A stretch of DNA of 64,000 nt from Aporhodopirellula rubra (lineage in GTDB: Bacteria; Planctomycetota; Planctomycetia; Pirellulales; Pirellulaceae): positions 1-64,000 of the forward strand of contig NZ_JACHXU010000008.1 of NCBI RefSeq assembly GCF_014192335.1, in the 5' to 3' direction. Positions 1 to 64,000 of this stretch are shown in pieces (within the stretch, counting starts at the first letter, position 1; every line of letters begins with the position of its first letter). A program made the position numbers and the translations under genes. The notes under the pieces are model-generated. The model had not been told where the DNA came from, did no database searches, and saw only the letters and a program-made list of their open reading frames with translations.

Positions 1-82
1 GAATCCCGCCACCTTCGACAAGTCGTTTCACGACGAGGTCAGCAATATCTTCAGCGGTCGGTTGGTTCGGTGCCGATTCCAT
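1..82 (-). CDS. N-terminal fragment of an unidentified protein, cut by the window edge
   Basis: On the minus strand an ATG at 82 is preceded by AAAGGA eight bases upstream, a good ribosome binding site for this genome. The frame stays open to the window edge and gives 27 residues beginning MESAPNQPTAEDIADLVV and continuing with KRLVEGGG. The fragment is hydrophilic, has no signal peptide and is too short to assign to a family. It is divergent from the cfa gene, so the two may share the regulatory stretch between them. The reading frame and binding site are seen directly; that it is a real gene is an inference of moderate strength. Confidence 0.5.
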   Translation of the reverse strand, partial: MESAPNQPTAEDIADLVVKRLVEGGGI

Positions 83-377
83 GGCAAATATCCTTTAAAG
101 AGTCACCCAAAGCCCCTAGCTTCCCCTGCTGTACGCTCGAGATTGTAAATCACCGGAGATTCTAAGCCGACCCCAATTCAAGCTGCAAACCCGGTCATGC
201 ACCCCACACCCAGCATTCACTGAATTGGGCTTAAGGAACATGATCCCAATTTGCTACCGTCGCCCGTCCAAGGGCGAAGCACCCAATTGAATCGACCGTT
301 TGTGCGATTCTGAATCGCTGTCGCCAGCGATCCAAGCCAAGCCCGTAGAAAACGCAAAAACGTCGGAGATTCCAAGG
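83..377. promoter_or_regulatory. Divergent intergenic region with four CCCAATT elements upstream of cfa
   Basis: This region separates the left-edge gene from cfa. The heptamer CCCAATT occurs at 172-178, 245-251 and 282-288, and inverted as AATTGGG at 223-229. The first and the inverted copy extend to a perfect 9-base inverted repeat (172-180 with 221-229, 40 bases between). A small 6-base-pair hairpin, TCGCCC with GGGCGA, lies at 260-277. Four copies of a 7-mer in about 120 bases is far more than chance, so an operator cluster is plausible, but no known regulator site was recognised. Confidence 0.35.
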
Positions 378-1703
378 ATGGGACACCCATTTTCAGCGGC
401 CGCTCAGTTAGATTCGATCAAGGAACTCCTGAGAACTGTTGCCGAACCGTTGGACCTCAATACCTCCGTCCGACTCTGGAACGGTGAACTCGTACCGCTC
501 GGCACCAAAACGGATGGGAAATACACCATCGCCCTTTCGGGTCCCGGCGTGATCGGTTCGTTGATCCGCCGCCCGAGTCTCGAAACGCTCGTGCGGCTCT
601 ACGCGACCGGGCACATCAGCTTTGAGGGTGGCGACCTGATCGACTTTACGGCTGCTCTGAAAACCGAACGATCCAATCGCAAGCGTCTCAAGACCATTAG
701 CAAGACGATGGTGGCTCGTCGAACGCTCCCATTCATCTTTGCCAAAACACACGACCGCGATTTGAAAGACGCCTTCCAGGACGACATGGTTGGTCGCGTC
801 GAATCAAGGCGAAACAACAAGGACTATATCCAATTCCACTACGACGTCAGCAACGAGTTCTACGAACTCTTTCTCGGTTCCGAGATGGTTTACACCTGTG
901 CTTACTTCAAAGATTGGAACAACACGCTCGACCAAGCTCAGCATGACAAGCTCGACATGATCTGTCGCAAACTGCGGCTGGAACCCGGTGACAAAATGCT
1001 GGACATCGGTTGCGGCTGGGGCGGTTTGATCTGCCACGCGGCAAAGCATTACGGCGTGCAAGCTCACGGCATCTCGCTTTCGCAAACACAAATCGATTAC
1101 GCCAAAGCCAAAATCGACGAACTCGGATTATCGAATCAGGTCACCGTCGAGTTGTGTGACTACGCCGACCACCAAGGACAGTACGACAAGATCTCGAGCA
1201 TCGGGATGTCCGAGCACATTGGTGTCGCTAACTATCCGCGTTACTTCGGCAAAATCAACTCGATGCTTCGCGACCGAGGCATCATGCTCAATCACGCCAT
1301 CGCGAGCCGTGCGAAGGCATCCAAGAAACTCGCCAAACGGATTCGTCCCGAACGCGCCTTCATCCTCAAGTACATCTTCCCCGGTTCCGAACTGACGCCC
1401 GTGGGGATGACGACCGACTTCATGGAACGTAGCGGATTCGAAGTGCACGATGTCGAATCATGGCGTGAACACTACGCGTTGACGCTGAAGTACTGGTGCA
1501 AGAACCTATCGGCAAATAAAGAGAAAGCGATCGAACTCGTCGGCGAAGAACGATACCGATTATGGGTCGCCTATCTCGCAGGCGGATCTGCGGGGTTCGC
1601 CGCCGGATCAATCAAGATCTTCCAAGTCGTCGGCACCAAACGTGCGGCCAAAGGTCTTTCAGGGATGCCCCCAACCCGAGAACATCTCTACCGCGCTGCG
1701 TAG
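378..1703 (+). CDS. cfa: Cyclopropane-fatty-acyl-phospholipid synthase
   Basis: This enzyme transfers a methylene group from S-adenosylmethionine to the double bond of unsaturated acyl chains in membrane phospholipids, a late membrane-hardening modification at the cytoplasmic membrane. The product is about 441 residues. The N-terminal lipid-associated part is followed by YDVSNEFYELFLG and then the SAM-binding glycine loop LDIGCGWGG near residue 210, the usual order for CFA synthases and mycolic acid cyclopropane synthases. The ATG at 378 is chosen because GGAG lies nine bases upstream; an in-frame TTG at 300 would add 26 residues with no clear binding site. Length and motif order fit the family well. 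A related SAM-dependent lipid methyltransferase cannot be fully excluded. Confidence 0.9.
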   Translation: MGHPFSAAAQLDSIKELLRTVAEPLDLNTSVRLWNGELVPLGTKTDGKYTIALSGPGVIGSLIRRPSLETLVRLYATGHISFEGGDLIDFTAALKTERSNRKRLKTISKTMVARRTLPFIFAKTHDRDLKDAFQDDMVGRVESRRNNKDYIQFHYDVSNEFYELFLGSEMVYTCAYFKDWNNTLDQAQHDKLDMICRKLRLEPGDKMLDIGCGWGGLICHAAKHYGVQAHGISLSQTQIDYAKAKIDELGLSNQVTVELCDYADHQGQYDKISSIGMSEHIGVANYPRYFGKINSMLRDRGIMLNHAIASRAKASKKLAKRIRPERAFILKYIFPGSELTPVGMTTDFMERSGFEVHDVESWREHYALTLKYWCKNLSANKEKAIELVGEERYRLWVAYLAGGSAGFAAGSIKIFQVVGTKRAAKGLSGMPPTREHLYRAA

Positions 1704-2013
1704 ACCATTGCGTTATTCCAAACGAATTCGCCACGAATTTTGCACACGAACAACGCCCCATTATTGTTAACCATTCCTGATTGGCGATTTCCGGTTTCAG
1801 TTTGCCGACTGCACCCAGCCAAATTTCGCGTGTGTGTTCGTTGCAACATCCCGCCGCAAAGGTAGACCTTATCTGCAGTCATCGGCCAAAGGCACACGGG
1901 CACATCCACTAGCGTGGATAATGAGACGACAGTCATTCGCAGAACACAACCAGAGTACTTGATCAGCTTTTTTTGATCGGCATTGCCGGGAAAGCAGCTC
2001 GCAAGAAAACACG
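1704..2013. other. Convergent intergenic region without a recognisable gene
   Basis: This 310-base stretch lies between the ends of cfa and the DUF1080 gene. It contains a 6-base-pair hairpin (ATCCAC at 1904-1909 with GTGGAT at 1914-1919) and a T-rich element flanked by GATCA and TGATC at 1961-1978. Neither has the form of a standard Rho-independent terminator, and no credible coding frame was seen. Confidence 0.4.
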
Positions 2014-2742
2014 TTACTCATTCGTGTCAGGGCCTGATTCTTCGGTGAGTAACTTGATTCGTAGGTTTTTAAACTGCACCTTCATCGGATCACCTTGGTG
2101 CATCTGCAGGGCGATCACGCCTTTGCGACAAGCCCGTTCGGAGTCCATGTCGTTGACCTCACACATCAACTGCCCATTGAGCCTAAGTGTGACGCGACTA
2201 CCAACCGCTTCGATCTCGTAGTCGTTAAACGTATTCGGCTTGATGAATGGAACGAGTGACTGCATCGACGCGAACTGTTCTTCTTGACGCGTCCCATCGG
2301 GCAGTACGGTTGCCATCGTCCCCCGCGTAACGACGGCGCCGCGGAGGTGTTGAAACAGGCAGCCCGACCATTGGTTGTCCATGTCAAAATCGGCTTGATA
2401 CCCAAACGTGTCAAAGTTGGGGCGTTTCTCGCTGCGAAACTGGATCCCGGAGTTGCCGCCTGAGAGTTTAATCTGGCAACGCATGATGAAATTGGCGGGC
2501 TCTCCACCCGTCCAATACAAGTAGTGTGAAGCGACGCATGGTTTCTCAGGCGTGCTCTCCCCTGTGATGGCGCCGTCTTCAACATGCCATGCCCCGGGTT
2601 GCCCCGACCATCCGGTTAAATCTTCACCGTTGAACATGGAAACAAAACCAGTCTCAATGTTATCCACTATGGCTTGCCCACGGGCAACGGTGGCAACAGT
2701 CAAAACCGTTAACAAGCCAACAGCACACACAATACGAGGCAT
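2014..2742 (-). CDS. Secreted DUF1080 (3-keto-disaccharide hydrolase domain) protein
   Basis: The product is about 242 residues with a hydrophobic signal peptide (VCAVGLLTVLTVATVARG) followed by a DUF1080 domain. The domain shows FVSMFNGEDLTGWSG, then WHVEDGAITGE, then a GGNSGIQFRSE stretch, the usual order in this jelly-roll, concanavalin-like fold. Some DUF1080 proteins hydrolyse 3-keto-glycosides; many are uncharacterised and abundant in planctomycetes. The ATG at 2742 is preferred over a TTG at 2769 because the signal peptide then begins at the N terminus. The gene follows the Gfo/Idh/MocA gene on the same strand after 59 bases, and this pairing is common in sugar catabolism by oxidation to 3-keto intermediates. 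The substrate is unknown. Confidence 0.85.
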   Translation of the reverse strand: MPRIVCAVGLLTVLTVATVARGQAIVDNIETGFVSMFNGEDLTGWSGQPGAWHVEDGAITGESTPEKPCVASHYLYWTGGEPANFIMRCQIKLSGGNSGIQFRSEKRPNFDTFGYQADFDMDNQWSGCLFQHLRGAVVTRGTMATVLPDGTRQEEQFASMQSLVPFIKPNTFNDYEIEAVGSRVTLRLNGQLMCEVNDMDSERACRKGVIALQMHQGDPMKVQFKNLRIKLLTEESGPDTNE

Positions 2743-2801
2743 CAGGTCATTCCAGATAGGGAGAGGCAAATCGGGTATCGGTCACAGCAAATAGAACCGA
2801 A

Positions 2802-4184
2802 TTAGGTTGGTAATTCGTAGCCCGCACGCCTTGTGCGTGAAAGCAACGCGTTGCCCTCGTCGCAATTCGTAAAGCGTTCGGTAGTGGGATCCCATTTCAG
2901 TGGTTCACCGACTCGGCCGACCGCTCTGGCGATATTCACGAGATAGCACAACGATGAACTTCGCTGCCCATATTCGATATCCGCGTTGCATCGTTCGCGA
3001 GTTTTAATGCAATCGATCCAGTTGCGGATGTGAGGAGTATTTTCAGATACCGTCAGGTGTCCGGGGTTATCGGACCCCGTGACGAGACGTCTCGGATTGG
3101 CGGCGACCTTGTCGCGATTAATCTCGATTTTGCCTTTTTCTCCTATGAAAATGCAACCAAGACCGGGTCCCCAATCACCATCCAAGTGCAATCGCAGTTC
3201 CGTTCCGTTTGCGTAACGCATGGTGACTTTGCCGCGAGGGCCGACCACATTTTTGGCCATGTTGTAGTACTGAGCACCGGTCTCGTCATCGGTTGATTTT
3301 CGAGGATCAAACTTCCCACAATCTTCCACGCGGACGGGTTCGTCCAACACGATTTCGGCAGGCCCCGTTTCGCTGGTTCCAAGTCCACGTTGGATTTGAT
3401 CATAGCTGTGTGTTCCCCAGCCCGTCACGCCAAAGCAACGTCCACCGCGGTCGTAAGACGCCCATCGATTCCAACCGTATTGCAACTCTGCGTGATACGG
3501 ACGCATTTCTGCTTGGTTGGTCCATACGTCCCACCACCCTTCATCGCCACCGGCGGGCAGTGGTTGTCCAGGCTTCGGTGTCCATTCAACAGGCCCAACA
3601 AAGTTAGGCGCCATCACGACATTAATCTTGCCAATGGCACCGTCCTGAACCAGATCGCTGGCCCAATTGTTCAATGGAATCGATCGTTGCTGGGTACCGA
3701 TTTGGGTAACCCGGTTGAACTTGCGAGCAATGTTCACCATGTGGCGACCTTCTGCGATGGTCAGTGCCATGGGTTTTTCGATGTAAGCATCCATCCCCAT
3801 CGCCATCGCGTGACAAGCCACCCACGCCCGAGCGTGGGTGGTCGTCTCGACCATCACACCGTCGAGATCTTCATTTTCAATCATCTTTCGAAAGTCAGTG
3901 TAGCCCGTCCAACTTTGGTCTTTTCCGAGATCGTTCAATATCGAATCGACGCGTGGAGCAAAACAATCACAAACGGCCGCGACCTCAACATCTGGAATCG
4001 CGAGGCTATCCTGTGCGAGCGAACGACAGCGAGCCCCGAGCCCGATCAACCCGATGCGAACTCGATCATTTGCCCCTGCACGTGTGGGAGAACCCAGCAC
4101 GGTCTTTGGAACGAAATAGGGGATGGCGATGCTGCTGGCAGCAACCTGAATGGCACGACGCCGTGAAAGCTTGTTCGTCTTCAT
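2802..4184 (-). CDS. Gfo/Idh/MocA family oxidoreductase with a twin-arginine signal
   Basis: This predicted NAD(P)-dependent dehydrogenase of about 460 residues starts with a Tat-type signal (SRRRAIQVAASSIAIPYF), so it is probably exported folded with its cofactor. The Rossmann nucleotide-binding loop IGLIGLGARC lies near residue 50. The family EKP motif, which carries the catalytic lysine, appears as YIEKPMALT. ATG 4184 is chosen because it places the Tat motif at the N terminus; longer frames from 4316 add a segment without signal character. It lies upstream of the DUF1080 gene and is divergent from a PAS-AraC regulator. Together they suggest oxidation and processing of a sugar under local control, but the substrate cannot be read from sequence. 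Confidence 0.88.
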   Translation of the reverse strand: MKTNKLSRRRAIQVAASSIAIPYFVPKTVLGSPTRAGANDRVRIGLIGLGARCRSLAQDSLAIPDVEVAAVCDCFAPRVDSILNDLGKDQSWTGYTDFRKMIENEDLDGVMVETTTHARAWVACHAMAMGMDAYIEKPMALTIAEGRHMVNIARKFNRVTQIGTQQRSIPLNNWASDLVQDGAIGKINVVMAPNFVGPVEWTPKPGQPLPAGGDEGWWDVWTNQAEMRPYHAELQYGWNRWASYDRGGRCFGVTGWGTHSYDQIQRGLGTSETGPAEIVLDEPVRVEDCGKFDPRKSTDDETGAQYYNMAKNVVGPRGKVTMRYANGTELRLHLDGDWGPGLGCIFIGEKGKIEINRDKVAANPRRLVTGSDNPGHLTVSENTPHIRNWIDCIKTRERCNADIEYGQRSSSLCYLVNIARAVGRVGEPLKWDPTTERFTNCDEGNALLSRTRRAGYELPT

Positions 4185-4369
4185 CGAAATGACTCTTAAA
4201 AACCAGGGGAAATCGGTTTGGCCAGAGGCGGCGGGATCTGTCGTCGAAACGGCGTAATGTGCAGGAAAACCAAACAAACACGCCTCAACGGCAAACGATC
4301 CAACCACAATAGGCACCCCATCGTCGGCGAGTCTTGAAAGATCGGCTCATTTTTTAGTACTATTTGCGC
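4185..4369. promoter_or_regulatory. Divergent promoter region between the Gfo/Idh gene and the PAS-AraC regulator
   Basis: These 185 bases hold the promoters for both directions. The AraC-type gene beside it is the natural candidate to bind here, as local divergent regulators often do. I could not pick out a convincing direct-repeat AraC site or a clear -35/-10 pair by eye, so only the location is supported. Confidence 0.35.
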
Positions 4370-5140
4370 ATGCCTCCGCCTCCTATACTCCATCCAGCCT
4401 TCGCCGCTCAAATCAGCTTCCCTAGCTATTTGCATCAATTCTTTGAGTGCCTGCCGGACACCTATTTCTACGCAAAAAATCTGGTGGGACAATTTGTCAT
4501 GGCCAATCAGAGGCTTGCCGACTTGCTCGGCGCCTCGTCCATCGAGGAGATGATCGGCTTGACAGATTTCGACCTCTGCCCCCCGGACCTCGCCGACCAA
4601 TACCGCGACGAAGATCGTCGGATCATGACAACCGGCCAACCTGTCCTTAACCGCTCGGAATTAGTTGCAGACCATCGCGGTTCACTGGGTTGGTATTTAT
4701 CCAGCAAAGTGCCTTTGTACGGCGACCAGAATCAGATCATCGGAGTTGCCGGTGCGATGCGTGATCTTCATAAAGTGTCGGCATTGCTTTCGCCTTATCA
4801 TGAACTCGACGAAGCGATCCGATACGTCATTCGTTACTTCGACACTCCGATCAAAGTCACCGAGCTAGCCGAGATCACTGGATTGTCTATTAGTCAGTTT
4901 GATCGCCGTTTCAAACAGCACGTTGAAATGACACCGCAGCAGTTCATTCTGCACACTCGCATGGAATCCGCCCGACGGATGCTGGTCGAGACAGACAAAA
5001 GCATTTCGTCAATCGCACTAGCGTGTGGCGTTTCGGATCAAAGCTATTTGACCCGGCAATTCAAACGTCACACCGGAATGACACCTACGAAATATCGCAA
5101 AAAGTACCAACAGTCACGCATCGACATCCACGCGAACTAG
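4370..5140 (+). CDS. PAS domain-containing AraC family transcriptional regulator
   Basis: This single-component regulator has about 256 residues. Residues of roughly 20-130 form a PAS sensor domain (FFECLPDTYFYAKN, then the NQRLADLLG segment and VPLYGDQNQIIGVAG). The C-terminal third carries the two helix-turn-helix motifs of the AraC DNA-binding domain, including SISQFDRRFKQHVEMTPQQF and the second-helix signature SIALACGVSDQSYLTRQFKR. ATG 4370 is preferred to an upstream in-frame TTG at 4364. It is divergent from the Gfo/Idh and DUF1080 genes, so control of that pair is likely. PAS input joined to AraC output, instead of a cupin sensor, is less usual; the ligand is unknown. Confidence 0.88.
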   Translation: MPPPPILHPAFAAQISFPSYLHQFFECLPDTYFYAKNLVGQFVMANQRLADLLGASSIEEMIGLTDFDLCPPDLADQYRDEDRRIMTTGQPVLNRSELVADHRGSLGWYLSSKVPLYGDQNQIIGVAGAMRDLHKVSALLSPYHELDEAIRYVIRYFDTPIKVTELAEITGLSISQFDRRFKQHVEMTPQQFILHTRMESARRMLVETDKSISSIALACGVSDQSYLTRQFKRHTGMTPTKYRKKYQQSRIDIHAN

Positions 5141-5169
5141 CGTTCTCCGGTTGAGCGTTCTCCGATTGA
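5140..5169. repeat. Two-copy 15-base tandem repeat after the AraC-type gene
   Basis: The unit GCGTTCTCCGGTTGA at 5140-5154 is followed directly by GCGTTCTCCGATTGA at 5155-5169, with one mismatch. The first unit begins at the last base of the regulator stop codon. It is noncoding and probably a local duplication. Confidence 0.6.
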
Positions 5170-5592
5170 GCAGCCCTGACTCGCGCTTAAATGCATCTAT
5201 TGCGAGAGCTAGCACCAGTGCTTCTACATTCACAGATATTGAAACGATAGACACCCACGCTTTGAATCCACATACGAGATGATCACGGATATGCATTTTT
5301 GATACTACGAGCATGGGGCTCCTGTTTTTCCCAGCCCCATCGGGTGTCACTGATTGCAATGGCTTGCGGGGTAGATACGCACGATTCGTGCGAATTTGCA
5401 CTCCCTCTTGGTTAAAACACAACCAACAACAGACGGCACTGTTTTTGCGGCCTCGACTCGGTGCGTGAATGTGGTTGTGTTCGTGACGGCTGCTCGCGCT
5501 GGACGCTATCTATCAGGTCAACAACGTCATTCGCAAAATGCGAAAGGACTGGTGAGCGAACGACGCTACGTGATCGCTTCGGAGCAAGTCAA
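5141..5592. other. Intergenic region before the GEVED/dockerin gene
   Basis: This 450-base stretch contains the tandem repeat at its left end and a perfect 8-base-pair inverted repeat (ATGGGGCT at 5313-5320, AGCCCCAT at 5333-5340) around a pyrimidine-rich loop. The hairpin lacks a trailing T run, so it is not an obvious terminator. No credible gene was seen. The promoter of the downstream exoprotein must lie here. Confidence 0.4.
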
Positions 5593-8253
5593 ATGTCTAC
5601 TTCATCTCGGGATGTGGCCAGAAATTTCTGCGTAAGAAGGCGTTCACGAACTCAACCATCATCGGAACGGCGACGATCGCCGCACCTTTGCCATCGACAA
5701 CTTCGAATGGAATCCCTGGAACAGCGCCGGGTACTCGCGGCCGCGCTCTGGCATATTGCGATCGAAATCGACGGGTCACCAGATTCGGGAATTCCTTCAT
5801 TCGAAGGTAGTGGGAATGCGTCGGGAACAGTCGAATTTGACACCACCAGCGGCTCCGGGCCGCTCAGTGGTGACGGCACGGGTTTGGTCCAAATTACTGG
5901 TGTCGATGCACAGGGAGACCCCGCCTCTTGCTCGGCAACGCTGAGCGGCTTTTCCCTTTCCGGTACCGTTGGCAATGAATCGATCACAGGAACGATGACG
6001 GGCAGCGGGAATGGTGCAACGTTTACCGGGTCATTTGGTGGATCACTCGATTCGATGCCGACCAGCGTCGATCCCAATGGAGCCGCGTCGGGAGACTGGA
6101 TGGCAACCGTCACGCTTCCCTCTGGTGTGATGCCACCTTGCCCCGTCGGACTCTCGTCGAGCGAAAGCCTCAGTGGAACTTGGTCGACAACCTCACTGAC
6201 GTTGGTTGGTGATATCGATGCTACGGATGGGTTGCACTGGGCGAGAGACGGTGTTCTTGACGTTTCGTTTGCTGTCACCGACCCATTGCCTGGCAAGTCG
6301 CAAGCTCTGGTCACGAGCACGAACGTCGGTTTGTATTGGGCCACAGGACCAAACCGCAGCGACATCATTGCAGGCCTCGCCCCGGTCGCGCAGTGGAGTA
6401 CCGGCATGGACGTCGCAAACGTTTCACATGAGTTCGAAGTGCCCGATCGACCGGTTGGCGAATTCACCAACTCCATCAGTCATCTCGTTTTGATTGCCGA
6501 TCCGATCAACGACCAAACTGGCGAAGATGAAATATACGAATTGTCAGAGGACAACAACGTCGCAGCGATCGAATTAGAGCTTTGGGACTTCGGCGATGCA
6601 CCGAGTCCGTACCCCGTTGAATTGGTCGATAACGGCGCCCGACATCGCTCCTCTTCATTGATTCTCGGACTTAGTATCGATACCGAAGCGGACGGGCAAC
6701 CCTCTCTAATGGCAGACGGTGATGGAGCTGATGAAGATGGCGTGGTGCAGGTCGCGAGTATTTTGTCGTTGACCGGTTCAGATGCCTATTCGAGCTTTAC
6801 CGTGTACGCCTCGGAAACAGGCCGATTGGACGCATGGATCGACTTCAATGCCGATGGCGATTGGGAGGATATCGACGAAAACATCGTAGACGCATTGCCG
6901 CTTTCTGCTGGGATGAATGGTGTGAGTTATCGCGTACCGGCAGGTCATTCGTCTGCAACGGCCGCCGCCCGTTTTCGACTGAGCAGCGTGGGTGGTCTCT
7001 CGCCAACGGGTGAGGCGAACGACGGGGAGGTCGAAGATTACCTCGTCTCGGTACTGAGCAGCGTAGACTCTCCGCCGATCTGGATCGATCTGCAAGACTC
7101 CACATCATCACTATTGTCGGAGAACGGTGATCTGGTTGTTCGAGGGCAAACTGGCGAATTGTTCCGGGCGTCACAAACGAGCGTCGGGAAAATGACGCTG
7201 GTCGGATCGGCCCTTGATGAGAACATTGTTGTTGAATTTTCTGCAGGCCCCATCGTGCCACCTGACGGATTAGTTGCCGATGGCGGGGACGGTCAAAACC
7301 GATTGACGCTAGCTGGAAGCGGAGCGGCGATCGTGATGACCAGTGAAGTTTCAAGCGAGCAAGTCGTGCAACGCAGGTTCGCAGGCGAGAGGATCGTGAA
7401 CGCAAATTCCATTGAGTTGTGGAATTTTCAAACGATTGATTTGGATGACACGAACGAGGAAACGCCTATGGCTGTTTACCTTGACGGCGATGCTATCGAA
7501 CGTCTATCGCCAACCAATCACACGGTTCTCGTCGTCGGTGGTGAGAACGATACGGTTCATTGTGAAAGCAATAGCGAAAACGCATGGATCATGACGACGT
7601 CTGGTGTCGTCGACGGCCGCTTCGTTCGCCGAGGCATCAACCAGGTTGGCGGTCAGATGATTCATTTCGACTTGCCTCATCATTGGCAAAATCCGATTTC
7701 GTTTAACGACGTAAACAATGATTCTCTGGTGACGGCGGTCGACGCGCTGCGGATAATCAACGAACTCAACAACGAACAGTATTCGACCGACAGTGTATTG
7801 CAACCAGATGCGACGCCTGCGGGAACCGATCCTTGGCTGTTCTTTGATGTCACGGGTGATGACCGCGTTACGGCGTTGGATGCACTACGGGTCATCAATT
7901 ACCTCAACAACCAAGATCAAATTTTAAGTGAGCCTGATTCACCGTCCGGTGAGGCGGTGTTCGCTGCGACGACATTGGATGCGGCGTTTACAGAGACGAC
8001 GGTTCGCGAAACTCCGGATAGCGACGTCAGTGATGCCATCGTTGATCAAGCCTTGCGTCAACTCGTCGTAGGAACGAATGTCGATTCAGTGGCGGTCGAG
8101 TTGCCGCGATCTATCATGCGTATTCACCAGACACCAGCTACCGATGTGCAACCGAGTCTGAATCGGGCCCTCCATGAAGCCGCGATTTTTGGCGGTGATT
8201 GGCTGCAAACTCTGATCGATTCCGTGTCACGCACCACGCGACCTGCCGTTTGA
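5593..8253 (+). CDS. Large secreted protein with GEVED domain and dockerin-like repeats
   Basis: The product is about 886 residues. Near residues 37-48 it carries MESLEQRRVLAA, the form of N-terminal leader seen on many planctomycete extracellular proteins instead of a plain signal peptide. A long beta-rich, Gly/Ser/Thr-rich region follows. A GEVED domain spans about 329-489 (starting LWDFGDAPSPYPVE, ending EVEDYLVSVL), and a pair of dockerin type I calcium-loop repeats lies near 700-773 (NDSLVTAVDALRIINELNN and DDRVTALDALRVINYLNNQ). ATG 5593 has GGAG eight bases upstream; the frame is open from 5461, but that part looks noncoding. It is probably exported and attached to or released from the cell surface. 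No catalytic domain was seen, and the partner of the dockerin is unknown. Confidence 0.85.
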   Translation: MSTSSRDVARNFCVRRRSRTQPSSERRRSPHLCHRQLRMESLEQRRVLAAALWHIAIEIDGSPDSGIPSFEGSGNASGTVEFDTTSGSGPLSGDGTGLVQITGVDAQGDPASCSATLSGFSLSGTVGNESITGTMTGSGNGATFTGSFGGSLDSMPTSVDPNGAASGDWMATVTLPSGVMPPCPVGLSSSESLSGTWSTTSLTLVGDIDATDGLHWARDGVLDVSFAVTDPLPGKSQALVTSTNVGLYWATGPNRSDIIAGLAPVAQWSTGMDVANVSHEFEVPDRPVGEFTNSISHLVLIADPINDQTGEDEIYELSEDNNVAAIELELWDFGDAPSPYPVELVDNGARHRSSSLILGLSIDTEADGQPSLMADGDGADEDGVVQVASILSLTGSDAYSSFTVYASETGRLDAWIDFNADGDWEDIDENIVDALPLSAGMNGVSYRVPAGHSSATAAARFRLSSVGGLSPTGEANDGEVEDYLVSVLSSVDSPPIWIDLQDSTSSLLSENGDLVVRGQTGELFRASQTSVGKMTLVGSALDENIVVEFSAGPIVPPDGLVADGGDGQNRLTLAGSGAAIVMTSEVSSEQVVQRRFAGERIVNANSIELWNFQTIDLDDTNEETPMAVYLDGDAIERLSPTNHTVLVVGGENDTVHCESNSENAWIMTTSGVVDGRFVRRGINQVGGQMIHFDLPHHWQNPISFNDVNNDSLVTAVDALRIINELNNEQYSTDSVLQPDATPAGTDPWLFFDVTGDDRVTALDALRVINYLNNQDQILSEPDSPSGEAVFAATTLDAAFTETTVRETPDSDVSDAIVDQALRQLVVGTNVDSVAVELPRSIMRIHQTPATDVQPSLNRALHEAAIFGGDWLQTLIDSVSRTTRPAV

Positions 8254-8342
8254 CGGGGTGCAGTCTGCGTTGGCAACGCGAAAAACCTTCGGTTGACCCG
8301 AATAAGCAGAACGAAGCCGCGTCGCGCGAAATAATTGATAGG

Positions 8343-9035
8343 TCAACCCGCAGGTAATTCAAACCGATAACCGATGTCGCGGATGGTGTGGATGAATTTA
8401 GGTTGAGAGGGTTGGGCTTCGAGTTTGCTTCGCAGAGTGGTGATACATCGATCGACGCTGCGGTGGCTAACGATGATCGAACGGCCCCACACCGCATCGA
8501 GGATGCTGCTGCGGGTCAATGCTCGATGAGGGTTCGTGACGAAGTAATCGAGCAGGCGATATTCTTTCTGCGTCAACGGAATCTCCTCCCCATCATGAGT
8601 TAGTTTGCGTGCGTCGCGATCGAGAACCATTTCACCGAGCACAACGAGCTCTTTGCTATCGCTCATCTCGCGGCGAAGGAGTCGCTTGACTCGGGCGAGC
8701 AACTCGCGAATCCCGAAGGGTTTAGTGACGTAGTCATCGGCCCCGAGTTCCAACCCACGCACAATCTCTTCCTCTTGGCCTTTCGCGGTCAGCATCACAA
8801 TCGGAAAATCATGTTTGGCATGCCGTACACGACGACACAGGTCGTAACCGTTGATTTTGGGAAGCATGATGTCGAGCAACATAAGGTCCGGTGGTTGCGT
8901 CAGTGCATGCGTCAATCCGAGTTGGCCGTCGGTCGCCGTCGTCACATCGAATCCGGCCGCACGAAAGTTATCACTGAGACCACGAATCAACGCGGGATCG
9001 TCTTCGACAATTAAAATCCGAAGCGTTTGCGTCAT
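8343..9035 (-). CDS. OmpR/PhoB family response regulator
   Basis: This is a DNA-binding response regulator of 230 residues. The receiver domain has the acidic pair at residues 12-13, the phosphoacceptor aspartate at 55 (LMLLDIMLPK), the conserved Thr/Ser position in VMLTAK and the lysine at 105 (YVTKPFG). The C-terminal winged helix is of OmpR type (PLTQKEYRLLDYFVTN, then HTIRDIGYRF). Its ATG overlaps the stop of the upstream sensor kinase gene as ATGA, so translation is coupled and the kinase is the likely partner. Targets are not evident. The 88 bases to the convergent exoprotein gene hold no clear terminator. Confidence 0.95.
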   Translation of the reverse strand: MTQTLRILIVEDDPALIRGLSDNFRAAGFDVTTATDGQLGLTHALTQPPDLMLLDIMLPKINGYDLCRRVRHAKHDFPIVMLTAKGQEEEIVRGLELGADDYVTKPFGIRELLARVKRLLRREMSDSKELVVLGEMVLDRDARKLTHDGEEIPLTQKEYRLLDYFVTNPHRALTRSSILDAVWGRSIIVSHRSVDRCITTLRSKLEAQPSQPKFIHTIRDIGYRFELPAG

Positions 9036-10984
9036 CTAACCATCCCCTCGTCCCCAACTAAATTTCTATGTTCCTCAGACTTGTTCGCCACCGGCAACCG
9101 GACCGTGAACGTACTGCCGACGTCGGGTTCACTCTCAACACGAATGCTACCGCCGTGTGAATCGACGATCGCGTGAACAATGCTCAGCCCCAGCCCACAC
9201 CCGCCTCGGGACCGTGCGACACGTTGATCGACCTGAAAAAAACGTTCGAAGACTCGGCTCGTCATACGAGCATTCATCCCAATGCCGTTGTCTTGCACGG
9301 CGAGCATAACATGAGCTCCGTCAGTGCTTGTCGCGAGGGAAATTTGCCGGTTCTCATCGCTGTATTTCCACGCGTTCTCCAACAGGTTGACCACTACCGT
9401 TACCAACGCATCCTTGTCGCCCGAAATGAACGCGGACGGTGCGTGGTGGATCTTCAAACAAGAATCGACGTCGCTCCAGTGTTCACGAAAGACAGCAACA
9501 GCCTGTTCGACGACGTCACGGAAATCAATGATCTGAAAATCAAATTTCTGTCGCCGCTGATCGATTCGCGAAAACGTTAAGAAATTGTCGATCAACCGAG
9601 TGAGTCTCGCGTTCTCGTGGCTGATCAACTCAAGATATTCACGATTTCGCGTTTGCGATTCCGCGGTGGAAACGTCTTGATCAGACTCGAGCAACGTGTC
9701 CACCAAGAGCCGAATCGAAGAAAGAGGCGTTTTGAGTTCATGCGAAACGGTCGCCACGAGGTCGTTCTTGAGCCTCGCCAAACGCAGCTTGCGTTGAAGA
9801 ACCATTGAGAGCAACCACGCCAAAACGCACGTGACCGCAAACACGAGCAATGCGATCCAAACGTGCACGGCACGACGTTGTTGAGAGCTGTCGTCGGCCC
9901 CGTTTTGCGGCAACCTCGCCAGCCCCAATCGCAATCCACCCAAATCGGCTCCGAGCGAGACGTCCATCATGCCCGTCGACACTTCTTGCGGTAGCGACAT
10001 CACAAATTTAACGTTCTTAGACAATGGCACGTTGTCGGCTAACTCGAGCAATCGTTGCTTCAAGGTTTTGGTTTTGTACAGTTCGATGAGTCGGCCGTCC
10101 GACGACACTCGCCCCCAAACCCCCGGCAATGAAGTCAACTTCAACCCGGGAGTCGCAAACTGACTGTCATAGACAGCGGCCGCCTCGGAGGCGAGCAACT
10201 CGGCACCGTGCGTCGGCAAGCGAGCGTCTTCAGGGTCCAAGTCCTTCAGCCGGTTCATCAAAAATTGTCGCTGAGAAGATGACATCGGATTGCGATAATC
10301 ATTTAGTCGTGACTGCAGTTGTCGAGAAACATCGTTCCATTGATCGGTGTCGGGTTCGAGCACTTCGAGCATCTGCAATTCGGCAGCGGCCGCGAACGAG
10401 CGTCCCTGTTCGTCGAGGGTTTCGCTTTGTCGGGCGAGTTTTTCAAGCAGGTTCAATGCGGCGGCGGTTTCGTTGGCCTTAAGAGAACACCGAACCTGAG
10501 CCTGCTGTGCTCGGCAACGTGACGCTAGAGTGTCCTCGTCACGAGATAGATCAGCATAAACGTCTCGCGCGGAATCGTATTGTTGTTCCGCAAACTCGAG
10601 GCGTTGAGCCTGTCGCCAACGAGGATCTGATTCCGTCGCCGCAATCTGATTCAAACCCTGCACGTCCGGATAGATCAGATTTCTTTGCTCGTCACAAATC
10701 AGAACGCTGTCGACGGCACCCTTTGAAACCAATCTTTCAAAATCGACTCCAGGTTGCTCGACGTCCAGCGTTTCTGCTTCACGTTCGATCTGGTCGGTCC
10801 ACCGATCACGGATCATCTGGCTGGCCGATTGCAATTGGATATCGTAAGCCTCTTGCAATCGTTGATCCGCTGCCAGACGTTCGTTCCGGATCGCTTCGCG
10901 CATCATCCACATCATGCCCACCGAGGGCACTAGTACGATTAGCAAGAGCAGCAGGATTGGCCACGCCAGACGATCATCACGCAT
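9032..10984 (-). CDS. Membrane-bound sensor histidine kinase
   Basis: This two-component kinase of 650 residues has a transmembrane segment at about 8-28, a long extracytoplasmic region at about 29-371 and a second membrane segment at about 372-395. The dimerisation and phosphoacceptor helix carries His415 in ATVSHELKTPLSS. The ATP-binding domain follows with the N box (VVNLLENAWKYS), G1 (DNGIGM), the F box (VFERFFQ) and G2 (GGCGLGLSI). The sensor region is helical, contains many Gln/Arg/Glu residues and does not resemble a sensor fold I can name. The gene sits between a TPR protein gene (12 bases upstream) and the response regulator (4-base overlap), which indicates one operon. Confidence 0.95.
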   Translation of the reverse strand: MRDDRLAWPILLLLLIVLVPSVGMMWMMREAIRNERLAADQRLQEAYDIQLQSASQMIRDRWTDQIEREAETLDVEQPGVDFERLVSKGAVDSVLICDEQRNLIYPDVQGLNQIAATESDPRWRQAQRLEFAEQQYDSARDVYADLSRDEDTLASRCRAQQAQVRCSLKANETAAALNLLEKLARQSETLDEQGRSFAAAAELQMLEVLEPDTDQWNDVSRQLQSRLNDYRNPMSSSQRQFLMNRLKDLDPEDARLPTHGAELLASEAAAVYDSQFATPGLKLTSLPGVWGRVSSDGRLIELYKTKTLKQRLLELADNVPLSKNVKFVMSLPQEVSTGMMDVSLGADLGGLRLGLARLPQNGADDSSQQRRAVHVWIALLVFAVTCVLAWLLSMVLQRKLRLARLKNDLVATVSHELKTPLSSIRLLVDTLLESDQDVSTAESQTRNREYLELISHENARLTRLIDNFLTFSRIDQRRQKFDFQIIDFRDVVEQAVAVFREHWSDVDSCLKIHHAPSAFISGDKDALVTVVVNLLENAWKYSDENRQISLATSTDGAHVMLAVQDNGIGMNARMTSRVFERFFQVDQRVARSRGGCGLGLSIVHAIVDSHGGSIRVESEPDVGSTFTVRLPVANKSEEHRNLVGDEGMVR

Positions 10985-10996
10985 TCTCGTGTGCCC

Positions 10997-12445
10997 TTAT
11001 TTCACATCGAGACTGGCGAGAATTTCGTCGCACGACGGCTGCAGTGCATCGAAGATGTCTTTGTCAGCAGTAAAACGCACATTCACCGCTGAATCATCCC
11101 CGAAGACTGCGACCCGACGAGCCTTCTTGGGTTTGTTGTTTTCGAAGTATTCAAAAACCGCGACGACACCTTCTCGGTCGCCTACCTGAATGGTTTGAAT
11201 CCCTTCGTCGCTGAGCTCAAACGACGAGATACGTTTTCGGTATTCTCCCAACGACGTCTCCAACCACTCGCGAACGGTTTTGTGCTTCGAGCGAATCTCG
11301 TTCAGCGGCCCAGCCTCAATCCTCGCGTCCATGGTCGCATTCGGGTCGATAATCTGCGTCGACTTGTTATCGTCACCGAGATCTTCCGGTGTGTAGGCAA
11401 ACCAGTTTGGAGGCAATTCCGCGGTAAACCGTTTTCGCTCTACCGACGTGCGAGTCGCCTCCTGAAGGTTCCGCACTTCGGTCAAATCAGCGGTCACACC
11501 ACCGGCTTGGAACCGGACGATGTAGCGATGTTCGTCGTTGGAGATCCAGAACGTTTGTCCGATCTCAAGTTTAACAACGAAACACTCAAACTTTCCGACT
11601 GGAACCTCAATCGTTTCCATTTTGGGAACGCTCAGAGCAATCGGTACCTCCGTCGCACCGAGTGACGAGATGACGTGCAACGTCGTTTCATAGTTCTCTT
11701 TCAACGGTAACCGGCGAAAGACTTCCGCGGCTTGTTCGTTATCGAACATAGGTTCGCTTGATTTCAGAACCACTGGTTCATCCTTGTTCGCCAATTGCAC
11801 GGTGACCTGATTGTCTTGATATTTTGCCGACGCTTTGCCGAGCATCGTGTGCATCCACGTGCTTTCGATCGGAGCGAAGGTTTCGGCATCGGCGACGACG
11901 CGGCTTTTGCCTCGCTGTCCATTAATCGTCACAATTTGCCAATTCTGACATTCCCAAACGTCACGGCCATCCATCTTCGATTTTGCGACGCGGTAGACCT
12001 GCATCCCAACGCCGAGACCGGTTTGGAGTTTCATCTCAAAGACTAATTCGTCACCATCGCCCCACGGCACGGGAAGCAGTTCGGGTTCGCTCGGCAGGTG
12101 AGCTTTGGCCTGAGCGACGAGGTCCGTTTCCGTTGGATACTCATCAACGACCACCTGAAATGCCTTGGCGGCCTCGGCTGATTTCCCTTGTTTTTCGTAA
12201 CACAAACCGATCCGGTATTGTGCTTGGGCAGCCGCGGTTCGTGATTCATTCGCCGCCGTGACGACCTGTTGATAAACCCGAATCGCTTCGGCCAAATCGC
12301 CGACCGTTTCCTCAGCGTAGATCCCTTTTTCTAACAGTTCCGACGGACTCTGAGCGGTCGCGTTTGGGGGCAACAGAAGCGTGCAAACGGCGACCAACAT
12401 CAGGGCCACCCCGGTTCGCAAAAGCGTTAAATTACAAAATCGCAT
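10997..12445 (-). CDS. Exported tetratricopeptide-repeat protein heading a two-component operon
   Basis: The product is about 482 residues. A signal peptide (TGVALMLVAVCTLLLPPNATA) is followed by a TPR region at about 35-110 (SELLEKGIYAEETVGDLAEA, then AAQAQYRIGLCYEKQGKSAE). The rest is a beta-rich part that resembles DUF3108-type proteins only loosely. ATG 12445 has AAAGGA upstream and places the signal peptide correctly; a longer GTG frame from 12532 is unlikely. The gene ends 12 bases before the sensor kinase, so it may be a periplasmic accessory that affects the kinase, but that role is inferred from context only. Confidence 0.8.
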   Translation of the reverse strand: MRFCNLTLLRTGVALMLVAVCTLLLPPNATAQSPSELLEKGIYAEETVGDLAEAIRVYQQVVTAANESRTAAAQAQYRIGLCYEKQGKSAEAAKAFQVVVDEYPTETDLVAQAKAHLPSEPELLPVPWGDGDELVFEMKLQTGLGVGMQVYRVAKSKMDGRDVWECQNWQIVTINGQRGKSRVVADAETFAPIESTWMHTMLGKASAKYQDNQVTVQLANKDEPVVLKSSEPMFDNEQAAEVFRRLPLKENYETTLHVISSLGATEVPIALSVPKMETIEVPVGKFECFVVKLEIGQTFWISNDEHRYIVRFQAGGVTADLTEVRNLQEATRTSVERKRFTAELPPNWFAYTPEDLGDDNKSTQIIDPNATMDARIEAGPLNEIRSKHKTVREWLETSLGEYRKRISSFELSDEGIQTIQVGDREGVVAVFEYFENNKPKKARRVAVFGDDSAVNVRFTADKDIFDALQPSCDEILASLDVK

Positions 12446-12648
12446 TTCAGGTTCCTTTCTACTCTCGAACACGTTGTGGGCCGTACTGTTCAGGTCATTG
12501 GCCTGCCGACGGTGACCACCGCCGAGACCCACAACGCCTAGAGTAGGAACCGAATGTTACCACTGTGTTACGTCATCGGTTCTGTTTTCAGAATTTTCAC
12601 CATCCGATTCTCACTCGGTAAAGGTTGAAGATCGGCCAACAGCGAGTC
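12446..12648. promoter_or_regulatory. Likely promoter region of the TPR-kinase-regulator operon
   Basis: These 203 bases separate the end of the glycosyltransferase gene from the start of the TPR gene on the same strand. A 7-base inverted repeat (GAACCGA with TCGGTTC) around 12553-12586 is the only structure noted. The gap is long enough for an independent promoter, but no clear -10/-35 pair was recognised. Confidence 0.3.
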
Positions 12649-13974
12649 TCACCTGCCACAAGTCGCCCGCATTCGAATCGCCGCCGCCTCGATGCTGTGG
12701 TTTTGATCGAGCAGACGATTAGAAACCGATGTGAACTTCATCAACCGCTCTCGGTCCTGGCTCAGTGCGACGATTTGGTGAGACAGGGCATCAATGTCTT
12801 CGGGCGGAAAACACTCGCCTCCTTGCGTCGCTTCGATCAGTTCCACAAACGCTCCATGAGCGGGTTGCAAGACCGGGACACCGGAGGCCATCGCCTCGAG
12901 TAAGAACAGCCCCTTGGGATCCTCGTACGGCGACGGCACGCTGAGCAAATCAAACGATTGCATCAGTGACACCTTTTCGGCGAGCGAGGGACTGCCGTGA
13001 TAATGAAAGCGATCTGCCAAACCCGCGTTGCTGATCTTAGACAGGATCTTATCCAGGTAAGACCGATGATGTTCGCCCAACCATCCCGCCGCGTGCAACG
13101 TGATGTGGGAGTTCGCGGAATCCCGCGACAATCGTTCAAACGCTTCGGCGAGTACGTGCAGCCCTTTCTCGGGAGCAATGCGTGCGAAGAAACCGACGCG
13201 AAACTCGTCCGGCGATTTGGCGTGAGGGAACTCGACTCCCGTCGCGCCGGCCGACTCGGTCGTGGGAGTACTTTCGCGAAACGGTTTTAAATCAATCGAA
13301 AGCGGATGAATGTCGAATTTTGATTCGGGAATTTCAAACAGCTCACTCATTTTGTCACGATAGAAACGACTGTACGTGACAAAGGTATCGACCTCCGCTG
13401 CCAAATTTTTGCAGAGCGAGATTGCCTCTGAACGGACCTCGCCGGGTAGCTGATCGAGAAACAAATCGTCTCCTTGCAACACGACAACGATCTTGGTTTG
13501 CGGCAGCCGCTCGGCGATCACCGGGACCATGCCACCGATGAGTAGGTTGCTGAAGATAATCGCGTCGGGACGAATTTCTGTCTCAAGCCACTGAACCAAC
13601 CGTTCGATCTCGCTCGCCTGGCGTCCGTGAGATCCACGCAACATGGACAGGGTCAGATCGCCGAGTTTTGCCGGATCCGTTCCGACGGCTCGGCGTGTCG
13701 CCGCGGAGATGATGCCCGGTCGATCCATCCATGACCGCATGAAACGGGGCACCCATCGCATCAGGGGGATTTGCTGCAGGAGGTAGACCTGGATCCCGCC
13801 GAGGAAGACTTGATCCGACGCGATATCGACCTCATCGGTGCGGATCGGCGTGTAGACGGGTTGCAACAGGACGTCGTCACCGAGCATCCGCATCGCCTTA
13901 GCGAGTGAATTGTCGTGCATGCAACTGCCGCAGTACATTCCGGCGGCACCGGCGGTGAGATAGACGATTTTCAA
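12649..13974 (-). CDS. Glycosyltransferase family 4-type (GT-B fold)
   Basis: This is a 441-residue nucleotide-sugar glycosyltransferase, presumably cytoplasmic or peripheral to the membrane. The N-terminal Rossmann half starts with AAGMYCGSCMHD, a variant glycine-rich acceptor-side motif seen in a subgroup of these enzymes. The C-terminal half has the donor-binding pattern FFARIAPEKGLHVLAEAF and SPYEDPKGLFLLEAMASGVP, the usual Glu-rich family 4 signature. Donor and acceptor cannot be assigned. It is divergent from the class I aminotransferase gene with about 80 bases between, and no other polysaccharide genes lie next to it. Confidence 0.9.
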   Translation of the reverse strand: MKIVYLTAGAAGMYCGSCMHDNSLAKAMRMLGDDVLLQPVYTPIRTDEVDIASDQVFLGGIQVYLLQQIPLMRWVPRFMRSWMDRPGIISAATRRAVGTDPAKLGDLTLSMLRGSHGRQASEIERLVQWLETEIRPDAIIFSNLLIGGMVPVIAERLPQTKIVVVLQGDDLFLDQLPGEVRSEAISLCKNLAAEVDTFVTYSRFYRDKMSELFEIPESKFDIHPLSIDLKPFRESTPTTESAGATGVEFPHAKSPDEFRVGFFARIAPEKGLHVLAEAFERLSRDSANSHITLHAAGWLGEHHRSYLDKILSKISNAGLADRFHYHGSPSLAEKVSLMQSFDLLSVPSPYEDPKGLFLLEAMASGVPVLQPAHGAFVELIEATQGGECFPPEDIDALSHQIVALSQDRERLMKFTSVSNRLLDQNHSIEAAAIRMRATCGR

Positions 13975-14055
13975 ATCAGATCACTGTTCAAAGGGACAAC
14001 AACGTCGATACTAGGGCTTTCCAATCCGTTTCACCCACTATACATCGACGTCATC

Positions 14056-15168
14056 ATGCACCCATGGATCGCCGACCGAACGGCCTCCTTTGACAGCAGC
14101 GGGATCCGCCGCGTCTTTGATCTCGCCGCGAAATTGAAGGATCCCATCAACCTGTCGATCGGCCAACCCGATTTTGACGTCCCTGACGAAATCAAAGAGG
14201 CCACGATCGAGGCGATCCGGTCGGGCCGCAACGCCTACTCCCCGACTCAGGGAATCGCCCCGCTACGGGAAGCGATTCTCGCGGAGGTGAACGAAAAGTT
14301 CCCAGGCCAGGATCGGGACGTTTTCGTCAGCAGCGGCACGAGCGGCGGTCTCGTGCTTTCGATGCTGTCGATGATCAACCCGGGCGACGAAGTGATCTTC
14401 CTCGACCCGTACTTCGTCATGTATCCGGCACTGGTTCGGTTGTGCGGTGGCGTCCCCGTGATGGTCGATTCCTATCCTGATTTCCGTCTCGATCCCGAAA
14501 AAATCGAAGCCGCCATTACACCCAAGACCAAAATGATCTTGGTCAACAGCCCCGCCAACCCGACCGGCGTGACGGCGACGGAAGCCGATTTGAAAGCGGT
14601 CGCCGAAATCGCGGCCAAGCACAACGTGGCACTCCTTTCGGATGAAATTTACAGCCGCTTTTTCTACGACGGCGATTTCTATTCACCCGCCTCGGACAAC
14701 CCCGACGCGATCGTGATCGATGGGTTCAGCAAATCGCACGCGATGACCGGGTGGCGTGTCGGCTACGTGCACGGGCCTCGCGAAGTGATCTCGACGATGC
14801 TGAAGATCCAACAGTATTCCTTCGTGTGCTCGCCTCAACCGGCACAGTGGGGTGCACTGCGTGCGATGGAAGTTTCCATGCAAGCGAACGTCGACGAATA
14901 CCGCGCCAAACGTGATTATCTCGTCGAGCAATTGTCGCCACACTATGAGTTGACTTCGCCCGGCGGAGCGTTTTACCTATTCCCCAAAGCACCGGGAAAT
15001 GAAGGTGGGGCCGCGTTCGTTGAACGTGCGATTTCGCAAGGATTGCTCATCATTCCGGGCAACATTTTCAGCCGACGCGATTCGCATTTCCGAATCAGCT
15101 TTGCCGCCAGCGACGAAACGCTTCGCCGCGGTGCGGAGATGTTGATCAAGCTCGCCAAAGAATCATAA
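14056..15168 (+). CDS. Class I/II pyridoxal-phosphate aminotransferase
   Basis: This aspartate-type aminotransferase of 370 residues has a fold type I core. The N-terminal INLSIGQPDFDVPDEI segment, NSPANPTGVTATEADL, the PLP aspartate in LLSDEIYSRFFYDG and the Schiff-base lysine at 226 (DGFSKSHAMTGWRVGY) are all present, together with the C-terminal arginine region FRISFAAS. ATG 14056 is chosen because the longer frame from 13915 would overlap the divergent glycosyltransferase and adds no family sequence. Substrate specificity (aspartate, alanine, aromatic or other amino acid) cannot be fixed from sequence. Confidence 0.92.
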   Translation: MHPWIADRTASFDSSGIRRVFDLAAKLKDPINLSIGQPDFDVPDEIKEATIEAIRSGRNAYSPTQGIAPLREAILAEVNEKFPGQDRDVFVSSGTSGGLVLSMLSMINPGDEVIFLDPYFVMYPALVRLCGGVPVMVDSYPDFRLDPEKIEAAITPKTKMILVNSPANPTGVTATEADLKAVAEIAAKHNVALLSDEIYSRFFYDGDFYSPASDNPDAIVIDGFSKSHAMTGWRVGYVHGPREVISTMLKIQQYSFVCSPQPAQWGALRAMEVSMQANVDEYRAKRDYLVEQLSPHYELTSPGGAFYLFPKAPGNEGGAAFVERAISQGLLIIPGNIFSRRDSHFRISFAASDETLRRGAEMLIKLAKES

Positions 15169-15177
15169 GGCGGCACC

Positions 15178-15195
15178 AAACGGAGTGACCGTTTT
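15178..15195. terminator. Short symmetric hairpin between convergent genes
   Basis: AAACGG at 15178-15183 pairs with CCGTTT at 15189-15194 around a 5-base loop, with one more T on the plus strand and A-rich flanks on the other. It lies between the aminotransferase stop and the DUF1559 stop and could act on the plus strand. The stem is only six base pairs, so the call is weak. Confidence 0.3.
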
Positions 15196-16432
15196 AGAAT
15201 TCTTCGCCAACGATTTCGGCTTGATCACGGGTTCCTAAGGCGCCCCACAATCCGAAAACGCTGGGACTGCCCGGCGCGAGTTCGGCTTGACCGTTTTGAG
15301 TCACCGTGCCATCGCTATCGCCACATTCGATCGAGTCCGTAATGAACTTGATCGAACCGTCACCCATCGCGACGTGACCTCCGCCCTGGTGTCGACTGCT
15401 CATCGTCAGTGTTCCGATCGTCGTTTCGTCACCGCCAAAACAGAGTTCACGATTTGGGGTGAGGACCGTGTTGAAACTCGTCATCAAAGGATTCGCGTCA
15501 GCCCATCGATGGCCCCGACCCTGGGCATTGTTCGTCGGCAATTGAATAGATGAACCGCTATCCCAAAATTGAGGGCGCGTGCCGTCGATGTGGCTCCGAC
15601 AAATTCTAACGTCATCCAACACGCCACCCGCCCAACCATTGTTAATCGAGGGAACGGTTCGAATATCATTGTCGCCCAGATCCGTGGCAATTTCGCCGAG
15701 CATGATCGTCGTCGACAACCCATCGGTAACATCGTCGAACGTGGTCACCATTCGCGGCACGAACATGCCACGACCGGTCGCTCTCACTTGTGCTTCACCA
15801 CTGGGTGACCACTGACCGGCTTCGTACCGCCACAGACCATCGTCCAAACCTTCGATTGCATCGCCGAGGCAAGCGGTATAGTTGGTTCGTCCCAACGCGG
15901 GCAATCCGATACCTGGATCGGATGGACAACGATACGAAGGAATCTCATTGGCCCAAGGCTCGTAGGAACTCATCGAGGGGACCGGTCCCATGGCGGGATA
16001 GACGTGACTCGGTTCTTCGTATTCCCCCATACTCATCATGCCCATCATCCCGTCATAGTCCTCTTCCTGGTTCACGTCATCTTCCGGCGGCAAACCAACG
16101 AGCTCATCGCTGATCGCCGACCAAGTCGGGCTGGTGCCCATAAAGGGAGTGATTGAAACCAAGAAACTCAACCGAAACTGGTTGGTGTTGGTGGGATCGT
16201 TGACGTTGCTGAACGTGCCCGTTCCGTGAGGAGGCAGGTGACCGAACGCATCATGATATTGAGCCACACCCAAGGCGATTTGCCTAAAATTATTGCTGCA
16301 ACTCATGCGCCGCGCCGCCTCACGTGCCGCTTGAACCGCAGGCAATAACAGCCCAACGAGAATTCCGATAACGCCCACAACGACGAGCAACTCCAGCAGC
16401 GTGAATCCGTTACGATGTCGATATCGTTTCAT
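15194..16432 (-). CDS. DUF1559 protein with type IV pilin-like N terminus
   Basis: This is one of the pseudopilin-like proteins that are greatly expanded in planctomycetes, 412 residues long. The N terminus has a short basic leader and a class III prepilin site ([20 protein letters not shown]) followed by a hydrophobic helix and [20 protein letters not shown], so a prepilin peptidase would cleave after the Gly. The C terminus has the family pattern [20 protein letters not shown] and ends [22 protein letters not shown]. It is divergent, by 83 bases, from an operon with a GspE ATPase and GspF-like proteins, and so may be a substrate of that system. The molecular function of DUF1559 is not known. 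Confidence 0.93.
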
Positions 16433-16515
16433 GATGTCCCCGTTTTTTTGAAAACATCAGTTTAGCGATCCCGAACGTGCTGCGGGTTCCTGATGCAAAC
16501 TTTTCAGAAAGAGTC

Positions 16516-17688
16516 ATGCCCGTTTCCCTTTCCTCAACGCGTCCATCACCCTCGGATCCGAGCTTTGCTACCGAGATGGTTCGGGACTGTTTAGCGGCGG
16601 CGATTCAGCGTGGTGCCAGCGATGTGCACATTCAACCACGCTCGCGGAGTTGGGAAGTTTCGTTCCGCATTGACGGTGTCTTGCAACCGGTCGATTCGTT
16701 CGAGAGGAGCGAAGCGAGTGACCCGGTGGCGCGTTTGATGGCTTTGGCAGGTTTGCCATCGTATCGGGCAGGAGTCCCGCAGGAAGGTCCTTTGCGCTGG
16801 CAGGTCGATGATGGCGAAGAACGTGAGATGCGAGTGGGAATTTTCCCAACGGTACATGGCAATCGGGCCGCGATCCGGATCATGGACGACCGTGAGTCCA
16901 TTCGTGACCTCGATCAACTCGGTTTCGATTCCAAAACACTGTCGCAACTGCGGTCGGTTTGCGACACGCGAGACGGGTGGTTATTGGTCGCCGGCCCCGC
17001 AGGCAGCGGCAAAACAACAACACTCTATGCCTGTTTATCGCACATCGCCGCGAGTGAGTTTCGCCGTAGCGTGCTGACGATCGAAGACCCGATCGAGTCA
17101 GTGATCGATTCGATCAGCCAAAGCCAATTGCGAGAAAACAGCGGCCTGACCCTGGCTTCGGCAATGCGGGCCGCCGTCCGGCAAGACGCCGAAGTGTTGT
17201 TGGTCAGTGAAATCCGGGACGTTGAAACCGCCGAAGCTGTCTTGGTCGCGTCCATGACAGGGCATCTTTGTTTTTCATCGATCCATGCGGGCTCCGTCGG
17301 GACAACGCTTCGCCGTTTGGTGCAGATGGAACTCCCGACGTTCGCAATTCAAAGTGGTCTTCGAGGTGTCCTTTGCCAACGTTTGTTAAGACGGTCGTGC
17401 AGCCTTTGCGGTGGCGTTGCGAAGAACGATAATGATTCCATGTGTGATCGCTGCCATGGGACCGGCTACCACGGACGCGTCCCGATCGCACAAATGGTTA
17501 CGTTCGATGGGTCCTCAGTCGGACAATCGGTTTTCGATGCATTGATCAACCATTGTCCGGCCCACGAAATCGACTCGGCCGCCACTCAAGCCGGTAGCGA
17601 ATCGTTGCGAGATCAAGCCAATCGTTTGGTTGACGAAGGCCAAACCGACGCCGCCGAAGTGTTTCGTGTGCTGGGGCGAGCGTCATGA
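16516..17688 (+). CDS. GspE/PilB-type secretion ATPase, compact form
   Basis: This assembly ATPase for a type II secretion or type IV pilus-like machine has about 390 residues. It lacks the N-terminal domains of full GspE/PilB and goes straight into the PAS-like N2E domain (GASDVHIQPRS, the DVHIEP-type motif). The nucleotide-binding domain has Walker A GPAGSGKTTT with Lys166, the Asp box TIEDPIE, Walker B DAEVLLVSEIRD, in which Ser231 replaces the usual Gly of GEIRD, and a His box near SSIHAGS. A four-cysteine zinc site (CSLCGG, CDRCHGTGY) is kept. ATG 16516 is preferred to an upstream frame from 16477. Its stop overlaps the next ATG as ATGA, so it heads the operon. Confidence 0.92.
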   Translation: MPVSLSSTRPSPSDPSFATEMVRDCLAAAIQRGASDVHIQPRSRSWEVSFRIDGVLQPVDSFERSEASDPVARLMALAGLPSYRAGVPQEGPLRWQVDDGEEREMRVGIFPTVHGNRAAIRIMDDRESIRDLDQLGFDSKTLSQLRSVCDTRDGWLLVAGPAGSGKTTTLYACLSHIAASEFRRSVLTIEDPIESVIDSISQSQLRENSGLTLASAMRAAVRQDAEVLLVSEIRDVETAEAVLVASMTGHLCFSSIHAGSVGTTLRRLVQMELPTFAIQSGLRGVLCQRLLRRSCSLCGGVAKNDNDSMCDRCHGTGYHGRVPIAQMVTFDGSSVGQSVFDALINHCPAHEIDSAATQAGSESLRDQANRLVDEGQTDAAEVFRVLGRAS

Positions 17689-18731
17689 ACAAAGCCTCCG
17701 ATTCGACACCAAAGCTGGACAACGACTCGCTCGCGATGCTGCTCGAAGAAGTATCCGCGATGGCCGGGGCGGGCCGCTCTCTGGTCAACGGATTAGCCGA
17801 TTACAACGACCGGACGATGGGAAAGATTGGACGTGCGGCAAAACTCGTTCGAACCCGGATCGAAAACGGGGAACCTGCTGCCACGGCGATGGCCTCGTTG
17901 TCGGAAAAGTATGCTGCCCCCATTCGTGTCGCGATGGAAATGATGGCTGAAACCGGATCGACCCAGCCGATCTACGAAACCGTGCGTTTGATCCGTGGGG
18001 CAAACGAAACTCGACAACAAGTCCGACTGTCGGTGATCAATCCGATGTTGAACGTGATCGTTGCGGCGGTGGTCACGTTCTTCGTTCTGCCATGGATCAT
18101 GGTGTCTCTTTCCGAAGCCGAATTGATCAAGACCGCGTTCTCCCCGACCGTCACGGAAATTTGGCACACGTTCGCGCGGAACTTTCTACTCGCCGCTACC
18201 GCAACGATTGTCGTTGTTGGTTTGTTCGCGGCAATACTGTATTGGAATCTAACACGATCGCTCCGCCTCAGTAACACAATGCAAGACTACGCCACGTTCT
18301 GTCGCTGGGTGGCGATGCGTGTTGGACTTCCCCACTCGTCAAACGCGAACCACGCCGATGCCGGGCACGTGATCGAGATGGCCGCCGAGGTGGTCGGCCC
18401 GAGGTTCGCTGAGTCGTGGTCACCCGCTATTAATAATATCCGTCGCGGGTCACAAACTTCCGCCGCATTGGCAATGCCTGACACCGCACCGGAACCGGTC
18501 GGGCAGTGCGTGGTCGATTTAGTTTCAGGACAACGAGACGGCCAATCGGTCGCTCTCGATATGATTCGTCTGAGTGACCTGTACGGGCAAACGTCGCGTC
18601 GTCGCCAAAACTGGTGGATCGACGTGGTACCACGTTGGGTCAGTGCTATCCTGATGATTGCTATGATGGTGATCATGCTGCGAACCATCCTTTTGCCACT
18701 CTTCGATATTGTCGGCGAGGTGGCACGATGA
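17685..18731 (+). CDS. GspF-like inner-membrane protein, first of three
   Basis: This 348-residue polytopic protein has the layout of a GspF/PilC platform protein, two helical cytoplasmic repeats alternating with membrane segments. Early helices contain LEEVSAMAGAGRSLVNGLAD and a repeated copy near LVSGQRDGQSVALDM. Membrane segments lie near LNVIVAAVVTFFVLPWIMV, NFLLAATATIVVVGLFAAIL and WVSAILMIAMMVIMLRTILL, the last typical of the GspF C terminus. Sequence identity to canonical GspF is low by eye. It overlaps both the ATPase gene and the next gene by four bases, so the three are translationally coupled. Confidence 0.75.
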   Translation: MNKASDSTPKLDNDSLAMLLEEVSAMAGAGRSLVNGLADYNDRTMGKIGRAAKLVRTRIENGEPAATAMASLSEKYAAPIRVAMEMMAETGSTQPIYETVRLIRGANETRQQVRLSVINPMLNVIVAAVVTFFVLPWIMVSLSEAELIKTAFSPTVTEIWHTFARNFLLAATATIVVVGLFAAILYWNLTRSLRLSNTMQDYATFCRWVAMRVGLPHSSNANHADAGHVIEMAAEVVGPRFAESWSPAINNIRRGSQTSAALAMPDTAPEPVGQCVVDLVSGQRDGQSVALDMIRLSDLYGQTSRRRQNWWIDVVPRWVSAILMIAMMVIMLRTILLPLFDIVGEVAR

Positions 18732-19537
18732 ACTCAACAAACGTCGTGCCTGACGCCAACATTGCTCAAGCCGCGGAAGCGGAGCTTTGGAGAAATATCC
18801 GCAACGAAACACGTCATCGGCTCACGAAAACGGTCACCGTCAGTTTCCTCTACCTGTTAGCGGCTTTGGCAGTGGGATCGTACTTAATCAATGCTGTGAT
18901 CGAAGCGGGACGTGGCGCCGTTTATTACGTCGGATGGAAAGAGACGGAACTCAACGTCAATTGGATGACGCAATTCGTTTGGAGCTATGCCGTGCTGGCA
19001 TTGCTCGCGACAATTGCCTATGTCCTGACCATGCTATTGATCCATGACAAACTACCCGCACAACTTGGCGCCGCCATGAACCGAATGCCCTGGATCGGTT
19101 CAACCATGCGAATGGTTTCGATGGGAAGTTTTTGTCAGTCAATCTATCAGTCCGTCGCTCGATCGCGAACGTATGGCGACGCCTTAGAGACCGCAGCGGA
19201 GGAAGTCAGCGATGCCGCGTTGCGACAGTGGTCTGCAGTGGCGGCTCAGAGAATCCGATCAGGACAATCGCTGAGCAATGTCCTACGGTCGTCCCCGATG
19301 CGAGATCAACCGCTGTCTGCGGTCAGCGTGATGATTGAGAACCCGCGATCAATGGAGGAATCGGTCCGTGTCTGGCACCAGGCGACGGCGGAATGCCACA
19401 GTTTGGCACGCTCACGCCTCATGCGGGCGACGCAGGTTCTCTCGGTTTCTGCGCTGTTGGTTTCGGTATTCCTGGCGGCGTTTGCAATGTTGTCCGCGTC
19501 GATGTTCATGTCTGTTGTTATGTCGGGGCTTTCCTAA
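18728..19537 (+). CDS. GspF-like inner-membrane protein, second of three
   Basis: This 269-residue protein has membrane segments near SFLYLLAALAVGSYLINAVI, FVWSYAVLALLATIAYVLTM and, at the C terminus, QVLSVSALLVSVFLAAFAML. Between them is a helical cytoplasmic part with the GspF-like pattern SFCQSIYQSVARSRTYGDAL and RSGQSLSNVLRSSP, close to the glycine-plus-hydrophobic core of platform proteins. ATG 18728 overlaps the stop of the preceding gene. It is shorter than a normal GspF and carries one repeat instead of two. This suggests that single-repeat proteins in this operon may combine into a platform. Confidence 0.75.
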   Translation: MNSTNVVPDANIAQAAEAELWRNIRNETRHRLTKTVTVSFLYLLAALAVGSYLINAVIEAGRGAVYYVGWKETELNVNWMTQFVWSYAVLALLATIAYVLTMLLIHDKLPAQLGAAMNRMPWIGSTMRMVSMGSFCQSIYQSVARSRTYGDALETAAEEVSDAALRQWSAVAAQRIRSGQSLSNVLRSSPMRDQPLSAVSVMIENPRSMEESVRVWHQATAECHSLARSRLMRATQVLSVSALLVSVFLAAFAMLSASMFMSVVMSGLS

Positions 19538-19539
19538 CC

Positions 19540-20820
19540 ATGGAACAGATCCTACCCCTTCTGTCTGCCACATTTGTGCTCGCGTTACTGGCCGGCACGT
19601 TTCGATCGATTCGCCTGAACTTGCTACTGGACCCGGGTACACGATCACGACGTATTGCGATTTTTTCCTTCGAAGTGATCGAGTGGTTGCTATGGACATC
19701 CGCCTTGATCTCGCTCGCTGTTGCAGCCCCCCATCCCATCACAATCCTGCTATTCGTGATGTTCGCCGTGTCCATCGTAACGGCTGCGCGACTCCGTTAT
19801 CGCGAAGAGGCAGACTCGCTGAATCGTTGGATGCGATTGGGAGCTGAATCGGGCACCTCGATCATCACCCTCAGCGAGAATTTGTCGGTCGGATTCCGTA
19901 GCCGCATCGCCAATCAAACGAGAGTGTTTGCGATGCGTTTGAATCGAGGCGAATCGATTGTGGACGCCGCCCGGCGTTCGCGATTGCCGCTCGACGCCGA
20001 CACGCTCGGTGCGTTTCTCCTACCACAAACCGAGGTTGCGACAAACGCCGATGCCACACGCCTATCTCTGACGCATGATTCGATTGAGGAGATGTCGCAA
20101 GACGAGGATTCATCAAAGTCGGCCTCGCTCGTACCGCAACAATTTGTCTATGTCGTGGTGACGGCATTTTTGGCGTGGTTGTTTGGCACCACCATTCGAA
20201 CTTATCTTTCGCATTTGTTCGAAGAAATGTTTGAGATGTTTGCGTTCGAATCTGAGTTTGCAACCAACGCTCTCAATTCTGTTGCGCTCATTGGCAATTT
20301 CTTGATCGCTTTCATCGCGGTTTGGCTTGTGTTTTCGATCGTGATTCGTTGGCTACCGCTATGGATGGTGAGATGGGTCCCCTGGTTCGGTAACCAGGCA
20401 ATCACACGATGGCGGTGCGACGTCCTGCGATCGTTGGAACGTGGCATCCGTGCTGAACAACCTGCGAGCCAGATTTTTGAACTCGCTCGTCAAACCGCGC
20501 GAGTGCGGTGGATCCGTCTGCGATGCGATGCCGCTCACCGCTCGGTTGAAAACGGCGTGCCACTGCCTGCGGCAATGCGGAACGCGAAACTGATCACCGC
20601 TCGTGAACAGGTTTGGTTGACCAGTGCGGAACAGAACGGAAATTTCGCTGAATCGATTCAGCTCTTAGTCAGCAACCTTCAACGCCGGCAAACGCTATTA
20701 TGGAAAGTCCGCATGGCATGGTTGGTGCCATTAGCAACGGTGTTGGTGGGTGTTTTTATATTGGCTCACGCGATGTATATGTTCCACTTTTTGTATTCCT
20801 TTATTCGCATGATGGCTTAG
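19540..20820 (+). CDS. GspF-like inner-membrane protein, third of three
   Basis: This 426-residue protein follows the previous gene after 2 bases. It has an N-terminal membrane segment (LPLLSATFVLALLAGTF), a second pair (EWLLWTSALISLAVAAP and ITILLFVMFAVSIVTA), central segments near YVVVTAFLAWLFGTTI and LIGNFLIAFIAVWLVFSIVI, and a C-terminal one (VPLATVLVGVFILAHAMYMF). The final cytoplasmic stretch SVENGVPLPAAMRNAKLITA and EQNGNFAESIQLLVSNLQRR is the best match to the GspF signature among the three. The last part strongly resembles a platform protein; the front half is divergent. Confidence 0.8.
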   Translation: MEQILPLLSATFVLALLAGTFRSIRLNLLLDPGTRSRRIAIFSFEVIEWLLWTSALISLAVAAPHPITILLFVMFAVSIVTAARLRYREEADSLNRWMRLGAESGTSIITLSENLSVGFRSRIANQTRVFAMRLNRGESIVDAARRSRLPLDADTLGAFLLPQTEVATNADATRLSLTHDSIEEMSQDEDSSKSASLVPQQFVYVVVTAFLAWLFGTTIRTYLSHLFEEMFEMFAFESEFATNALNSVALIGNFLIAFIAVWLVFSIVIRWLPLWMVRWVPWFGNQAITRWRCDVLRSLERGIRAEQPASQIFELARQTARVRWIRLRCDAAHRSVENGVPLPAAMRNAKLITAREQVWLTSAEQNGNFAESIQLLVSNLQRRQTLLWKVRMAWLVPLATVLVGVFILAHAMYMFHFLYSFIRMMA

Positions 20821-20838
20821 GAATCACGAACCAGGCTT

Positions 20839-21219
20839 ATGACACCCGGAACCACTCCTCACCGTCCCCGCTGTAATCGGGGCTTCATGCTCCTGGAAAC
20901 GTTGATTGCACTGGCGTTCTTGGCGGTCGCGGCTGGATTGACGCTCAAACTGCATCAATCACGGCTCGACTTTGATCGCGTCTCGACGGATCGATTGAGT
21001 GACCAATTCATGATTGAAAACATTGCCGAACAATTGTCAGTGGTCCCTTATTCGGACATCCCCGATGCCGTCTCGCGCCTTAATGAAGAATCAGACGCTC
21101 GAGCGGAAATCGAGCCATTCGAGTCGGGTTCCGCAAAAGGTCGCCACCTGCTGATTTCGATCGAATCGGAAAGTGGTCCGTTGACTCACCATCTTTGGCG
21201 GTTCGAGGAAACGCCATGA
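20839..21219 (+). CDS. Minor pseudopilin, PilV/GspI-like
   Basis: This 126-residue protein has a type III prepilin leader. The short basic N terminus is followed by the cleavage motif RGFMLLETLIALAFLAVAAG, where processing after Gly would leave a methylated N-terminal residue and Glu at position 5, as in pilins. The rest is short and polar. It lies 18 bases after the third GspF-like gene and its stop overlaps the next start. It is probably a minor or modification pilin of the same machine. No prepilin peptidase gene is in the window. Confidence 0.7.
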   Translation: MTPGTTPHRPRCNRGFMLLETLIALAFLAVAAGLTLKLHQSRLDFDRVSTDRLSDQFMIENIAEQLSVVPYSDIPDAVSRLNEESDARAEIEPFESGSAKGRHLLISIESESGPLTHHLWRFEETP

Positions 21220-21710
21220 TTCGAGCAAGAAATTGTGATACAAAAAGAATTCCCGCGGGATACACGCTCATCGAGGTACTGTTGGTGCTTTCGCTGGTGA
21301 GTTCACTTTTAGGCGGCACGATCGGACTGATGTCGATCGTGCAAAAAAGTGACAAGAATTCCAAACAAAGCTTTGTAATTCGCCAGGAACTTCGCCGTTT
21401 CGCGGATGACATTCGCCGCGATATCCACGCGGCAAACGACGTGAGCATTGATGAATCAATCTTGACATTATCACGTGCATCATCCGAACAATCGATCATC
21501 TACCGCGTCGATTCGAAAACGAACGTGAGCCGCGTGATCTTGAACGCGGACGAATCGAGCGCGGCACGCGATGAGTACACGATCGGACGCGACGCTGTGA
21601 TGCAGATTGAGTCGCTGGGCGACGGTAATTTGGTGCAATGGACGATCACGGAATCAGATCGCCCGAACCTCCCCATCAGGATCATCACGGCAACCAGGAT
21701 CGAACCATGA
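21216..21710 (+). CDS. Minor pseudopilin, PilW/GspJ-like
   Basis: This 164-residue protein starts at ATG 21216, overlapping the previous stop as ATGA. The prepilin motif is AGYTLIEVLLVLSLVSSLLG, with Gly before the cleavage point and Glu at position 5, followed by a beta-rich region (SIIYRVDSKTNVSRVILN and EYTIGRDAVMQIESL) like the C-terminal half of GspJ/PilW minor pilins. It most likely assembles with the neighbouring pseudopilins. The family assignment is by pattern and context. Confidence 0.7.
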   Translation: MIRARNCDTKRIPAGYTLIEVLLVLSLVSSLLGGTIGLMSIVQKSDKNSKQSFVIRQELRRFADDIRRDIHAANDVSIDESILTLSRASSEQSIIYRVDSKTNVSRVILNADESSAARDEYTIGRDAVMQIESLGDGNLVQWTITESDRPNLPIRIITATRIEP

Positions 21711-22099
21711 GTCGCATTGCACTCCCTCCAAAATTGAGATGCAAACAATCAACCCGGTGGGGATCGGTTTCATTGGTTCTCGTATTGATTTTGGCGTTGC
21801 TCGTGGGCACGTTTGCCGCTTCCGTCACGAGTCGTGCATCGCATGAACGGCGCACCGAAGTGCAGCACGGTTGGATAGCAACTTTAGAAACTGCGATCGA
21901 AGCGGTCGCTCGATCGGGCGTGGTAAATGAATCCAAAATTCGCCTCCCCGTCGATGGTTCCCCGTCGGCGGGAGAAACGGGTCGTTGGATCATCGTTGAA
22001 ACGCTCTCGCAGCCCGATGAAACTCAGATGTACCAAGCCACACTTTTTCACAACAGCCAACCGGGACTCACGATTCGCCGACCTGCGGAGAACACCTAG
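21707..22099 (+). CDS. Small membrane-anchored protein of the pilus operon
   Basis: This 130-residue protein starts at ATG 21707, again as an ATGA overlap. It has a basic N terminus and a single hydrophobic helix, SVSLVLVLILALLVGTFAAS, but no Gly-Phe-Thr prepilin cleavage motif, so it is probably an anchored assembly protein rather than a cleaved pilin. Its position corresponds to that of PilX/GspK-type or adaptor genes in other operons, but I cannot identify the family. Confidence 0.6.
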   Translation: MSRIALPPKLRCKQSTRWGSVSLVLVLILALLVGTFAASVTSRASHERRTEVQHGWIATLETAIEAVARSGVVNESKIRLPVDGSPSAGETGRWIIVETLSQPDETQMYQATLFHNSQPGLTIRRPAENT

Positions 22100-22227
22100 C
22101 GTCGCATCTCATCCATGCGGAGCATTCACTTCGTGGGCGATGACTTCGTTGCGTCGGACATTTCGTAGAACACGTTCATCTCGTTTGCATTTTCATTCGA
22201 CCGTCACCTCTACCACTTTACAGTCTC
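22100..22227. other. Intergenic spacer inside the pilus operon
   Basis: This is a 128-base gap between the anchored protein gene and the second DUF1559 gene, the only long gap in the operon. It could hold an internal promoter; none was identified. Confidence 0.3.
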
Positions 22228-23073
22228 ATGAGTTCTCATCGTCTCGCTTTCACGCTCGTTGAGCTTTTGGTCGTTATCGCCATCATCGGTGTGTTGGTAG
22301 GTCTCGCGGCGCCGGCGGTGCAAACGATGCGAGAATCGTCCCGCCGTGCGGCGTGTCAATCTCGCTTGATTCCGATCGGAATGGCGATGCAGAGCTACCA
22401 CGATCGATGGCTGCACTATCCGGTCGGCACGGTAGCGGAAACCGGGCCGGTCTCAAGCGTCGCGGAGGGCGATCATCACACTTGGCTCGGCCGTTTACTC
22501 GATCTTCTAGATCAACCTGTCATCGCGGCACGCATCGATCGGTCCGTAAGCGTTTACGACGAAGCGAACGCTGCGGTGATGGAACTCAGCTACTCCGGCG
22601 TCCAATGCCCTTCGGCGGGCCTCGATCCGAACAACGCGAGCAGTTTTGTGGGGCTCCATCATCCGACCGAAAAGTCGATCGATGAAAACGATCACGGGGT
22701 GTTTGTTTTGAACCTTCCGATCAGTCGTGACGACATCACCGACGGGTTATCGAACACCGCGTTTGTGTCCGAAAAACAAACGCCATTCGATGACCTGGGC
22801 TGGCTCAGCGGAACGCGCGCGACGCTCCGCAATGTCGGTGGCGGGATCGTTGCGTCGGGAGATCCGTTTGCATCACCGCCGCCGTCAACGGTCGGATCCA
22901 TCGGCAGCCATCATCCGGCAGGAGTGCACATGCTCTTTGGATCGGGCGAGATTCGGTTTACGGCCAATGAAACCGATCAACGCATTCTGGAACAGATGGT
23001 CGACCGCCGCGACGGTCAGTTACCACAGCAGTTTCAATCGCTTGAAACATTGCGTCGCCAAAGCGTCCAATGA
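22228..23073 (+). CDS. DUF1559 pseudopilin-like protein inside the pilus operon
   Basis: This 281-residue, short member of the DUF1559 family has a prepilin-type start (LAFTLVELLVVIAIIGVLVG) and the family continuation LAAPAVQTMRESSRRAACQS. Its C terminus keeps the histidine-rich turn SHHPAGVHMLFGSGEIRFTA but lacks the usual closing FGLWG-type tail. It is expected to be processed by a prepilin peptidase and assembled or exported by the adjacent machine. The stop overlaps the next gene by four bases. Its presence inside an operon with the ATPase and platform genes links DUF1559 proteins to this apparatus. Confidence 0.88.
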   Translation: MSSHRLAFTLVELLVVIAIIGVLVGLAAPAVQTMRESSRRAACQSRLIPIGMAMQSYHDRWLHYPVGTVAETGPVSSVAEGDHHTWLGRLLDLLDQPVIAARIDRSVSVYDEANAAVMELSYSGVQCPSAGLDPNNASSFVGLHHPTEKSIDENDHGVFVLNLPISRDDITDGLSNTAFVSEKQTPFDDLGWLSGTRATLRNVGGGIVASGDPFASPPPSTVGSIGSHHPAGVHMLFGSGEIRFTANETDQRILEQMVDRRDGQLPQQFQSLETLRRQSVQ

Positions 23074-23996
23074 AGTGTCGGGCACCTGCGGACGCCCAAG
23101 CGGATTGGGGTCTTTTAGGCTGGCTCGGGGTGTGGTCGCTCGTGTTGACATTCGCTATCGGCGGTGTCCTTAATGGCCAAACCAGCCGCAGTTTGCCTGA
23201 GGAGTCTCAATCGGTGCTCGGGATGGCAATGGGAGGCTTGTGTGCGGCCTGGATCGCCCTCGGTTCGTGGGTCGCATTGATCCATTTGCCAAAGCGAAAT
23301 GATTTGCATGCACGCGATGAGGTGGCACCGCAGCAAACGCAACCTCGCGTCGCGGTGGCGATCGCTTGGATCGTTAACCTGATTCTTCTTGTCGCCCTCA
23401 TTTGGCAAGATACCGATCTCATTGCCCAACTCTTAGCGATCGTTGGACTCGGGATCACGGGGCCACTGATCGCCTATCAGTGGTCTCATCGACGGATCCA
23501 CCGTGGTGAATCCCAAACGACCGAGCGTCAAAGCATTCGCCAAATCCTGGGAATCGCGTTCACGATTGCGGTCGCGATCGCGTCTCTGAAACTCTACGAG
23601 CGTTCCCTTGGATTGACGGCCTCCGCGTCCGTGCTGCTCGTTTGCATCGCAATCAGTTGGCTCGCAATGTTGATCATCACCCTCGGACGATGGTGGGCAC
23701 TCATCTTCATCCTTATCCCGATCGGCTTCGTCTTCAGAATGTTTGTTCTCTCGTTGATCGAACTCCGCAGTCGCGACTCGGAGGCACAAATACTAAGAGC
23801 AAGCGGAATTCTTATCGGCTTCCATTTCTTCTCGCTGATCTTCTTGTTGCTCATGCGATCGAGCGGACACCGTTGGTTCGGTGAACACGACGAGCCTCTC
23901 ACCAACCGCGATAGTAATGCGTGGTCGAACGATGCCGCTGTTGTGGCACGTAACGCTGCGGTGCGTGATGAGGATGATGCGTCACCGACGCTTTGA
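23070..23996 (+). CDS. Polytopic membrane protein of unknown function
   Basis: This 308-residue protein has about seven hydrophobic segments, for example LTFAIGGVLNGQ and VAIAWIVNLILLVALIWQDT, then WWALIFILIPIGFVFRMFV near residue 210, and a hydrophilic C-terminal tail. No enzyme or transporter motif was found. It overlaps the DUF1559 gene by four bases, so it belongs to the same operon, where a role in pilus assembly or export is possible but not shown. The last 98 bases overlap the convergent gene at 23899-24306. Confidence 0.6.
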   Translation: MKCRAPADAQADWGLLGWLGVWSLVLTFAIGGVLNGQTSRSLPEESQSVLGMAMGGLCAAWIALGSWVALIHLPKRNDLHARDEVAPQQTQPRVAVAIAWIVNLILLVALIWQDTDLIAQLLAIVGLGITGPLIAYQWSHRRIHRGESQTTERQSIRQILGIAFTIAVAIASLKLYERSLGLTASASVLLVCIAISWLAMLIITLGRWWALIFILIPIGFVFRMFVLSLIELRSRDSEAQILRASGILIGFHFFSLIFLLLMRSSGHRWFGEHDEPLTNRDSNAWSNDAAVVARNAAVRDEDDASPTL

Positions 23997-24306
23997 ACTC
24001 CAACGGACGATGATTCGAGTAACGCCCTGGATAGTGACTATCGAATTTGTGCTGGGCTCGAAACATCGGATCGTTGTGCATGTCCGGCGGTTCGAAACTG
24101 CCAGTCGCGTAGGGATCGTAGACATAACCTATCCCGTAACCAGCACCGAATCGCGTGTTGTACATCGGCACGTTGTAACCGTACCCGAAACCTGATCGCG
24201 AAAACCCTTGCGATGAGGCAGGTGATACTTCGACAACAAACAGCAACGCGGCGACAACCGAAAATGCGACGGTAGAGAGCGTGTGACGAGCCAAGGGAAT
24301 CTCCAC
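23899..24306 (-). CDS. Small secreted protein, Tyr/His/Gly-rich
   Basis: This protein of about 135 residues has a hydrophobic signal peptide (STVAFSVVAALLFVVEVSPA) followed by a Tyr/Gly/Phe-rich segment (GFGYGYNVPMYNTRFGAGYG) and a His/Arg-rich tail ending STTHYYRGW. No domain was recognised; the composition suggests a small exported structural or binding protein. The start is uncertain: GTG 24306 is used here, while TTG 24294 has GGAG six bases upstream and may be the real one. Its 3' end overlaps the convergent membrane protein gene by 98 bases. The start region carries an 8-base inverted repeat. Confidence 0.6.
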   Translation of the reverse strand: MEIPLARHTLSTVAFSVVAALLFVVEVSPASSQGFSRSGFGYGYNVPMYNTRFGAGYGIGYVYDPYATGSFEPPDMHNDPMFRAQHKFDSHYPGRYSNHRPLEFKASVTHHPHHAPQRYVPQQRHRSTTHYYRGW

Positions 24307-24338
24307 GATTCAGAGGACCGAGCGGCACGTGAATCGTG
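24304..24338. repeat. Inverted repeat over the start of the small secreted protein gene
   Basis: CACGATTC at 24304-24311 is a perfect inverted copy of GAATCGTG at 24331-24338, with 19 bases between. It overlaps the GTG start and the upstream leader, so it could be an operator or an RNA hairpin. Nothing else was seen in the 223 bases up to the DNA glycosylase gene. Confidence 0.35.
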
Positions 24339-24529
24339 TCACTCCGGAGATCAACGCTAGGTCACACTCCCCCGATCATCGTTTCATTTCTCTTGAGCAA
24401 CGAACTGCACTTGCCACAATACCCGACACATGCAGCCCAATCATCACAACCGACACCCACGACCGTCCATCGTCATTGGAACCGTAGTTCGCACATCGAT
24501 CAGGTGGCGTTCCAGCTCAGACGAGAGCG

Positions 24530-25324
24530 CTAAGGGTTCATGCCCTGGCAATTCGGACACGCGTAGAGCTTGCGGGAGGCAACCGGTTCATTCGTGACGC
24601 GTCCGCCGCACCGAGGACATTCGGATTTGCCGTAAACTCGAAACCGTTCCTTGTCGCTCAATTTTGTGAGTGGCTTTCCTGCTTCGCTCGCCGTCACGCT
24701 GATGATGCGACCGTGCTTCAGGCTCACCTTCATCATCTTGGTGAGCGATTTCCACAAACGGGTGAACTCCTCTGACGTTAACTCATTACCAATCCGTGTG
24801 GGATCGATCCGAGTTTCGAACAGTATTTCAGCTCGAAGAATGTTGCCGATGCCCGCGATAACGGATTGATCCAAAAGCAAACCGCCGATCGGTTTGCCAC
24901 TGGCGGACACGTTCGCCCAGAACTCCGCCTTTTTTCCACCCGCCAAAGGATCCGGACCGAGCTTGTTGGTGATCGACAAACGTGTATCCGAATCGATCAC
25001 CCTGCATTGTGTCGGACCACGCAAATCAAGAGTGGCCTCCGGCGCAATCACACGCATCCGCACCTGACCCCGTGGGGCCGCGGGCGGAGAGGGCTCACTC
25101 ACAAAACTGCCGTAGCGACCCAAGTGCACGTGCACGATCCGGTCGCCTTCGAATTCGTAAAAGAGATGCTTGCCCGCGGCGATGACGGATTCCAAAATCC
25201 GTCCGTTCACCTTTCTCGCATCCGCAGAAAATCGTCCTTGGGGACTGGTGACCTTGAGCGATAGTCCCGCGAACTGGCGTCCATGTTCCGCGGCCAAAAA
25301 GTGTGTTTTATGACCTTCAGGCAT
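24530..25324 (-). CDS. Fpg/Nei family DNA glycosylase
   Basis: This base-excision repair enzyme of 264 residues removes oxidised bases and cuts the abasic site. The N-terminal catalytic Pro2 and Glu3 are present in MPEGHKTHFLAA, a start close to the Nei2-type MPEGH and distinct from the MPELPEV of MutM. The helix-two-turn-helix region (LLLDQSVIAGIGNILRAEIL) is well kept, and the C-terminal four-cysteine zinc finger is CPRCGG with CPNCQG. Hence this is more likely a Nei-like enzyme than MutM, but substrate preference is not certain. It lies 62 bases downstream of the family 2 glycosyltransferase gene on the same strand. Confidence 0.9.
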   Translation of the reverse strand: MPEGHKTHFLAAEHGRQFAGLSLKVTSPQGRFSADARKVNGRILESVIAAGKHLFYEFEGDRIVHVHLGRYGSFVSEPSPPAAPRGQVRMRVIAPEATLDLRGPTQCRVIDSDTRLSITNKLGPDPLAGGKKAEFWANVSASGKPIGGLLLDQSVIAGIGNILRAEILFETRIDPTRIGNELTSEEFTRLWKSLTKMMKVSLKHGRIISVTASEAGKPLTKLSDKERFRVYGKSECPRCGGRVTNEPVASRKLYACPNCQGMNP

Positions 25325-25386
25325 TGATGCGGACTCGCCAGATTCTACTTAGTTCGATAAAGAATCGATTCGGTCGAGCGGAAGGT

Positions 25387-26205
25387 TCAACCACACGATT
25401 GGGCACGAAAGTACGGGGTGTCGGGCAACCGTCCTTCACCGCGGACCTTGGCAATCGCGTCGTCGATGACCTCGTTGTAATAGTTCAGCCGGGTCTCCGA
25501 ATGATCCAAGGAACCGCCGAAGGATCGATCCAAGTCGAGGTAGATCAGCGGCACGGGGATTTCGACCACGCTCAATCCCGCGGCGGCAGCTTCCACCCAC
25601 AACTGCAGCGGCATGGCATATCCGTCATTCGTGATTCGCATCACCCGAAGCGCGTCGGCTCGATAGGCTTTGAAACCACAAAACGCGTCCGTCAGCGCAA
25701 ACCCGAGTCGCTCATTCAGGTCCGCGGTGATCCGGCGGTTAATAAACATCCGCTCCGCAGGTGGCTCGTCGTCGCCCTTGTATTTCTTGAGGTATCGGCT
25801 GCCTGAAACGATGTCCGCTGACCGAGCCGCTTCGATGAAACGAGGAATCCGGTGTGGTTGATGCTGTCCGTCGCAATCCAATGTCACAACACCCTCGTAG
25901 TCGTTCTCGAGCGTGTATTGGAAAGCACTCTGCAGCCCAGCACCGTAGCCGCGATTTTTCGGATGGTGAATGACTTCGATCTGTTCAGGTTGGGCGGCGC
26001 GGCGAGCATCCAGTTTTTCGGAGGTTCCGTCCGTACTACCGTCGTCCACAACGAGAATCCGGTCGCTGTACCGGAGCACTTGATCGAGAACATCGTCGAC
26101 GTAATTGACTTCGTTGAAGACCGGCAGAGCAGTCAACCAACGTGAAGTCACGCAGCGGGGATATCCGTCAGTTGCTGGGTCGTCGTTAGGAACGGAGTCG
26201 GCCAT
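25387..26205 (-). CDS. Family 2 glycosyltransferase, dolichyl-phosphate mannose synthase-like
   Basis: This GT-A fold enzyme of 272 residues is typical of polyprenyl-phosphate hexosyltransferases. The N-terminal nucleotide-binding part has ALPVFNEVNYVDDVL and ILVVDDGSTDGTSEKL, the metal-binding motif is VTLDCDGQHQPH, and the acceptor region is AFCGFKAYRADALR. No membrane segment follows, so it is a soluble or peripheral form. A polyprenyl phosphate acceptor at the inner face of the membrane is likely by family. Genes on both sides give no further hint of pathway. Confidence 0.9.
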   Translation of the reverse strand: MADSVPNDDPATDGYPRCVTSRWLTALPVFNEVNYVDDVLDQVLRYSDRILVVDDGSTDGTSEKLDARRAAQPEQIEVIHHPKNRGYGAGLQSAFQYTLENDYEGVVTLDCDGQHQPHRIPRFIEAARSADIVSGSRYLKKYKGDDEPPAERMFINRRITADLNERLGFALTDAFCGFKAYRADALRVMRITNDGYAMPLQLWVEAAAAGLSVVEIPVPLIYLDLDRSFGGSLDHSETRLNYYNEVIDDAIAKVRGEGRLPDTPYFRAQSCG

Positions 26206-26593
26206 GGAAGTCCTTCGTGATGGAATCGGAGATCTACCTCATGTGGGTGATCGATCGCATATCGGTTCGAACGCGTCTGCCACGTCGACAGCAGCGAACC
26301 AATCAATGGTAGGGAGGGAGCAAGCGGTGTTCCACAACCATCCGATCCGGTAGCTTACATCGCTTTTCCCGAAAAAATACAAATAAGCAGGGAAAGTTGA
26401 GGTTGACGATTCTCGGCAACTTCGCCAAACTCCGCCACTTCTCCCGAGTCGACCACGCCATTAGGCCAGTCGGAATCTCGAGAGACCACAAGTGGGAGAA
26501 CCGACCACTGAGGGAATTTGGCAATCTGATTGCCGTGTTTTCCAGGATAGAGTCGTTTCGCCGAACCACCCGACAACCTGAGTCGTGACCAAT
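26206..26593. promoter_or_regulatory. Leader and promoter region of the rplA-rplJ-rplL genes
   Basis: There is no coding gene in these 388 bases; in particular no rplK is present. A possible promoter is CTTACA at 26354-26359 with TACAAA at 26378-26383, a weak match to the sigma-70 pattern. Downstream, CAG-TCGG at 26467-26473 can pair with CCGA-CCA-CTG at 26501-26510, leaving a 3-base bulge. This is the general kind of bulged stem that ribosomal protein L1 binds in its own mRNA. The L1 suggestion is only by analogy. Confidence 0.3.
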
Positions 26594-27271
26594 ATGGCAA
26601 AACAATCCAAGCGGTATCGCGCCGCGCTTGCAAAGCAACCTAAAGAGCTCCAGCCGCTATCCAAAGCGGTTGAGACGCTGAAGACATACGACGCAACGAA
26701 GTTCGACCAAACCGTCGAAGTTCACATGCGTTTGGGTGTCGATCCTAACCAGGCGGACCAAATCATTCGTGGTTCGCTCGTTCTTCCTCACGGCATTGGT
26801 AAAACTCAACGGGTTGTTGTGTTTGCCAAAGGCGATGCTGCGAAAGCCGCCGAAGCCGCGGGTGCTGACGAAGTCGGCCAGGAAGACTTGGCTAAAAAAA
26901 TCAAAGATGGCTTTACCGACTTTGACGTTTGTATCGCTGCCCCAGACATGATGGGACTCGTCGGTCCACTCGGTCGTGTGCTCGGTCCTCGTGGCCTGAT
27001 GCCTAGCCCGCGTGCGGGAACGGTTACCGCCGACGTCGCCAAGGTCGTTGGCGAGTACAAGGCTGGTAAAGTCGAGTTTCGCAACGACAAGGGCGGAAAC
27101 GTTCACGCGATGGTCGGCAAGATGAGCTTCGAGCCACAAAAGCTAGAAGAAAACATCACCGCCTTCGTCGATTACATCGCTGGCATGAAGCCCCAGACGA
27201 TCAAGGGCACGTACATCAAAGGCGTTGCCATTTGTGCAACGATGACCCCGAGCGTCCGAGTCCAGACCTAA
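26594..27271 (+). CDS. rplA: 50S ribosomal protein L1
   Basis: This is the ribosomal protein of the L1 stalk, 225 residues, binding 23S rRNA and regulating its own mRNA in many bacteria. Family landmarks are [13 protein letters not shown] at the N terminus, [20 protein letters not shown], the signature [20 protein letters not shown] and a C-terminal [16 protein letters not shown] 26594 is used rather than GTG 26585 because the MAK start is the family form. No strong Shine-Dalgarno site precedes it. In most bacteria rplK lies directly upstream; here it does not. Confidence 0.97.
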
Positions 27272-27449
27272 GCAAAGCCGCTCTTCGAGCCCACCGCCTC
27301 TCCGTCGACGCACGGTTCGCTTCATCCAAAGTGAACGTGACAACGTCCCACGAGATTTCAAGGTGATTGCGGTTCAAGCGAGTCGGTAACCTGAATTTTT
27401 GCCCAGCCGCGGTTAACGCGGAGATGAGTTTAGACAGCGAAAAAATCAA
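27272..27449 (+). ncRNA. Probable L10 autoregulatory leader before rplJ
   Basis: The 178 bases between rplA and rplJ are untranslated and correspond in place to the ribosomal protein L10 leader, which represses rplJL translation when L10-L12 binds. A perfect hairpin, CCGCG (27407-27411) with CGCGG (27417-27421) around GTTAA, sits about 30 bases before the rplJ start. I could not model the full kink-turn fold, so the class is inferred from position. Confidence 0.35.
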
Positions 27450-27977
27450 ATGAGTAAATACGTTAAAGACCTGGTCACGCGTGACCTGAAGCGTCGACTC
27501 GAAGGGGTCTCCGATGCGGTGCTCGTTACTTGCACAGGCATGGACGCGAACACGACCAACGAATTGCGTGGTGAACTCGGCGAAAAAAACATCCAGATGA
27601 TGGTTGTTAAAAATTCGCTGGCTCGTCGTGCGACCGAAGGCTCGACGCTGGCACCAGTATTCGAAGACACTCGCGGCCAAGTCGCGTTGATGTGGGGTGC
27701 GAGCGATTTCGTGTCGCTCGTCAAGGAAGCCGTTCGCCTCGACAAAGACTCTGAGAAGTACAGCAAGTTCACCGCCACCGGCGGAGTCATGGACGGAGAA
27801 CGTCTCGACGAGGACGGCGTCAAAGCAATTAGCAAATGGCCTAGCCGCGAAGAGCAAATCTCGATGCTGGTCGGCCAAATCCTGGGACCAGGGGCGACTC
27901 TCAGCGCCGCGATGCTCGGCCCAGGTCGAACGCTCAACAGCCAAATCAAGAGCAAGGGCGAAGGCGACGAGTCGTAA
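27450..27977 (+). CDS. rplJ: 50S ribosomal protein L10
   Basis: This is the stalk base protein of 175 residues that carries L7/L12 dimers. The N-terminal rRNA-binding domain shows MSKYVKDLVTRDLKRRLEG, then MMVVKNSLARRAT and a FTATGGVMDGERLD segment; the C-terminal helix for L12 binding (SMLVGQILGPGATLSAAML) is kept. It is separated from rplA by a 178-base leader and from rplL by 78 bases. The gene is likely autoregulated with rplL through that leader. Confidence 0.96.
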   Translation: MSKYVKDLVTRDLKRRLEGVSDAVLVTCTGMDANTTNELRGELGEKNIQMMVVKNSLARRATEGSTLAPVFEDTRGQVALMWGASDFVSLVKEAVRLDKDSEKYSKFTATGGVMDGERLDEDGVKAISKWPSREEQISMLVGQILGPGATLSAAMLGPGRTLNSQIKSKGEGDES

Positions 27978-28055
27978 CGTCTCCTTCATCAAACCCGAGC
28001 ACTTTCACAATCCAACTTTTCCGAATCACCTTTTTCGTTTTTGAGGTAGTTTGAC

Positions 28056-28469
28056 ATGTCCGAAGAAGCAACTGCGGTCGCCGAGTACAGCGCCGAAGCC
28101 AAAGAATTGGGCGACAAGATCGCCAACATGACCCTGAAGCAAGCCAAAGAATTGAGCGACTACCTCAAGGATGAGCATGGCATCGAGCCTGCCTCCGGCG
28201 GTGGAGCTGTGATGGTTGCCGCTGGCGACGGTGGCGGTGCCGCCGCTGCTGTTGAGCAAACCGAATTCGATGTCGTCCTGACCAGCTTCGGCGATAAGAA
28301 GCTGAACGTCGTTAAGGTCGTCAAGAACATCACCGGTGCTTCGCTCATGGAAGCCAAGAAGATGGTCGAAGGCGTGCCAGCGACCCTCAAAGAAGGTGTC
28401 TCGAAAGAAGACGCCGAGAAGGTCAAAGCCGAAGTCGAAGAAGCCGGCGGATCCGTCGAACTCAAGTAG
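28056..28469 (+). CDS. rplL: 50S ribosomal protein L7/L12
   Basis: This multicopy stalk protein of 137 residues binds translation factors. An N-terminal dimerisation part with an acidic extension ([20 protein letters not shown]) is joined by an Ala/Gly-rich hinge ([12 protein letters not shown]) to the C-terminal factor-binding domain ([20 protein letters not shown] and [14 protein letters not shown]). GAGG upstream of ATG 28056 is a good ribosome binding site. A strong terminator follows, so the transcript ends here and rpoB is not co-transcribed. Confidence 0.97.
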
Positions 28470-28500
28470 TTCACCCGGGTGGTTTCGGAAACCTAACGCG

Positions 28501-28538
28501 AACGTTCGCCGGATAGAAATTGTCGGGCGAACGTTTTT
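28501..28538 (+). terminator. Rho-independent terminator of the ribosomal protein genes
   Basis: AACGTTCGCC at 28501-28510 pairs perfectly with GGCGAACGTT at 28526-28535, and the right arm runs into a T5 tract at 28534-28538. It lies 32 bases after the rplL stop and is oriented correctly. Confidence 0.85.
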
Positions 28539-28842
28539 GCTGCGCGGTTGGAAGTGCGTTGCGTGTCACCCTGTGTACGCGGAACAGATTCCGCTCGCGA
28601 CCGAAAACGCCGCTGGTGTTTCAGCAAATGCCTACTTCGGGTACCTCCGGGCAATAAACGACGCTGATCCGACCCTGGTTCGACGGGCACGGTTCAACTA
28701 CGGAATGTGTTGTGGCTGGACTGTATCGTTGCAGTGAGAGTCTCGTTGTGGTGGAACCTTTTCGCAGCACTGCCCATTGCCGCGACCCACTACCGCATCC
28801 CAGCACAACAAAACTCGATCGGCGGTGCTAATCCATGCAAGG
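28539..28842. other. Intergenic region without a recognisable gene
   Basis: This stretch of about 300 bases lies between the rplL terminator and the end of the convergent large membrane protein gene. I saw no convincing coding frame, RNA gene or further terminator. In particular rpoB does not begin here. Confidence 0.4.
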
Positions 28843-31404
28843 TTAATACCTGCGTTTGCGTGATGCGCGGTCACCACGCCTTGTGATGAAGTGAAACGCG
28901 ACTACGGCCAAGATTGCGGCCACGATAGCGACTGCCGCAATTTGTCCGATCGCCTGCACGCCCATCGGGTCGCCGGAATTCGGACGTAGATCCTCGATCA
29001 CGCCTGCAATCACGAGGGGCGCGAATTGCTTGCCACCTCGCTGTTTCATGAAATCCGACTCATAACTCCACAACCGATAAAAGAATCCTTCCACGCGGAT
29101 GGCTCGATTAATTGTCGTGACGAGTTGTTCTCCATCACCCGAGTCGCCCGTCAAAAACTCAGGCACTTCCGCAGTCACGATCGTGACGGGATAGCGATTT
29201 TCCATCACGACGGGATCACCGTCGGGAACTTCGATCTGCAATTGCACTTTGCCGAGATCTCCAATCGCGTCGATTTCATAATAGTGGTCGCTACCGATCT
29301 CTCGTTGACGCTGCTGTGTCTCAACGGCCACACGGGTAATCCGGACAGTTTCCACTTGCAAGCGAATCCATTCTCCGGTGAAACCCTTTGGATTCTGCAG
29401 TAAATCGACCGGGGACGCGTTGGTGACCGATGATCGCATCCTGCGAACGGCATCGGCTAACTGGTCACTTTGCGACGCTAGGTCCGAAACCGATGCCGCC
29501 GCGCCAATCATTGGGTAGAAAACGGATGAATCTGCTTCCGAGAGTGGTTCGCGGTCGAGCGAGACAACATCGGCAAGCCGTCCCAAATCAACTCCCTCGA
29601 TCGACAGCACCTCATCTGCAGGTGATGCCGGTTGGGACGGAATCCAACCCAACCGACCGGCAACATCGACAATCAGTTCATCCTGACCATCGCCGTCAGG
29701 TCGGCGGATCCTCACAGCAACCCCAAACACACGATCGCCCGGTTCAGCCGCCTTCGCAAACGAGCGTGCCAGGAGAACACGAGGAACTCCGTCGATGGGA
29801 GAGAGCTCCACCATCTCAATCCAATCGATATTGAGATATTCCTGCAACGTTGAGCTGACCGTCAACGACCGCGAATCGACGATTGCTTCATCGACGGAGA
29901 CGGCATCACCCAACACGGCAAGCGACTCGGATTTTCTGAGCCGCTCTTGCAGAACCGCATCACTGAGCCGGTCCATCCGGAAAACGAGTTTTGCAATTTC
30001 GTCGATGTTGATTCCAGGATCATCGAGCGACGGTTGTGCTGGACGTGCGATGTCCTTCATTCGCTGCTGATCGTAGCCAGGCAAGAGATCGGCCAACGAC
30101 TGTGCCGACAAATGCGAACCGCCCGCCATGGATCCGATCACGACGAGAAGGCTCAACACGACCTCGTTTCGGCGACGGCGCTCGCGAAGCTGTCGATTCA
30201 ACACCGCGGTTCGCCACATCACCCAAACGGAAAACAGCAACCCGGCCGTGACCGAACCGGCAACGATCCACCACAACGGAATTTCCTCGTCCTGGTCCTC
30301 GCGTGTTCTTGTCGATGGATCGGCAGCACGAATTGCCGCATTCATGACAGGGTTCCCGTTGGCAAGGTAGGAGGAAACGTGTCCAACAATCACCGGAGTC
30401 AGCTCCGCACCGGCCTCGGATTGATACGACAACCGTTTGATGAACTCACCCTCGACCTCCACGATCGGTCGCGGTGCACCAACGGGAAAGGTTTGCTTAT
30501 CGGAATCAGCACTGGATTCTGAATGGTCGTGGTCGGCAATCGACAAAAGAGCATCAAACGTTTTTGGAAGGTCCGCCACAACGACCATCCACGGCCGGCG
30601 ACTCGCATCAAGTGGCAGCAGCCAAAGATTCCAATACCTTTCCAGTCCGTACACGTTATCGGGCGCGGCGACTCTCTCGATCCGAACGATTTCTCCGCGT
30701 GCGATCAAACGATCACCGCGGTAAACCTCTGGTTGTTGCAGCAGAGGCAACACACCAGCGACGGCCGCCGGTGTCCGGATCGGCAACAACTCGTCACGGC
30801 GAACACCCTCGGACCGATGCATCGCGAGCGTCGCCAACAATGCAGGCCCATCGGCAGCCCGCCAAACCGTTCCGTCTTTCGCCGATTCGATCAATTTTTG
30901 CTGAATCGTGAGTACCAAAAACGCTGCCTCGCGTTCGGTATCCACGACAGATCCTTCATTGTCTTCGGCCGCCATTTTGTCACCTTTTAACCACGAAGCC
31001 AACGTCGCGGTCAATTCATCCTCCGACTTCGCATTCACCCAACGCTCGAACCGTTGACGCACTTCCGGCGTCAATCTATCAGGCGTTGTGTTCGACTCGG
31101 TTGCGGCTTGCTCATTTGACGCAGATTCTGACCCGGGTTGGAACGACGCCCCGTTGGCGGTTAGTCGTCGTGTCGACTCCTTCATTTTTCCAGAAGGGGC
31201 CACGGCTACCTGACGGGCTGTTTCTGGAAAAAACACCTGGTAGACCCCCGGCCGCGAAGCTTGTCGCATGACAACCACAACGAGTGCCAACACGATGGTC
31301 AATCGAATCACACGTCGCCACGATTGTCTCGCCGGAGGACCTGGCTGGCGATTTCGCGTCCTGCCATAGAGAGGTTCGCCATGAAGTTCACTGGGGATTC
31401 GCAT
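28843..31404 (-). CDS. Large membrane protein of unknown function, probably planctomycete-specific
   Basis: This 853-residue protein has a basic N terminus, a membrane segment at about 32-46, a long extracytoplasmic part, paired hydrophobic stretches near 372-394 and 405-425 separated by a strongly basic loop (LRERRRRNEVVL), another long part, and a C-terminal membrane segment near 822-842 ending in a basic tail. The two soluble parts share an alternating Val/Arg/Glu beta-like texture and may be related folds. No enzyme motif was recognised. It is divergent from the large TPR gene, with 167 bases between. Confidence 0.65.
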   Translation of the reverse strand: MRIPSELHGEPLYGRTRNRQPGPPARQSWRRVIRLTIVLALVVVVMRQASRPGVYQVFFPETARQVAVAPSGKMKESTRRLTANGASFQPGSESASNEQAATESNTTPDRLTPEVRQRFERWVNAKSEDELTATLASWLKGDKMAAEDNEGSVVDTEREAAFLVLTIQQKLIESAKDGTVWRAADGPALLATLAMHRSEGVRRDELLPIRTPAAVAGVLPLLQQPEVYRGDRLIARGEIVRIERVAAPDNVYGLERYWNLWLLPLDASRRPWMVVVADLPKTFDALLSIADHDHSESSADSDKQTFPVGAPRPIVEVEGEFIKRLSYQSEAGAELTPVIVGHVSSYLANGNPVMNAAIRAADPSTRTREDQDEEIPLWWIVAGSVTAGLLFSVWVMWRTAVLNRQLRERRRRNEVVLSLLVVIGSMAGGSHLSAQSLADLLPGYDQQRMKDIARPAQPSLDDPGINIDEIAKLVFRMDRLSDAVLQERLRKSESLAVLGDAVSVDEAIVDSRSLTVSSTLQEYLNIDWIEMVELSPIDGVPRVLLARSFAKAAEPGDRVFGVAVRIRRPDGDGQDELIVDVAGRLGWIPSQPASPADEVLSIEGVDLGRLADVVSLDREPLSEADSSVFYPMIGAAASVSDLASQSDQLADAVRRMRSSVTNASPVDLLQNPKGFTGEWIRLQVETVRITRVAVETQQRQREIGSDHYYEIDAIGDLGKVQLQIEVPDGDPVVMENRYPVTIVTAEVPEFLTGDSGDGEQLVTTINRAIRVEGFFYRLWSYESDFMKQRGGKQFAPLVIAGVIEDLRPNSGDPMGVQAIGQIAAVAIVAAILAVVAFHFITRRGDRASRKRRY

Positions 31405-31571
31405 CGCTAATGGGCCATGGAAGGTTAAAAAAAGCGGGCCACCGTATTGGCAAACTACTCGAATGCAAACCTCTCAAAAGGTTGCTAGTCCGCTACCCGC
31501 ACTTTACCCTAGAGGAGTGTCGCTCGACATGGCGACAACCCTCCGACTCAACTCTTCTGCAATAGCTCCCC

Positions 31572-34500
31572 ATGCTGCCATCGCACCACTTGGCTCGCTC
31601 AGAAACGTCCCCACTCCAGCCGCCACGGCAGAGGGGTAGATTTCTGCCCTTGGCAATTTCATTGGTATTGAGTGGATTGATGGGAAGCGTCGTCGCGCGG
31701 GCCGAAGGGGAGGCCGCGTCCGATTTCGTAAACCAACTTCGATCAGTTGGTTATTACGACATGGCACTTGCCTATTTGGATCGGCTCGATCAGTACCCCG
31801 GTGTGGATTCGGCGTTCCTGACGACCGTTCCACTCGAAAAGGCACAAACTTATATCGATTCGGCCGTCGCTGCCCGTTCGGTCGATCGTCGTGACGAACT
31901 TTTCTCAAACGCCGAAACGGAACTCCAATCGTTCCTCAAGAATCACCCTAGCAACGAGAGAGCCTCCGAAGCCCGATCGCAGCTAGGAAAACTACGGATG
32001 TTCCGTGCATCCCAGTTCATGATCGGAGATGTCGATGACACGAGTCGGCGCAAAGCAAGAGAACTCTATCAAGCTGCGGCGGACACGTTCGACAGCATCA
32101 TCGAGAAACTCAAGGGCGAACTGCAGAAGATGCAGGGAGCGAAAATCGATCCCAACAAAGATCCCGAGAAGGCGGCACTGCGCGACCAATATCGGTTTGA
32201 ATTTTTGATGGCACAGCACAACGCGGGTGAGGCCCGTTTGATGGCGGCCGAGACGTTCAAGAATCCGGCAAAGGACGCCACCAAGCAGCTTAACGATGCG
32301 TTGCAGATCTACACCGACCTGAGCGAGAAATATGATTCTTATGTTCAGGGCGCCACGGCGTTTTACTCGCGCGGCCGTGTTGAAAAAACCCTCGGAAAGC
32401 GTGACCAAGCCTACGACAGCTTTTCGAGAATGCTCGAACAAGCAGACGTTGATGAACTGCGGGAAGCAAAGATAGGGGCCGCTACGGAACTGATCGATTT
32501 GATCCTCACCGATGAAAAAAATGACTACGCCGAGGCGATCAACATCGGTGCGCCAATCGAGCGAACGTTACGCCCTAACGAAGATCGAACGCAACCTGCG
32601 CAAGACCTCCGCGTCGCGCTCGCGAGAGCCCACCTCGCAAAAAACAATGACAAAAAAAACACTAAACCAAACGAACGCAAACGTGCGGTTTCCGACGCAC
32701 GCAAGCTATTGCTACACGCCAAGAAGATTCCCGGAACTCACGAAGACGCGGTAATCGATCTACTCGCCGAACTCGGTATCGACGCCGCCGCACCTGACGA
32801 AATCGCCGAGATGCCAACGGCAGACGATCCCAAGAGCTTTGACGACGCACTCGGTGCGGCACGTCAGGTCTTCCAAACCGTTCAAACCGTCTCCGAACAA
32901 CTCGAGTCGCTGAAGAAACAAGGCGGAAAACCGGATCAACTCAAATCGCTCGAAGAGACGATTTCCACCGCTCGTCAAACCGGCATCGTGATCCTGCGCC
33001 GGGGATTATCGATGATCAGACCAGACACCGAATCGGTTCAGATCAACGAAGCCCGTCAATTCCTCGCGTTCCTCTTACTACAAAATCAGAACTATCGAGA
33101 TAGCTTCGTCGTCGGAAACTTCTTGGCACATTTCGCCCCTGGGACAGAGACCGGATTGAGCGGTGGGTTAATCGCGTTAAATTCCGCTCAACAAATCATT
33201 TCAACAGAAGGGACCAGTGATAACTTTTGGGTCGACCAAATCAAACAGCTCGGTGACTTCCTGGTTGAAAAATGGCCAGACAACCCTAAGGCGGCTTCCG
33301 CCCAAGGAATTTCCATCGTGATGGCGATGGAAAAGGGAGATCTTTCCGAGGCCAAACGATTGATCGATGCGATGCCGGACAGTCCGGAACAGGCGAAGTT
33401 CCGACGGCTACTCGGACAACTGTATTGGAATGACTCACTCAAACTTCGGCGCGAAGAGAAAGCCGACGAAGCTGACAAATACTTGACCATCGCCTCGAAA
33501 GAACTCACCGCGGGCCTCGAACAAATTTCGGGTGGCTTGGTCGGCGAAGAGGCCATGAAAGCGGCCGTCGTTCTGGCGAAGGTCCGCCTCAAACAAGATC
33601 AACCGGTGGAAGCGGTTAAGGCACTCGATCATCCTAAGTACGGTGCGATCACCGTCCTCCAGAAACTCGATGCACCCTCCGACGATTTCCTGTTCGATCT
33701 GTATCGAACCGAGTTACAAGCCGTCGTGGGTCAAATGACCTCGTCCAGCGGAAATCAAGAGAAGCTGCTCAAACGAGCCTCTGACGCGATCGACAAACTG
33801 CAAAAAACGGCAGCAGACGAAGCCGGCAAGAAAAAGTTGGTTGGTACCTTTCGAGCACTCGCCTCCGACATTCAGGATCAGATCGCGAGTGCTCCTCCGG
33901 CTCGACAGGAACAGCTTATCACCGCCTTCAACGTATTCCTGTCGCGAATCGCATCTATCGCCCAAGACGACATCACGTTGTTGTGGGTCGGACAAACGAT
34001 GCTAGGAATGGCCGAGTCCGCGATCCCACCCGGTCAAGTCAAAGCGCAAGGTCAGTCCGCGGATTTGTTGGCGACTGCCATCACCACCTTCGAGACGCTC
34101 AAACAAAAACCAGACGCGTCCAATTCTGTCCCTTTCATGTTGGGAAAATCACTGCGTTTGCAGGGTGAGTATTCGGCTGCGTTGACCGAGTTTCGCGAAA
34201 TCCTGACGAAGAAGCCGACGATGATTGACGCCCAGGAAGAAGGGGCGTTGGCGTATGAACAATGGGCCGCGACGTTGGCGCCGAAGTATCGAGCGAGTGC
34301 GTACAAAGCCGCACTCGGTGGCGGTAAAAAAGGCATCATCTGGGGTTGGGGAAAAATTAGCCAAATGACGCAGCGTAACCCCGCGTTTCGCGAACGTTTT
34401 TTCACGGCACGTTACCACGTCGCGTCATGCCGCTTCAAACAGGCCCAAGCCGCCAACGACAAAAAACTAACTCAGCAAGCGGCCCGCGATATCACCAGCC

Positions 34501-34664
34501 TCGCTGCTCTCTATCCTGACATGGGTGGGCCGAACCAGTATCGCGAATTCAACGCTCTATTGAAAAAAATCCAGGTCGACTTAGGCGAAGATCCCGATGG
34601 CCTGCCGCCGCCTCCCGCTGTTCAGGCACCTCCTGCGGCGGCACCCGCTGCGGCTCCTGGATGA
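31572..34664 (+). CDS. Large exported tetratricopeptide-repeat protein
   Basis: This 1030-residue protein has a signal peptide near 22-44 (RFLPLAISLVLSGLMGSVVARA). Helical TPR-like repeats run from end to end, for example SVGYYDMALAYLDRLDQ, ETELQSFLKNHPSNERASEA and GEYSAALTEFREILTKKP. The C terminus is a Pro/Ala-rich tail. TPR arrays are protein-interaction scaffolds; this one is probably periplasmic. It lies upstream of a second exported TPR gene after 64 bases on the same strand, so the two are probably co-transcribed. No catalytic domain was seen. Confidence 0.8.
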   Translation: MLPSHHLARSETSPLQPPRQRGRFLPLAISLVLSGLMGSVVARAEGEAASDFVNQLRSVGYYDMALAYLDRLDQYPGVDSAFLTTVPLEKAQTYIDSAVAARSVDRRDELFSNAETELQSFLKNHPSNERASEARSQLGKLRMFRASQFMIGDVDDTSRRKARELYQAAADTFDSIIEKLKGELQKMQGAKIDPNKDPEKAALRDQYRFEFLMAQHNAGEARLMAAETFKNPAKDATKQLNDALQIYTDLSEKYDSYVQGATAFYSRGRVEKTLGKRDQAYDSFSRMLEQADVDELREAKIGAATELIDLILTDEKNDYAEAINIGAPIERTLRPNEDRTQPAQDLRVALARAHLAKNNDKKNTKPNERKRAVSDARKLLLHAKKIPGTHEDAVIDLLAELGIDAAAPDEIAEMPTADDPKSFDDALGAARQVFQTVQTVSEQLESLKKQGGKPDQLKSLEETISTARQTGIVILRRGLSMIRPDTESVQINEARQFLAFLLLQNQNYRDSFVVGNFLAHFAPGTETGLSGGLIALNSAQQIISTEGTSDNFWVDQIKQLGDFLVEKWPDNPKAASAQGISIVMAMEKGDLSEAKRLIDAMPDSPEQAKFRRLLGQLYWNDSLKLRREEKADEADKYLTIASKELTAGLEQISGGLVGEEAMKAAVVLAKVRLKQDQPVEAVKALDHPKYGAITVLQKLDAPSDDFLFDLYRTELQAVVGQMTSSSGNQEKLLKRASDAIDKLQKTAADEAGKKKLVGTFRALASDIQDQIASAPPARQEQLITAFNVFLSRIASIAQDDITLLWVGQTMLGMAESAIPPGQVKAQGQSADLLATAITTFETLKQKPDASNSVPFMLGKSLRLQGEYSAALTEFREILTKKPTMIDAQEEGALAYEQWAATLAPKYRASAYKAALGGGKKGIIWGWGKISQMTQRNPAFRERFFTARYHVASCRFKQAQAANDKKLTQQAARDITSLAALYPDMGGPNQYREFNALLKKIQVDLGEDPDGLPPPPAVQAPPAAAPAAAPG

Positions 34665-34737
34665 TTCTCGGGAACACACGCGGCTCAACCATCATTCCCA
34701 ATCAAACACGTCGAATTACAAATAGAAATTGGCATCC

Positions 34738-35772
34738 ATGACCCCTTTTTCAAAACACATAATTGTTCCCCTTTCTTTGATCGTGGCGCTGGCTTTTGCT
34801 AACACGGTTCACGCACAGACCGATCGTTTGTATCGCAACGATGGCGAGGCAGTGATCGGCAAAGTCAAAGACATCACGAAGAACGAAATCGTGATGACGG
34901 TGGGGGGGAGAGAACAATCCTTCCCATCGAGCGACGTGCGTCGATTGCTCTTTCAAGGTGACCCGGCTGAACTCACCCGAGGCCGTGAACTCGTCATGGA
35001 CGGTCAGTACGATCAAGCGTTTGACGAACTCAAACAACTCGACATGGGAAAAATGCCTCGCGAATTCATGAAAGCCGATGCGCAATTCTATCTCGTGCTT
35101 TCGCAAGGAGAGATGGCGCTCGCGGGACAAGGCGATCTCAACAAATCGACCGCGGACGCAATCGAGTTTGCAAAAAACAATTCAGATTCATGGCACTTTT
35201 ACCCGGCAATGAGACTGCTCGGAGATCTCGCCAAAGCGTTGGGAAACCATGAAAAAGCGGCTCAGTTTTATGGGTATCTACGCAACAGCCCATCCCGAAG
35301 CCTGCAGATCGAATCGGTCTACCAAGGCGGCGTGGTCAAGGTCGCCGAAGGAGACCTCGAGGGTGCGGAATCAGACCTGAGCAAAGTCGCCGGCCTGAAA
35401 CCGAACAGCCCTGAGGAAAAGCGATTACAAACACTTGCCAAGGCCGCCATCGCCGTCGTCAATGCCAAAAAGGGACAAGGCGATGACGCAATCAAGATGG
35501 TCAACGATTTGATTAAGAATCTAAACCCGACGGACACGCAGACCGCCGCAACGATCTACAACGCCCAGGGCGAAAGCTACGCAGCACTAGGCGACGATGA
35601 AGGTGCGCTGCTCGCGTACCTGCATACTCAGTTGATGTATTCGATGCACGCCGCCGAACACGCTGAGGCACTCAAAAAACTCGCTGAACTGTGGACGAAG
35701 GTGGGCAAACCAGACCGAGCCGCTCAAGCTCGCGGAGAGCTTCAACAGCGTTATCCCGGACTAAGCGGCTAA
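34738..35772 (+). CDS. Exported TPR protein with an N-terminal beta domain
   Basis: This 344-residue protein has a signal peptide (HIIVPLSLIVALAFANTVHA). A small beta-rich domain follows (RLYRNDGEAVIGKVKDITKN), a layout seen in several planctomycete exported proteins, and then several TPR repeats (AMRLLGDLAKALGNHEKAAQ and IYNAQGESYAALGDDEGALL). ATG 34738 is preferred to a TTG at 34729. The preceding gene encodes another exported TPR protein, so both likely serve one periplasmic scaffold. Its exact role is unknown. Confidence 0.8.
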   Translation: MTPFSKHIIVPLSLIVALAFANTVHAQTDRLYRNDGEAVIGKVKDITKNEIVMTVGGREQSFPSSDVRRLLFQGDPAELTRGRELVMDGQYDQAFDELKQLDMGKMPREFMKADAQFYLVLSQGEMALAGQGDLNKSTADAIEFAKNNSDSWHFYPAMRLLGDLAKALGNHEKAAQFYGYLRNSPSRSLQIESVYQGGVVKVAEGDLEGAESDLSKVAGLKPNSPEEKRLQTLAKAAIAVVNAKKGQGDDAIKMVNDLIKNLNPTDTQTAATIYNAQGESYAALGDDEGALLAYLHTQLMYSMHAAEHAEALKKLAELWTKVGKPDRAAQARGELQQRYPGLSG

Positions 35773-36582
35773 AGCATCGCCGCAAAAGACCTGGGCACTC
35801 GATAGGTATCTCTCGTTCGCTAGAACGCGGTCCACCATCCGGTGACGTTGGCTCCAACAAAAACGGAAATGCGATAAGCATCTCGCAAACATTCCGTATC
35901 CGATTCGTTTCACTCCGCGCGCCCATTCAGCGAGGAATCGGTCCCAATCAATCATCGCACTCACGCCGAGTCAGTAGCCACTCTGAAGCGGTCGTTGCAA
36001 TGAGTTTGTATCGGTAATTGCCGCCGTGGGTCTGTGTGACACACACGTCTGTCGTGAGATCGCGTTAGCAGAACCCATTTGGACCGTCGAATTTAGCGCA
36101 ATCGACACAATTTTGCCTCAATCACCGGTCCGCTGTTGACCAGTCGACGCGGGACCGAGTCGTTGATGCGCTCAGATCGCTCGATTGCGATCATCTTGAG
36201 CACTGAGTGTCACATTCCGGTTGACTCGATCGCACAGAAGATAAACCTGAATCTCTGCGCAATCGCTACAGCTTCACGCCAATTTAGGTGACTTTGCCGG
36301 TTCTTTCGCTTCATGCGATTCCGCATGGCCGTCTTAAGGGAAAAATACAGTGGAGGCATTCTTTTAGACCAACCACGGTATTCCAGAAGACGATATCTCA
36401 AACCGTAGGCCACACGATTCTCTCATTGGCGATGCTCGTCAAGTGAATCGTAACGCCCAAAAATACCTCGACAAAACGTTGGCCGGTCGCTGCACCCCAC
36501 TCCGGTAATCCGGCCCATGTTTCCTCAGGCGGCGAGGTTTGTTATCGCCTTTAACACCCATTGCAGGGAAGGAACTCCATTG
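35773..36582. other. Gene-poor region before the porin gene
   Basis: These 810 bases hold no credible gene; short frames on both strands lack family character. A CATGCG-ATTC-CGCATG hairpin lies at 36312-36327. The last part, before 36583, must hold the porin promoter and leader, where GGAAGGA near 36567 serves as a ribosome binding site. The length suggests a long leader or remnant sequence. Confidence 0.4.
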
Positions 36583-38244
36583 ATGGTCTCCTCAATCAGC
36601 CGCCGACGGCGAATGATTTTCGCAGCATTGTCGACTATGGCAATCGCCGGATTTTCCGCGGACGCCGTTCAGGCGCAAGAAATCAGCGAATACGGACTCG
36701 AACCGGTCATTTTGCAAACCGCCGGTGAAGAAGAAGCCGCAGTCGTCTCGGATGTCATCGAGCAATCTGAGAGCGTTGCACCTGCTCAACCCGTTCCGAT
36801 GTCGGAACCTTACTACGTTGAGCAGCCAGCCGTATCGTACGCTCCCGCACCTGCATGCAATTGCAACGCAGGAGCAGGCGTTGCAAAGAAGAAAGAAGCT
36901 GCGATGGCAAAGATGAAGTCCGCTTATGCGGGCGTCTTCTACGCCAACGACTTCTCCTACTTGAATGATCCGTATTACGCCGGTCCGAGCTTTTTCGCAG
37001 ACAACTTTAAGAATCTCCAAACGCCATTTGGCAAATTGGACCTTGGTGGTGAAACGCGTTATCGCTATCACAACGAACGCAATCACCGCGGCGTTGGAAT
37101 CACCGGACGTGACGATAATTTCTGGCTCTCACGGACACGTTTGTATGCAGACTGGGAAGTATGCGACAACATCCGCGTCTACGGTGAAATGCTGAACGCC
37201 GAATCGATGGGCGAACAATTCGCACCGCGGCCGATTGAAGAACAAGACGCTGATATCCTTAACCTCTTCGTCGATGTGAAGCTGTACGATGGCGACCTTG
37301 GCAAATTGACGACGCGTGTCGGCCGTCAAGAACTGCTATTCGGTGCACAACGTACCGTGTCGCCTTTGGACTGGGCCAACACCCGCAGAACGTTTGAAGG
37401 CGTACGCGGAATGTATCAGTACGGCGACACTTCGATCGATGCCTTCTGGACTGGCTTCGTTCCAGTGCAACCGGACGATGCCGACGAAGCGAACTACGAC
37501 ATCCAGTTCTACGGTGCATACGCAACTCGCAAAAACACTGCCTTGGGCAATGTGGACGCCTACTGGCTCGGCTCGGATGACCGTACCCGCGGGTACAGCT
37601 ATCAGACCGCTGGCAGTCGCATTAGCGGTAAGACCGACGGCGGCACGTTGTATGAATTCGAAGGTGCCTACCAGTTTGGTGAAGACGAAACTCCCAACGA
37701 CCACAGCGCGGGATTCATCACCGCCGGTTTGGGACGTAAGATCGAAACCAAGCACCTCAGTCCAACCGTATGGCTCTATTACGATTGGGCGTCAGGAGAA
37801 GACGATCCCAACGAAGTTCAGCGTGCAGACGGTGGATACGATCACCTCTATCCACTCGCTCACAAGTACAATGGTTTCATGGACTTGTTCGGTCGCCGAA
37901 ACCTACACGACTTCAACGTGTTGACGGTAACGCCGTTGAACAAGAAGGTATCGATGATCCTGTGGTATCACTACTTCCGGATGGATCAAGCCACCACGCC
38001 ATACAGCGTCGTAATGACTCCGTACAATGACCCCGCTGCCAACCCGGCCGGTTCGAAAGACCTTGGTAGCGAGATCGACCTGTTGTTCAATATCAACTTG
38101 AATGCTCGTAACAACGTTTTGCTCGGCTATTCACACTTCATGGGTGGCGACTACTACAAGACGACCACGGCACCAGCAGGCTTGACGTTGGATAACGACT
38201 TCGATGCCGACTTCTTCTACTTCCAATACACGACCCGGTATTAA
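36583..38244 (+). CDS. Outer-membrane porin, alginate-export-like beta barrel
   Basis: This is a 553-residue exported beta barrel. A signal peptide (MIFAALSTMAIAGFSADAVQA) is followed by a linker with CNCNAGAG and a Lys/Ala segment, then the barrel region. The barrel has the alginate-export family signature: LTTRVGRQELLFGAQRTVSP then DWANTRRTFEGVRGMYQYG. Repeated aromatic beta strands follow, and the last residue is Tyr (FYFQYTTRY), as in outer-membrane barrels recognised by the Bam machine. The ATG at 36583 has GGAAGGA upstream. Substrate is unknown; the family includes AlgE-like polysaccharide exporters and general porins. A strong terminator follows. Confidence 0.88.
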   Translation: MVSSISRRRRMIFAALSTMAIAGFSADAVQAQEISEYGLEPVILQTAGEEEAAVVSDVIEQSESVAPAQPVPMSEPYYVEQPAVSYAPAPACNCNAGAGVAKKKEAAMAKMKSAYAGVFYANDFSYLNDPYYAGPSFFADNFKNLQTPFGKLDLGGETRYRYHNERNHRGVGITGRDDNFWLSRTRLYADWEVCDNIRVYGEMLNAESMGEQFAPRPIEEQDADILNLFVDVKLYDGDLGKLTTRVGRQELLFGAQRTVSPLDWANTRRTFEGVRGMYQYGDTSIDAFWTGFVPVQPDDADEANYDIQFYGAYATRKNTALGNVDAYWLGSDDRTRGYSYQTAGSRISGKTDGGTLYEFEGAYQFGEDETPNDHSAGFITAGLGRKIETKHLSPTVWLYYDWASGEDDPNEVQRADGGYDHLYPLAHKYNGFMDLFGRRNLHDFNVLTVTPLNKKVSMILWYHYFRMDQATTPYSVVMTPYNDPAANPAGSKDLGSEIDLLFNINLNARNNVLLGYSHFMGGDYYKTTTAPAGLTLDNDFDADFFYFQYTTRY

Positions 38245-38290
38245 ACCACCGAGTCGAGGTCTTTCCCCACCAAGGTAGATTGTCACGAAG

Positions 38291-38324
38291 CGACCGCCCA
38301 GATTTTTCTGGGCGGTCGTTTTTT
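38291..38324 (+). terminator. Strong Rho-independent terminator of the porin gene
   Basis: CGACCGCCCAGA at 38291-38302 pairs perfectly with TCTGGGCGGTCG at 38307-38318 around TTTT, followed by T6. This 12-base-pair stem with a U tract is the clearest terminator in the window. Confidence 0.93.
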
Positions 38325-38346
38325 CGTATCTACACGAGGTCGGTGC

Positions 38347-40290
38347 CTAGGAAGCGGGAACGTCTTCCTCTTCTTTGGACTCTCGTTTGAGTTCCATGAC
38401 ACGTTGGTTGTAGGCGGCGATCGTTTCTCGTCGCCGGAGCATCCCGAGCAGAACGCCCGGTCGAGCGTGATCGATCACCGGTAACTCATCAAGATCATGT
38501 GACGTGAAGCGAAGCAACGCGGTGTTGAGATCATCATCGGGCGCGACCGACATGAAATTGTCTGTCATTACGTCACGAGCGACTGCCAACTTCCAAAGGC
38601 TCTCGTCGTAGAGATACGCACGGACGTCGTTATCGCTGAAAATCCCCACCACTTTCTGATCCGAGTTGACGACCGGAAAATAGTGCTGGTTACTGTACGC
38701 CAAACGATGAACGATATCCTCGACAGTCATTCCTTCGGGGATCATCGTGACCTTGCGATCTCGCTGGTAGATATCTTTGACCTGCAATCCTTCGAGCACG
38801 TCAACGATAAAGTCGCCGCGATGGGCCATCGAATCCATCCGCGTCGGAGCTTGTTTTTGATACAAACGGAACCGGTGGCTCATCACGAACGTGGACGTTG
38901 AAACCAACATGGTCGGCAACAACAATCCGTAATCCCCTGTCAGCGCGCGGACCATGATAATCGTCGAAATCGGAGCCCGGGCGATACCTGAGAAGAAACC
39001 CGCCATGCCGACAACCGCGAACGCTTCCGGTTCGGTCACGACGTTAGGAAAGAGGGCCTGAAACGTTAAACCAACCGCTGCACCGGAGCATCCTCCGATG
39101 ACCATGGACGGTCCAAACACACCACCGGATCCACCCGAACCGATCGTCAGAGACGTCGTCGCGATTTTGGCCAGGGCCACTGTAACTAACAGAGGAATTC
39201 CGAGCTGCGTGGCCGACGTAACGGCCACCTGCAACGTTCCATACCCGGTTCCCAGCACGCCGAGAATGGCCTGGTCCCCGTTGAATACCTGCAGCAATCC
39301 GATCCCAATGAACCCTGCCAACGCTGCACCAATCGCGGGCCGAACATGAGGCACGCTCGGTAACTGTTGAAACAACTTCTGCGTGCCATAGAACGACTTG
39401 ACGTAGAGCATCCCCACAAGGACCAACACGATCGCCAGCGCGACGTAGGCGATCAGTTCCAAAGGCGAGACAAAACTGTGCTGCAATTGCGATCCGAAAA
39501 TCGGAATGAATCGGATCTCCGTGGGCAACGACTGAACGTAGACGCTATAGGCGACGACCGAGGCCGCAGCCGCGGGCACCAACACGTCCGCTTCGAGGTC
39601 CGCATCGCTGTAGAGGATCTCGGCGGCGAACACGGCGCCAGCCAGTGGTGCGCGGAAAATGGCGCCGATCCCGGCCCCCATGCCGGCCGCCAACATGATG
39701 CGTCGTTCACGATTGGACAACTTCATCGTGGTACCCAACCACGACCCGAAGCCAGCGCCGATCTGCGCGATCGGCCCTTCCCGGCCACCCGATCCGCCAG
39801 TCCCCAACGTGATCGCGGACGTGATCGTCTTCACCAACGGGACGCGAGCCCGCATTTTGCCGCGTTTGTTGTGGAAAGAGTCGATCGCGGCATCGGTTCC
39901 GTGGCCCTCGGCTTCGGGAGCAAACGTGTACACGATCACGCCGGACACGAGTCCGCCGATCGTCATCACCGCGACCAAAATCCATGGCGAAAACGTGTGA
40001 GGGGCGTGCTCAAACCGGGCATGCTCGCCCGCCGCTTCGAGAGGTGTGTACCCGGCAAACTGTGTTAACGTGAATCGCGTCACGCTCTGGCCAACAACAT
40101 CGAAAACGATCGCCCCCAAACCCGCGACCATCCCCACCAGGGAGGCAAGCAAAATCCATTTGCCGAGAGAATGAAGTTCGTGATCTTTGACGAGTTTGCG
40201 AACGCTGTCCACGTGAACGATTTCTTTGTCTGGTTGAGCGGTGAGAATTGGTTTTGCGGAGCGGCAACTGCGACTGTCGAATATTTCCAC
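38347..40290 (-). CDS. ClC family chloride channel/transporter with C-terminal CBS pair
   Basis: This is a 647-residue membrane protein. The ClC core keeps the GREGP filter motif at residues 169-173 with the gating glutamate at 171 (ITLGTGGSGGREGPIAQ). The second filter segment is GSGGSGGVFGPSMVIGG, a GxFxP site. Two cytoplasmic CBS domains follow at about 505-560 and 570-630 (EGMTVEDIVHRLAYSNQHYF and ARDVMTDNFMSVAPDDDLNT), which may bind adenosine nucleotides. The start is GTG 40290, since no ATG occurs before the core. It probably shares a transcript with the NAD(P)HX epimerase gene 29 bases upstream. Whether it is a channel or a Cl-/H+ exchanger cannot be settled. Confidence 0.93.
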   Translation of the reverse strand: MEIFDSRSCRSAKPILTAQPDKEIVHVDSVRKLVKDHELHSLGKWILLASLVGMVAGLGAIVFDVVGQSVTRFTLTQFAGYTPLEAAGEHARFEHAPHTFSPWILVAVMTIGGLVSGVIVYTFAPEAEGHGTDAAIDSFHNKRGKMRARVPLVKTITSAITLGTGGSGGREGPIAQIGAGFGSWLGTTMKLSNRERRIMLAAGMGAGIGAIFRAPLAGAVFAAEILYSDADLEADVLVPAAAASVVAYSVYVQSLPTEIRFIPIFGSQLQHSFVSPLELIAYVALAIVLVLVGMLYVKSFYGTQKLFQQLPSVPHVRPAIGAALAGFIGIGLLQVFNGDQAILGVLGTGYGTLQVAVTSATQLGIPLLVTVALAKIATTSLTIGSGGSGGVFGPSMVIGGCSGAAVGLTFQALFPNVVTEPEAFAVVGMAGFFSGIARAPISTIIMVRALTGDYGLLLPTMLVSTSTFVMSHRFRLYQKQAPTRMDSMAHRGDFIVDVLEGLQVKDIYQRDRKVTMIPEGMTVEDIVHRLAYSNQHYFPVVNSDQKVVGIFSDNDVRAYLYDESLWKLAVARDVMTDNFMSVAPDDDLNTALLRFTSHDLDELPVIDHARPGVLLGMLRRRETIAAYNQRVMELKRESKEEEDVPAS

Positions 40291-40319
40291 GAACAGCCTA
40301 GCAGTATCCGATCAGCTGG

Positions 40320-41054
40320 CTATCCGGGGATTCCCAATTGCCGTTTCAACGCGTCAGGAATCCCGATATCGATCACCTCCAACTCGCCCAAATAAGGCGC
40401 CGCGGCCGGATTACTCATGCCAATTTTCGGAGTCACAAACGTGAGTGTCAGTTCGGCTCGAAAAGTTGGTTGAGAAGGTTCCCCGCTGTCACCGTCGAGG
40501 CCAGACGGAATATCGATCGCCACCCGACTGGGCCGATGGGTTGTCGGTGCATGAGTCTCGTTCGCTGCCCGAATCGCCTCGGCAAAAGGTGATCGTGGGG
40601 CGCCTTTGGACCCCGTCCCCAACAAAGCATCAACAATCATCCCTTCGTGGTTCTTGATTCTCGCCACGATCGCGTCTGCATTAGCGATGTCGACCCGTAC
40701 CCCGGCCTCGATGGCATCGTCATGACTTTGTTTGGCGTCGCCGGACAGTTTGTCGGTGTCGACTAACGAAACCACCGACACAGGTCGGTTGGCTGACGCG
40801 AGACATTTAGCGATCACGTAGCCGTCACCACCATTGTTGCCCGCACCCGCCAAAATGAGCGTGGTCGGACAATCGCCGGGAAGTTCGCTCAGGAGACGAT
40901 CCGCACAGGCACTGCCCGCGTTTCGCATCAAATCGATTCCGGGGATGTCGTACTGTTCGATGGCAACTCGATCGACCTCGCGTGATTGGGCGACTGAAAA
41001 AACAGGCCACTTCATTTGCTCGGCTTCCGCCAGCGGGACGGACTTCGTTGACAT
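40320..41054 (-). CDS. nnrE: NAD(P)HX epimerase (YjeF N-terminal family)
   Basis: This 244-residue enzyme converts the R and S hydrates of NAD(P)H and so permits repair of damaged cofactor. The family features are VAQSREVDRVAIEQYDIPGI at the N terminus, LAGAGNNGGDGYVIAKCLA as the glycine-rich binding loop and DALLGTGSKGAPRSP. The ADP-dependent dehydratase domain found fused to it in E. coli is absent, so the dehydratase must be encoded elsewhere. The gene lies between DUF429 (41 bases) and ClC (29 bases) genes, all on the minus strand. Confidence 0.92.
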   Translation of the reverse strand: MSTKSVPLAEAEQMKWPVFSVAQSREVDRVAIEQYDIPGIDLMRNAGSACADRLLSELPGDCPTTLILAGAGNNGGDGYVIAKCLASANRPVSVVSLVDTDKLSGDAKQSHDDAIEAGVRVDIANADAIVARIKNHEGMIVDALLGTGSKGAPRSPFAEAIRAANETHAPTTHRPSRVAIDIPSGLDGDSGEPSQPTFRAELTLTFVTPKIGMSNPAAAPYLGELEVIDIGIPDALKRQLGIPG

Positions 41055-41095
41055 GTTCCACCAATGCTAGATAGGAGAATTCGTCTGCGAAAATA

Positions 41096-42046
41096 CTAAC
41101 AATAGACCCGCCCTTCGAGTCGGTAACGGGGATGTTCGGCGATCTTAACATGATCGTCGCGATACCACGCCGTCCAAACACCGACCGCCGCGAGTACCGC
41201 ATCGAGGGCATCGCCGCCAGGATTGTCCATCATCACTTTGCGGCGATACGGAGAGATTTCAACCGTCGGTGTTAGTGCAGCAAGGATCGCGCGTCGATTT
41301 TTCCTGCGAACTTCATCCGGCGGTTTGCCTCCTGGTTGTTTGTACTTCTGACGCGGCAGCGACATCTGCCACAACGTCGACGAGGGACACGCTTCGAGCA
41401 CGATCCGGTGGACATCAGACACTCGCAGTTCGCCGCGGTCCAAACGTTTGCTATCAAACGGCAGGACGAGTGTCTGGGCGTCGCCAGCGATCCGAGCCAA
41501 TACGTCCCGCATTCCGTGAAATGTTTGATAGATGATTCGATAGTGGTAACAGTCAAACGGGGTTCGGGTCTCCTGATCGGTCGCCCGTCGGATGTGCATC
41601 GAATCGCCGAGACCACGTGCGATCTGGATGAGATGTCGACCGTAGGATTGGGCATCCCCCTCAAAGTCGGTGACGTGCCGGATCTGATCCTCCCAATCAC
41701 CGAGGCCGAGTTCGATGGGCAGCCCGAATGGAAAGTCCATTCCCCACAACGCTTGCCGGCTTTCGAGAATTTTTTCGGCCAGGTATTTGCACACGATATC
41801 GCGTGCCGGGTCGCCCGCGGCCCGTCCGAGCGGTTGCAGATCAACGAGTTTGAGCGGTTGAGTCCGCGAGGGACTCCCGTCGTCTTCGGAGACCTGTAAT
41901 TCCGCGATCCAAGCATTTTTGCCCGCCTGCGCCGCACCACTGAAGTCGACCCCCATGATTGTTTGAGGCTGAAAACACGAGATCCGAGCCTGCGTCGCGT
42001 TGACCAAGTTTTCTTCTCCAGTGACAATCGGTTGTTTCCGGTGCAT
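41096..42046 (-). CDS. DUF429 domain protein, predicted RNase H-like nuclease fold
   Basis: This 316-residue protein has a central MGVDFSGAAQAGKNAWIAEL segment with a leading aspartate like the first acidic site of the RNase H-like fold. Later come WGMDFPFGLPIELG and, near the C terminus, NPGGDALDAVLAAVGVW with further acidic residues. DUF429 proteins are predicted nucleases of unknown role. An AGGT site upstream supports ATG 42046; an internal ATG just before GVDFSGA is a possible alternative. The gene is divergent from trpB, with only 24 bases between the two starts. Confidence 0.8.
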   Translation of the reverse strand: MHRKQPIVTGEENLVNATQARISCFQPQTIMGVDFSGAAQAGKNAWIAELQVSEDDGSPSRTQPLKLVDLQPLGRAAGDPARDIVCKYLAEKILESRQALWGMDFPFGLPIELGLGDWEDQIRHVTDFEGDAQSYGRHLIQIARGLGDSMHIRRATDQETRTPFDCYHYRIIYQTFHGMRDVLARIAGDAQTLVLPFDSKRLDRGELRVSDVHRIVLEACPSSTLWQMSLPRQKYKQPGGKPPDEVRRKNRRAILAALTPTVEISPYRRKVMMDNPGGDALDAVLAAVGVWTAWYRDDHVKIAEHPRYRLEGRVYC

Positions 42047-42070
42047 CCCTATTTACCTGATTGAGATTTG

Positions 42071-43306
42071 ATGAGTATTGCCGATTCGTCCGCTTCGGAT
42101 AACACTCCCGCAACCGCCCACGTTCCCGATCCCAACGGCCGATTTGGGGAATTCGGTGGCCGCTTCGTGCCCGAAACGCTCACCCGGGCACTCGATCAGC
42201 TTGCGGAAGAGTACGAAGCCGCCAAGAAGGACCCCGAGTTCCAACGCGAACTCAGCGGATTGCTAAAAACCTTCGTCGGCCGCCCCAGCCCGCTGTACCA
42301 CGCCAAACGGTTGTCCGACAGCGTCGGCGGTGCTCAAATCTGGCTCAAACGTGAAGATCTCAATCACACCGGGGCTCACAAGATCAACAACACGATCGGC
42401 CAAGCGTTGCTCACGCTGCGGATGGGCAAATCCCGCGTGATCGCAGAAACCGGTGCCGGACAACATGGCGTTGCCAGCGCGACCGCGTGTGCCCACTTCG
42501 GATTGCCCTGCACGATCTACATGGGTGCCGAAGACATCCGTCGTCAGAAACCAAACGTGTTCAGCATGAAATTGCTGGGTGCAACGATCTCACCAGTCGA
42601 GAGCGGGTCACGAACCCTGCGTGACGCAGTCAACGAAGCGATGCGGGATTGGATGTCATCGGTCGAAGATACGCACTACATCATCGGCAGCGTGATCGGC
42701 CCCCACCCGTTTCCGATGATGGTACGCGATTTCCAATCTGTCATCGGCCGCGAAACACGTGAACAATGCCGCGACAGTTTTGAACGGCTTCCTGATTGCG
42801 TGGTCGCCTGCGTCGGTGGCGGATCCAACGCCGCCGGGATGTTCTACCCGTTTGTCGAAGACGAAGGCGTGCGAATGATCGGTGTGGAAGCTGGCGGTCG
42901 ATCCAGCCAAGCCGGTGATCACGCATCGCCACTTTCCTACGGCAGCCCCGGTGTGCTGCATGGCAGTTACAGCTACGTCATGCAAGACGATGACGGTCAA
43001 ACCTGCGACGTGCATTCGATGAGCGCCGGTTTGGACTATCCCGGTGTGGGTCCCGAGCACAGCTACTGGAAAGACACGCATCGCGTCGACTACATCGGCT
43101 GCCGTGACGACGAGGCAATGAAAGCATTCGAACGCCTGGCGACCACCGAAGGTATCTTGTGTGCACTCGAAACGGCACATGCCGTCGCCAAAGCCATCGA
43201 GGCCGCCGCGAAGATGTCTGAGAAGGAACACCTCGTCATCTGCCTGTCCGGTCGCGGCGACAAAGATGCGATGGAGATCGCACGACTCCGCGGCGAAGAG
43301 TGGTAA
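42071..43306 (+). CDS. trpB: Tryptophan synthase beta chain
   Basis: This 411-residue PLP enzyme makes tryptophan from serine and indole supplied by TrpA. The catalytic lysine is Lys104 ([16 protein letters not shown]). The glutamate follows in [17 protein letters not shown], and the phosphate loop is [16 protein letters not shown]. The N-terminal [15 protein letters not shown] is the TrpB1 signature. ATG 42071 is used, not the TTG before it. No trpA or trpF lies nearby, so trpB is separated from its usual partner. It is divergent from the DUF429 gene with overlapping control space. Confidence 0.97.
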
Positions 43307-43743
43307 CATTCAACGTAATGAGTACGCCATTGGCTCGACCAACGTCGGCTCTCGCGATAGCGGCCGTTGTTGATTGATTGCCACCGAGTATTGATTGCCG
43401 CTCCGTATTCTCGTCATGCTCACCGACCACCCGCCATCCAACGGCGCGGTCGGTTTCCGCACGAACCAAATACCCGACCTCGATGCGGTTGCTCGGCTGG
43501 GAACGAAAGAGCGTCCGGTACCCAGAGACGTTCGTGACCGTTCCCCGGACGTCCGCCTGGGCCAAATCCAGGGGGTTTCCCATGCTGAACATCACCGCAA
43601 AAGGTCGATGTCTCCCGGGAAGGGTTTTAAGTTCTCGATGAGCGATTCACCTCGCCCGATTCGCCCTGGTTATTGACGCGACCGTCATATCGTAAACTGA
43701 AACCGGTACGCATTCTTCCTCATCTACCCAATCACCGCCATCC
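43307..43743. other. Gap between trpB and the methyltransferase gene
   Basis: The 437 bases contain open frames on both strands but none with a recognised family. The minus-strand frame 43595-43309 has a more protein-like composition (GNPLDLAQADVRGTVTNVSG) and could be the remnant of a gene whose frame runs antisense into trpB. A direct repeat, ATTGATTGCC, occurs twice near 43373-43398. I do not call a gene here. Confidence 0.35.
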
Positions 43744-44799
43744 ATGTCGAATCAAGATCGCACACTTGATCACTATCAAGAACTCATGACGATCAACGCG
43801 ACCTCGCACATTCTGCGTGCGGCGCGACAAATCGGTTTGTTCGATCAACTCGCCGAGGGTCAAAAAACAGTCGAGACGTTGGCTGAAAATTTGAAGATCC
43901 CGCAATCACGCGTCTTCATGTTGATCCAGTCCTTGATTGCCGTCGGAATCATCGAGCAGTACCAGGAAGACTACGCACTCTCATCCACCGCACGGCTGCT
44001 CTGTCAGTACGACGCGGATCTCGGAGACGTGACCTGGAACGGGCTCGCCGATGCACTGCGACGTTCGCCTTCGGACACGCCCTCCGACGAAACGACGCCG
44101 AACGATTCCCCAATCACCACCAAACTTCAAAAGAGGTTCGACGCGATCGCCGCGACTCAGTGGGTTCACACTCCCGCAGCGATGCAGGTCGCCGAAATTC
44201 TCGACCTGGGTTCCAGCCCAGCCGACCCTGCGGCGCTCGAGGGCAACGGAGCATTGCCTGACGAACAGCCACACGAATCGATCGAATTGCTCGACTTCGG
44301 CTGCGGATCAGCCGTGTGGAGTTCCGCGATGGCGTTCCGCGAACCCGCGATGCGCGTCACCGCGATCGACAACCAAGCGGCACTGGTTGCCGCTTCGGCG
44401 ACCGCGAATTCGATCGGTTTGACGGATCGATTCGAAACACGCGTTGGAGACGTGCCCGGCGTTTCTCTGCCCGACACGACCTACGATATGGTCGTGATCG
44501 CCCAACGGCTACACGCATTTGATCCATCGCAAATTCGAAAGATTCTCGATACCGCGATGGCGAGTTTGAAGTCCGGTGGGCGTTTGATCGTGATCGATTC
44601 GTTCCGAGGTCCTCATCAACCGATGCTCGCCGAATCACTCGAAGTCCTGCGAATGCAAATTCAAACCAGTGACGGCGATGTCCCTGAACTTCCGGTCGCA
44701 GAACAACGAATGAAGGACGCCGGTTTTGAGAACATTCAATTCACATTCATTGCCGCCAGCCGAATCGGTTTGGGCATGATGATCGGAAGCAAGCCGTGA
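43744..44799 (+). CDS. SAM-dependent methyltransferase with winged-helix N terminus
   Basis: This 351-residue protein starts with a winged-helix dimerisation region of the O-methyltransferase type (ATSHILRAARQIGLFDQLAE then ENLKIPQSRVFMLIQSLI). The SAM-binding domain follows, with LLDFGCGSAVWSSAMAF as motif I and VTAIDNQAALVAASATANSI as motif II. The methyl acceptor is not evident. The stop overlaps the next gene as GTGA, so it is coupled to the class V aminotransferase, which hints at a common pathway. Confidence 0.85.
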   Translation: MSNQDRTLDHYQELMTINATSHILRAARQIGLFDQLAEGQKTVETLAENLKIPQSRVFMLIQSLIAVGIIEQYQEDYALSSTARLLCQYDADLGDVTWNGLADALRRSPSDTPSDETTPNDSPITTKLQKRFDAIAATQWVHTPAAMQVAEILDLGSSPADPAALEGNGALPDEQPHESIELLDFGCGSAVWSSAMAFREPAMRVTAIDNQAALVAASATANSIGLTDRFETRVGDVPGVSLPDTTYDMVVIAQRLHAFDPSQIRKILDTAMASLKSGGRLIVIDSFRGPHQPMLAESLEVLRMQIQTSDGDVPELPVAEQRMKDAGFENIQFTFIAASRIGLGMMIGSKP

Positions 44800-45983
44800 G
44801 GGATACATCGACGTCCACGACCTGTCCTTCGCGACTCGATGACGTTTGGTCATGGTGGCGAGACCAAATGCCGGTCGCACGACAGTGGGCCTATTTTGAT
44901 CACTCGGCGGTTGCCCCGCTGAGCGAACCGGCTGCTCAAACGCTGCGCCAATTCACGGAGGCGGCATCGAACAGTGGCGACGTTCACTGGCTCGATTGGT
45001 CCGCGAAGGTCGAAACTCTTCGCACGCTAACAGCGGAACTGATTCAGTGCCGTTCCGATGAAGTGGCCTTGGTTCCCAACACGACCACCGGCATCAATTT
45101 TGTCGCCAATGGATACCCATGGCAAAAGGGGGACAACGTCATTTTGCCTGAGGGCGAATTCCCAAGTAACCGGTTCCCATGGCTCAACCTCGCTGACCGC
45201 GGGGTCTCGGTGAAGACCATTCCCCGGCGCGACGGTCACGTCGAAGTAGATGACTTAATCGCGGCGATTGATGAACACACTAAAATGATCGCAGTTAGCT
45301 GGGTCGGCTACGCGAGCGGTTTCCGCATCGATCTCGATCGACTGGTCAAGGAAGCACACGCACGCGGCGTGCTCGTGTTCCTCGACGCGATTCAAGGCCT
45401 GGGCATCTATCCGCTCGACCTGCGAACGTGTGACGTCGACTTTCTCTCCGCAGACGGGCACAAATGGTTGCTGGGTCCCGAAGGCGCGGGGGTGGCGGTG
45501 ATCCGCCGACGGCACCTCGAAACACTGCGATGCGAAAACGTCGGATGGGCCAGTGTCCGGAACGCACATTTGTTCTCAGGTGCCACGTTTGATCTGCGAG
45601 ATGACGCAGGGCGGTTTGAAACCGGTTCGGCAAACATGTCAGGATTAATGGCGTTTGCCTCCTCGCTCGAAATGTTTGTCCAGGTTGGCCGGATCCACGG
45701 CCCCACTGCGATCGGTGACCGCGTGCTCGAACGGGCGGCCCGGCTCAGGCAACTTATCGCCGAAAAAGGCGGGAAATTGCTTTTTAAAAACGATCCCCCC
45801 GAAACCCACGGCAGCGGAATCGTGACTTTCGAAGTCCCAGGCGAATCGCCCGCCGATTTCCGTTCACGCGGTCTCGAAAACGGCGTCGTCCTCAGTTGTC
45901 GAGGCGGGGGCGTACGGGCCAGCGTTCACGTCTACAATGATGACGCCGATTTACAACGGCTGACCGATCTCATTTCAAACTAA
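44796..45983 (+). CDS. Class V aminotransferase, cysteine desulfurase/kynureninase-like fold
   Basis: This PLP enzyme of 395 residues has the NTTTGINFVANGYPW phosphate site and VFLDAIQGLGIYPLD with the PLP-pairing aspartate and Gln. The Schiff-base lysine follows in VDFLSADGHKWLLGPEGAGV, and the tail is GGGVRASVHVYNDDADLQRL. The start GTG 44796 overlaps the stop of the methyltransferase gene. No active-site cysteine loop of the IscS/SufS type is clear, so cysteine desulfurase activity is not claimed; isopenicillin epimerase-like members share this overall pattern. The substrate is unknown. Confidence 0.85.
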   Translation: MRDTSTSTTCPSRLDDVWSWWRDQMPVARQWAYFDHSAVAPLSEPAAQTLRQFTEAASNSGDVHWLDWSAKVETLRTLTAELIQCRSDEVALVPNTTTGINFVANGYPWQKGDNVILPEGEFPSNRFPWLNLADRGVSVKTIPRRDGHVEVDDLIAAIDEHTKMIAVSWVGYASGFRIDLDRLVKEAHARGVLVFLDAIQGLGIYPLDLRTCDVDFLSADGHKWLLGPEGAGVAVIRRRHLETLRCENVGWASVRNAHLFSGATFDLRDDAGRFETGSANMSGLMAFASSLEMFVQVGRIHGPTAIGDRVLERAARLRQLIAEKGGKLLFKNDPPETHGSGIVTFEVPGESPADFRSRGLENGVVLSCRGGGVRASVHVYNDDADLQRLTDLISN

Positions 45984-46009
45984 ACCACAACCTGCACGGA
46001 CCCGATCCT

Positions 46010-46567
46010 TTGCCTGATTCCACCAATGACGCGCGTCCCGGCGAGCCGACCGATGGTCCGGACGGGCTCTCCCACCGAACGGCCGTGTACACGGGTTCGT
46101 TCGACCCGATCACGTCCGGTCATTTGCACATCATCGAACGCGCATCGAAAATCTTCGAATCGCTGACCGTGGGAATTGGTATCAACGCCGACAAACGCCC
46201 GATGTTTGACATCAACGAACGCGTTGATCTGGTATCGATGGTAACGCGTGACCTGCCCAACGTGAGTGTCAAAACGTTTGACACCCTTGCCGTTGACTTT
46301 GTGCGATCACTCGGCGCGGGTGTGATGGTCCGGGGCATTCGTCCACTGACCGATATTGCGGGCGAGTTCACCATGTTAATGGCCAACCGGCAACTCGATC
46401 CCGCAATCGAAACCGTGTTCTTGATGGCAGACGAACGGTTCGCTCACGTCAGCAGTTCGTTGTTGAAACAAATTGCGATGATTAGCGACGACGATGAGCA
46501 TCTAGCCAAGTTTGTCCCTCAAGAAATCGTTACCGCGATTCGCGAAAAAATGCGAACCGCGAGCTAG
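46010..46567 (+). CDS. coaD: Phosphopantetheine adenylyltransferase
   Basis: This enzyme of the fourth step of coenzyme A synthesis joins ATP and 4'-phosphopantetheine, 185 residues. The nucleotidyltransferase motif is AVYTGSFDPITSGHLHIIER, the second signature is VDFVRSLGAGVMVRGIRPLT, and the ATP-binding serine triplet HVSSSLLKQIAM is kept. The start is uncertain: TTG 46010 gives an unusual 25-residue polar extension, while GTG 46085 would begin just before the YTGSFDP motif. It follows the aminotransferase gene by 26 bases. Confidence 0.93.
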   Translation: MPDSTNDARPGEPTDGPDGLSHRTAVYTGSFDPITSGHLHIIERASKIFESLTVGIGINADKRPMFDINERVDLVSMVTRDLPNVSVKTFDTLAVDFVRSLGAGVMVRGIRPLTDIAGEFTMLMANRQLDPAIETVFLMADERFAHVSSSLLKQIAMISDDDEHLAKFVPQEIVTAIREKMRTAS

Positions 46568-46661
46568 GGAAAGTCTCGACGTCTTTCGAACCAACTCACC
46601 CGTCACGAAAGCTCTCAAACGCTTTCGATCGAACCCACTCTCTTTTCAATGGATTGCTAAC

Positions 46662-48473
46662 ATGACCACGACTGCCGCCACGACCAAACTACCTTTGCGA
46701 AGCGAAGTCCCCGCCGAAGATTGCTGGGATCTGTCTAGCCTCTATGAAAACGATGAAGGTTGGCAGGCGGACTTCGACAAGGTCGCCGGCCAAATCGATC
46801 GGTTCGAAACGTACCAGGGTCGATTGGGTGAGAGTGTCGACACGCTGCTCGAATTTCTAACCTTTGATCTCGAAGTCGACCGGGTTGCCGAACGGTTAGG
46901 AACCTACGCGTTCCTGCGGACGAGCGAAGACCAAGGGGACAGTGATCATCAAGCACGCAAGCTGCGTTTTCAAAACCTCGTCATGAAAGCGTCGCAGGCG
47001 GCTAGTTTCGTGCGGCCCGAACTGCTCGCCATCGAACCCGAAACGATGGACAAGTTTCTCGCGGACCCGAAACTCGCCGACTTTAAGCTGCAACTCGAAC
47101 GGATCGTGCGCTACCGGCCGCACACTCTCACCGATCGCGAAGAACGACTGCTCGCCATGCAGGGCGAAATGTCGGGTGCCGCGGGCAACGCGTTTCGTCA
47201 ACTCAATGACGCCGACTTGAAGTTTGGTGAGCTGACCGACGAAAACGGACGGACGATCGAACTCTCCCACGCGACATTCAGCCAGTTCTTACAAAGCCCG
47301 AAACGCGAAATCCGCAAAGCGGCCTTTGATCAATATTACGATGTTTTCGATAACCATCGAAACACGCTCGCCGCGACGCTCGCCGGCAGCATTCAACGGG
47401 ACGTCTACTACGCCCGAGCACGTAACTACGAAAGCAGTTTGGAAGCGTCGCTGTTCCCCGACAACGTGCCGACAACCGTTTACGACAATTTGATTTCGGC
47501 GGTACGAGATTCTTTGCCCGCCGTACACCACTACCTCGACGTCCGTCGGCGCAAAATGGGTCTGACTGATCTTCACCACTACGACACCTACGTGCCAATC
47601 CTTTCGGACGTGAAGAAGCATCACACGTGGGATCAGGCCGTCGAAGTGATTTTGGAATCGCTCGCGCCGTTGGGCAGTGAGTATGTCGGAACCCTCGAAA
47701 GCGGACTGCGGGGCCGTTGGTCGGACCGATATCCGAACCGAGGCAAACAAAGTGGCGCATTCAGTTGCGGATCGTTCGACGGCGACCCGTTCATTCTGAT
47801 GAATTTCAAAGAAGAGGTTCTCAATGACGTCTTCACGCTCGCTCACGAAGCCGGGCACTCGATGCACAGCTGGTATTCGGCGTCGCATCAACCGTTCCAG
47901 TACTACAACTACACGATCTTCGTCGCCGAAGTTGCCAGCACGTTCAACGAACAACTATTGACGGCACACCTTCTCGAAAAAGCGACCGACGACACCGAAC
48001 GAGCCTACCTCATCAACAACGAACTCGACGGACTGCGAGCGACCGTTGTCCGGCAAACCATGTTCGCCGAGTTTGAAAAACGGACTCACGAGATGGCCGA
48101 AGCAGGAGAACCGCTGACGGTCGCGTCGATGCGTGCAGCCTATCGGGAATTGCTCGATGCTTACTTCGGCCCTGAATTTGTGGTCGACGAGGCGTTGGAA
48201 CTCGAATGCTTCCGCATCCCGCACTTCTATCGTGCGTTCTATGTCTACAAGTACGCAACCGGTCTGAGTGCCGCGGTCGCGTTGAGTCGCCGGGTGCTCG
48301 GTGGCGGCGAAGCGGAACTCAACGATTACCTCGATTTCCTTCGCGGTGGATGCAGCCAAGACCCTCTTGATCTCCTCAAGGGAGCCGGTGTCGACATGAC
48401 TCAACCAGCCGCGGTCAAGACAACACTCGATCACTTTGCCGACCTCACCAAACAGCTCGATGAGTTGATCTGA
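46662..48473 (+). CDS. pepF: Oligoendopeptidase F, family M3 zinc peptidase
   Basis: This is a cytoplasmic metallopeptidase of 603 residues that cuts short peptides. The zinc motif HEAGH (His395, Glu396, His399) is in VFTLAHEAGHSMHSWYSA, and the third ligand glutamate is expected in FVAEVASTFNEQLLTAHLL, as in the M3B family. The N-terminal part starts WDLSSLYENDEGWQADFDKV, the usual PepF opening. ATG 46662 is chosen; a longer frame overlaps coaD and lacks family character. The gap to coaD is 94 bases. Confidence 0.95.
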   Translation: MTTTAATTKLPLRSEVPAEDCWDLSSLYENDEGWQADFDKVAGQIDRFETYQGRLGESVDTLLEFLTFDLEVDRVAERLGTYAFLRTSEDQGDSDHQARKLRFQNLVMKASQAASFVRPELLAIEPETMDKFLADPKLADFKLQLERIVRYRPHTLTDREERLLAMQGEMSGAAGNAFRQLNDADLKFGELTDENGRTIELSHATFSQFLQSPKREIRKAAFDQYYDVFDNHRNTLAATLAGSIQRDVYYARARNYESSLEASLFPDNVPTTVYDNLISAVRDSLPAVHHYLDVRRRKMGLTDLHHYDTYVPILSDVKKHHTWDQAVEVILESLAPLGSEYVGTLESGLRGRWSDRYPNRGKQSGAFSCGSFDGDPFILMNFKEEVLNDVFTLAHEAGHSMHSWYSASHQPFQYYNYTIFVAEVASTFNEQLLTAHLLEKATDDTERAYLINNELDGLRATVVRQTMFAEFEKRTHEMAEAGEPLTVASMRAAYRELLDAYFGPEFVVDEALELECFRIPHFYRAFYVYKYATGLSAAVALSRRVLGGGEAELNDYLDFLRGGCSQDPLDLLKGAGVDMTQPAAVKTTLDHFADLTKQLDELI

Positions 48474-48492
48474 GGCCAACTCGCGGCATTCG

Positions 48493-48756
48493 TTGCGTCT
48501 CGGTATCCGAACGCCCCACTATGAAGGCATTTGCCCTCCGAGCAGTCGCCATCAAGGCGGATGCCATGTGTTAATGACCGATGGCGCGGTGAAATTCATC
48601 ACCGACTCCATCGAGGTTGGAAATAGCGCCAGTGGTCATGTCGGTATTCATGGAGCACGAACGGACCTCGAGACACCAGGCAGTCAAAGCCCGTTTGGGC
48701 TTTGGGGTGCATTGGGAACTCATGCCTCCAAAGAAATCATCGATGAAGAGTTCTAA
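48493..48756 (+). pseudogene. C-terminal remnant of a DUF1559 gene
   Basis: A short frame of 87 residues carries only the end of a DUF1559 protein. SSRHQGGCHVLMTDGAVKFI and [20 protein letters not shown] match the corresponding tail of the 412-residue DUF1559 protein at 15194-16432. The prepilin leader and some 300 residues before the tail are missing, and only about 20 bases separate it from pepF. It is most likely a truncated copy left by deletion or incomplete duplication. Whether it is still expressed is unknown. Confidence 0.8.
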
Positions 48757-48761
48757 AAACG

Positions 48762-48789
48762 CTAACCAAGAATCAACGGTTAGTCTTGG
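48762..48789. repeat. Pair of overlapping, mutually exclusive hairpins
   Basis: CTAACC at 48762-48767 can pair with GGTTAG at 48778-48783, while CCAAGA at 48766-48771 can pair with TCTTGG at 48784-48789. The two stems share bases and cannot form fully together, as in switching leaders. It is followed by TAGCAGTTTT, so one state could act as a weak terminator after the DUF1559 remnant. Confidence 0.4.
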
Positions 48790-48807
48790 ATAGCAGTTTT
48801 CCGTTTC

Positions 48808-48834
48808 GCCTCGGTTCTACTTTAGAATCGAGGC
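48808..48834. repeat. Twelve-base-pair hairpin with a three-base loop
   Basis: GCCTCGGTTCTA at 48808-48819 pairs with TAGAATCGAGGC at 48823-48834 around CTT, with one G-T wobble. It lies in the leader of the sulfatase gene. No U tract follows, so it is not a standard terminator; it may be an RNA structure or a short repeat element. Confidence 0.6.
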
Positions 48835-49027
48835 TAACGGACTATTGTTTTATGGACCCATCGGTACGTGATACAACGAAGGAAGATTCAGACGAAATCG
48901 TTCGTCTTACCACCCGTCTGTAGACATGCGTGCCGAAGTGCACTGTTCGGACAGGCGACTCGAACGTCAGTCAGAACTGAGATGTCCGTCACCGGTTCCC
49001 ACTTGATCCTCTACCTCGATAAACAAC
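48835..49027. other. Upstream region of the sulfatase gene
   Basis: Between the hairpin and the sulfatase start lie 193 bases with no gene. No clear promoter or Shine-Dalgarno site was recognised; transcription of the sulfatase presumably starts here. Confidence 0.3.
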
Positions 49028-50683
49028 ATGAAACCCGCTTTTGTCATTGTGTCCTTGTTGATTTCGGCGGTCGGCGTTTGTCGTGGCCCTGTCGCGGCGT
49101 CTCCGGCGAGCGATACTCCTCCCAATATTGTGATCATCCTCGCCGACGACATGGGATTCTCAGACCTCGGTTGCTACGGTGGCGAGATCGAGACCCCTCA
49201 TCTCGACTCACTTGCCCACCACGGCCTGCGATTCACGCAATTCTATAACACGGCGAGGTGTTGGCCGACTCGCAGTTCTTTATTGTCCGGCTACTACGCT
49301 CAACAGATCCATCGCGATGCGTTGCCCGGCGTCCGCGGTGGTGCGGGAGGCGTGCGACAGAGTTGGGCCAAATTGCTGCCCGACTATTTGAGCCCCGCTG
49401 GCTATCGCAGCTATCACAGTGGCAAATGGCACATTGACGGGAAAGTGCTCAACGCAGGTTTTGATCGCTCGCTGGATGTACGAAACCAAGGTAACTATTT
49501 CACGTCGAACGGCAACTTGATTGATGACGTTCCGGTGAAGGCTCCGGCTGATGAAGAGGGTTACTACACGACGGTTGCGACCGCTGATCATGCGATCGAT
49601 TGCTTGCAGGATCACGCGGCGAATCATGCAGACAAACCATTCTTCCATTACGTCGCCTTCATCGCTCCGCACTTTCCGTTGCACGTCCTTCCTGAAGACA
49701 TCACAAAGTATCGCGACTCTTATCTCGACGGTTGGGGCGAGATGCGAAAATCGCGATTCGCACGTCAAAAAAAGCTGGGCATCACCGCGACGACGCTGGC
49801 ACCGATCGAACCCGATCTTGGCCCACCATACGCATTTCCCGATGCGATGGAAAAACTCGGTCCTGACGAAGTCAATCGTCCCTTGCCGTGGAACGAATTG
49901 AGTGAGTCGCAGCAACGATTCCAAGCAACCAAAATGGCGATTCACGCCGCGATGATCGATCGGATGGACCATGAGATTGGTCGCATCATTGATCAACTCA
50001 AAGTGATGAATGCGTTTGACAACACTTTGATCCTTTTCGCTTCTGACAACGGTGCGAGCGCTGAAATCATGGTTCGAAACGGTGGCCATGATCCCAATGC
50101 AGCACCCGGCAGCGCCGCGACATATCTGTGTCTCGGTCCAGGATTTTCGAGTGCCTGCAACACACCCCACCGTCGTCACAAAACTTGGGTGCATGAGGGC
50201 GGCGTTAGCACTCCCATGATCGCCCATTGGCCTCGTGGGATTTCGTCCGCCAATGAACTGCGGCATACACCGGCACACGTCATCGACGTCCTTCCCACCG
50301 TACTGGAAATCGCAGGAATCGAAACACCCAAACGACCGGACGGCGCCGAGATACCCAACCTCCCAGGAAAGAGTCTGCTGCCAGCATTCGCGGTCGATCA
50401 AACGATCCCGCGCGAGAGTTTGTGGTGGATGCACGACGGGCACCGTGCAGTACGCGTTGGAGATTGGAAGTTGGTCGGTTCCAAAGGTGAGCCCTGGGAA
50501 CTGTACGACCTGACGTCGGATCGCGCCGAACAAAACAACCTTGCGTCAAAGATGCCTGAGAAAGTTCAAGAGCTCGAACGAGTCTGGCAGCAGCAGACGG
50601 ACAGCTTTATCGAGCTTGCCCAACAAACATTGGACGACCAACCCAAACGCCGCCGAGGCACCGCAAGACCAAGCAAAAACTGA
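49028..50683 (+). CDS. Exported type I sulfatase
   Basis: This is a 551-residue arylsulfatase-type enzyme with a signal peptide (VIVSLLISAVGVCRGPVAA), so it acts in the periplasm or outside. The catalytic formylglycine motif is CWPTR with Cys78 (YNTARCWPTRSSLLSGYY), to be oxidised by a maturase. Metal-binding residues are Asp40 and Asp41 (NIVIILADDMGFSD) and the SDNG site (LILFASDNGASAE). The substrate is probably a sulfated algal polysaccharide, as usual in marine planctomycetes, but this is inferred. A terminator follows. Confidence 0.95.
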   Translation: MKPAFVIVSLLISAVGVCRGPVAASPASDTPPNIVIILADDMGFSDLGCYGGEIETPHLDSLAHHGLRFTQFYNTARCWPTRSSLLSGYYAQQIHRDALPGVRGGAGGVRQSWAKLLPDYLSPAGYRSYHSGKWHIDGKVLNAGFDRSLDVRNQGNYFTSNGNLIDDVPVKAPADEEGYYTTVATADHAIDCLQDHAANHADKPFFHYVAFIAPHFPLHVLPEDITKYRDSYLDGWGEMRKSRFARQKKLGITATTLAPIEPDLGPPYAFPDAMEKLGPDEVNRPLPWNELSESQQRFQATKMAIHAAMIDRMDHEIGRIIDQLKVMNAFDNTLILFASDNGASAEIMVRNGGHDPNAAPGSAATYLCLGPGFSSACNTPHRRHKTWVHEGGVSTPMIAHWPRGISSANELRHTPAHVIDVLPTVLEIAGIETPKRPDGAEIPNLPGKSLLPAFAVDQTIPRESLWWMHDGHRAVRVGDWKLVGSKGEPWELYDLTSDRAEQNNLASKMPEKVQELERVWQQQTDSFIELAQQTLDDQPKRRRGTARPSKN

Positions 50684-50790
50684 ACCCAACTCAACACTGA
50701 ATTGAGAGGGCACCACAAAACGCATCGAGGCAGGCGAATGTCGTGGTAGAGCGGTGCGACTTTATCGGATAGAGCTACGCTCGACTCATC

Positions 50791-50826
50791 AGCCATCGTT
50801 TTACTTACGTGACACGATGGCTTTTT
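50791..50826 (+). terminator. Rho-independent terminator after the sulfatase gene
   Basis: AGCCATCGT at 50791-50799 pairs with ACGATGGCT at 50814-50822, and a T5 run at 50822-50826 follows. It is oriented for the sulfatase transcript and lies just before the stop of the convergent VWA gene. Confidence 0.8.
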
Positions 50827-50838
50827 CGTACCGGCATC

Positions 50839-52044
50839 TCAATCATCCGCGGTCAATCGACTCGCAAGGCTCGACAGGTCATCACCTCTCAGGGCACCGG
50901 CGACGAGTTCCGGCATGCGATCAGGTGTGCAACCAAAACAAGGAATTCCGAGGTCGGCGAGCTTTCTCGCGAGGCCCGCGTCGTAGCTCGGAACTCCCGA
51001 ATCCGACAACGCGAGCAAGCATAGGACTTTCACTCCCGAACCAACCATCTCACCGAGTCGACGGACGAGTTGGGATTGATTGCCGCCTTCGTACAGATCC
51101 GTCAGCAAAATAAACAGAGTCTCGCGAGGCGACTCGATAAATTGTTCGCAGTACGCGACCGATTTGTTGATATCAGTACCGCCACCGAGTTGCACCCCAA
51201 ACAACATGTCGACGGGATCGTCACCGCATTGCTCGGTCAGGTCCACGACCTCTGTATCAAAGGCGACCACGTGGGTTTTGAGCGCAGGCAAACTCGCAAA
51301 AATTGAACCGACAACGGCGCCATAGACAACCGAATCGGCCATCGAACCGCTTTGATCCATGTCGACGATCACCGTCCAACTTTGTCGCCGTTGGGCCCGA
51401 GAAAAAAAGTAAACCCGCTCGGGGATCAATTTGCCGAGCTGCGAATTGTAGTTCTTCAGGTTGCGACCGATCGTCCACTTCCAATCGATCGAATCGGCGT
51501 GAGGAATCGGGGAGTGCTCGCCTCGATTAAGTGCTCCCGTCACGGCGCGGCGAATTTTGTGATCGAGGTCCAATTTAATTTTGTCGACAACCGCACGGAC
51601 GACCATTCGCGCGGTCTCTTTGGTACGTTCGGGAATCTGACCTCGCAGGGACATCAACGTTCCGACTAACTGCACGTTGGGTTGGACGTTTTTAAGCATT
51701 TCGGGCTCGAACAGCAGTTGAGTCAACCCTTTTCGTTCGATCGCATCGGATTGGATCACCGACACGACATCCTCGGTGAAGTACGTTCGCACGTCACCGA
51801 GCCATTTGGCGAGTCGTGGTGACGAACCACCGAGTCCCGCGGAACGCTGCCCATCAGCGTCCTCACCGGTCTCGTCATAGATCGCCGCGAGCGCCTCATC
51901 CATTGCAATTTGTTCTTCCGACAGCGCGGGACATGCACCCCCGCATGCGCGTCCGAGTTGTTCATCTGCCGACTGTCCGAGCACCAATCGCCATCGCCGG
52001 ACCTGTTCATTGATCTCGTTAGAATTCGTCGAAGTCGAACTCAT
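50839..52044 (-). CDS. VWA domain protein, third gene of the MoxR-DUF5682-VWA cluster
   Basis: This 401-residue protein has a helical N-terminal half and a C-terminal von Willebrand A domain. The metal-ion-dependent adhesion site is DMDQSGSM at about 228-235, the standard DxSxS. A second conserved segment is LFGVQLGGGTDINKSVAYCE, with Thr as a metal ligand, and LFILLTDLYEGGN gives the third position. ATG 52044 is chosen; frames further upstream begin in the preceding gene. The start lies inside the DUF5682 gene, so translation is probably coupled. In MoxR systems the VWA protein is usually the substrate-recognition partner of the ATPase. Confidence 0.88.
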   Translation of the reverse strand: MSSTSTNSNEINEQVRRWRLVLGQSADEQLGRACGGACPALSEEQIAMDEALAAIYDETGEDADGQRSAGLGGSSPRLAKWLGDVRTYFTEDVVSVIQSDAIERKGLTQLLFEPEMLKNVQPNVQLVGTLMSLRGQIPERTKETARMVVRAVVDKIKLDLDHKIRRAVTGALNRGEHSPIPHADSIDWKWTIGRNLKNYNSQLGKLIPERVYFFSRAQRRQSWTVIVDMDQSGSMADSVVYGAVVGSIFASLPALKTHVVAFDTEVVDLTEQCGDDPVDMLFGVQLGGGTDINKSVAYCEQFIESPRETLFILLTDLYEGGNQSQLVRRLGEMVGSGVKVLCLLALSDSGVPSYDAGLARKLADLGIPCFGCTPDRMPELVAGALRGDDLSSLASRLTADD

Positions 52045-54493
52045 TGAGTTCCTCCAAGGCATTTTGTTCATCGTCGCTGAGTTCAGACTGCATCAAGTCC
52101 GTCGCTTCCTCGGCACTGATCCCCCAATGATCTCCCAGATTTTCGGCGATGGTTCGTTTCTCGTTCGCACTAAAACCACCAAATGCTCGTCGTAAGAACA
52201 CGACGCTGCGGCGAAACTGTTCTTCGTCGAGCTGCGAAACGTACTCGGCTAATTGAGACCACATCGACTGGCGAGCTAACAACGCATACCGATTACGTCC
52301 CGAGAGTCCCTCGAACCATCCCGCCCCGAGGTCGGCTGGAATTCCAGGCGACAACCTGCGGGAAACTTCTCGCGATAGTTCGTCGTTGTCCATCTGGCCA
52401 CGTTCGAGCAAGATCGCGCACGCGTAGCCTGACAACAGTGCGTTGCGATCGTCACGCCGCGCGAGTTCGCGTAACCGATCGATCCACAACGCTTCATCCA
52501 CCCGTTCATCAAACTCGAGTGCGATGTTGTTGAGTTGATCCATTGCGGTCATCAATTTTTGCGCCGCGGCGGTATCACAAACCGATGACGCTATCAAACC
52601 TAACACCGACTGAACGAATAGCTCCTCCACCAACGGCAACAGGGGAGCGGTGTCGAGCCGCCGTACGTCACCGAATCGGATCGTCGTCGTCAGTTCGTGA
52701 GCGGCTCCCGCGGTGTCTGCAACCGCGGCGGACTGCGTCGCGAGCTCCTGCAATTTTCCTCGTGCAGACAACATTCCAGGCAACATTTCGCATCGGCTCG
52801 CGACTTTCACGAGCGCGGCCGCCTCGGCAACGGTCGAGGCGTTTTCGATCCCTTGCTGAAGTTGATAGGCCGCGGCGATTTCGACGGTTTCGCCCATCAA
52901 GACAGACTCAACGAGAGCGATCTCCGCTTCGGGTGACCATTGCAATTGCCACGACTCGCCCCAGGTCGCGGAGGCTTGCCGTGTGTTTTGCAATGTCGCG
53001 AAAGGAACATTCAGTAGTGCGAGTCGATGCAAAAAAGTCGATCGGTTCAAATCCAAGAACGCGGACGCCTCCGTCTTTGCCCGTCGATTCTCTCTTAGAT
53101 CCAAAGACAAGTCCTGCTTCACCGTTGAACGGTACTTTTCCAAATTCAGCGATTGAATCTTCTGATTGAAGTCGTCTTGAATCGACGTTTGGCTGACCCC
53201 TTTTGGGAGGGTTCCGATTGCTGTCCCAACTTCAACGCGTGCCATCGGTTCCGCCAAAACACCACGATCACCTTGACCGATGATCGCCACGGCGGCATCT
53301 CGTAAATCTTCAAGTACCGGTGCTGTTCCCTGCTTGAGTGACGACAACATCCGACTCAGTCGAACCGCTTCGATCACCTCGGCGGTACTGCGATGCGTTC
53401 CCGATTTTCGCAGCTCCCGAACGACTCGCGTGAGATAGCCCGCGGCAAGATCATCGACGCCACGGTGTTTTTGATCAGCCTCGACACGTGATGGCGAATT
53501 GAGACAATCCCAGAGCAGTTCGTAGTAGGCGGGAGCGTGATTGCCCGCGCCATAACCTGATTGAGAAGATAGTTTGAAATACGAATAGGGCATCAACGTT
53601 CGTTTCGCATTCAAACTCGGCAAACTCGTGAGTTCGTCGTCGGTCATTGACGGATGTTCGTCACCGAGCACGCTGGCATGAAATGCACCGACGATGACAA
53701 CAACTTTTTCGGGTTGGTGTCCCTCGGCCAACGCCTCGTCGATGCACCGCCGCATGAAAGACTCTCGGATCAAGTTTTCCGCGTTCTCCCGGGGGTGATC
53801 TTCTCGAAGGTCTCGAAGCTGTTCGCCAAAAGCCATTGCGGCAGTCCGATAGGCCCCTGAATTGTCGAGATGTTCGAATCGACGTTCCCAGTACGCCTCG
53901 TAATCGGACTCCCCGGCGGACTCCGCAATTCGTTCATACACACCTTTGGTATGTTCGAAGGGTGCAGGCGAATCGGCGTCGCTCGTTTCATCTGTGTCTG
54001 CGTCGTCATCAGCCGGTGTTGAATGTTCTTCCGACGTCGCGGGTTCCTCCGGTGCAATCGCAGGTACTCGGATAGGCTGCAGTGCCAAAAACACGTGCGA
54101 CGGCAGATCGATGAAACGTACGTCCGCATCGTGATCATCGGCCCAGGTAATCGCTTGATACTCGGGGCTGTAGCGGGCTAATGGATAAACGAGCGTCCGA
54201 ACCGGAACCGATTCGGTGTACGCGAGAATCGCGATCGGTGGTCGTGTTTCTTTGCGTACGATATCGCGAATCAGATCGGTTGCGTCATGCAGCCCTTCGA
54301 TCAACACGATCGTCGGTTGCACTTCGTCGAGCAGGTCGCGCAAATCGCGAGCTGCCATGGGTGAGAGATGCCGCACGCCGAAAACGTGGATACGATCGCG
54401 TGAGATGGTCGGACGTGTCGCCTCAATACTCGCCGAGTTTGGGTTCGTCGTCTTCGCAGTCGATCGCGGCGAGGTCGATTTGCGTTTAGCCAT
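52019..54493 (-). CDS. DUF5682 family protein, second gene of the MoxR-DUF5682-VWA cluster
   Basis: This 824-residue protein is without a signal peptide, so presumably cytoplasmic. The N-terminal domain has GVRH at 39-42 (IHVFGVRHLSPMAARDLRDL), a glutamate in LIEG at 64-67, LPSH at 130-133 and, after an acidic insert (150-180), RESFMRRC at 244-250 and GAFH at 269-272 (VVVIVGAFHASVLG). Two GxxH motifs with Glu and Arg between them is the pattern of the TraB/PrgY/Tiki and EreA/ChaN superfamily, so a metal-dependent hydrolase is plausible; that link is my inference. The remainder is helical, repeat-like and of unknown use. It overlaps the MoxR gene by 8 bases and the VWA gene by 26. Confidence 0.85.
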   Translation of the reverse strand: MAKRKSTSPRSTAKTTNPNSASIEATRPTISRDRIHVFGVRHLSPMAARDLRDLLDEVQPTIVLIEGLHDATDLIRDIVRKETRPPIAILAYTESVPVRTLVYPLARYSPEYQAITWADDHDADVRFIDLPSHVFLALQPIRVPAIAPEEPATSEEHSTPADDDADTDETSDADSPAPFEHTKGVYERIAESAGESDYEAYWERRFEHLDNSGAYRTAAMAFGEQLRDLREDHPRENAENLIRESFMRRCIDEALAEGHQPEKVVVIVGAFHASVLGDEHPSMTDDELTSLPSLNAKRTLMPYSYFKLSSQSGYGAGNHAPAYYELLWDCLNSPSRVEADQKHRGVDDLAAGYLTRVVRELRKSGTHRSTAEVIEAVRLSRMLSSLKQGTAPVLEDLRDAAVAIIGQGDRGVLAEPMARVEVGTAIGTLPKGVSQTSIQDDFNQKIQSLNLEKYRSTVKQDLSLDLRENRRAKTEASAFLDLNRSTFLHRLALLNVPFATLQNTRQASATWGESWQLQWSPEAEIALVESVLMGETVEIAAAYQLQQGIENASTVAEAAALVKVASRCEMLPGMLSARGKLQELATQSAAVADTAGAAHELTTTIRFGDVRRLDTAPLLPLVEELFVQSVLGLIASSVCDTAAAQKLMTAMDQLNNIALEFDERVDEALWIDRLRELARRDDRNALLSGYACAILLERGQMDNDELSREVSRRLSPGIPADLGAGWFEGLSGRNRYALLARQSMWSQLAEYVSQLDEEQFRRSVVFLRRAFGGFSANEKRTIAENLGDHWGISAEEATDLMQSELSDDEQNALEELNEFDFDEF

Positions 54494-55643
54494 TGTGGTC
54501 TTCGCACGCCGTGTAAAGCGGACGCCACGCCGAACCGCGTTTCTTGACGACGTTTTTCAGATACTCGGCCCACACGAGTTTATCTTTTTCTTCGTCCCGT
54601 ACGATCGCTCCCTGCAATCCGGCGGCGAGATCGCCGGGTGACACACTGCCATCGCCGAAGTTACCCGCTAACGCCATGCTGCCGGTGAGTAGTGAGATCG
54701 CTTCGGCGGTAGACAGGACACCCGATGGAGTTTTGACTTTGTTCTTACCATCGAGCGTTTGCCCTTCGCGGAGTTCACGGAAGATCGTGACAATCTGTTC
54801 GATGGAATCTTCGCTAGGCAGTTCGGCCTGCAACGCGAGGTCGGCCGATAACTCTTTCACGCGATTGGTCACGATCTCAATTTCGGTTTCCATCTTTGCC
54901 GGCGTTGGCAATACGACAATGTTGAAACGTCGTTTTAATGCTGCCGACATATCGTTAACACCTCGGTCACGCGTGTTCGCCGTTGCGATCACGGAGAACC
55001 CTTTCGCTGCCGGCAGTTCCGTCGAAAGTTCGGGAATCGAAAGACGTTTCTCGCTAAGCAGCGAGATCATTGCGTCTTGAACTTCCGAGGCACATCGCGT
55101 GATTTCTTCGAACCGCGCAAGGCTGCCTTGTTCCATCGCCCGGTAGATCGGGCTTTTGATCAGTGCTTCCTGGCTAGGTCCATGCGCGATCAACATCGCA
55201 TAATTCCAGGTGTAACGAATTTGTTCTTCAGTGGTTCCCGCGGTGCCCTGGATAACCTTGGTGCTGTCACCGTTAATGGCAGCAGCGAGGTGCTCACTGA
55301 GCCAGGACTTCGCCGTACCGGGTTCGCCGATCAGAAGCAGCGCGCGATCGGTAACGAGTGTCGAGATGGCGATCTGCACGACACGGTCGTTGCCGACATA
55401 CTTTGGAAGAATCGTTCGCGAGCCGACTTTGCCACCAATGATGTAGGTCAAAACGCTCCGTGGCGACATCCTCCATCCCGCCGGACAAGGATCTTTCTCG
55501 GCGCGAATGAGGGCGTCGATCTCGTCCGCAAACGCCAATTCGGCGGGCTGCCTTAGTACGGACGAAGCATCGGCAGTATCTGGATTGCCTTTTGACTTAG
55601 AAACCGAAACGGCCGACTTTGGGGAAGTAGACTTTTTGGCCAT
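54486..55643 (-). CDS. MoxR-like AAA ATPase, first gene of the MoxR-DUF5682-VWA cluster
   Basis: This is a 385-residue AAA ATPase of the MoxR type. The Walker A motif is GEPGTAKS at 106-113. The Walker B region is ARFEEITR at 176-183, with Glu where most MoxR proteins have the Asp of LLLDEINR. Sensor 1 is VIATANTRDRGVNDMSAALK, and the arginine finger follows at LKRRFN. It ends GSAWRPLYTACEDHNG, and its stop overlaps the DUF5682 start. MoxR ATPases work with VWA partners as chaperones that mature or activate other proteins; here the third partner would be DUF5682. The role in the cell is not known. Confidence 0.92.
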   Translation of the reverse strand: MAKKSTSPKSAVSVSKSKGNPDTADASSVLRQPAELAFADEIDALIRAEKDPCPAGWRMSPRSVLTYIIGGKVGSRTILPKYVGNDRVVQIAISTLVTDRALLLIGEPGTAKSWLSEHLAAAINGDSTKVIQGTAGTTEEQIRYTWNYAMLIAHGPSQEALIKSPIYRAMEQGSLARFEEITRCASEVQDAMISLLSEKRLSIPELSTELPAAKGFSVIATANTRDRGVNDMSAALKRRFNIVVLPTPAKMETEIEIVTNRVKELSADLALQAELPSEDSIEQIVTIFRELREGQTLDGKNKVKTPSGVLSTAEAISLLTGSMALAGNFGDGSVSPGDLAAGLQGAIVRDEEKDKLVWAEYLKNVVKKRGSAWRPLYTACEDHNG

Positions 55644-55754
55644 GCGTGGAAGGCTCAGCGAAGAGGTGTGGGGACAGGTGTTCGAGAATTGCCATCTGCA
55701 AACAGTTGATGCAATATACCAAAGCCGTCCACACCGACGCGTCGCGGGCCATGA

Positions 55755-56591
55755 TTACTTTGGCTCTAACAGCCAGATACCGGCGTTGAGAAGCCGCTTG
55801 AGTTCGGCGGCGTCGATGGACGCTTCCGCCGCATGCCTCGAATCATAGATCACAATCGACTGACGTTGGACCTCGCGAACACGGACCACACCGGGCGGAT
55901 CGATTCCGTTCATGAAATAGAATTGACCGCTTTCAATTTTGGGCCGGATCCGTGCCTTTCGATCGGCACCCGCTTCAATTTTCAGTTTTGGACCGTATTG
56001 GTACTTCTCGGCAAATCGTTCGAGAAGATTGGGGTCAGGCGTCTCGGGCGGGGTGGGCACGCTCGCCGTGGACGAATTTTCGTCTGTCGTTTGATTCGGG
56101 TCTTCGCTCGTCCCCGATGACGGACTCTGTGCATCGTCATCTGACATAGTCTCGCCATCGGACGCGTGTCCTTCGTTGGAAACGGCATGATCCAGGGCTG
56201 AGATCAAATCTCGAAACGTTTTATTAACCGGGCCAGTGAGTTGCTGCATTTTGGCTTGGGCGTTTTTGACCTCATTGAGCTTTTGCAGAGAGAGGTTCAC
56301 TTTTCCTTGTCGTGCTGAAGCGATGATCGATCCGACCATCGAATTCCAACGGCCAGAAATTCCGTTAAACGTCATCTCCATCTGGCGGACGCGTTGCAAC
56401 GATGACTGGGCGCGGCCTTGGTTGAATTCCTTCTGTGCTTCGGCCAATTCCGAATTGAACGAATTGATGCCCTTGAGTCCCTCGATCACATTCCCACCGG
56501 GTAAGCCACGCACCGCACCGCCGGTCAGGTTCGCAGTACGTTGAATTGCGGTCGAGACGTTCGAGAAGAGGATTGAGTCCACTCGGATCAT
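55755..56591 (-). CDS. Uncharacterised protein upstream of the MoxR-DUF5682-VWA cluster
   Basis: This 278-residue protein has no signal peptide. A helical N-terminal half (LAEAQKEFNQGRAQSSLQRV, and KLNEVKNAQAKMQQLTGPVN) is followed by an acidic Ser/Thr/Asp/Pro linker near 140-180 and a C-terminal beta-like part (SIVIYDSRHAAEASIDAAEL). No family was recognised. It lies 111 bases before the MoxR gene on the same strand, close enough to belong to that operon but not overlapping, so membership is uncertain. A SWIM-type zinc protein, which I would have expected beside DUF5682 genes, is not found. Confidence 0.6.
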   Translation of the reverse strand: MIRVDSILFSNVSTAIQRTANLTGGAVRGLPGGNVIEGLKGINSFNSELAEAQKEFNQGRAQSSLQRVRQMEMTFNGISGRWNSMVGSIIASARQGKVNLSLQKLNEVKNAQAKMQQLTGPVNKTFRDLISALDHAVSNEGHASDGETMSDDDAQSPSSGTSEDPNQTTDENSSTASVPTPPETPDPNLLERFAEKYQYGPKLKIEAGADRKARIRPKIESGQFYFMNGIDPPGVVRVREVQRQSIVIYDSRHAAEASIDAAELKRLLNAGIWLLEPK

Positions 56592-56905
56592 GGTTCGCGT
56601 GTTGGCTGCAGAGACAGGGGTGGAGAGAACGAGAGCGGAAAGTCACCGCCACTTGCCCATTTTAGTTCATTGAAAACCCGGCAGGTGGCGAGGGTCCGCG
56701 ATGTCTTGTTGGCAGGTTCGGCAATCTAGGTAGTTCAGTAGATACAAAGTCACGATTAAAGCTTAGAAGGTGGTGTTAATCATACAAATTGCCCGACTTG
56801 TCTTGATTCCGGAACGCGGTATAGGCTATGCCCGACGAACAAATGTGGGCATCCTGAGGACAGGCTGCTCGACATGCGTCTATCAAAGGATTGAATGCTT
56901 CGCAC
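56592..56905. promoter_or_regulatory. Upstream region of the cation/proton antiporter operon
   Basis: No gene was seen in these 314 bases between divergent genes. A possible promoter is TTGTCT at 56798-56803 with TATAGG at 56820-56825, 16 bases between, matching sigma-70 only in part. AAAGGA at 56885-56890 would serve mrpE. Confidence 0.3.
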
Positions 56906-57460
56906 GTGAAATACGCCTTAACTCTTCTTGTCGCCCTCGTTGCCAACTGGTTGCTGTGGTCAGGGCATTTTGACAACCCGTTCCTGATCGGGTTAGGAGC
57001 GGCTTCGTGCCTATTTTGCCTGTGGCTTTCATCGCGAATGAAAATCGTCGATGAAGAGGGTGCCCCGGCACATCTCGGTTTGCGACCATTCTTGCTGTAT
57101 GCACCTTGGTTAGCCAAGGAGATTGTGACGTCGAATATCAACGTCGCGAGAATCATTTTGTCTCCCGTGATGCCACTGCGGCGAAACCTGATCTTGGTTC
57201 CTGCGAAACAAAAAAGTGAAATCGGGCGAGTCATTTTCGCCAACTCGATCACGTTGACCCCGGGCACCGTTTCGGTACGCCTGGAAGGCAACAATATTCT
57301 CGTTCACGGGCTTTCACTGGATGAGTCTGCCGACGACATGGCGGGCGAGATGGGTGAACGTGTCTGTCGCCTGGAGCGATGCGAAAACGCCGCTGCCAAC
57401 GAGTGCGATGACGATTCTGTTGAGTCCCAACCAAACACATCTGGCCAAGGAGAATCCTGA
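56906..57460 (+). CDS. mrpE: Monovalent cation/H+ antiporter subunit E
   Basis: This small membrane subunit of the Mrp/Mnh complex has about 184 residues. Two N-terminal hydrophobic segments, KYALTLLVALVANWLLWSGH and NPFLIGLGAASCLFCLWLS, are followed by the MrpE landmark YAPWLAKEIVTSNINVARII and IFANSITLTPGTVSVRLEG, then an acidic tail. The start is uncertain: GTG 56906 is used, with AAAGGA 15 bases upstream; TTG 56891 touches that site and is less likely. The next gene starts at the base where this one ends (TGATG). Confidence 0.9.
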   Translation: MKYALTLLVALVANWLLWSGHFDNPFLIGLGAASCLFCLWLSSRMKIVDEEGAPAHLGLRPFLLYAPWLAKEIVTSNINVARIILSPVMPLRRNLILVPAKQKSEIGRVIFANSITLTPGTVSVRLEGNNILVHGLSLDESADDMAGEMGERVCRLERCENAAANECDDDSVESQPNTSGQGES

Positions 57461-57789
57461 TGTCGCCGGATCTATTGCCGAGTGAATTGACGTCGGGCGT
57501 GTTAATGGCAACCTCGTTTGCGGTGTTGTTAACGATGATTTTGGCTTTGGTTCGCGCCACGCTGGGACCGACGGTTTTCGACCGTGTGCTGGCCCTCAAC
57601 ATGTTCGGTACCAAGACGGTCCTCCTGATTTCTGTGGTCAGTTTCGTGACCGGACGGAGTGATTTTCTCGACCTCGCTCTTCTCTACAGCCTGATGAATT
57701 TCATCGGCATGGTCGCGCTGCTGCGATTCACCCAGTACAACAGCTTCAGTGATAGCGCCGTGATAACGGGAGAATCCAACGAGCCATGA
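57460..57789 (+). CDS. mrpF: Monovalent cation/H+ antiporter subunit F
   Basis: This 109-residue protein has three hydrophobic segments (MATSFAVLLTMILALVRATL, MFGTKTVLLISVVSFVTG and LALLYSLMNFIGMVALLRFT), as in MrpF, with the family motif LGPTVFDRVLALNMFGTK in the first loop. AAGGAGA ahead of ATG 57460 is an excellent ribosome binding site. It overlaps mrpG by four bases. It is one of the small structural subunits of the complex in the cytoplasmic membrane. Confidence 0.92.
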   Translation: MSPDLLPSELTSGVLMATSFAVLLTMILALVRATLGPTVFDRVLALNMFGTKTVLLISVVSFVTGRSDFLDLALLYSLMNFIGMVALLRFTQYNSFSDSAVITGESNEP

Positions 57790-58133
57790 TTGCATTGGAA
57801 ATCGCCAGCTACTTTTTTCTGATCGGCGGGGCCGTGTTCTCGGTCATCGGCGGCATCGGGTTGGTCCGACTGCCCGAGTTCTATTCACGGATGCACGGCG
57901 GCGGGATCACCGACACGATGGGTGCCGGATTGGTGGTCATCGGGTTGATCCTATTGGCCGGTCCGACCCTCGCGGCATTCAAATTGTTCGTGATTCTGTT
58001 TTTTCTCACCGTCACGAGTCCGAGTTCCTGCCACGCGTTGGCGAAATCAGCACTCTTAAACGGACTCAAGCCACAGCTCGATATCGAAACTGATATCGAA
58101 TTGCCGACGATCGGCGGGAGGAAACCAGAATGA
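57786..58133 (+). CDS. mrpG: Monovalent cation/H+ antiporter subunit G
   Basis: This 115-residue protein has three membrane segments (ASYFFLIGGAVFSVIGGIGL, MGAGLVVIGLILLAGPTLAA and FKLFVILFFLTVTSPSSCHA). The MrpG signature is GLVRLPEFYSRMHGGGITDT, and the tail is short and polar. The last segment ends with a typical SPSSCHALAKSAL helix. The gene overlaps both neighbours by four bases, so E, F and G are translated together with the next subunit. Confidence 0.93.
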   Translation: MIALEIASYFFLIGGAVFSVIGGIGLVRLPEFYSRMHGGGITDTMGAGLVVIGLILLAGPTLAAFKLFVILFFLTVTSPSSCHALAKSALLNGLKPQLDIETDIELPTIGGRKPE

Positions 58134-58696
58134 ATCTGATTGTTTTCGCATTACTCGCGTTGCTCGCCATTACGGCGGTTGCGATCGCAAAGCTGCGAGA
58201 ACTGTGGGCGGTGATCATGTTCACCGGCATCTACAGTTTTCTCAGTGCGAGTTGGATGATGATCCTCGACGCACCTGATGTCGCGTTCACCGAGGCCGCC
58301 GTGGGTGCAGGAATCTCGACGGTGTTGATGCTCAGCACGATGGCGTTGACGGGCAAAGCGGAAGAGATTCCTCGCAAGAAGTCGCTTGTCCCCTTATTCG
58401 TTGTCCTCGTTACCGGTGCGACGCTGGTTTACGGGACGCTCGATATGCCTCATTTCGGCTCACCGAATGCTCCGGTTCAGGTGTATCCGGATCCGTCGTT
58501 TGTCGAACGATCCGAAGCCGACATGCACGGATTACCTAACGTCGTGACGGCGCTTCTAGCGAGCTACCGGGGTTATGACACGCTCGGGGAAACCACCGTG
58601 GTTTTGACGGCAGGTATCGCGGTATTGCTGATCCTACGTCGTGACGATGAAGAAAAAGACGAATCGGCCCAACTCGCGGGGAATAAGACCTCATGA
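58130..58696 (+). CDS. DUF4040/MbhD-MbhE-like subunit, equivalent to the C-terminal part of MrpA
   Basis: This 188-residue protein matches what is the C-terminal end of MrpA in standard operons. The MbhD-like region is LRELWAVIMFTGIYSFLSAS and DAPDVAFTEAAVGAGISTVL, with two acidic residues inside membrane segments. The second part (TALLASYRGYDTLGETTVVL) corresponds to the FRGFDTLGE motif of MrpA/MbhE. So the MrpA module is split here and the antiporter part is carried by other subunits. It overlaps mrpG and mrpB by four bases each. Confidence 0.88.
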   Translation: MNLIVFALLALLAITAVAIAKLRELWAVIMFTGIYSFLSASWMMILDAPDVAFTEAAVGAGISTVLMLSTMALTGKAEEIPRKKSLVPLFVVLVTGATLVYGTLDMPHFGSPNAPVQVYPDPSFVERSEADMHGLPNVVTALLASYRGYDTLGETTVVLTAGIAVLLILRRDDEEKDESAQLAGNKTS

Positions 58697-59133
58697 GTGC
58701 GTTTCCGATCATCCGGATCATCACCAAACTGTTGATCCCTTATATCTTGTTATTTGCATTTTACGTCCAATTTCACGGCGACTATGGTCCCGGTGGTGGA
58801 TTCCAAGCGGGAGTGATCTTCGCGTCAGCGTTGATTCTTTATGGTTTGGTGTTCGGCCTCGATGCGATTAAGAAGGTCGCGCCGCCGATTGTGATTGAGA
58901 AATGCATGGCACTCGGCGTGTTGGTTTACGCAGGTACCGGCGCGCTGACGATGGCTCTCGGTGGAAAATTCCTCGACTACAACGTGCTCGAACATCATGT
59001 GTTGCCTCAGTGGCACGTACCGAGTGGGCAGCACTTGGGCATTTTTCTCGTTGAACTCGGTGTCGGAATCACGGTGACCGCCGTGATGACGATGATTTTC
59101 TACGCGTTCGCGGGAAGGAAGCAAGTCCAATGA
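58693..59133 (+). CDS. mrpB: Monovalent cation/H+ antiporter subunit B
   Basis: This 146-residue protein has four membrane segments. The N-terminal ITKLLIPYILLFAFYVQFHG then YGPGGGFQAGVIFASALILY is the MnhB signature (the GHxxPGGGF type). Later segments are ALGVLVYAGTGALTMALGGK and IFLVELGVGITVTAVMTMIF. The gene overlaps its neighbours by four bases on both sides. It is a membrane structural subunit of the antiporter. Confidence 0.93.
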   Translation: MSAFPIIRIITKLLIPYILLFAFYVQFHGDYGPGGGFQAGVIFASALILYGLVFGLDAIKKVAPPIVIEKCMALGVLVYAGTGALTMALGGKFLDYNVLEHHVLPQWHVPSGQHLGIFLVELGVGITVTAVMTMIFYAFAGRKQVQ

Positions 59134-59666
59134 CGCTCGAATCCATCGCGGGACTCTACAACTACTGGGTCGTGATCTTTTTGATGATGACCGGGTTCTA
59201 CATCGTGTTGGCACGAAAGAATCTGATCAAGTCAGTCATCGGTTTGAACATCTTCCAAACGTCTGTGTTCCTGCTCTACATCACGATGGGCAAGGTCGAT
59301 CACGGGACCGCCCCGATCGTCCCACCGGCCATTGCGGCCGAGCAAGCACACGCGGCACACGGCACGACGGAAGCAGGACATGCCGCCGTGGGGCATGCGG
59401 CACTAGAACACGCCGAGACGGCCCAAGGCTTGGCTCACGACGTGGCTCATAACCTCGCCGACGATGCGATCAGCCATGGTAGTGAGTTAGCTCATGCTTC
59501 GACGGAAATCATTTACTCCAACCCACTGCCGAGCGTTTTGATGCTGACGGCGATCGTGGTCGGTATCGCGACAACGGCATTGGCACTCGCGCTGGTCGTC
59601 CGGATCCGAGAAGATTACGGCACGGTGGATGAAGAACGAATTTTAGAATTGGATCGCGGCGAATGA
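59130..59666 (+). CDS. mrpC: Monovalent cation/H+ antiporter subunit C with a His/Ala-rich insert
   Basis: This 178-residue protein is a NuoK-like subunit. The N-terminal segments (NYWVVIFLMMTGFYIVLARK, NLIKSVIGLNIFQTSVFLLY) and the last segment (SVLMLTAIVVGIATTALALA) are typical of MrpC, and the membrane glutamate position must lie in this core. Between segments two and three, at about 71-127, is an insert rich in His and Ala, with nine histidines in AHAAHG, GHAAVGHAALEH and AHDVAHN. Standard MrpC has a short loop here, so this is a clear extension. The stop is followed by a 25-base gap to mrpD. Confidence 0.92.
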   Translation: MTLESIAGLYNYWVVIFLMMTGFYIVLARKNLIKSVIGLNIFQTSVFLLYITMGKVDHGTAPIVPPAIAAEQAHAAHGTTEAGHAAVGHAALEHAETAQGLAHDVAHNLADDAISHGSELAHASTEIIYSNPLPSVLMLTAIVVGIATTALALALVVRIREDYGTVDEERILELDRGE

Positions 59667-59691
59667 GGCACTTTACATTGGGAGAGATCAC

Positions 59692-61182
59692 ATGATTGAT
59701 GCGATCTATGCCCATCTACCGATCCTATTGATCGTATTACCACTGGTCGCGGCACCGTGCTGCGTGCTCGTCGGAAACGGCAGAGCGGCGTACCTACTCG
59801 CCCTCGTTGTGTCTTTTTTGACGTTCGCATGCAGCATCGTGTTGCTCGGCGAAGCGCTCGATCACGATGTGATTCGGTACGAGCTAGGCAATTGGAGTCC
59901 ACCGTACGGGATTGAATACCGGGTCGATATCTTCTCCGGATTCGTAATGGCATTCGTATCCGGGATCGGTGCGATCGTTCTCGTGTATGCCCCGTTGAGC
60001 GTTCGCGACGAAATCCCGGCATCGAAACACTATCTCTTTTACGCGACGTATCTGTTGTGCATGACGGGTTTGCTCGGCATGTGCGTGACGGGCGACTTGT
60101 TCAATGTGTTCGTGTTCCTAGAGATTTCATCGCTGTCGTCGTACGCGTTGATAAGTCTCGGTCGAACGCGGCGGGCACCCTTGGCGGCGTTTCAGTATTT
60201 GATTCTCGGCAGCATCGGAGCGACGTTCATCCTGATCGGTATCGGGTTGCTGTATCAGATGACCGGAACGCTCAACATGGCGGACATTGCCGCTCGTGTA
60301 CCGCATGAACACGGGCCCCGCACGGTACTGGTCGCGTTTGCGTTTTTGACGGTCGGACTGTGCGTGAAAATGGCAGTCTTTCCGCTGCACACTTGGTTGC
60401 CCAACGCGTACACCTACGCCCCTTCCGTGGTGACCTGTTTTATCGCGGCGACTGCCACAAAAGTTTCAGTCTACGCGTTCGTCCGAATCATTTTTGGAAT
60501 CATCACACCCGGATTCGCGTTCGATGTGTTGCCGCTCGATACCGAGTTGATGCTGTTCTCGCTGGTCGGGATTTTCATAGCATCGACGGCGGCAATTTAC
60601 CAAGACAACGTAAAGCGACTGCTCGCGTATTCGAGTGTCGCCCAGATCGGTTACATGTTGTTAGGCATCTCGATGGCAACACCGACAGGTTTGTCCGGGG
60701 GAATCGTTCATATGTTCAACCACGCCTTGATCAAGGGCGGATTGTTCATGGTCGCCGGTTGTTTTGCACTTCGATTGGGAAGTGTGCAACTGTCGGATTG
60801 GAAGGGTGCTGGACGCACAATGCCGTTTACCGCGTTGGCATGGGCAATCGGTGGATTGGCATTGATTGGAGTGCCTTTGACGGCTGGTTTCATTAGCAAA
60901 TGGTTGCTGCTGACCAGTGCGTTCGAAACCGGTCGATGGCCGATTGCTGTATTGATGTTGCTCAGTTCGTTGCTCGCCGTCGTGTACGTTTGGCGGGTGG
61001 TCGAGACGTTATTCTTCTCCGAACCGAGCGAAGCTGCAGCGAATGCGACGGAAGCACCGCTCCGGATGCTGGTGCCGACTTACGTTTTAATCGGGGCAAC
61101 GTTGTTGTTCGGGGTTTGGACGCCTTATTCCGCGGGCATCGCTCGCCAGGCTGCGATCGCGCTTTTGGGAGGAACCCCGTAA
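59692..61182 (+). CDS. mrpD: Monovalent cation/H+ antiporter subunit D (NuoN/MrpD-like)
   Basis: This 496-residue proton-translocating subunit is of the MrpD/NuoL/NuoN type, with about 14 membrane segments. The key transmembrane glutamate is in GDLFNVFVFLEISSLSSYAL. The lysine is in FLTVGLCVKMAVFPLHTWLP, with His and Trp beside it, and the second lysine region is QDNVKRLLAYSSVAQIGYML. Segment order is as in MrpD. Start ATG 59692 is 25 bases after mrpC. The next subunit gene starts one base after the stop. Confidence 0.94.
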   Translation: MIDAIYAHLPILLIVLPLVAAPCCVLVGNGRAAYLLALVVSFLTFACSIVLLGEALDHDVIRYELGNWSPPYGIEYRVDIFSGFVMAFVSGIGAIVLVYAPLSVRDEIPASKHYLFYATYLLCMTGLLGMCVTGDLFNVFVFLEISSLSSYALISLGRTRRAPLAAFQYLILGSIGATFILIGIGLLYQMTGTLNMADIAARVPHEHGPRTVLVAFAFLTVGLCVKMAVFPLHTWLPNAYTYAPSVVTCFIAATATKVSVYAFVRIIFGIITPGFAFDVLPLDTELMLFSLVGIFIASTAAIYQDNVKRLLAYSSVAQIGYMLLGISMATPTGLSGGIVHMFNHALIKGGLFMVAGCFALRLGSVQLSDWKGAGRTMPFTALAWAIGGLALIGVPLTAGFISKWLLLTSAFETGRWPIAVLMLLSSLLAVVYVWRVVETLFFSEPSEAAANATEAPLRMLVPTYVLIGATLLFGVWTPYSAGIARQAAIALLGGTP

Positions 61183-61183
61183 G

Positions 61184-62695
61184 ATGTCTCCCGATCACAT
61201 GATATGGATTTCGTTAGCGTTGCCGCTTCTCGCGGTCGGACTGATTGCCTTCTTCGGAAAGACTCCCGATCTTCGTGACGGTGCTTCGGGCACCATTGCG
61301 GGATTGTTGTTTATCGTCACCGCCTCGCTTTCGATCGGCGTGTTCTCGGGCGAGCGACCTGAATTGCATCTCGGTGAAATGTTGCCGGGATTCGAAATTG
61401 CATTTCGAGTTGAACCGCTCGGGATGTTGTTCGCATTGGTGGCATCAGGATTATGGATTCTGACAACCGCGTACGCCGTCGGTTACATGCGAGGTCATCA
61501 CGAGCTTCATCAAACGCGGTTTTTCGCGTGTTTTGCGATCGCGATTTTTGCTGCACTCGCGGCCGCCTTCTCGGCGAACCTTTTTACTTTGTTTGTCGCC
61601 TACGAGGTGATGACCATTTCGACCTACCCGTTGGTCACCCATCACGGGACCGAAGAAGCGAAACGGGGAGGTCGTATCTATCTTGGGATCCTGTTATCGA
61701 CTTCGATCGCGTTTTTCATGTTGGCGATCGTTTGGACGTGGTCCCTCGCCGGGACGCTCGACTTCAAATTGGGTGGAATTCTCTCCGATGCTGTAGCCGA
61801 AGACAGGATTTCGCAAACCGGTTTGGGCGTTCTGATCGGACTCTTCGCATTCGGCATCGGCAAAGCGGCACTGATGCCGTTTCACCGGTGGTTGCCGGCC
61901 GCGATGGTGGCACCTACGCCTGTCAGTGCGTTGTTGCACGCGGTGGCGGTCGTCAAGGTCGGCGTGTTTTCGGTGATGAAGGTATGTGTTTATATCTTCG
62001 GATTGGAATTGCTACGTGAGACCGGTGTGAGTCTGTATCTCGCCTACGTCGCCGGGTTCACGTTGGTGGTGGCTTCGTTGGTTGCGATGACCAAAGACAA
62101 TTTGAAGGCCCGGTTGGCTTACTCAACGATCGGACAGCTCGCCTACATCACTCTCGGTGCGATGTTAGCAACGCCAAACAGTGTGATCGGTGGCGGGATG
62201 CATATCGCAATGCACGCGGTAGGCAAAATCACATTGTTCTTCTGTGCGGGGGCGATCTACGTGGCCGCACACAAGAAGAATATCAGTGACATGGAAGGAC
62301 TCGGTCGCAAAATGCCATTCACGTTCGCGGCATTCCTAATCGCCTCAGTCAGCATCATCGGATTGCCGCCTGGTGGTGGTGCATGGAGCAAATGGTTCTT
62401 GGCCGTTGGAACGGTGGAAACTCACCAATACCTGTTAACCGCCGCGTTGATGGTCAGTTCACTGTTGAATATCGCTTACCTCGTTCCGATCCCGATACGA
62501 GCATTCATGAAACCTAAATCGGGATCGCCCGACGAACCCGTCCAAGAAACCGGCGGTTGGTTTGCCAATCTGCAAGAGGCACCCGCATTGTGCGTCGTTC
62601 CCCTGTGTGTAACCGCGATCGGCAGCGTCGCGTTGTTTTTCGCCGCCGAATGGATTTATCAGGCTTTGTTGCCCATCACAATGATGCCTTCTTAG
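61184..62695 (+). CDS. Second proton-conducting antiporter subunit (NuoL/HyfB-like)
   Basis: This is a second antiporter-type subunit, 503 residues. The glutamate is in NLFTLFVAYEVMTISTYPLV, the lysine in LFAFGIGKAALMPFHRWLP, and the second lysine region is KDNLKARLAYSTIGQLAYIT. GGGAGGA before ATG 61184 is a strong ribosome binding site. It follows mrpD by one base. In ordinary Mrp operons only MrpA and MrpD carry this module, so a free second copy is consistent with the missing N-terminal part of MrpA. It may supply a further proton channel. Confidence 0.92.
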   Translation: MSPDHMIWISLALPLLAVGLIAFFGKTPDLRDGASGTIAGLLFIVTASLSIGVFSGERPELHLGEMLPGFEIAFRVEPLGMLFALVASGLWILTTAYAVGYMRGHHELHQTRFFACFAIAIFAALAAAFSANLFTLFVAYEVMTISTYPLVTHHGTEEAKRGGRIYLGILLSTSIAFFMLAIVWTWSLAGTLDFKLGGILSDAVAEDRISQTGLGVLIGLFAFGIGKAALMPFHRWLPAAMVAPTPVSALLHAVAVVKVGVFSVMKVCVYIFGLELLRETGVSLYLAYVAGFTLVVASLVAMTKDNLKARLAYSTIGQLAYITLGAMLATPNSVIGGGMHIAMHAVGKITLFFCAGAIYVAAHKKNISDMEGLGRKMPFTFAAFLIASVSIIGLPPGGGAWSKWFLAVGTVETHQYLLTAALMVSSLLNIAYLVPIPIRAFMKPKSGSPDEPVQETGGWFANLQEAPALCVVPLCVTAIGSVALFFAAEWIYQALLPITMMPS

Positions 62696-62713
62696 TGTGC
62701 CGCAAGGACGAAC

Positions 62714-62986
62714 ATGAATCACCCTACTGAACCCACCGATCCGAGTTGGTTCGAACGCTCTCAAAACGTCCGCATGATGATCATCGCACTTGTCGTGATC
62801 TGTGCGGGGCTGGCGCTCGCGGATTTGTTCTATACCAACCCTCATCCGCACTTCGGCATCGAAAGTAGTTTTGCCTTTCAAGCTTGGTTTGGCTTCGTCA
62901 CGTTTGTTGTCATCGTTTTTCTAGGTCGCTTGCTACGCCTGATCGTTTCACGTCCAGAGGATTATTATCATGACGGCGATCGCTAG
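62714..62986 (+). CDS. Small two-segment membrane protein of the antiporter operon
   Basis: This 90-residue protein has two membrane segments (RMMIIALVVICAGLALADLF and WFGFVTFVVIVFLGRLLRLI) joined by a His-containing loop (NPHPHFG), ending in VSRPEDYYHDGDR. No family is recognised for certain; similar short proteins accompany antiporter operons in related clusters. It lies 18 bases after the previous gene and overlaps the next by 17 bases, which supports its being real and part of the complex or its assembly. Confidence 0.7.
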   Translation: MNHPTEPTDPSWFERSQNVRMMIIALVVICAGLALADLFYTNPHPHFGIESSFAFQAWFGFVTFVVIVFLGRLLRLIVSRPEDYYHDGDR

Positions 62987-64000
62987 TTTGCCCCCTGGGT
63001 TGATCATGATGGTGGGTGCCTTGTTCCTGCCGCTGCTCGCCCGACGGATTCAGCCGTGGGTGGTACTCGCCCTTTCGACGATCAGCCTGATCCTGTTTCT
63101 GCTGACGCCAGCAGGCGACTACGGAATCATCGAACTGTTCGGTGATGAACTCAACGTTGTCCGCATCGATAAGTTGTCGCGTCCGTTCGGGATCGTCTTC
63201 CATCTCGCCGCGATCGTGTCAGCGATTTATGCGTTGCACGTTCGCGATACCCGCCAACACGTTGCCGGCGTGTTTTATGCCGGCGCCGCCATCGGTGCTG
63301 CGTGCGCGGGCGATCTGATTACGCTTTTTGTGTTCTGGGAATTGACCGCCATCTCGAGTGTGTTCCTGGTTTGGGCGAGCGATACGGAGACCTCTTACCG
63401 TGCCGGGATGCGATATCTCATCATCCAGGTGACCTCGGGTGTGTTGTTGTTGTCCGGTGCGATTGTGCAATATGTCGAAACGGGTTCCCTCGCGTTTGAA
63501 TCGTTCGTCGGACTCGACGGCGCCGGCGATGGACTTACCACCGCGGGCAAATTGGTGCTAACCGCGTTCGGTATCAAGTGTGCTTTCCCGCTGTTGCACA
63601 ATTGGCTGCAGGACTCGTATCCGAAAGCGACCGTGACCGGCACCGTGTTCCTGAGCGCCTTCACGACGAAACTCGCGGTGTATTCGCTATGCCGAGGTTT
63701 CGCAGGTTTCGAGCCGTTGATCTGGGTCGGATGCACGATGACGTTGTTCCCGATCGTGTTTGCGGTGATTGAAAACGATCTGCGGAGAGTGCTCGCCTAC
63801 AGTCTCAACAACCAACTCGGATTCATGGTCGTCGGAATTGGGATCGGAACCGAATTGGCGATCAACGGGACGGTTGCCCACGCGTTCTGCCACATCATCT
63901 ACAAATCGCTGTTGTTCATGTCGATGGGTGCGGTGCTCTATCGCGTCGGAACAACGAAAGCGACGGAGCTAGGCGGATTGCACAAATCGATGCCGTGGAC
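62970..64000 (+). CDS. Third proton-conducting antiporter subunit, cut by the window edge
   Basis: From ATG 62970 the frame is open to the window edge, giving at least 343 residues. Hydrophobic segments follow one another from the start. The antiporter glutamate is in LITLFVFWELTAISSVFLVW, and the lysine is in TAFGIKCAFPLLHNWLQDSY with His and Trp beside it. A third basic region is ENDLRRVLAYSLNNQLGFMV. This is another NuoN/MrpD-type module, making three in one operon. The start is inside the small membrane protein gene (overlap of 17 bases). The C-terminal part and the next genes lie outside the window. Confidence 0.85.
   Translation, partial: MTAIASLPPGLIMMVGALFLPLLARRIQPWVVLALSTISLILFLLTPAGDYGIIELFGDELNVVRIDKLSRPFGIVFHLAAIVSAIYALHVRDTRQHVAGVFYAGAAIGAACAGDLITLFVFWELTAISSVFLVWASDTETSYRAGMRYLIIQVTSGVLLLSGAIVQYVETGSLAFESFVGLDGAGDGLTTAGKLVLTAFGIKCAFPLLHNWLQDSYPKATVTGTVFLSAFTTKLAVYSLCRGFAGFEPLIWVGCTMTLFPIVFAVIENDLRRVLAYSLNNQLGFMVVGIGIGTELAINGTVAHAFCHIIYKSLLFMSMGAVLYRVGTTKATELGGLHKSMPW

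Follow-up and report, generated by a model that had tools for sequence, protein, structure and literature searches.

The block analysed here lies in a 64,000-nucleotide stretch of Aporhodopirellula rubra DNA (the window) and consists of consecutive, overlapping open reading frames (ORFs) on the minus strand, encoding in order a MoxR-type AAA+ ATPase, a DUF5682 protein and a VWA protein (Table 1). Both the ORFs and the Pfam names agree with the original prediction of three co-directional genes with overlaps, and the 8-base overlap between the MoxR and DUF5682 genes (54486-54493) is exactly as it had been given. The longest VWA ORF (50839-52071, 410 aa) begins at 52071, but 52044 is most likely the true start, because a GGAGG is located 6 bases 5′ of its ATG; with this start, the predicted overlap between the DUF5682 and VWA genes (52019-52044) also holds.

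Table 1. Features of the block and of its upstream neighbour in the window.
Feature	Position	Strand	Length	Basis
MoxR-type AAA+ ATPase, YehL subfamily	54486..55643	-	385 aa	Pfam AAA_5/MoxR, 8.3e-39; 41% identity to E. coli YehL over 353 aa, 1e-86
DUF5682 (PF18934) protein, YehM homologue	52019..54493	-	824 aa	Pfam E value 1.2e-147; 26% identity to YehM over 563 aa
Putative TIKI/TraB-like N-terminal domain of DUF5682, residues ~35-280 (H42/E66/R243/H272)	53654..54391	-		Sequence comparison
VWA (CoxE-type) protein, YehP homologue	50839..52044	-		VWA_CoxE, 3.6e-47; 37% identity to YehP over 375 aa
ORF upstream of MoxR, same direction	55755..56591	-	278 aa	No Pfam, NCBIfam or PADLOC match

The motifs of the ATPase are well conserved, with the Walker A pattern G.PGTAK[ST] found in 96 of 97 MoxR sequences, TAN.RD in all 97 and, for Walker B, a narrow pattern in 76. 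The VWA protein of the window has the intact DQSGS metal site ascribed to it, and D.SGS is present in 81 of the 82 VWA sequences compared, while three relatives (L034, L035 and L036) carry Glu at the expected third metal-site Thr. Among the homologues listed, a Rhodopirellula sp. SWK7 protein had the highest identity (97%). Among PDB sequences, midasin and Lon were in the set matched by the MoxR profile, and the VWA profile gave weak matches only. The ORF upstream of MoxR has a neighbour counterpart with 74-76% identity in two congeners and no credible match to YehL, YehM, YehP or YehQ, and it probably lies outside the machine.

Gene neighbourhood and the yeh operon of E. coli

We examined the neighbourhood of DUF5682 in the phylum of the window, where 19 of 149 planctomycete genomes match the family. 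Sixteen loci were retrieved together with broad flanking regions; the window itself, a fragmented genome (G089) and a sub-threshold match (G067) were excluded. The order MoxR, DUF5682, VWA was found in 15 of the 16, and in the remaining one (L031) the contig stops before MoxR. Furthermore, a gene with a SWIM-type motif is located within 7 kb in 14 of these loci.

When 84,980 species genomes were scanned using the MoxR alignment, at least 588 relatives were obtained; we retained the best 80, and this sample accordingly leans to close relatives. Among these best 80, DUF5682 is present in 69 of the 73 loci having at least 2.5 kb downstream of MoxR (directly adjacent in 68), and both DUF5682 and VWA are present in 62 of the 66 loci having at least 4.5 kb. 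Fifty-two of the 62 are adjacent under a strict rule; the ten others comprise five with a gap containing inserted sequence, one with the VWA gene upstream on the opposite strand and four apparent ORF-calling overlaps. At four MoxR loci without DUF5682 (L074, L109, L113 and L114) a replacement third component was considered and rejected, as the two downstream genes are unrelated in L074, L109 and L113; the genomes of L109 and L113, the two that were searched, carry DUF5682 elsewhere.

Upstream of MoxR, the same best 80 of at least 588 relatives have a SWIM gene in 65 and, by profile, a HEAT-like gene in 44 of the 68 loci with at least 3.5 kb of flank. Clustering of the flanks revealed a further ORF family in 25 loci, mainly of Clostridia and mostly at the position of the HEAT gene; of the 27 members of this family, 12 give weak matches to the HEAT profile. 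Together, the HEAT-like gene or this family occurs in 71 of the 80 loci. The Rhizobium etli annotation reads SWIM, DUF5691, AAA, DUF5682, VWA, with a DUF5691 protein that matches the HEAT profile (7.9e-20), and an Iodobacter plasmid carries the E. coli-like series DUF4132, DUF4132, AAA, DUF5682, VWA, SWIM.

In surveys anchored on DUF5682 in four other phyla, the family was found in 8 of 119, 3 of 118, 6 of 150 and 3 of 119 genomes. The resulting 20 loci, some genomes contributing more than one, exclude the main loci of the four centre genomes and one duplicate. MoxR lies within 1.5 kb of DUF5682 in 19 of the 20, and VWA adjoins or is fused to DUF5682 in 18. Such fusions, in which DUF5682 and VWA share a single reading frame, occur in several lineages (L031, L037, L097, L141, L142, L163-L166 and four database proteins). 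The tree distances of the three genes are also correlated (pairwise patristic r 0.91-0.97), a value inflated by shared history that we consequently do not take as proof of a unit.

The expectation that MoxR and VWA would be constant neighbours of DUF5682 is thus borne out nearly without exception, and the constant neighbours, the fusions and the co-occurrence agree with the earlier view of the trio as one unit. The description of this unit as three-part does not hold, as the conserved unit has five genes and includes a SWIM gene and a HEAT-like DUF5691 or a DUF4132 gene. Judged from gene order, other phyla have a unit of five genes (SWIM zinc finger, DUF5691 or DUF4132, MoxR, DUF5682 and VWA) with the trio as its core.

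The block has a counterpart in E. coli K-12, where the order is yehI (DUF4132), yehK, yehL, yehM, yehP, yehQ (SWIM). The homologous MoxR, DUF5682 and VWA genes follow each other in the identical order, and yehM overlaps yehP; in contrast to the window, whose trio has no adjoining SWIM or DUF4132 gene, the SWIM protein YehQ is encoded next to YehP and the DUF4132 protein YehI upstream. YehL is one of seven named MoxR subfamilies, for which gene structure serves as a criterion (PMC3893208), and the window MoxR shares both the similarity to E. coli YehL and the YehL-like local structure, with DUF5682 and then VWA downstream. The block can therefore not be called undescribed, as had been proposed, because it has a homologue in yehLMPQ and the MoxR subfamily YehL already bears a name.

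While the block is already known from E. coli, we found no functional study of it: among the matches listed, in a literature search that mostly left subscription papers outside, none was a functional study of YehL-type MoxR, yehM, yehP, yehQ, yehI, DUF5691 or DUF4132, DUF5682 was not mentioned, and there was no assay of a MoxR-DUF5682-VWA machine. One paper names yehQ among the plasmid and deletion constructs of a butanol-tolerance study, and another yehM among genes mutated under copper. Yet yehM DNA is present in 5284 of 5426 E. coli genomes, at a median of one place per genome, and YehL-type MoxR loci come, by their labels, from at least 8 phyla. The machine is real, conserved and broadly distributed, and has E. 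coli homologues; from sequence comparison, the window almost certainly holds the three-gene core of this conserved five-component YehL-type AAA+ machine. What we add to the E. coli block is its five-gene composition, the co-retention of its parts after dispersal and a probable link of DUF5682 to the TIKI/TraB superfamily.

The N-terminal domain of DUF5682

The TIKI/TraB signature is worded as GxxH, Glu, Arg, a pattern that is visible in the TraB alignment A7. We located the motifs attributed to the window DUF5682 at GVRH 39-42, IEG 65-67 and GAFH 269-272 as predicted, whereas RES lies at 243-245 instead of 244-246. In an alignment of 74 DUF5682 sequences, R41, H42, E66, E244, G269 and H272 are found in all 74 and R243 in 73. 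Position 39 is G in 51 sequences and P in 23, so that the first motif reads GxxH or PxxH, respectively. Allowing either residue, the motif is found in 88 of 89 DUF5682 sequences compared to 1 of 17,800 shuffled N-terminal stretches, and is therefore beyond chance.

DUF5682 thus displays the two GxxH motifs, the His-Glu pair and the conserved basic residue of the TIKI/TraB/EreA/ChaN superfamily. In TIKI enzymes, the His-Glu pair is held to be essential, and a conserved basic residue is needed for activity in one studied enzyme (PMC6254334). An E. coli protein for comparison is YbaP (TIKI/TraB/GumN), which has GxxH, Glu, Arg and GxxH in the identical order with spacings of 25/160/20, against 23/176/25 in the window protein. 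Unlike YbaP, which has 264 aa and no adjoining MoxR or VWA gene, DUF5682 has ~540 further residues and a tie to MoxR-VWA.

A Pfam scan of 45 DUF5682 N-terminal domains identified TraB_PrgY_gumN (PF01963) as the most matched family besides DUF5682 itself, with weak matches in 7 of the 45 (best E value 0.0059), the matching members being interrelated. DUF5694 weakly matched two members (best 6e-4). ChaN and Erythro_esteras gave one weak match each, which we do not count as independent support, and noise families reached similar E values (AAA_lid_2, 3 of 45, best 0.012). Two located TraB matches and one DUF5694 match cover the Arg and the second GxxH; the Erythro_esteras match (L040) covers the Arg and ends just short of the second GxxH.

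Profile comparison with hhalign scored DUF5682 against TraB at 30.9 (p value = 0.0024) with a probability of only 12%. None of 150 column shuffles reached this score (best 21.9); the reversed profile scored 17.1, the best of 24 other family profiles 22.4 and the smaller TraB alignment A7 28.7. In the alignment, R243 falls on the invariant Arg of TraB and GAFH on GALH, with the first GxxH and the Glu lying outside, so that the match covers the second half of the motif only. No credible PDB match for DUF5682 was found by sequence. The resemblance to TraB, EreA and ChaN claimed in the original prediction accordingly stands in part: the motif is near-invariant and the TraB profile ranks above all controls, at a score that is weak in absolute terms. 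Collectively, these results suggest that the N-terminal domain is quite probably TIKI-like and DUF5682 likely a hydrolase, with a putative TIKI fold and pocket.

Possible mechanism and alternative explanations

The best explanation for the block, to which we assign a probability of roughly 0.5, is that a YehL-type MoxR-VWA machine acts upon a TIKI-like hydrolase or works together with it. Under this hypothesis, the MoxR ring would hydrolyse ATP, and the VWA protein would couple it, via the metal site, to DUF5682, whose N-terminal domain, as a putative TIKI/TraB-type hydrolase, would cut a peptide or ester bond with H42, E66, R243 and H272. The long C-terminal part of DUF5682 may serve assembly, and the SWIM and HEAT-like proteins may recognise or hold the substrate. 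The ATPase would either load the substrate or turn the hydrolase on and off.

In studied MoxR-VWA pairs, the VWA domain is described to capture a peptide and the ATP-driven motion of MoxR to remodel the bound protein (PMC7159879). Our proposal that MoxR and VWA load or gate DUF5682, to which VWA is sometimes fused, is made by analogy with these pairs. ATP-gated hydrolysis thus remains a tentative proposal that we consider somewhat short of an even chance. A wider suggestion is slightly more doubtful: that the block adds a fifth kind to the MoxR-vWA machines, and the first of them around a TIKI/TraB-fold hydrolase. It would be an ATP-gated protease or esterase made of separate parts, with MoxR as motor, VWA as adaptor, the TIKI domain as hydrolase, HEAT as scaffold and SWIM for recognition, and present in nearly every E. 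coli genome. If true, MoxR-VWA machines, which are mostly described as assembly chaperones, would extend to driving a hydrolase. Should DUF5682 prove to be a TIKI-type hydrolase, the operon would offer a testable system, with a defined active site (H42, E66, R243, H272), a defined ATPase partner and genes that can be deleted in E. coli K-12.

Alternatively, DUF5682 may be a dedicated client or scaffold and no active enzyme, with MoxR-VWA as a maturation chaperone. Its remodelling of DUF5682, or of a complex that the DUF5682, HEAT and SWIM proteins hold, would then activate another enzyme. We regard this as a real possibility, though doubtful. Studied MoxR-VWA pairs mostly assemble or activate a partner, as in RavA-ViaA and CoxD-CoxE, which are described in PMC3893208 and PMC7159879 as ATPase-VWA pairs acting on another complex. 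The window shares with these the combination of a MoxR ATPase and a VWA cofactor, and its VWA protein belongs by Pfam to the CoxE family; furthermore, a VWA-DUF5682 fusion is as compatible with a client or scaffold as with an enzyme. Unlike RavA-ViaA and CoxD-CoxE, however, the block nearly always includes a third protein with hydrolase-like motifs, and a mere scaffold would have no obvious need for four putative catalytic residues kept in 73-74 of 74 sequences. Flank clustering also offers little in the way of a client: the most widely recurring families outside the unit are, judged by their E. coli members, response-regulator-like and ABC-ATPase-like, although a client gene in smaller families could have been missed.

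The third possibility, an anti-phage or conflict system with DUF5682 as effector, is modelled on the MoxR-vWA conflict systems described by Kaur et al. 2020, four in number, whose third component is VMAP, iSTAND, FtsH or a beta-propeller (PMC7159879). These ternary systems resemble the window in combining a MoxR AAA+ ATPase, a vWA protein and a third conserved protein. By Pfam, however, the window's third protein matches only DUF5682, which is none of the four, and the VWA protein only VWA_CoxE; the words YehL, YehM, SWIM, EreA and TraB are absent from the main text of PMC7159879. Several observations would suit a conflict role. DUF5682 is patchy: within the genus of the window, 7 of 13 genomes have it, and in the four other phyla between 3 of 118 and 8 of 119 do; the MoxR tree mixes phyla; and restriction genes adjoin one plasmid copy. 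The window MoxR scores above the bpMoxR cut-off (30.9 versus 27 bits), and within the genus DUF5682 diverges faster (79 and 75% identity) than MoxR (95 and 91%) or VWA (93 and 89%).

The distribution of the system argues against such a role. Besides the near-universal occurrence of yehM DNA in E. coli, one of 50,697 phage records matched, an unverified faecal scaffold, and of 89 candidate stretches in viral contigs only 2 proved to be MoxR relatives, both weak. Only 36 of 72,556 plasmid records match the window DUF5682. None of six proteins from the region matched a PADLOC model. The VMAP class is described as having variable effector domains that follow the vWA domain (PMC7159879), whereas none of 80 3′-complete VWA proteins has more than 20 residues beyond the profile match, which indicates that no swapped effectors are carried on VWA. 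The idea of a conflict system in the original prediction thus loses ground, and we consider a phage-defence role unlikely. The patchiness outside E. coli and the phylum-mixing MoxR tree suggest transfer, which needs no defence role.

Dispersed SWIM and HEAT genes

That the trio are chance neighbours with unrelated roles is very improbable and already contradicted by the locus surveys: while DUF5682 stands alone within ~8 kb in two genomes (G676 and G311) and the SWIM and HEAT genes are unlinked in the window genome, gene order is kept across phyla, DUF5682-VWA gene fusions occur, the trees are similar (allowing for shared history) and SWIM and HEAT still co-occur with DUF5682 after dispersal.

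Contigs C26 and C1 of the window genome carry the SWIM gene and the HEAT gene, respectively, apart from the trio. Of the seven genomes of the genus with DUF5682, three have the window type and four the fused type. Among 31 relatives, DUF5682 is found in 13, and all 7 genomes with the SWIM protein (p value = 6.5e-4) as well as all 5 with the HEAT protein (p value = 0.0076) fall within these 13, kinship being ignored in both tests and two of the seven SWIM finds being weak (34-37% identity). A sub-type table, with HEAT in 5 of 5 genomes having window-type DUF5682 (p value = 5.9e-6), was drawn post hoc; because the split was defined with the data already in view, we rely on the weaker test for any DUF5682. 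The SWIM and HEAT partners are dispersed but retained in the window genome.

In G676, we found no MoxR or VWA gene within ~8 kb of DUF5682, SWIM or HEAT. This genome is assembled as one contig, on which the SWIM, HEAT and DUF5682 genes lie ~0.7-1.8 Mb apart, and the dispersal is therefore no assembly artefact.

Genes inserted within or beside the unit

The members of the trio are separated by other genes in a Clostridia contig, where an RtcB RNA ligase gene lies between DUF5682 and VWA, and in Variovorax, where the gap between MoxR and DUF5682 contains an ORF for an HSP90-like ATPase and another for a protein with weak TPR similarity. Upstream of MoxR in the window, we observed an ORF of unknown family with 74-76% identity in two congeners. 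Directly upstream of the HEAT-like gene of the window's own genome (contig C1) is another ORF, in which a reverse-transcriptase-like YADD motif was spotted by eye.

Positions of genes and features within or beside the unit and at yehM
Locus	Positions	Feature
L053	3499-4695	RtcB gene between DUF5682 and VWA
L103	9264-14351	two ORFs between MoxR and DUF5682
L124	9481-10770	429-aa YADD ORF
Window	55755-56591	278-aa ORF
NZ_CP137737.1	1867916-1871259	two DUF5682 features; IS5-family transposase

Solitary and interrupted DUF5682 genes

DUF5682 is solitary in two relatives, G676 (contig C1, L169-L171) and G311 (L172). The SWIM and HEAT genes of G676 are solitary too, and neither MoxR nor VWA was found within about 8 kb of any of the three genes in that genome. 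In one E. coli strain (NZ_CP137737.1), yehM, the DUF5682 homologue, is probably interrupted, because two DUF5682 features are present with the transposase beneath the yehM match.

A phage-labelled record and the VWA metal site

MoxR-DUF5682-VWA is also contained in MT835988.1 (L155), an unverified and unannotated 14-kb record labelled 'Bacteriophage sp.' that is probably bacterial in origin. Finally, the VWA proteins of three loci (L034, L035 and L036) carry Glu (GAED) in place of the metal-site Thr (GGGTD), and all three retain D.SGS.
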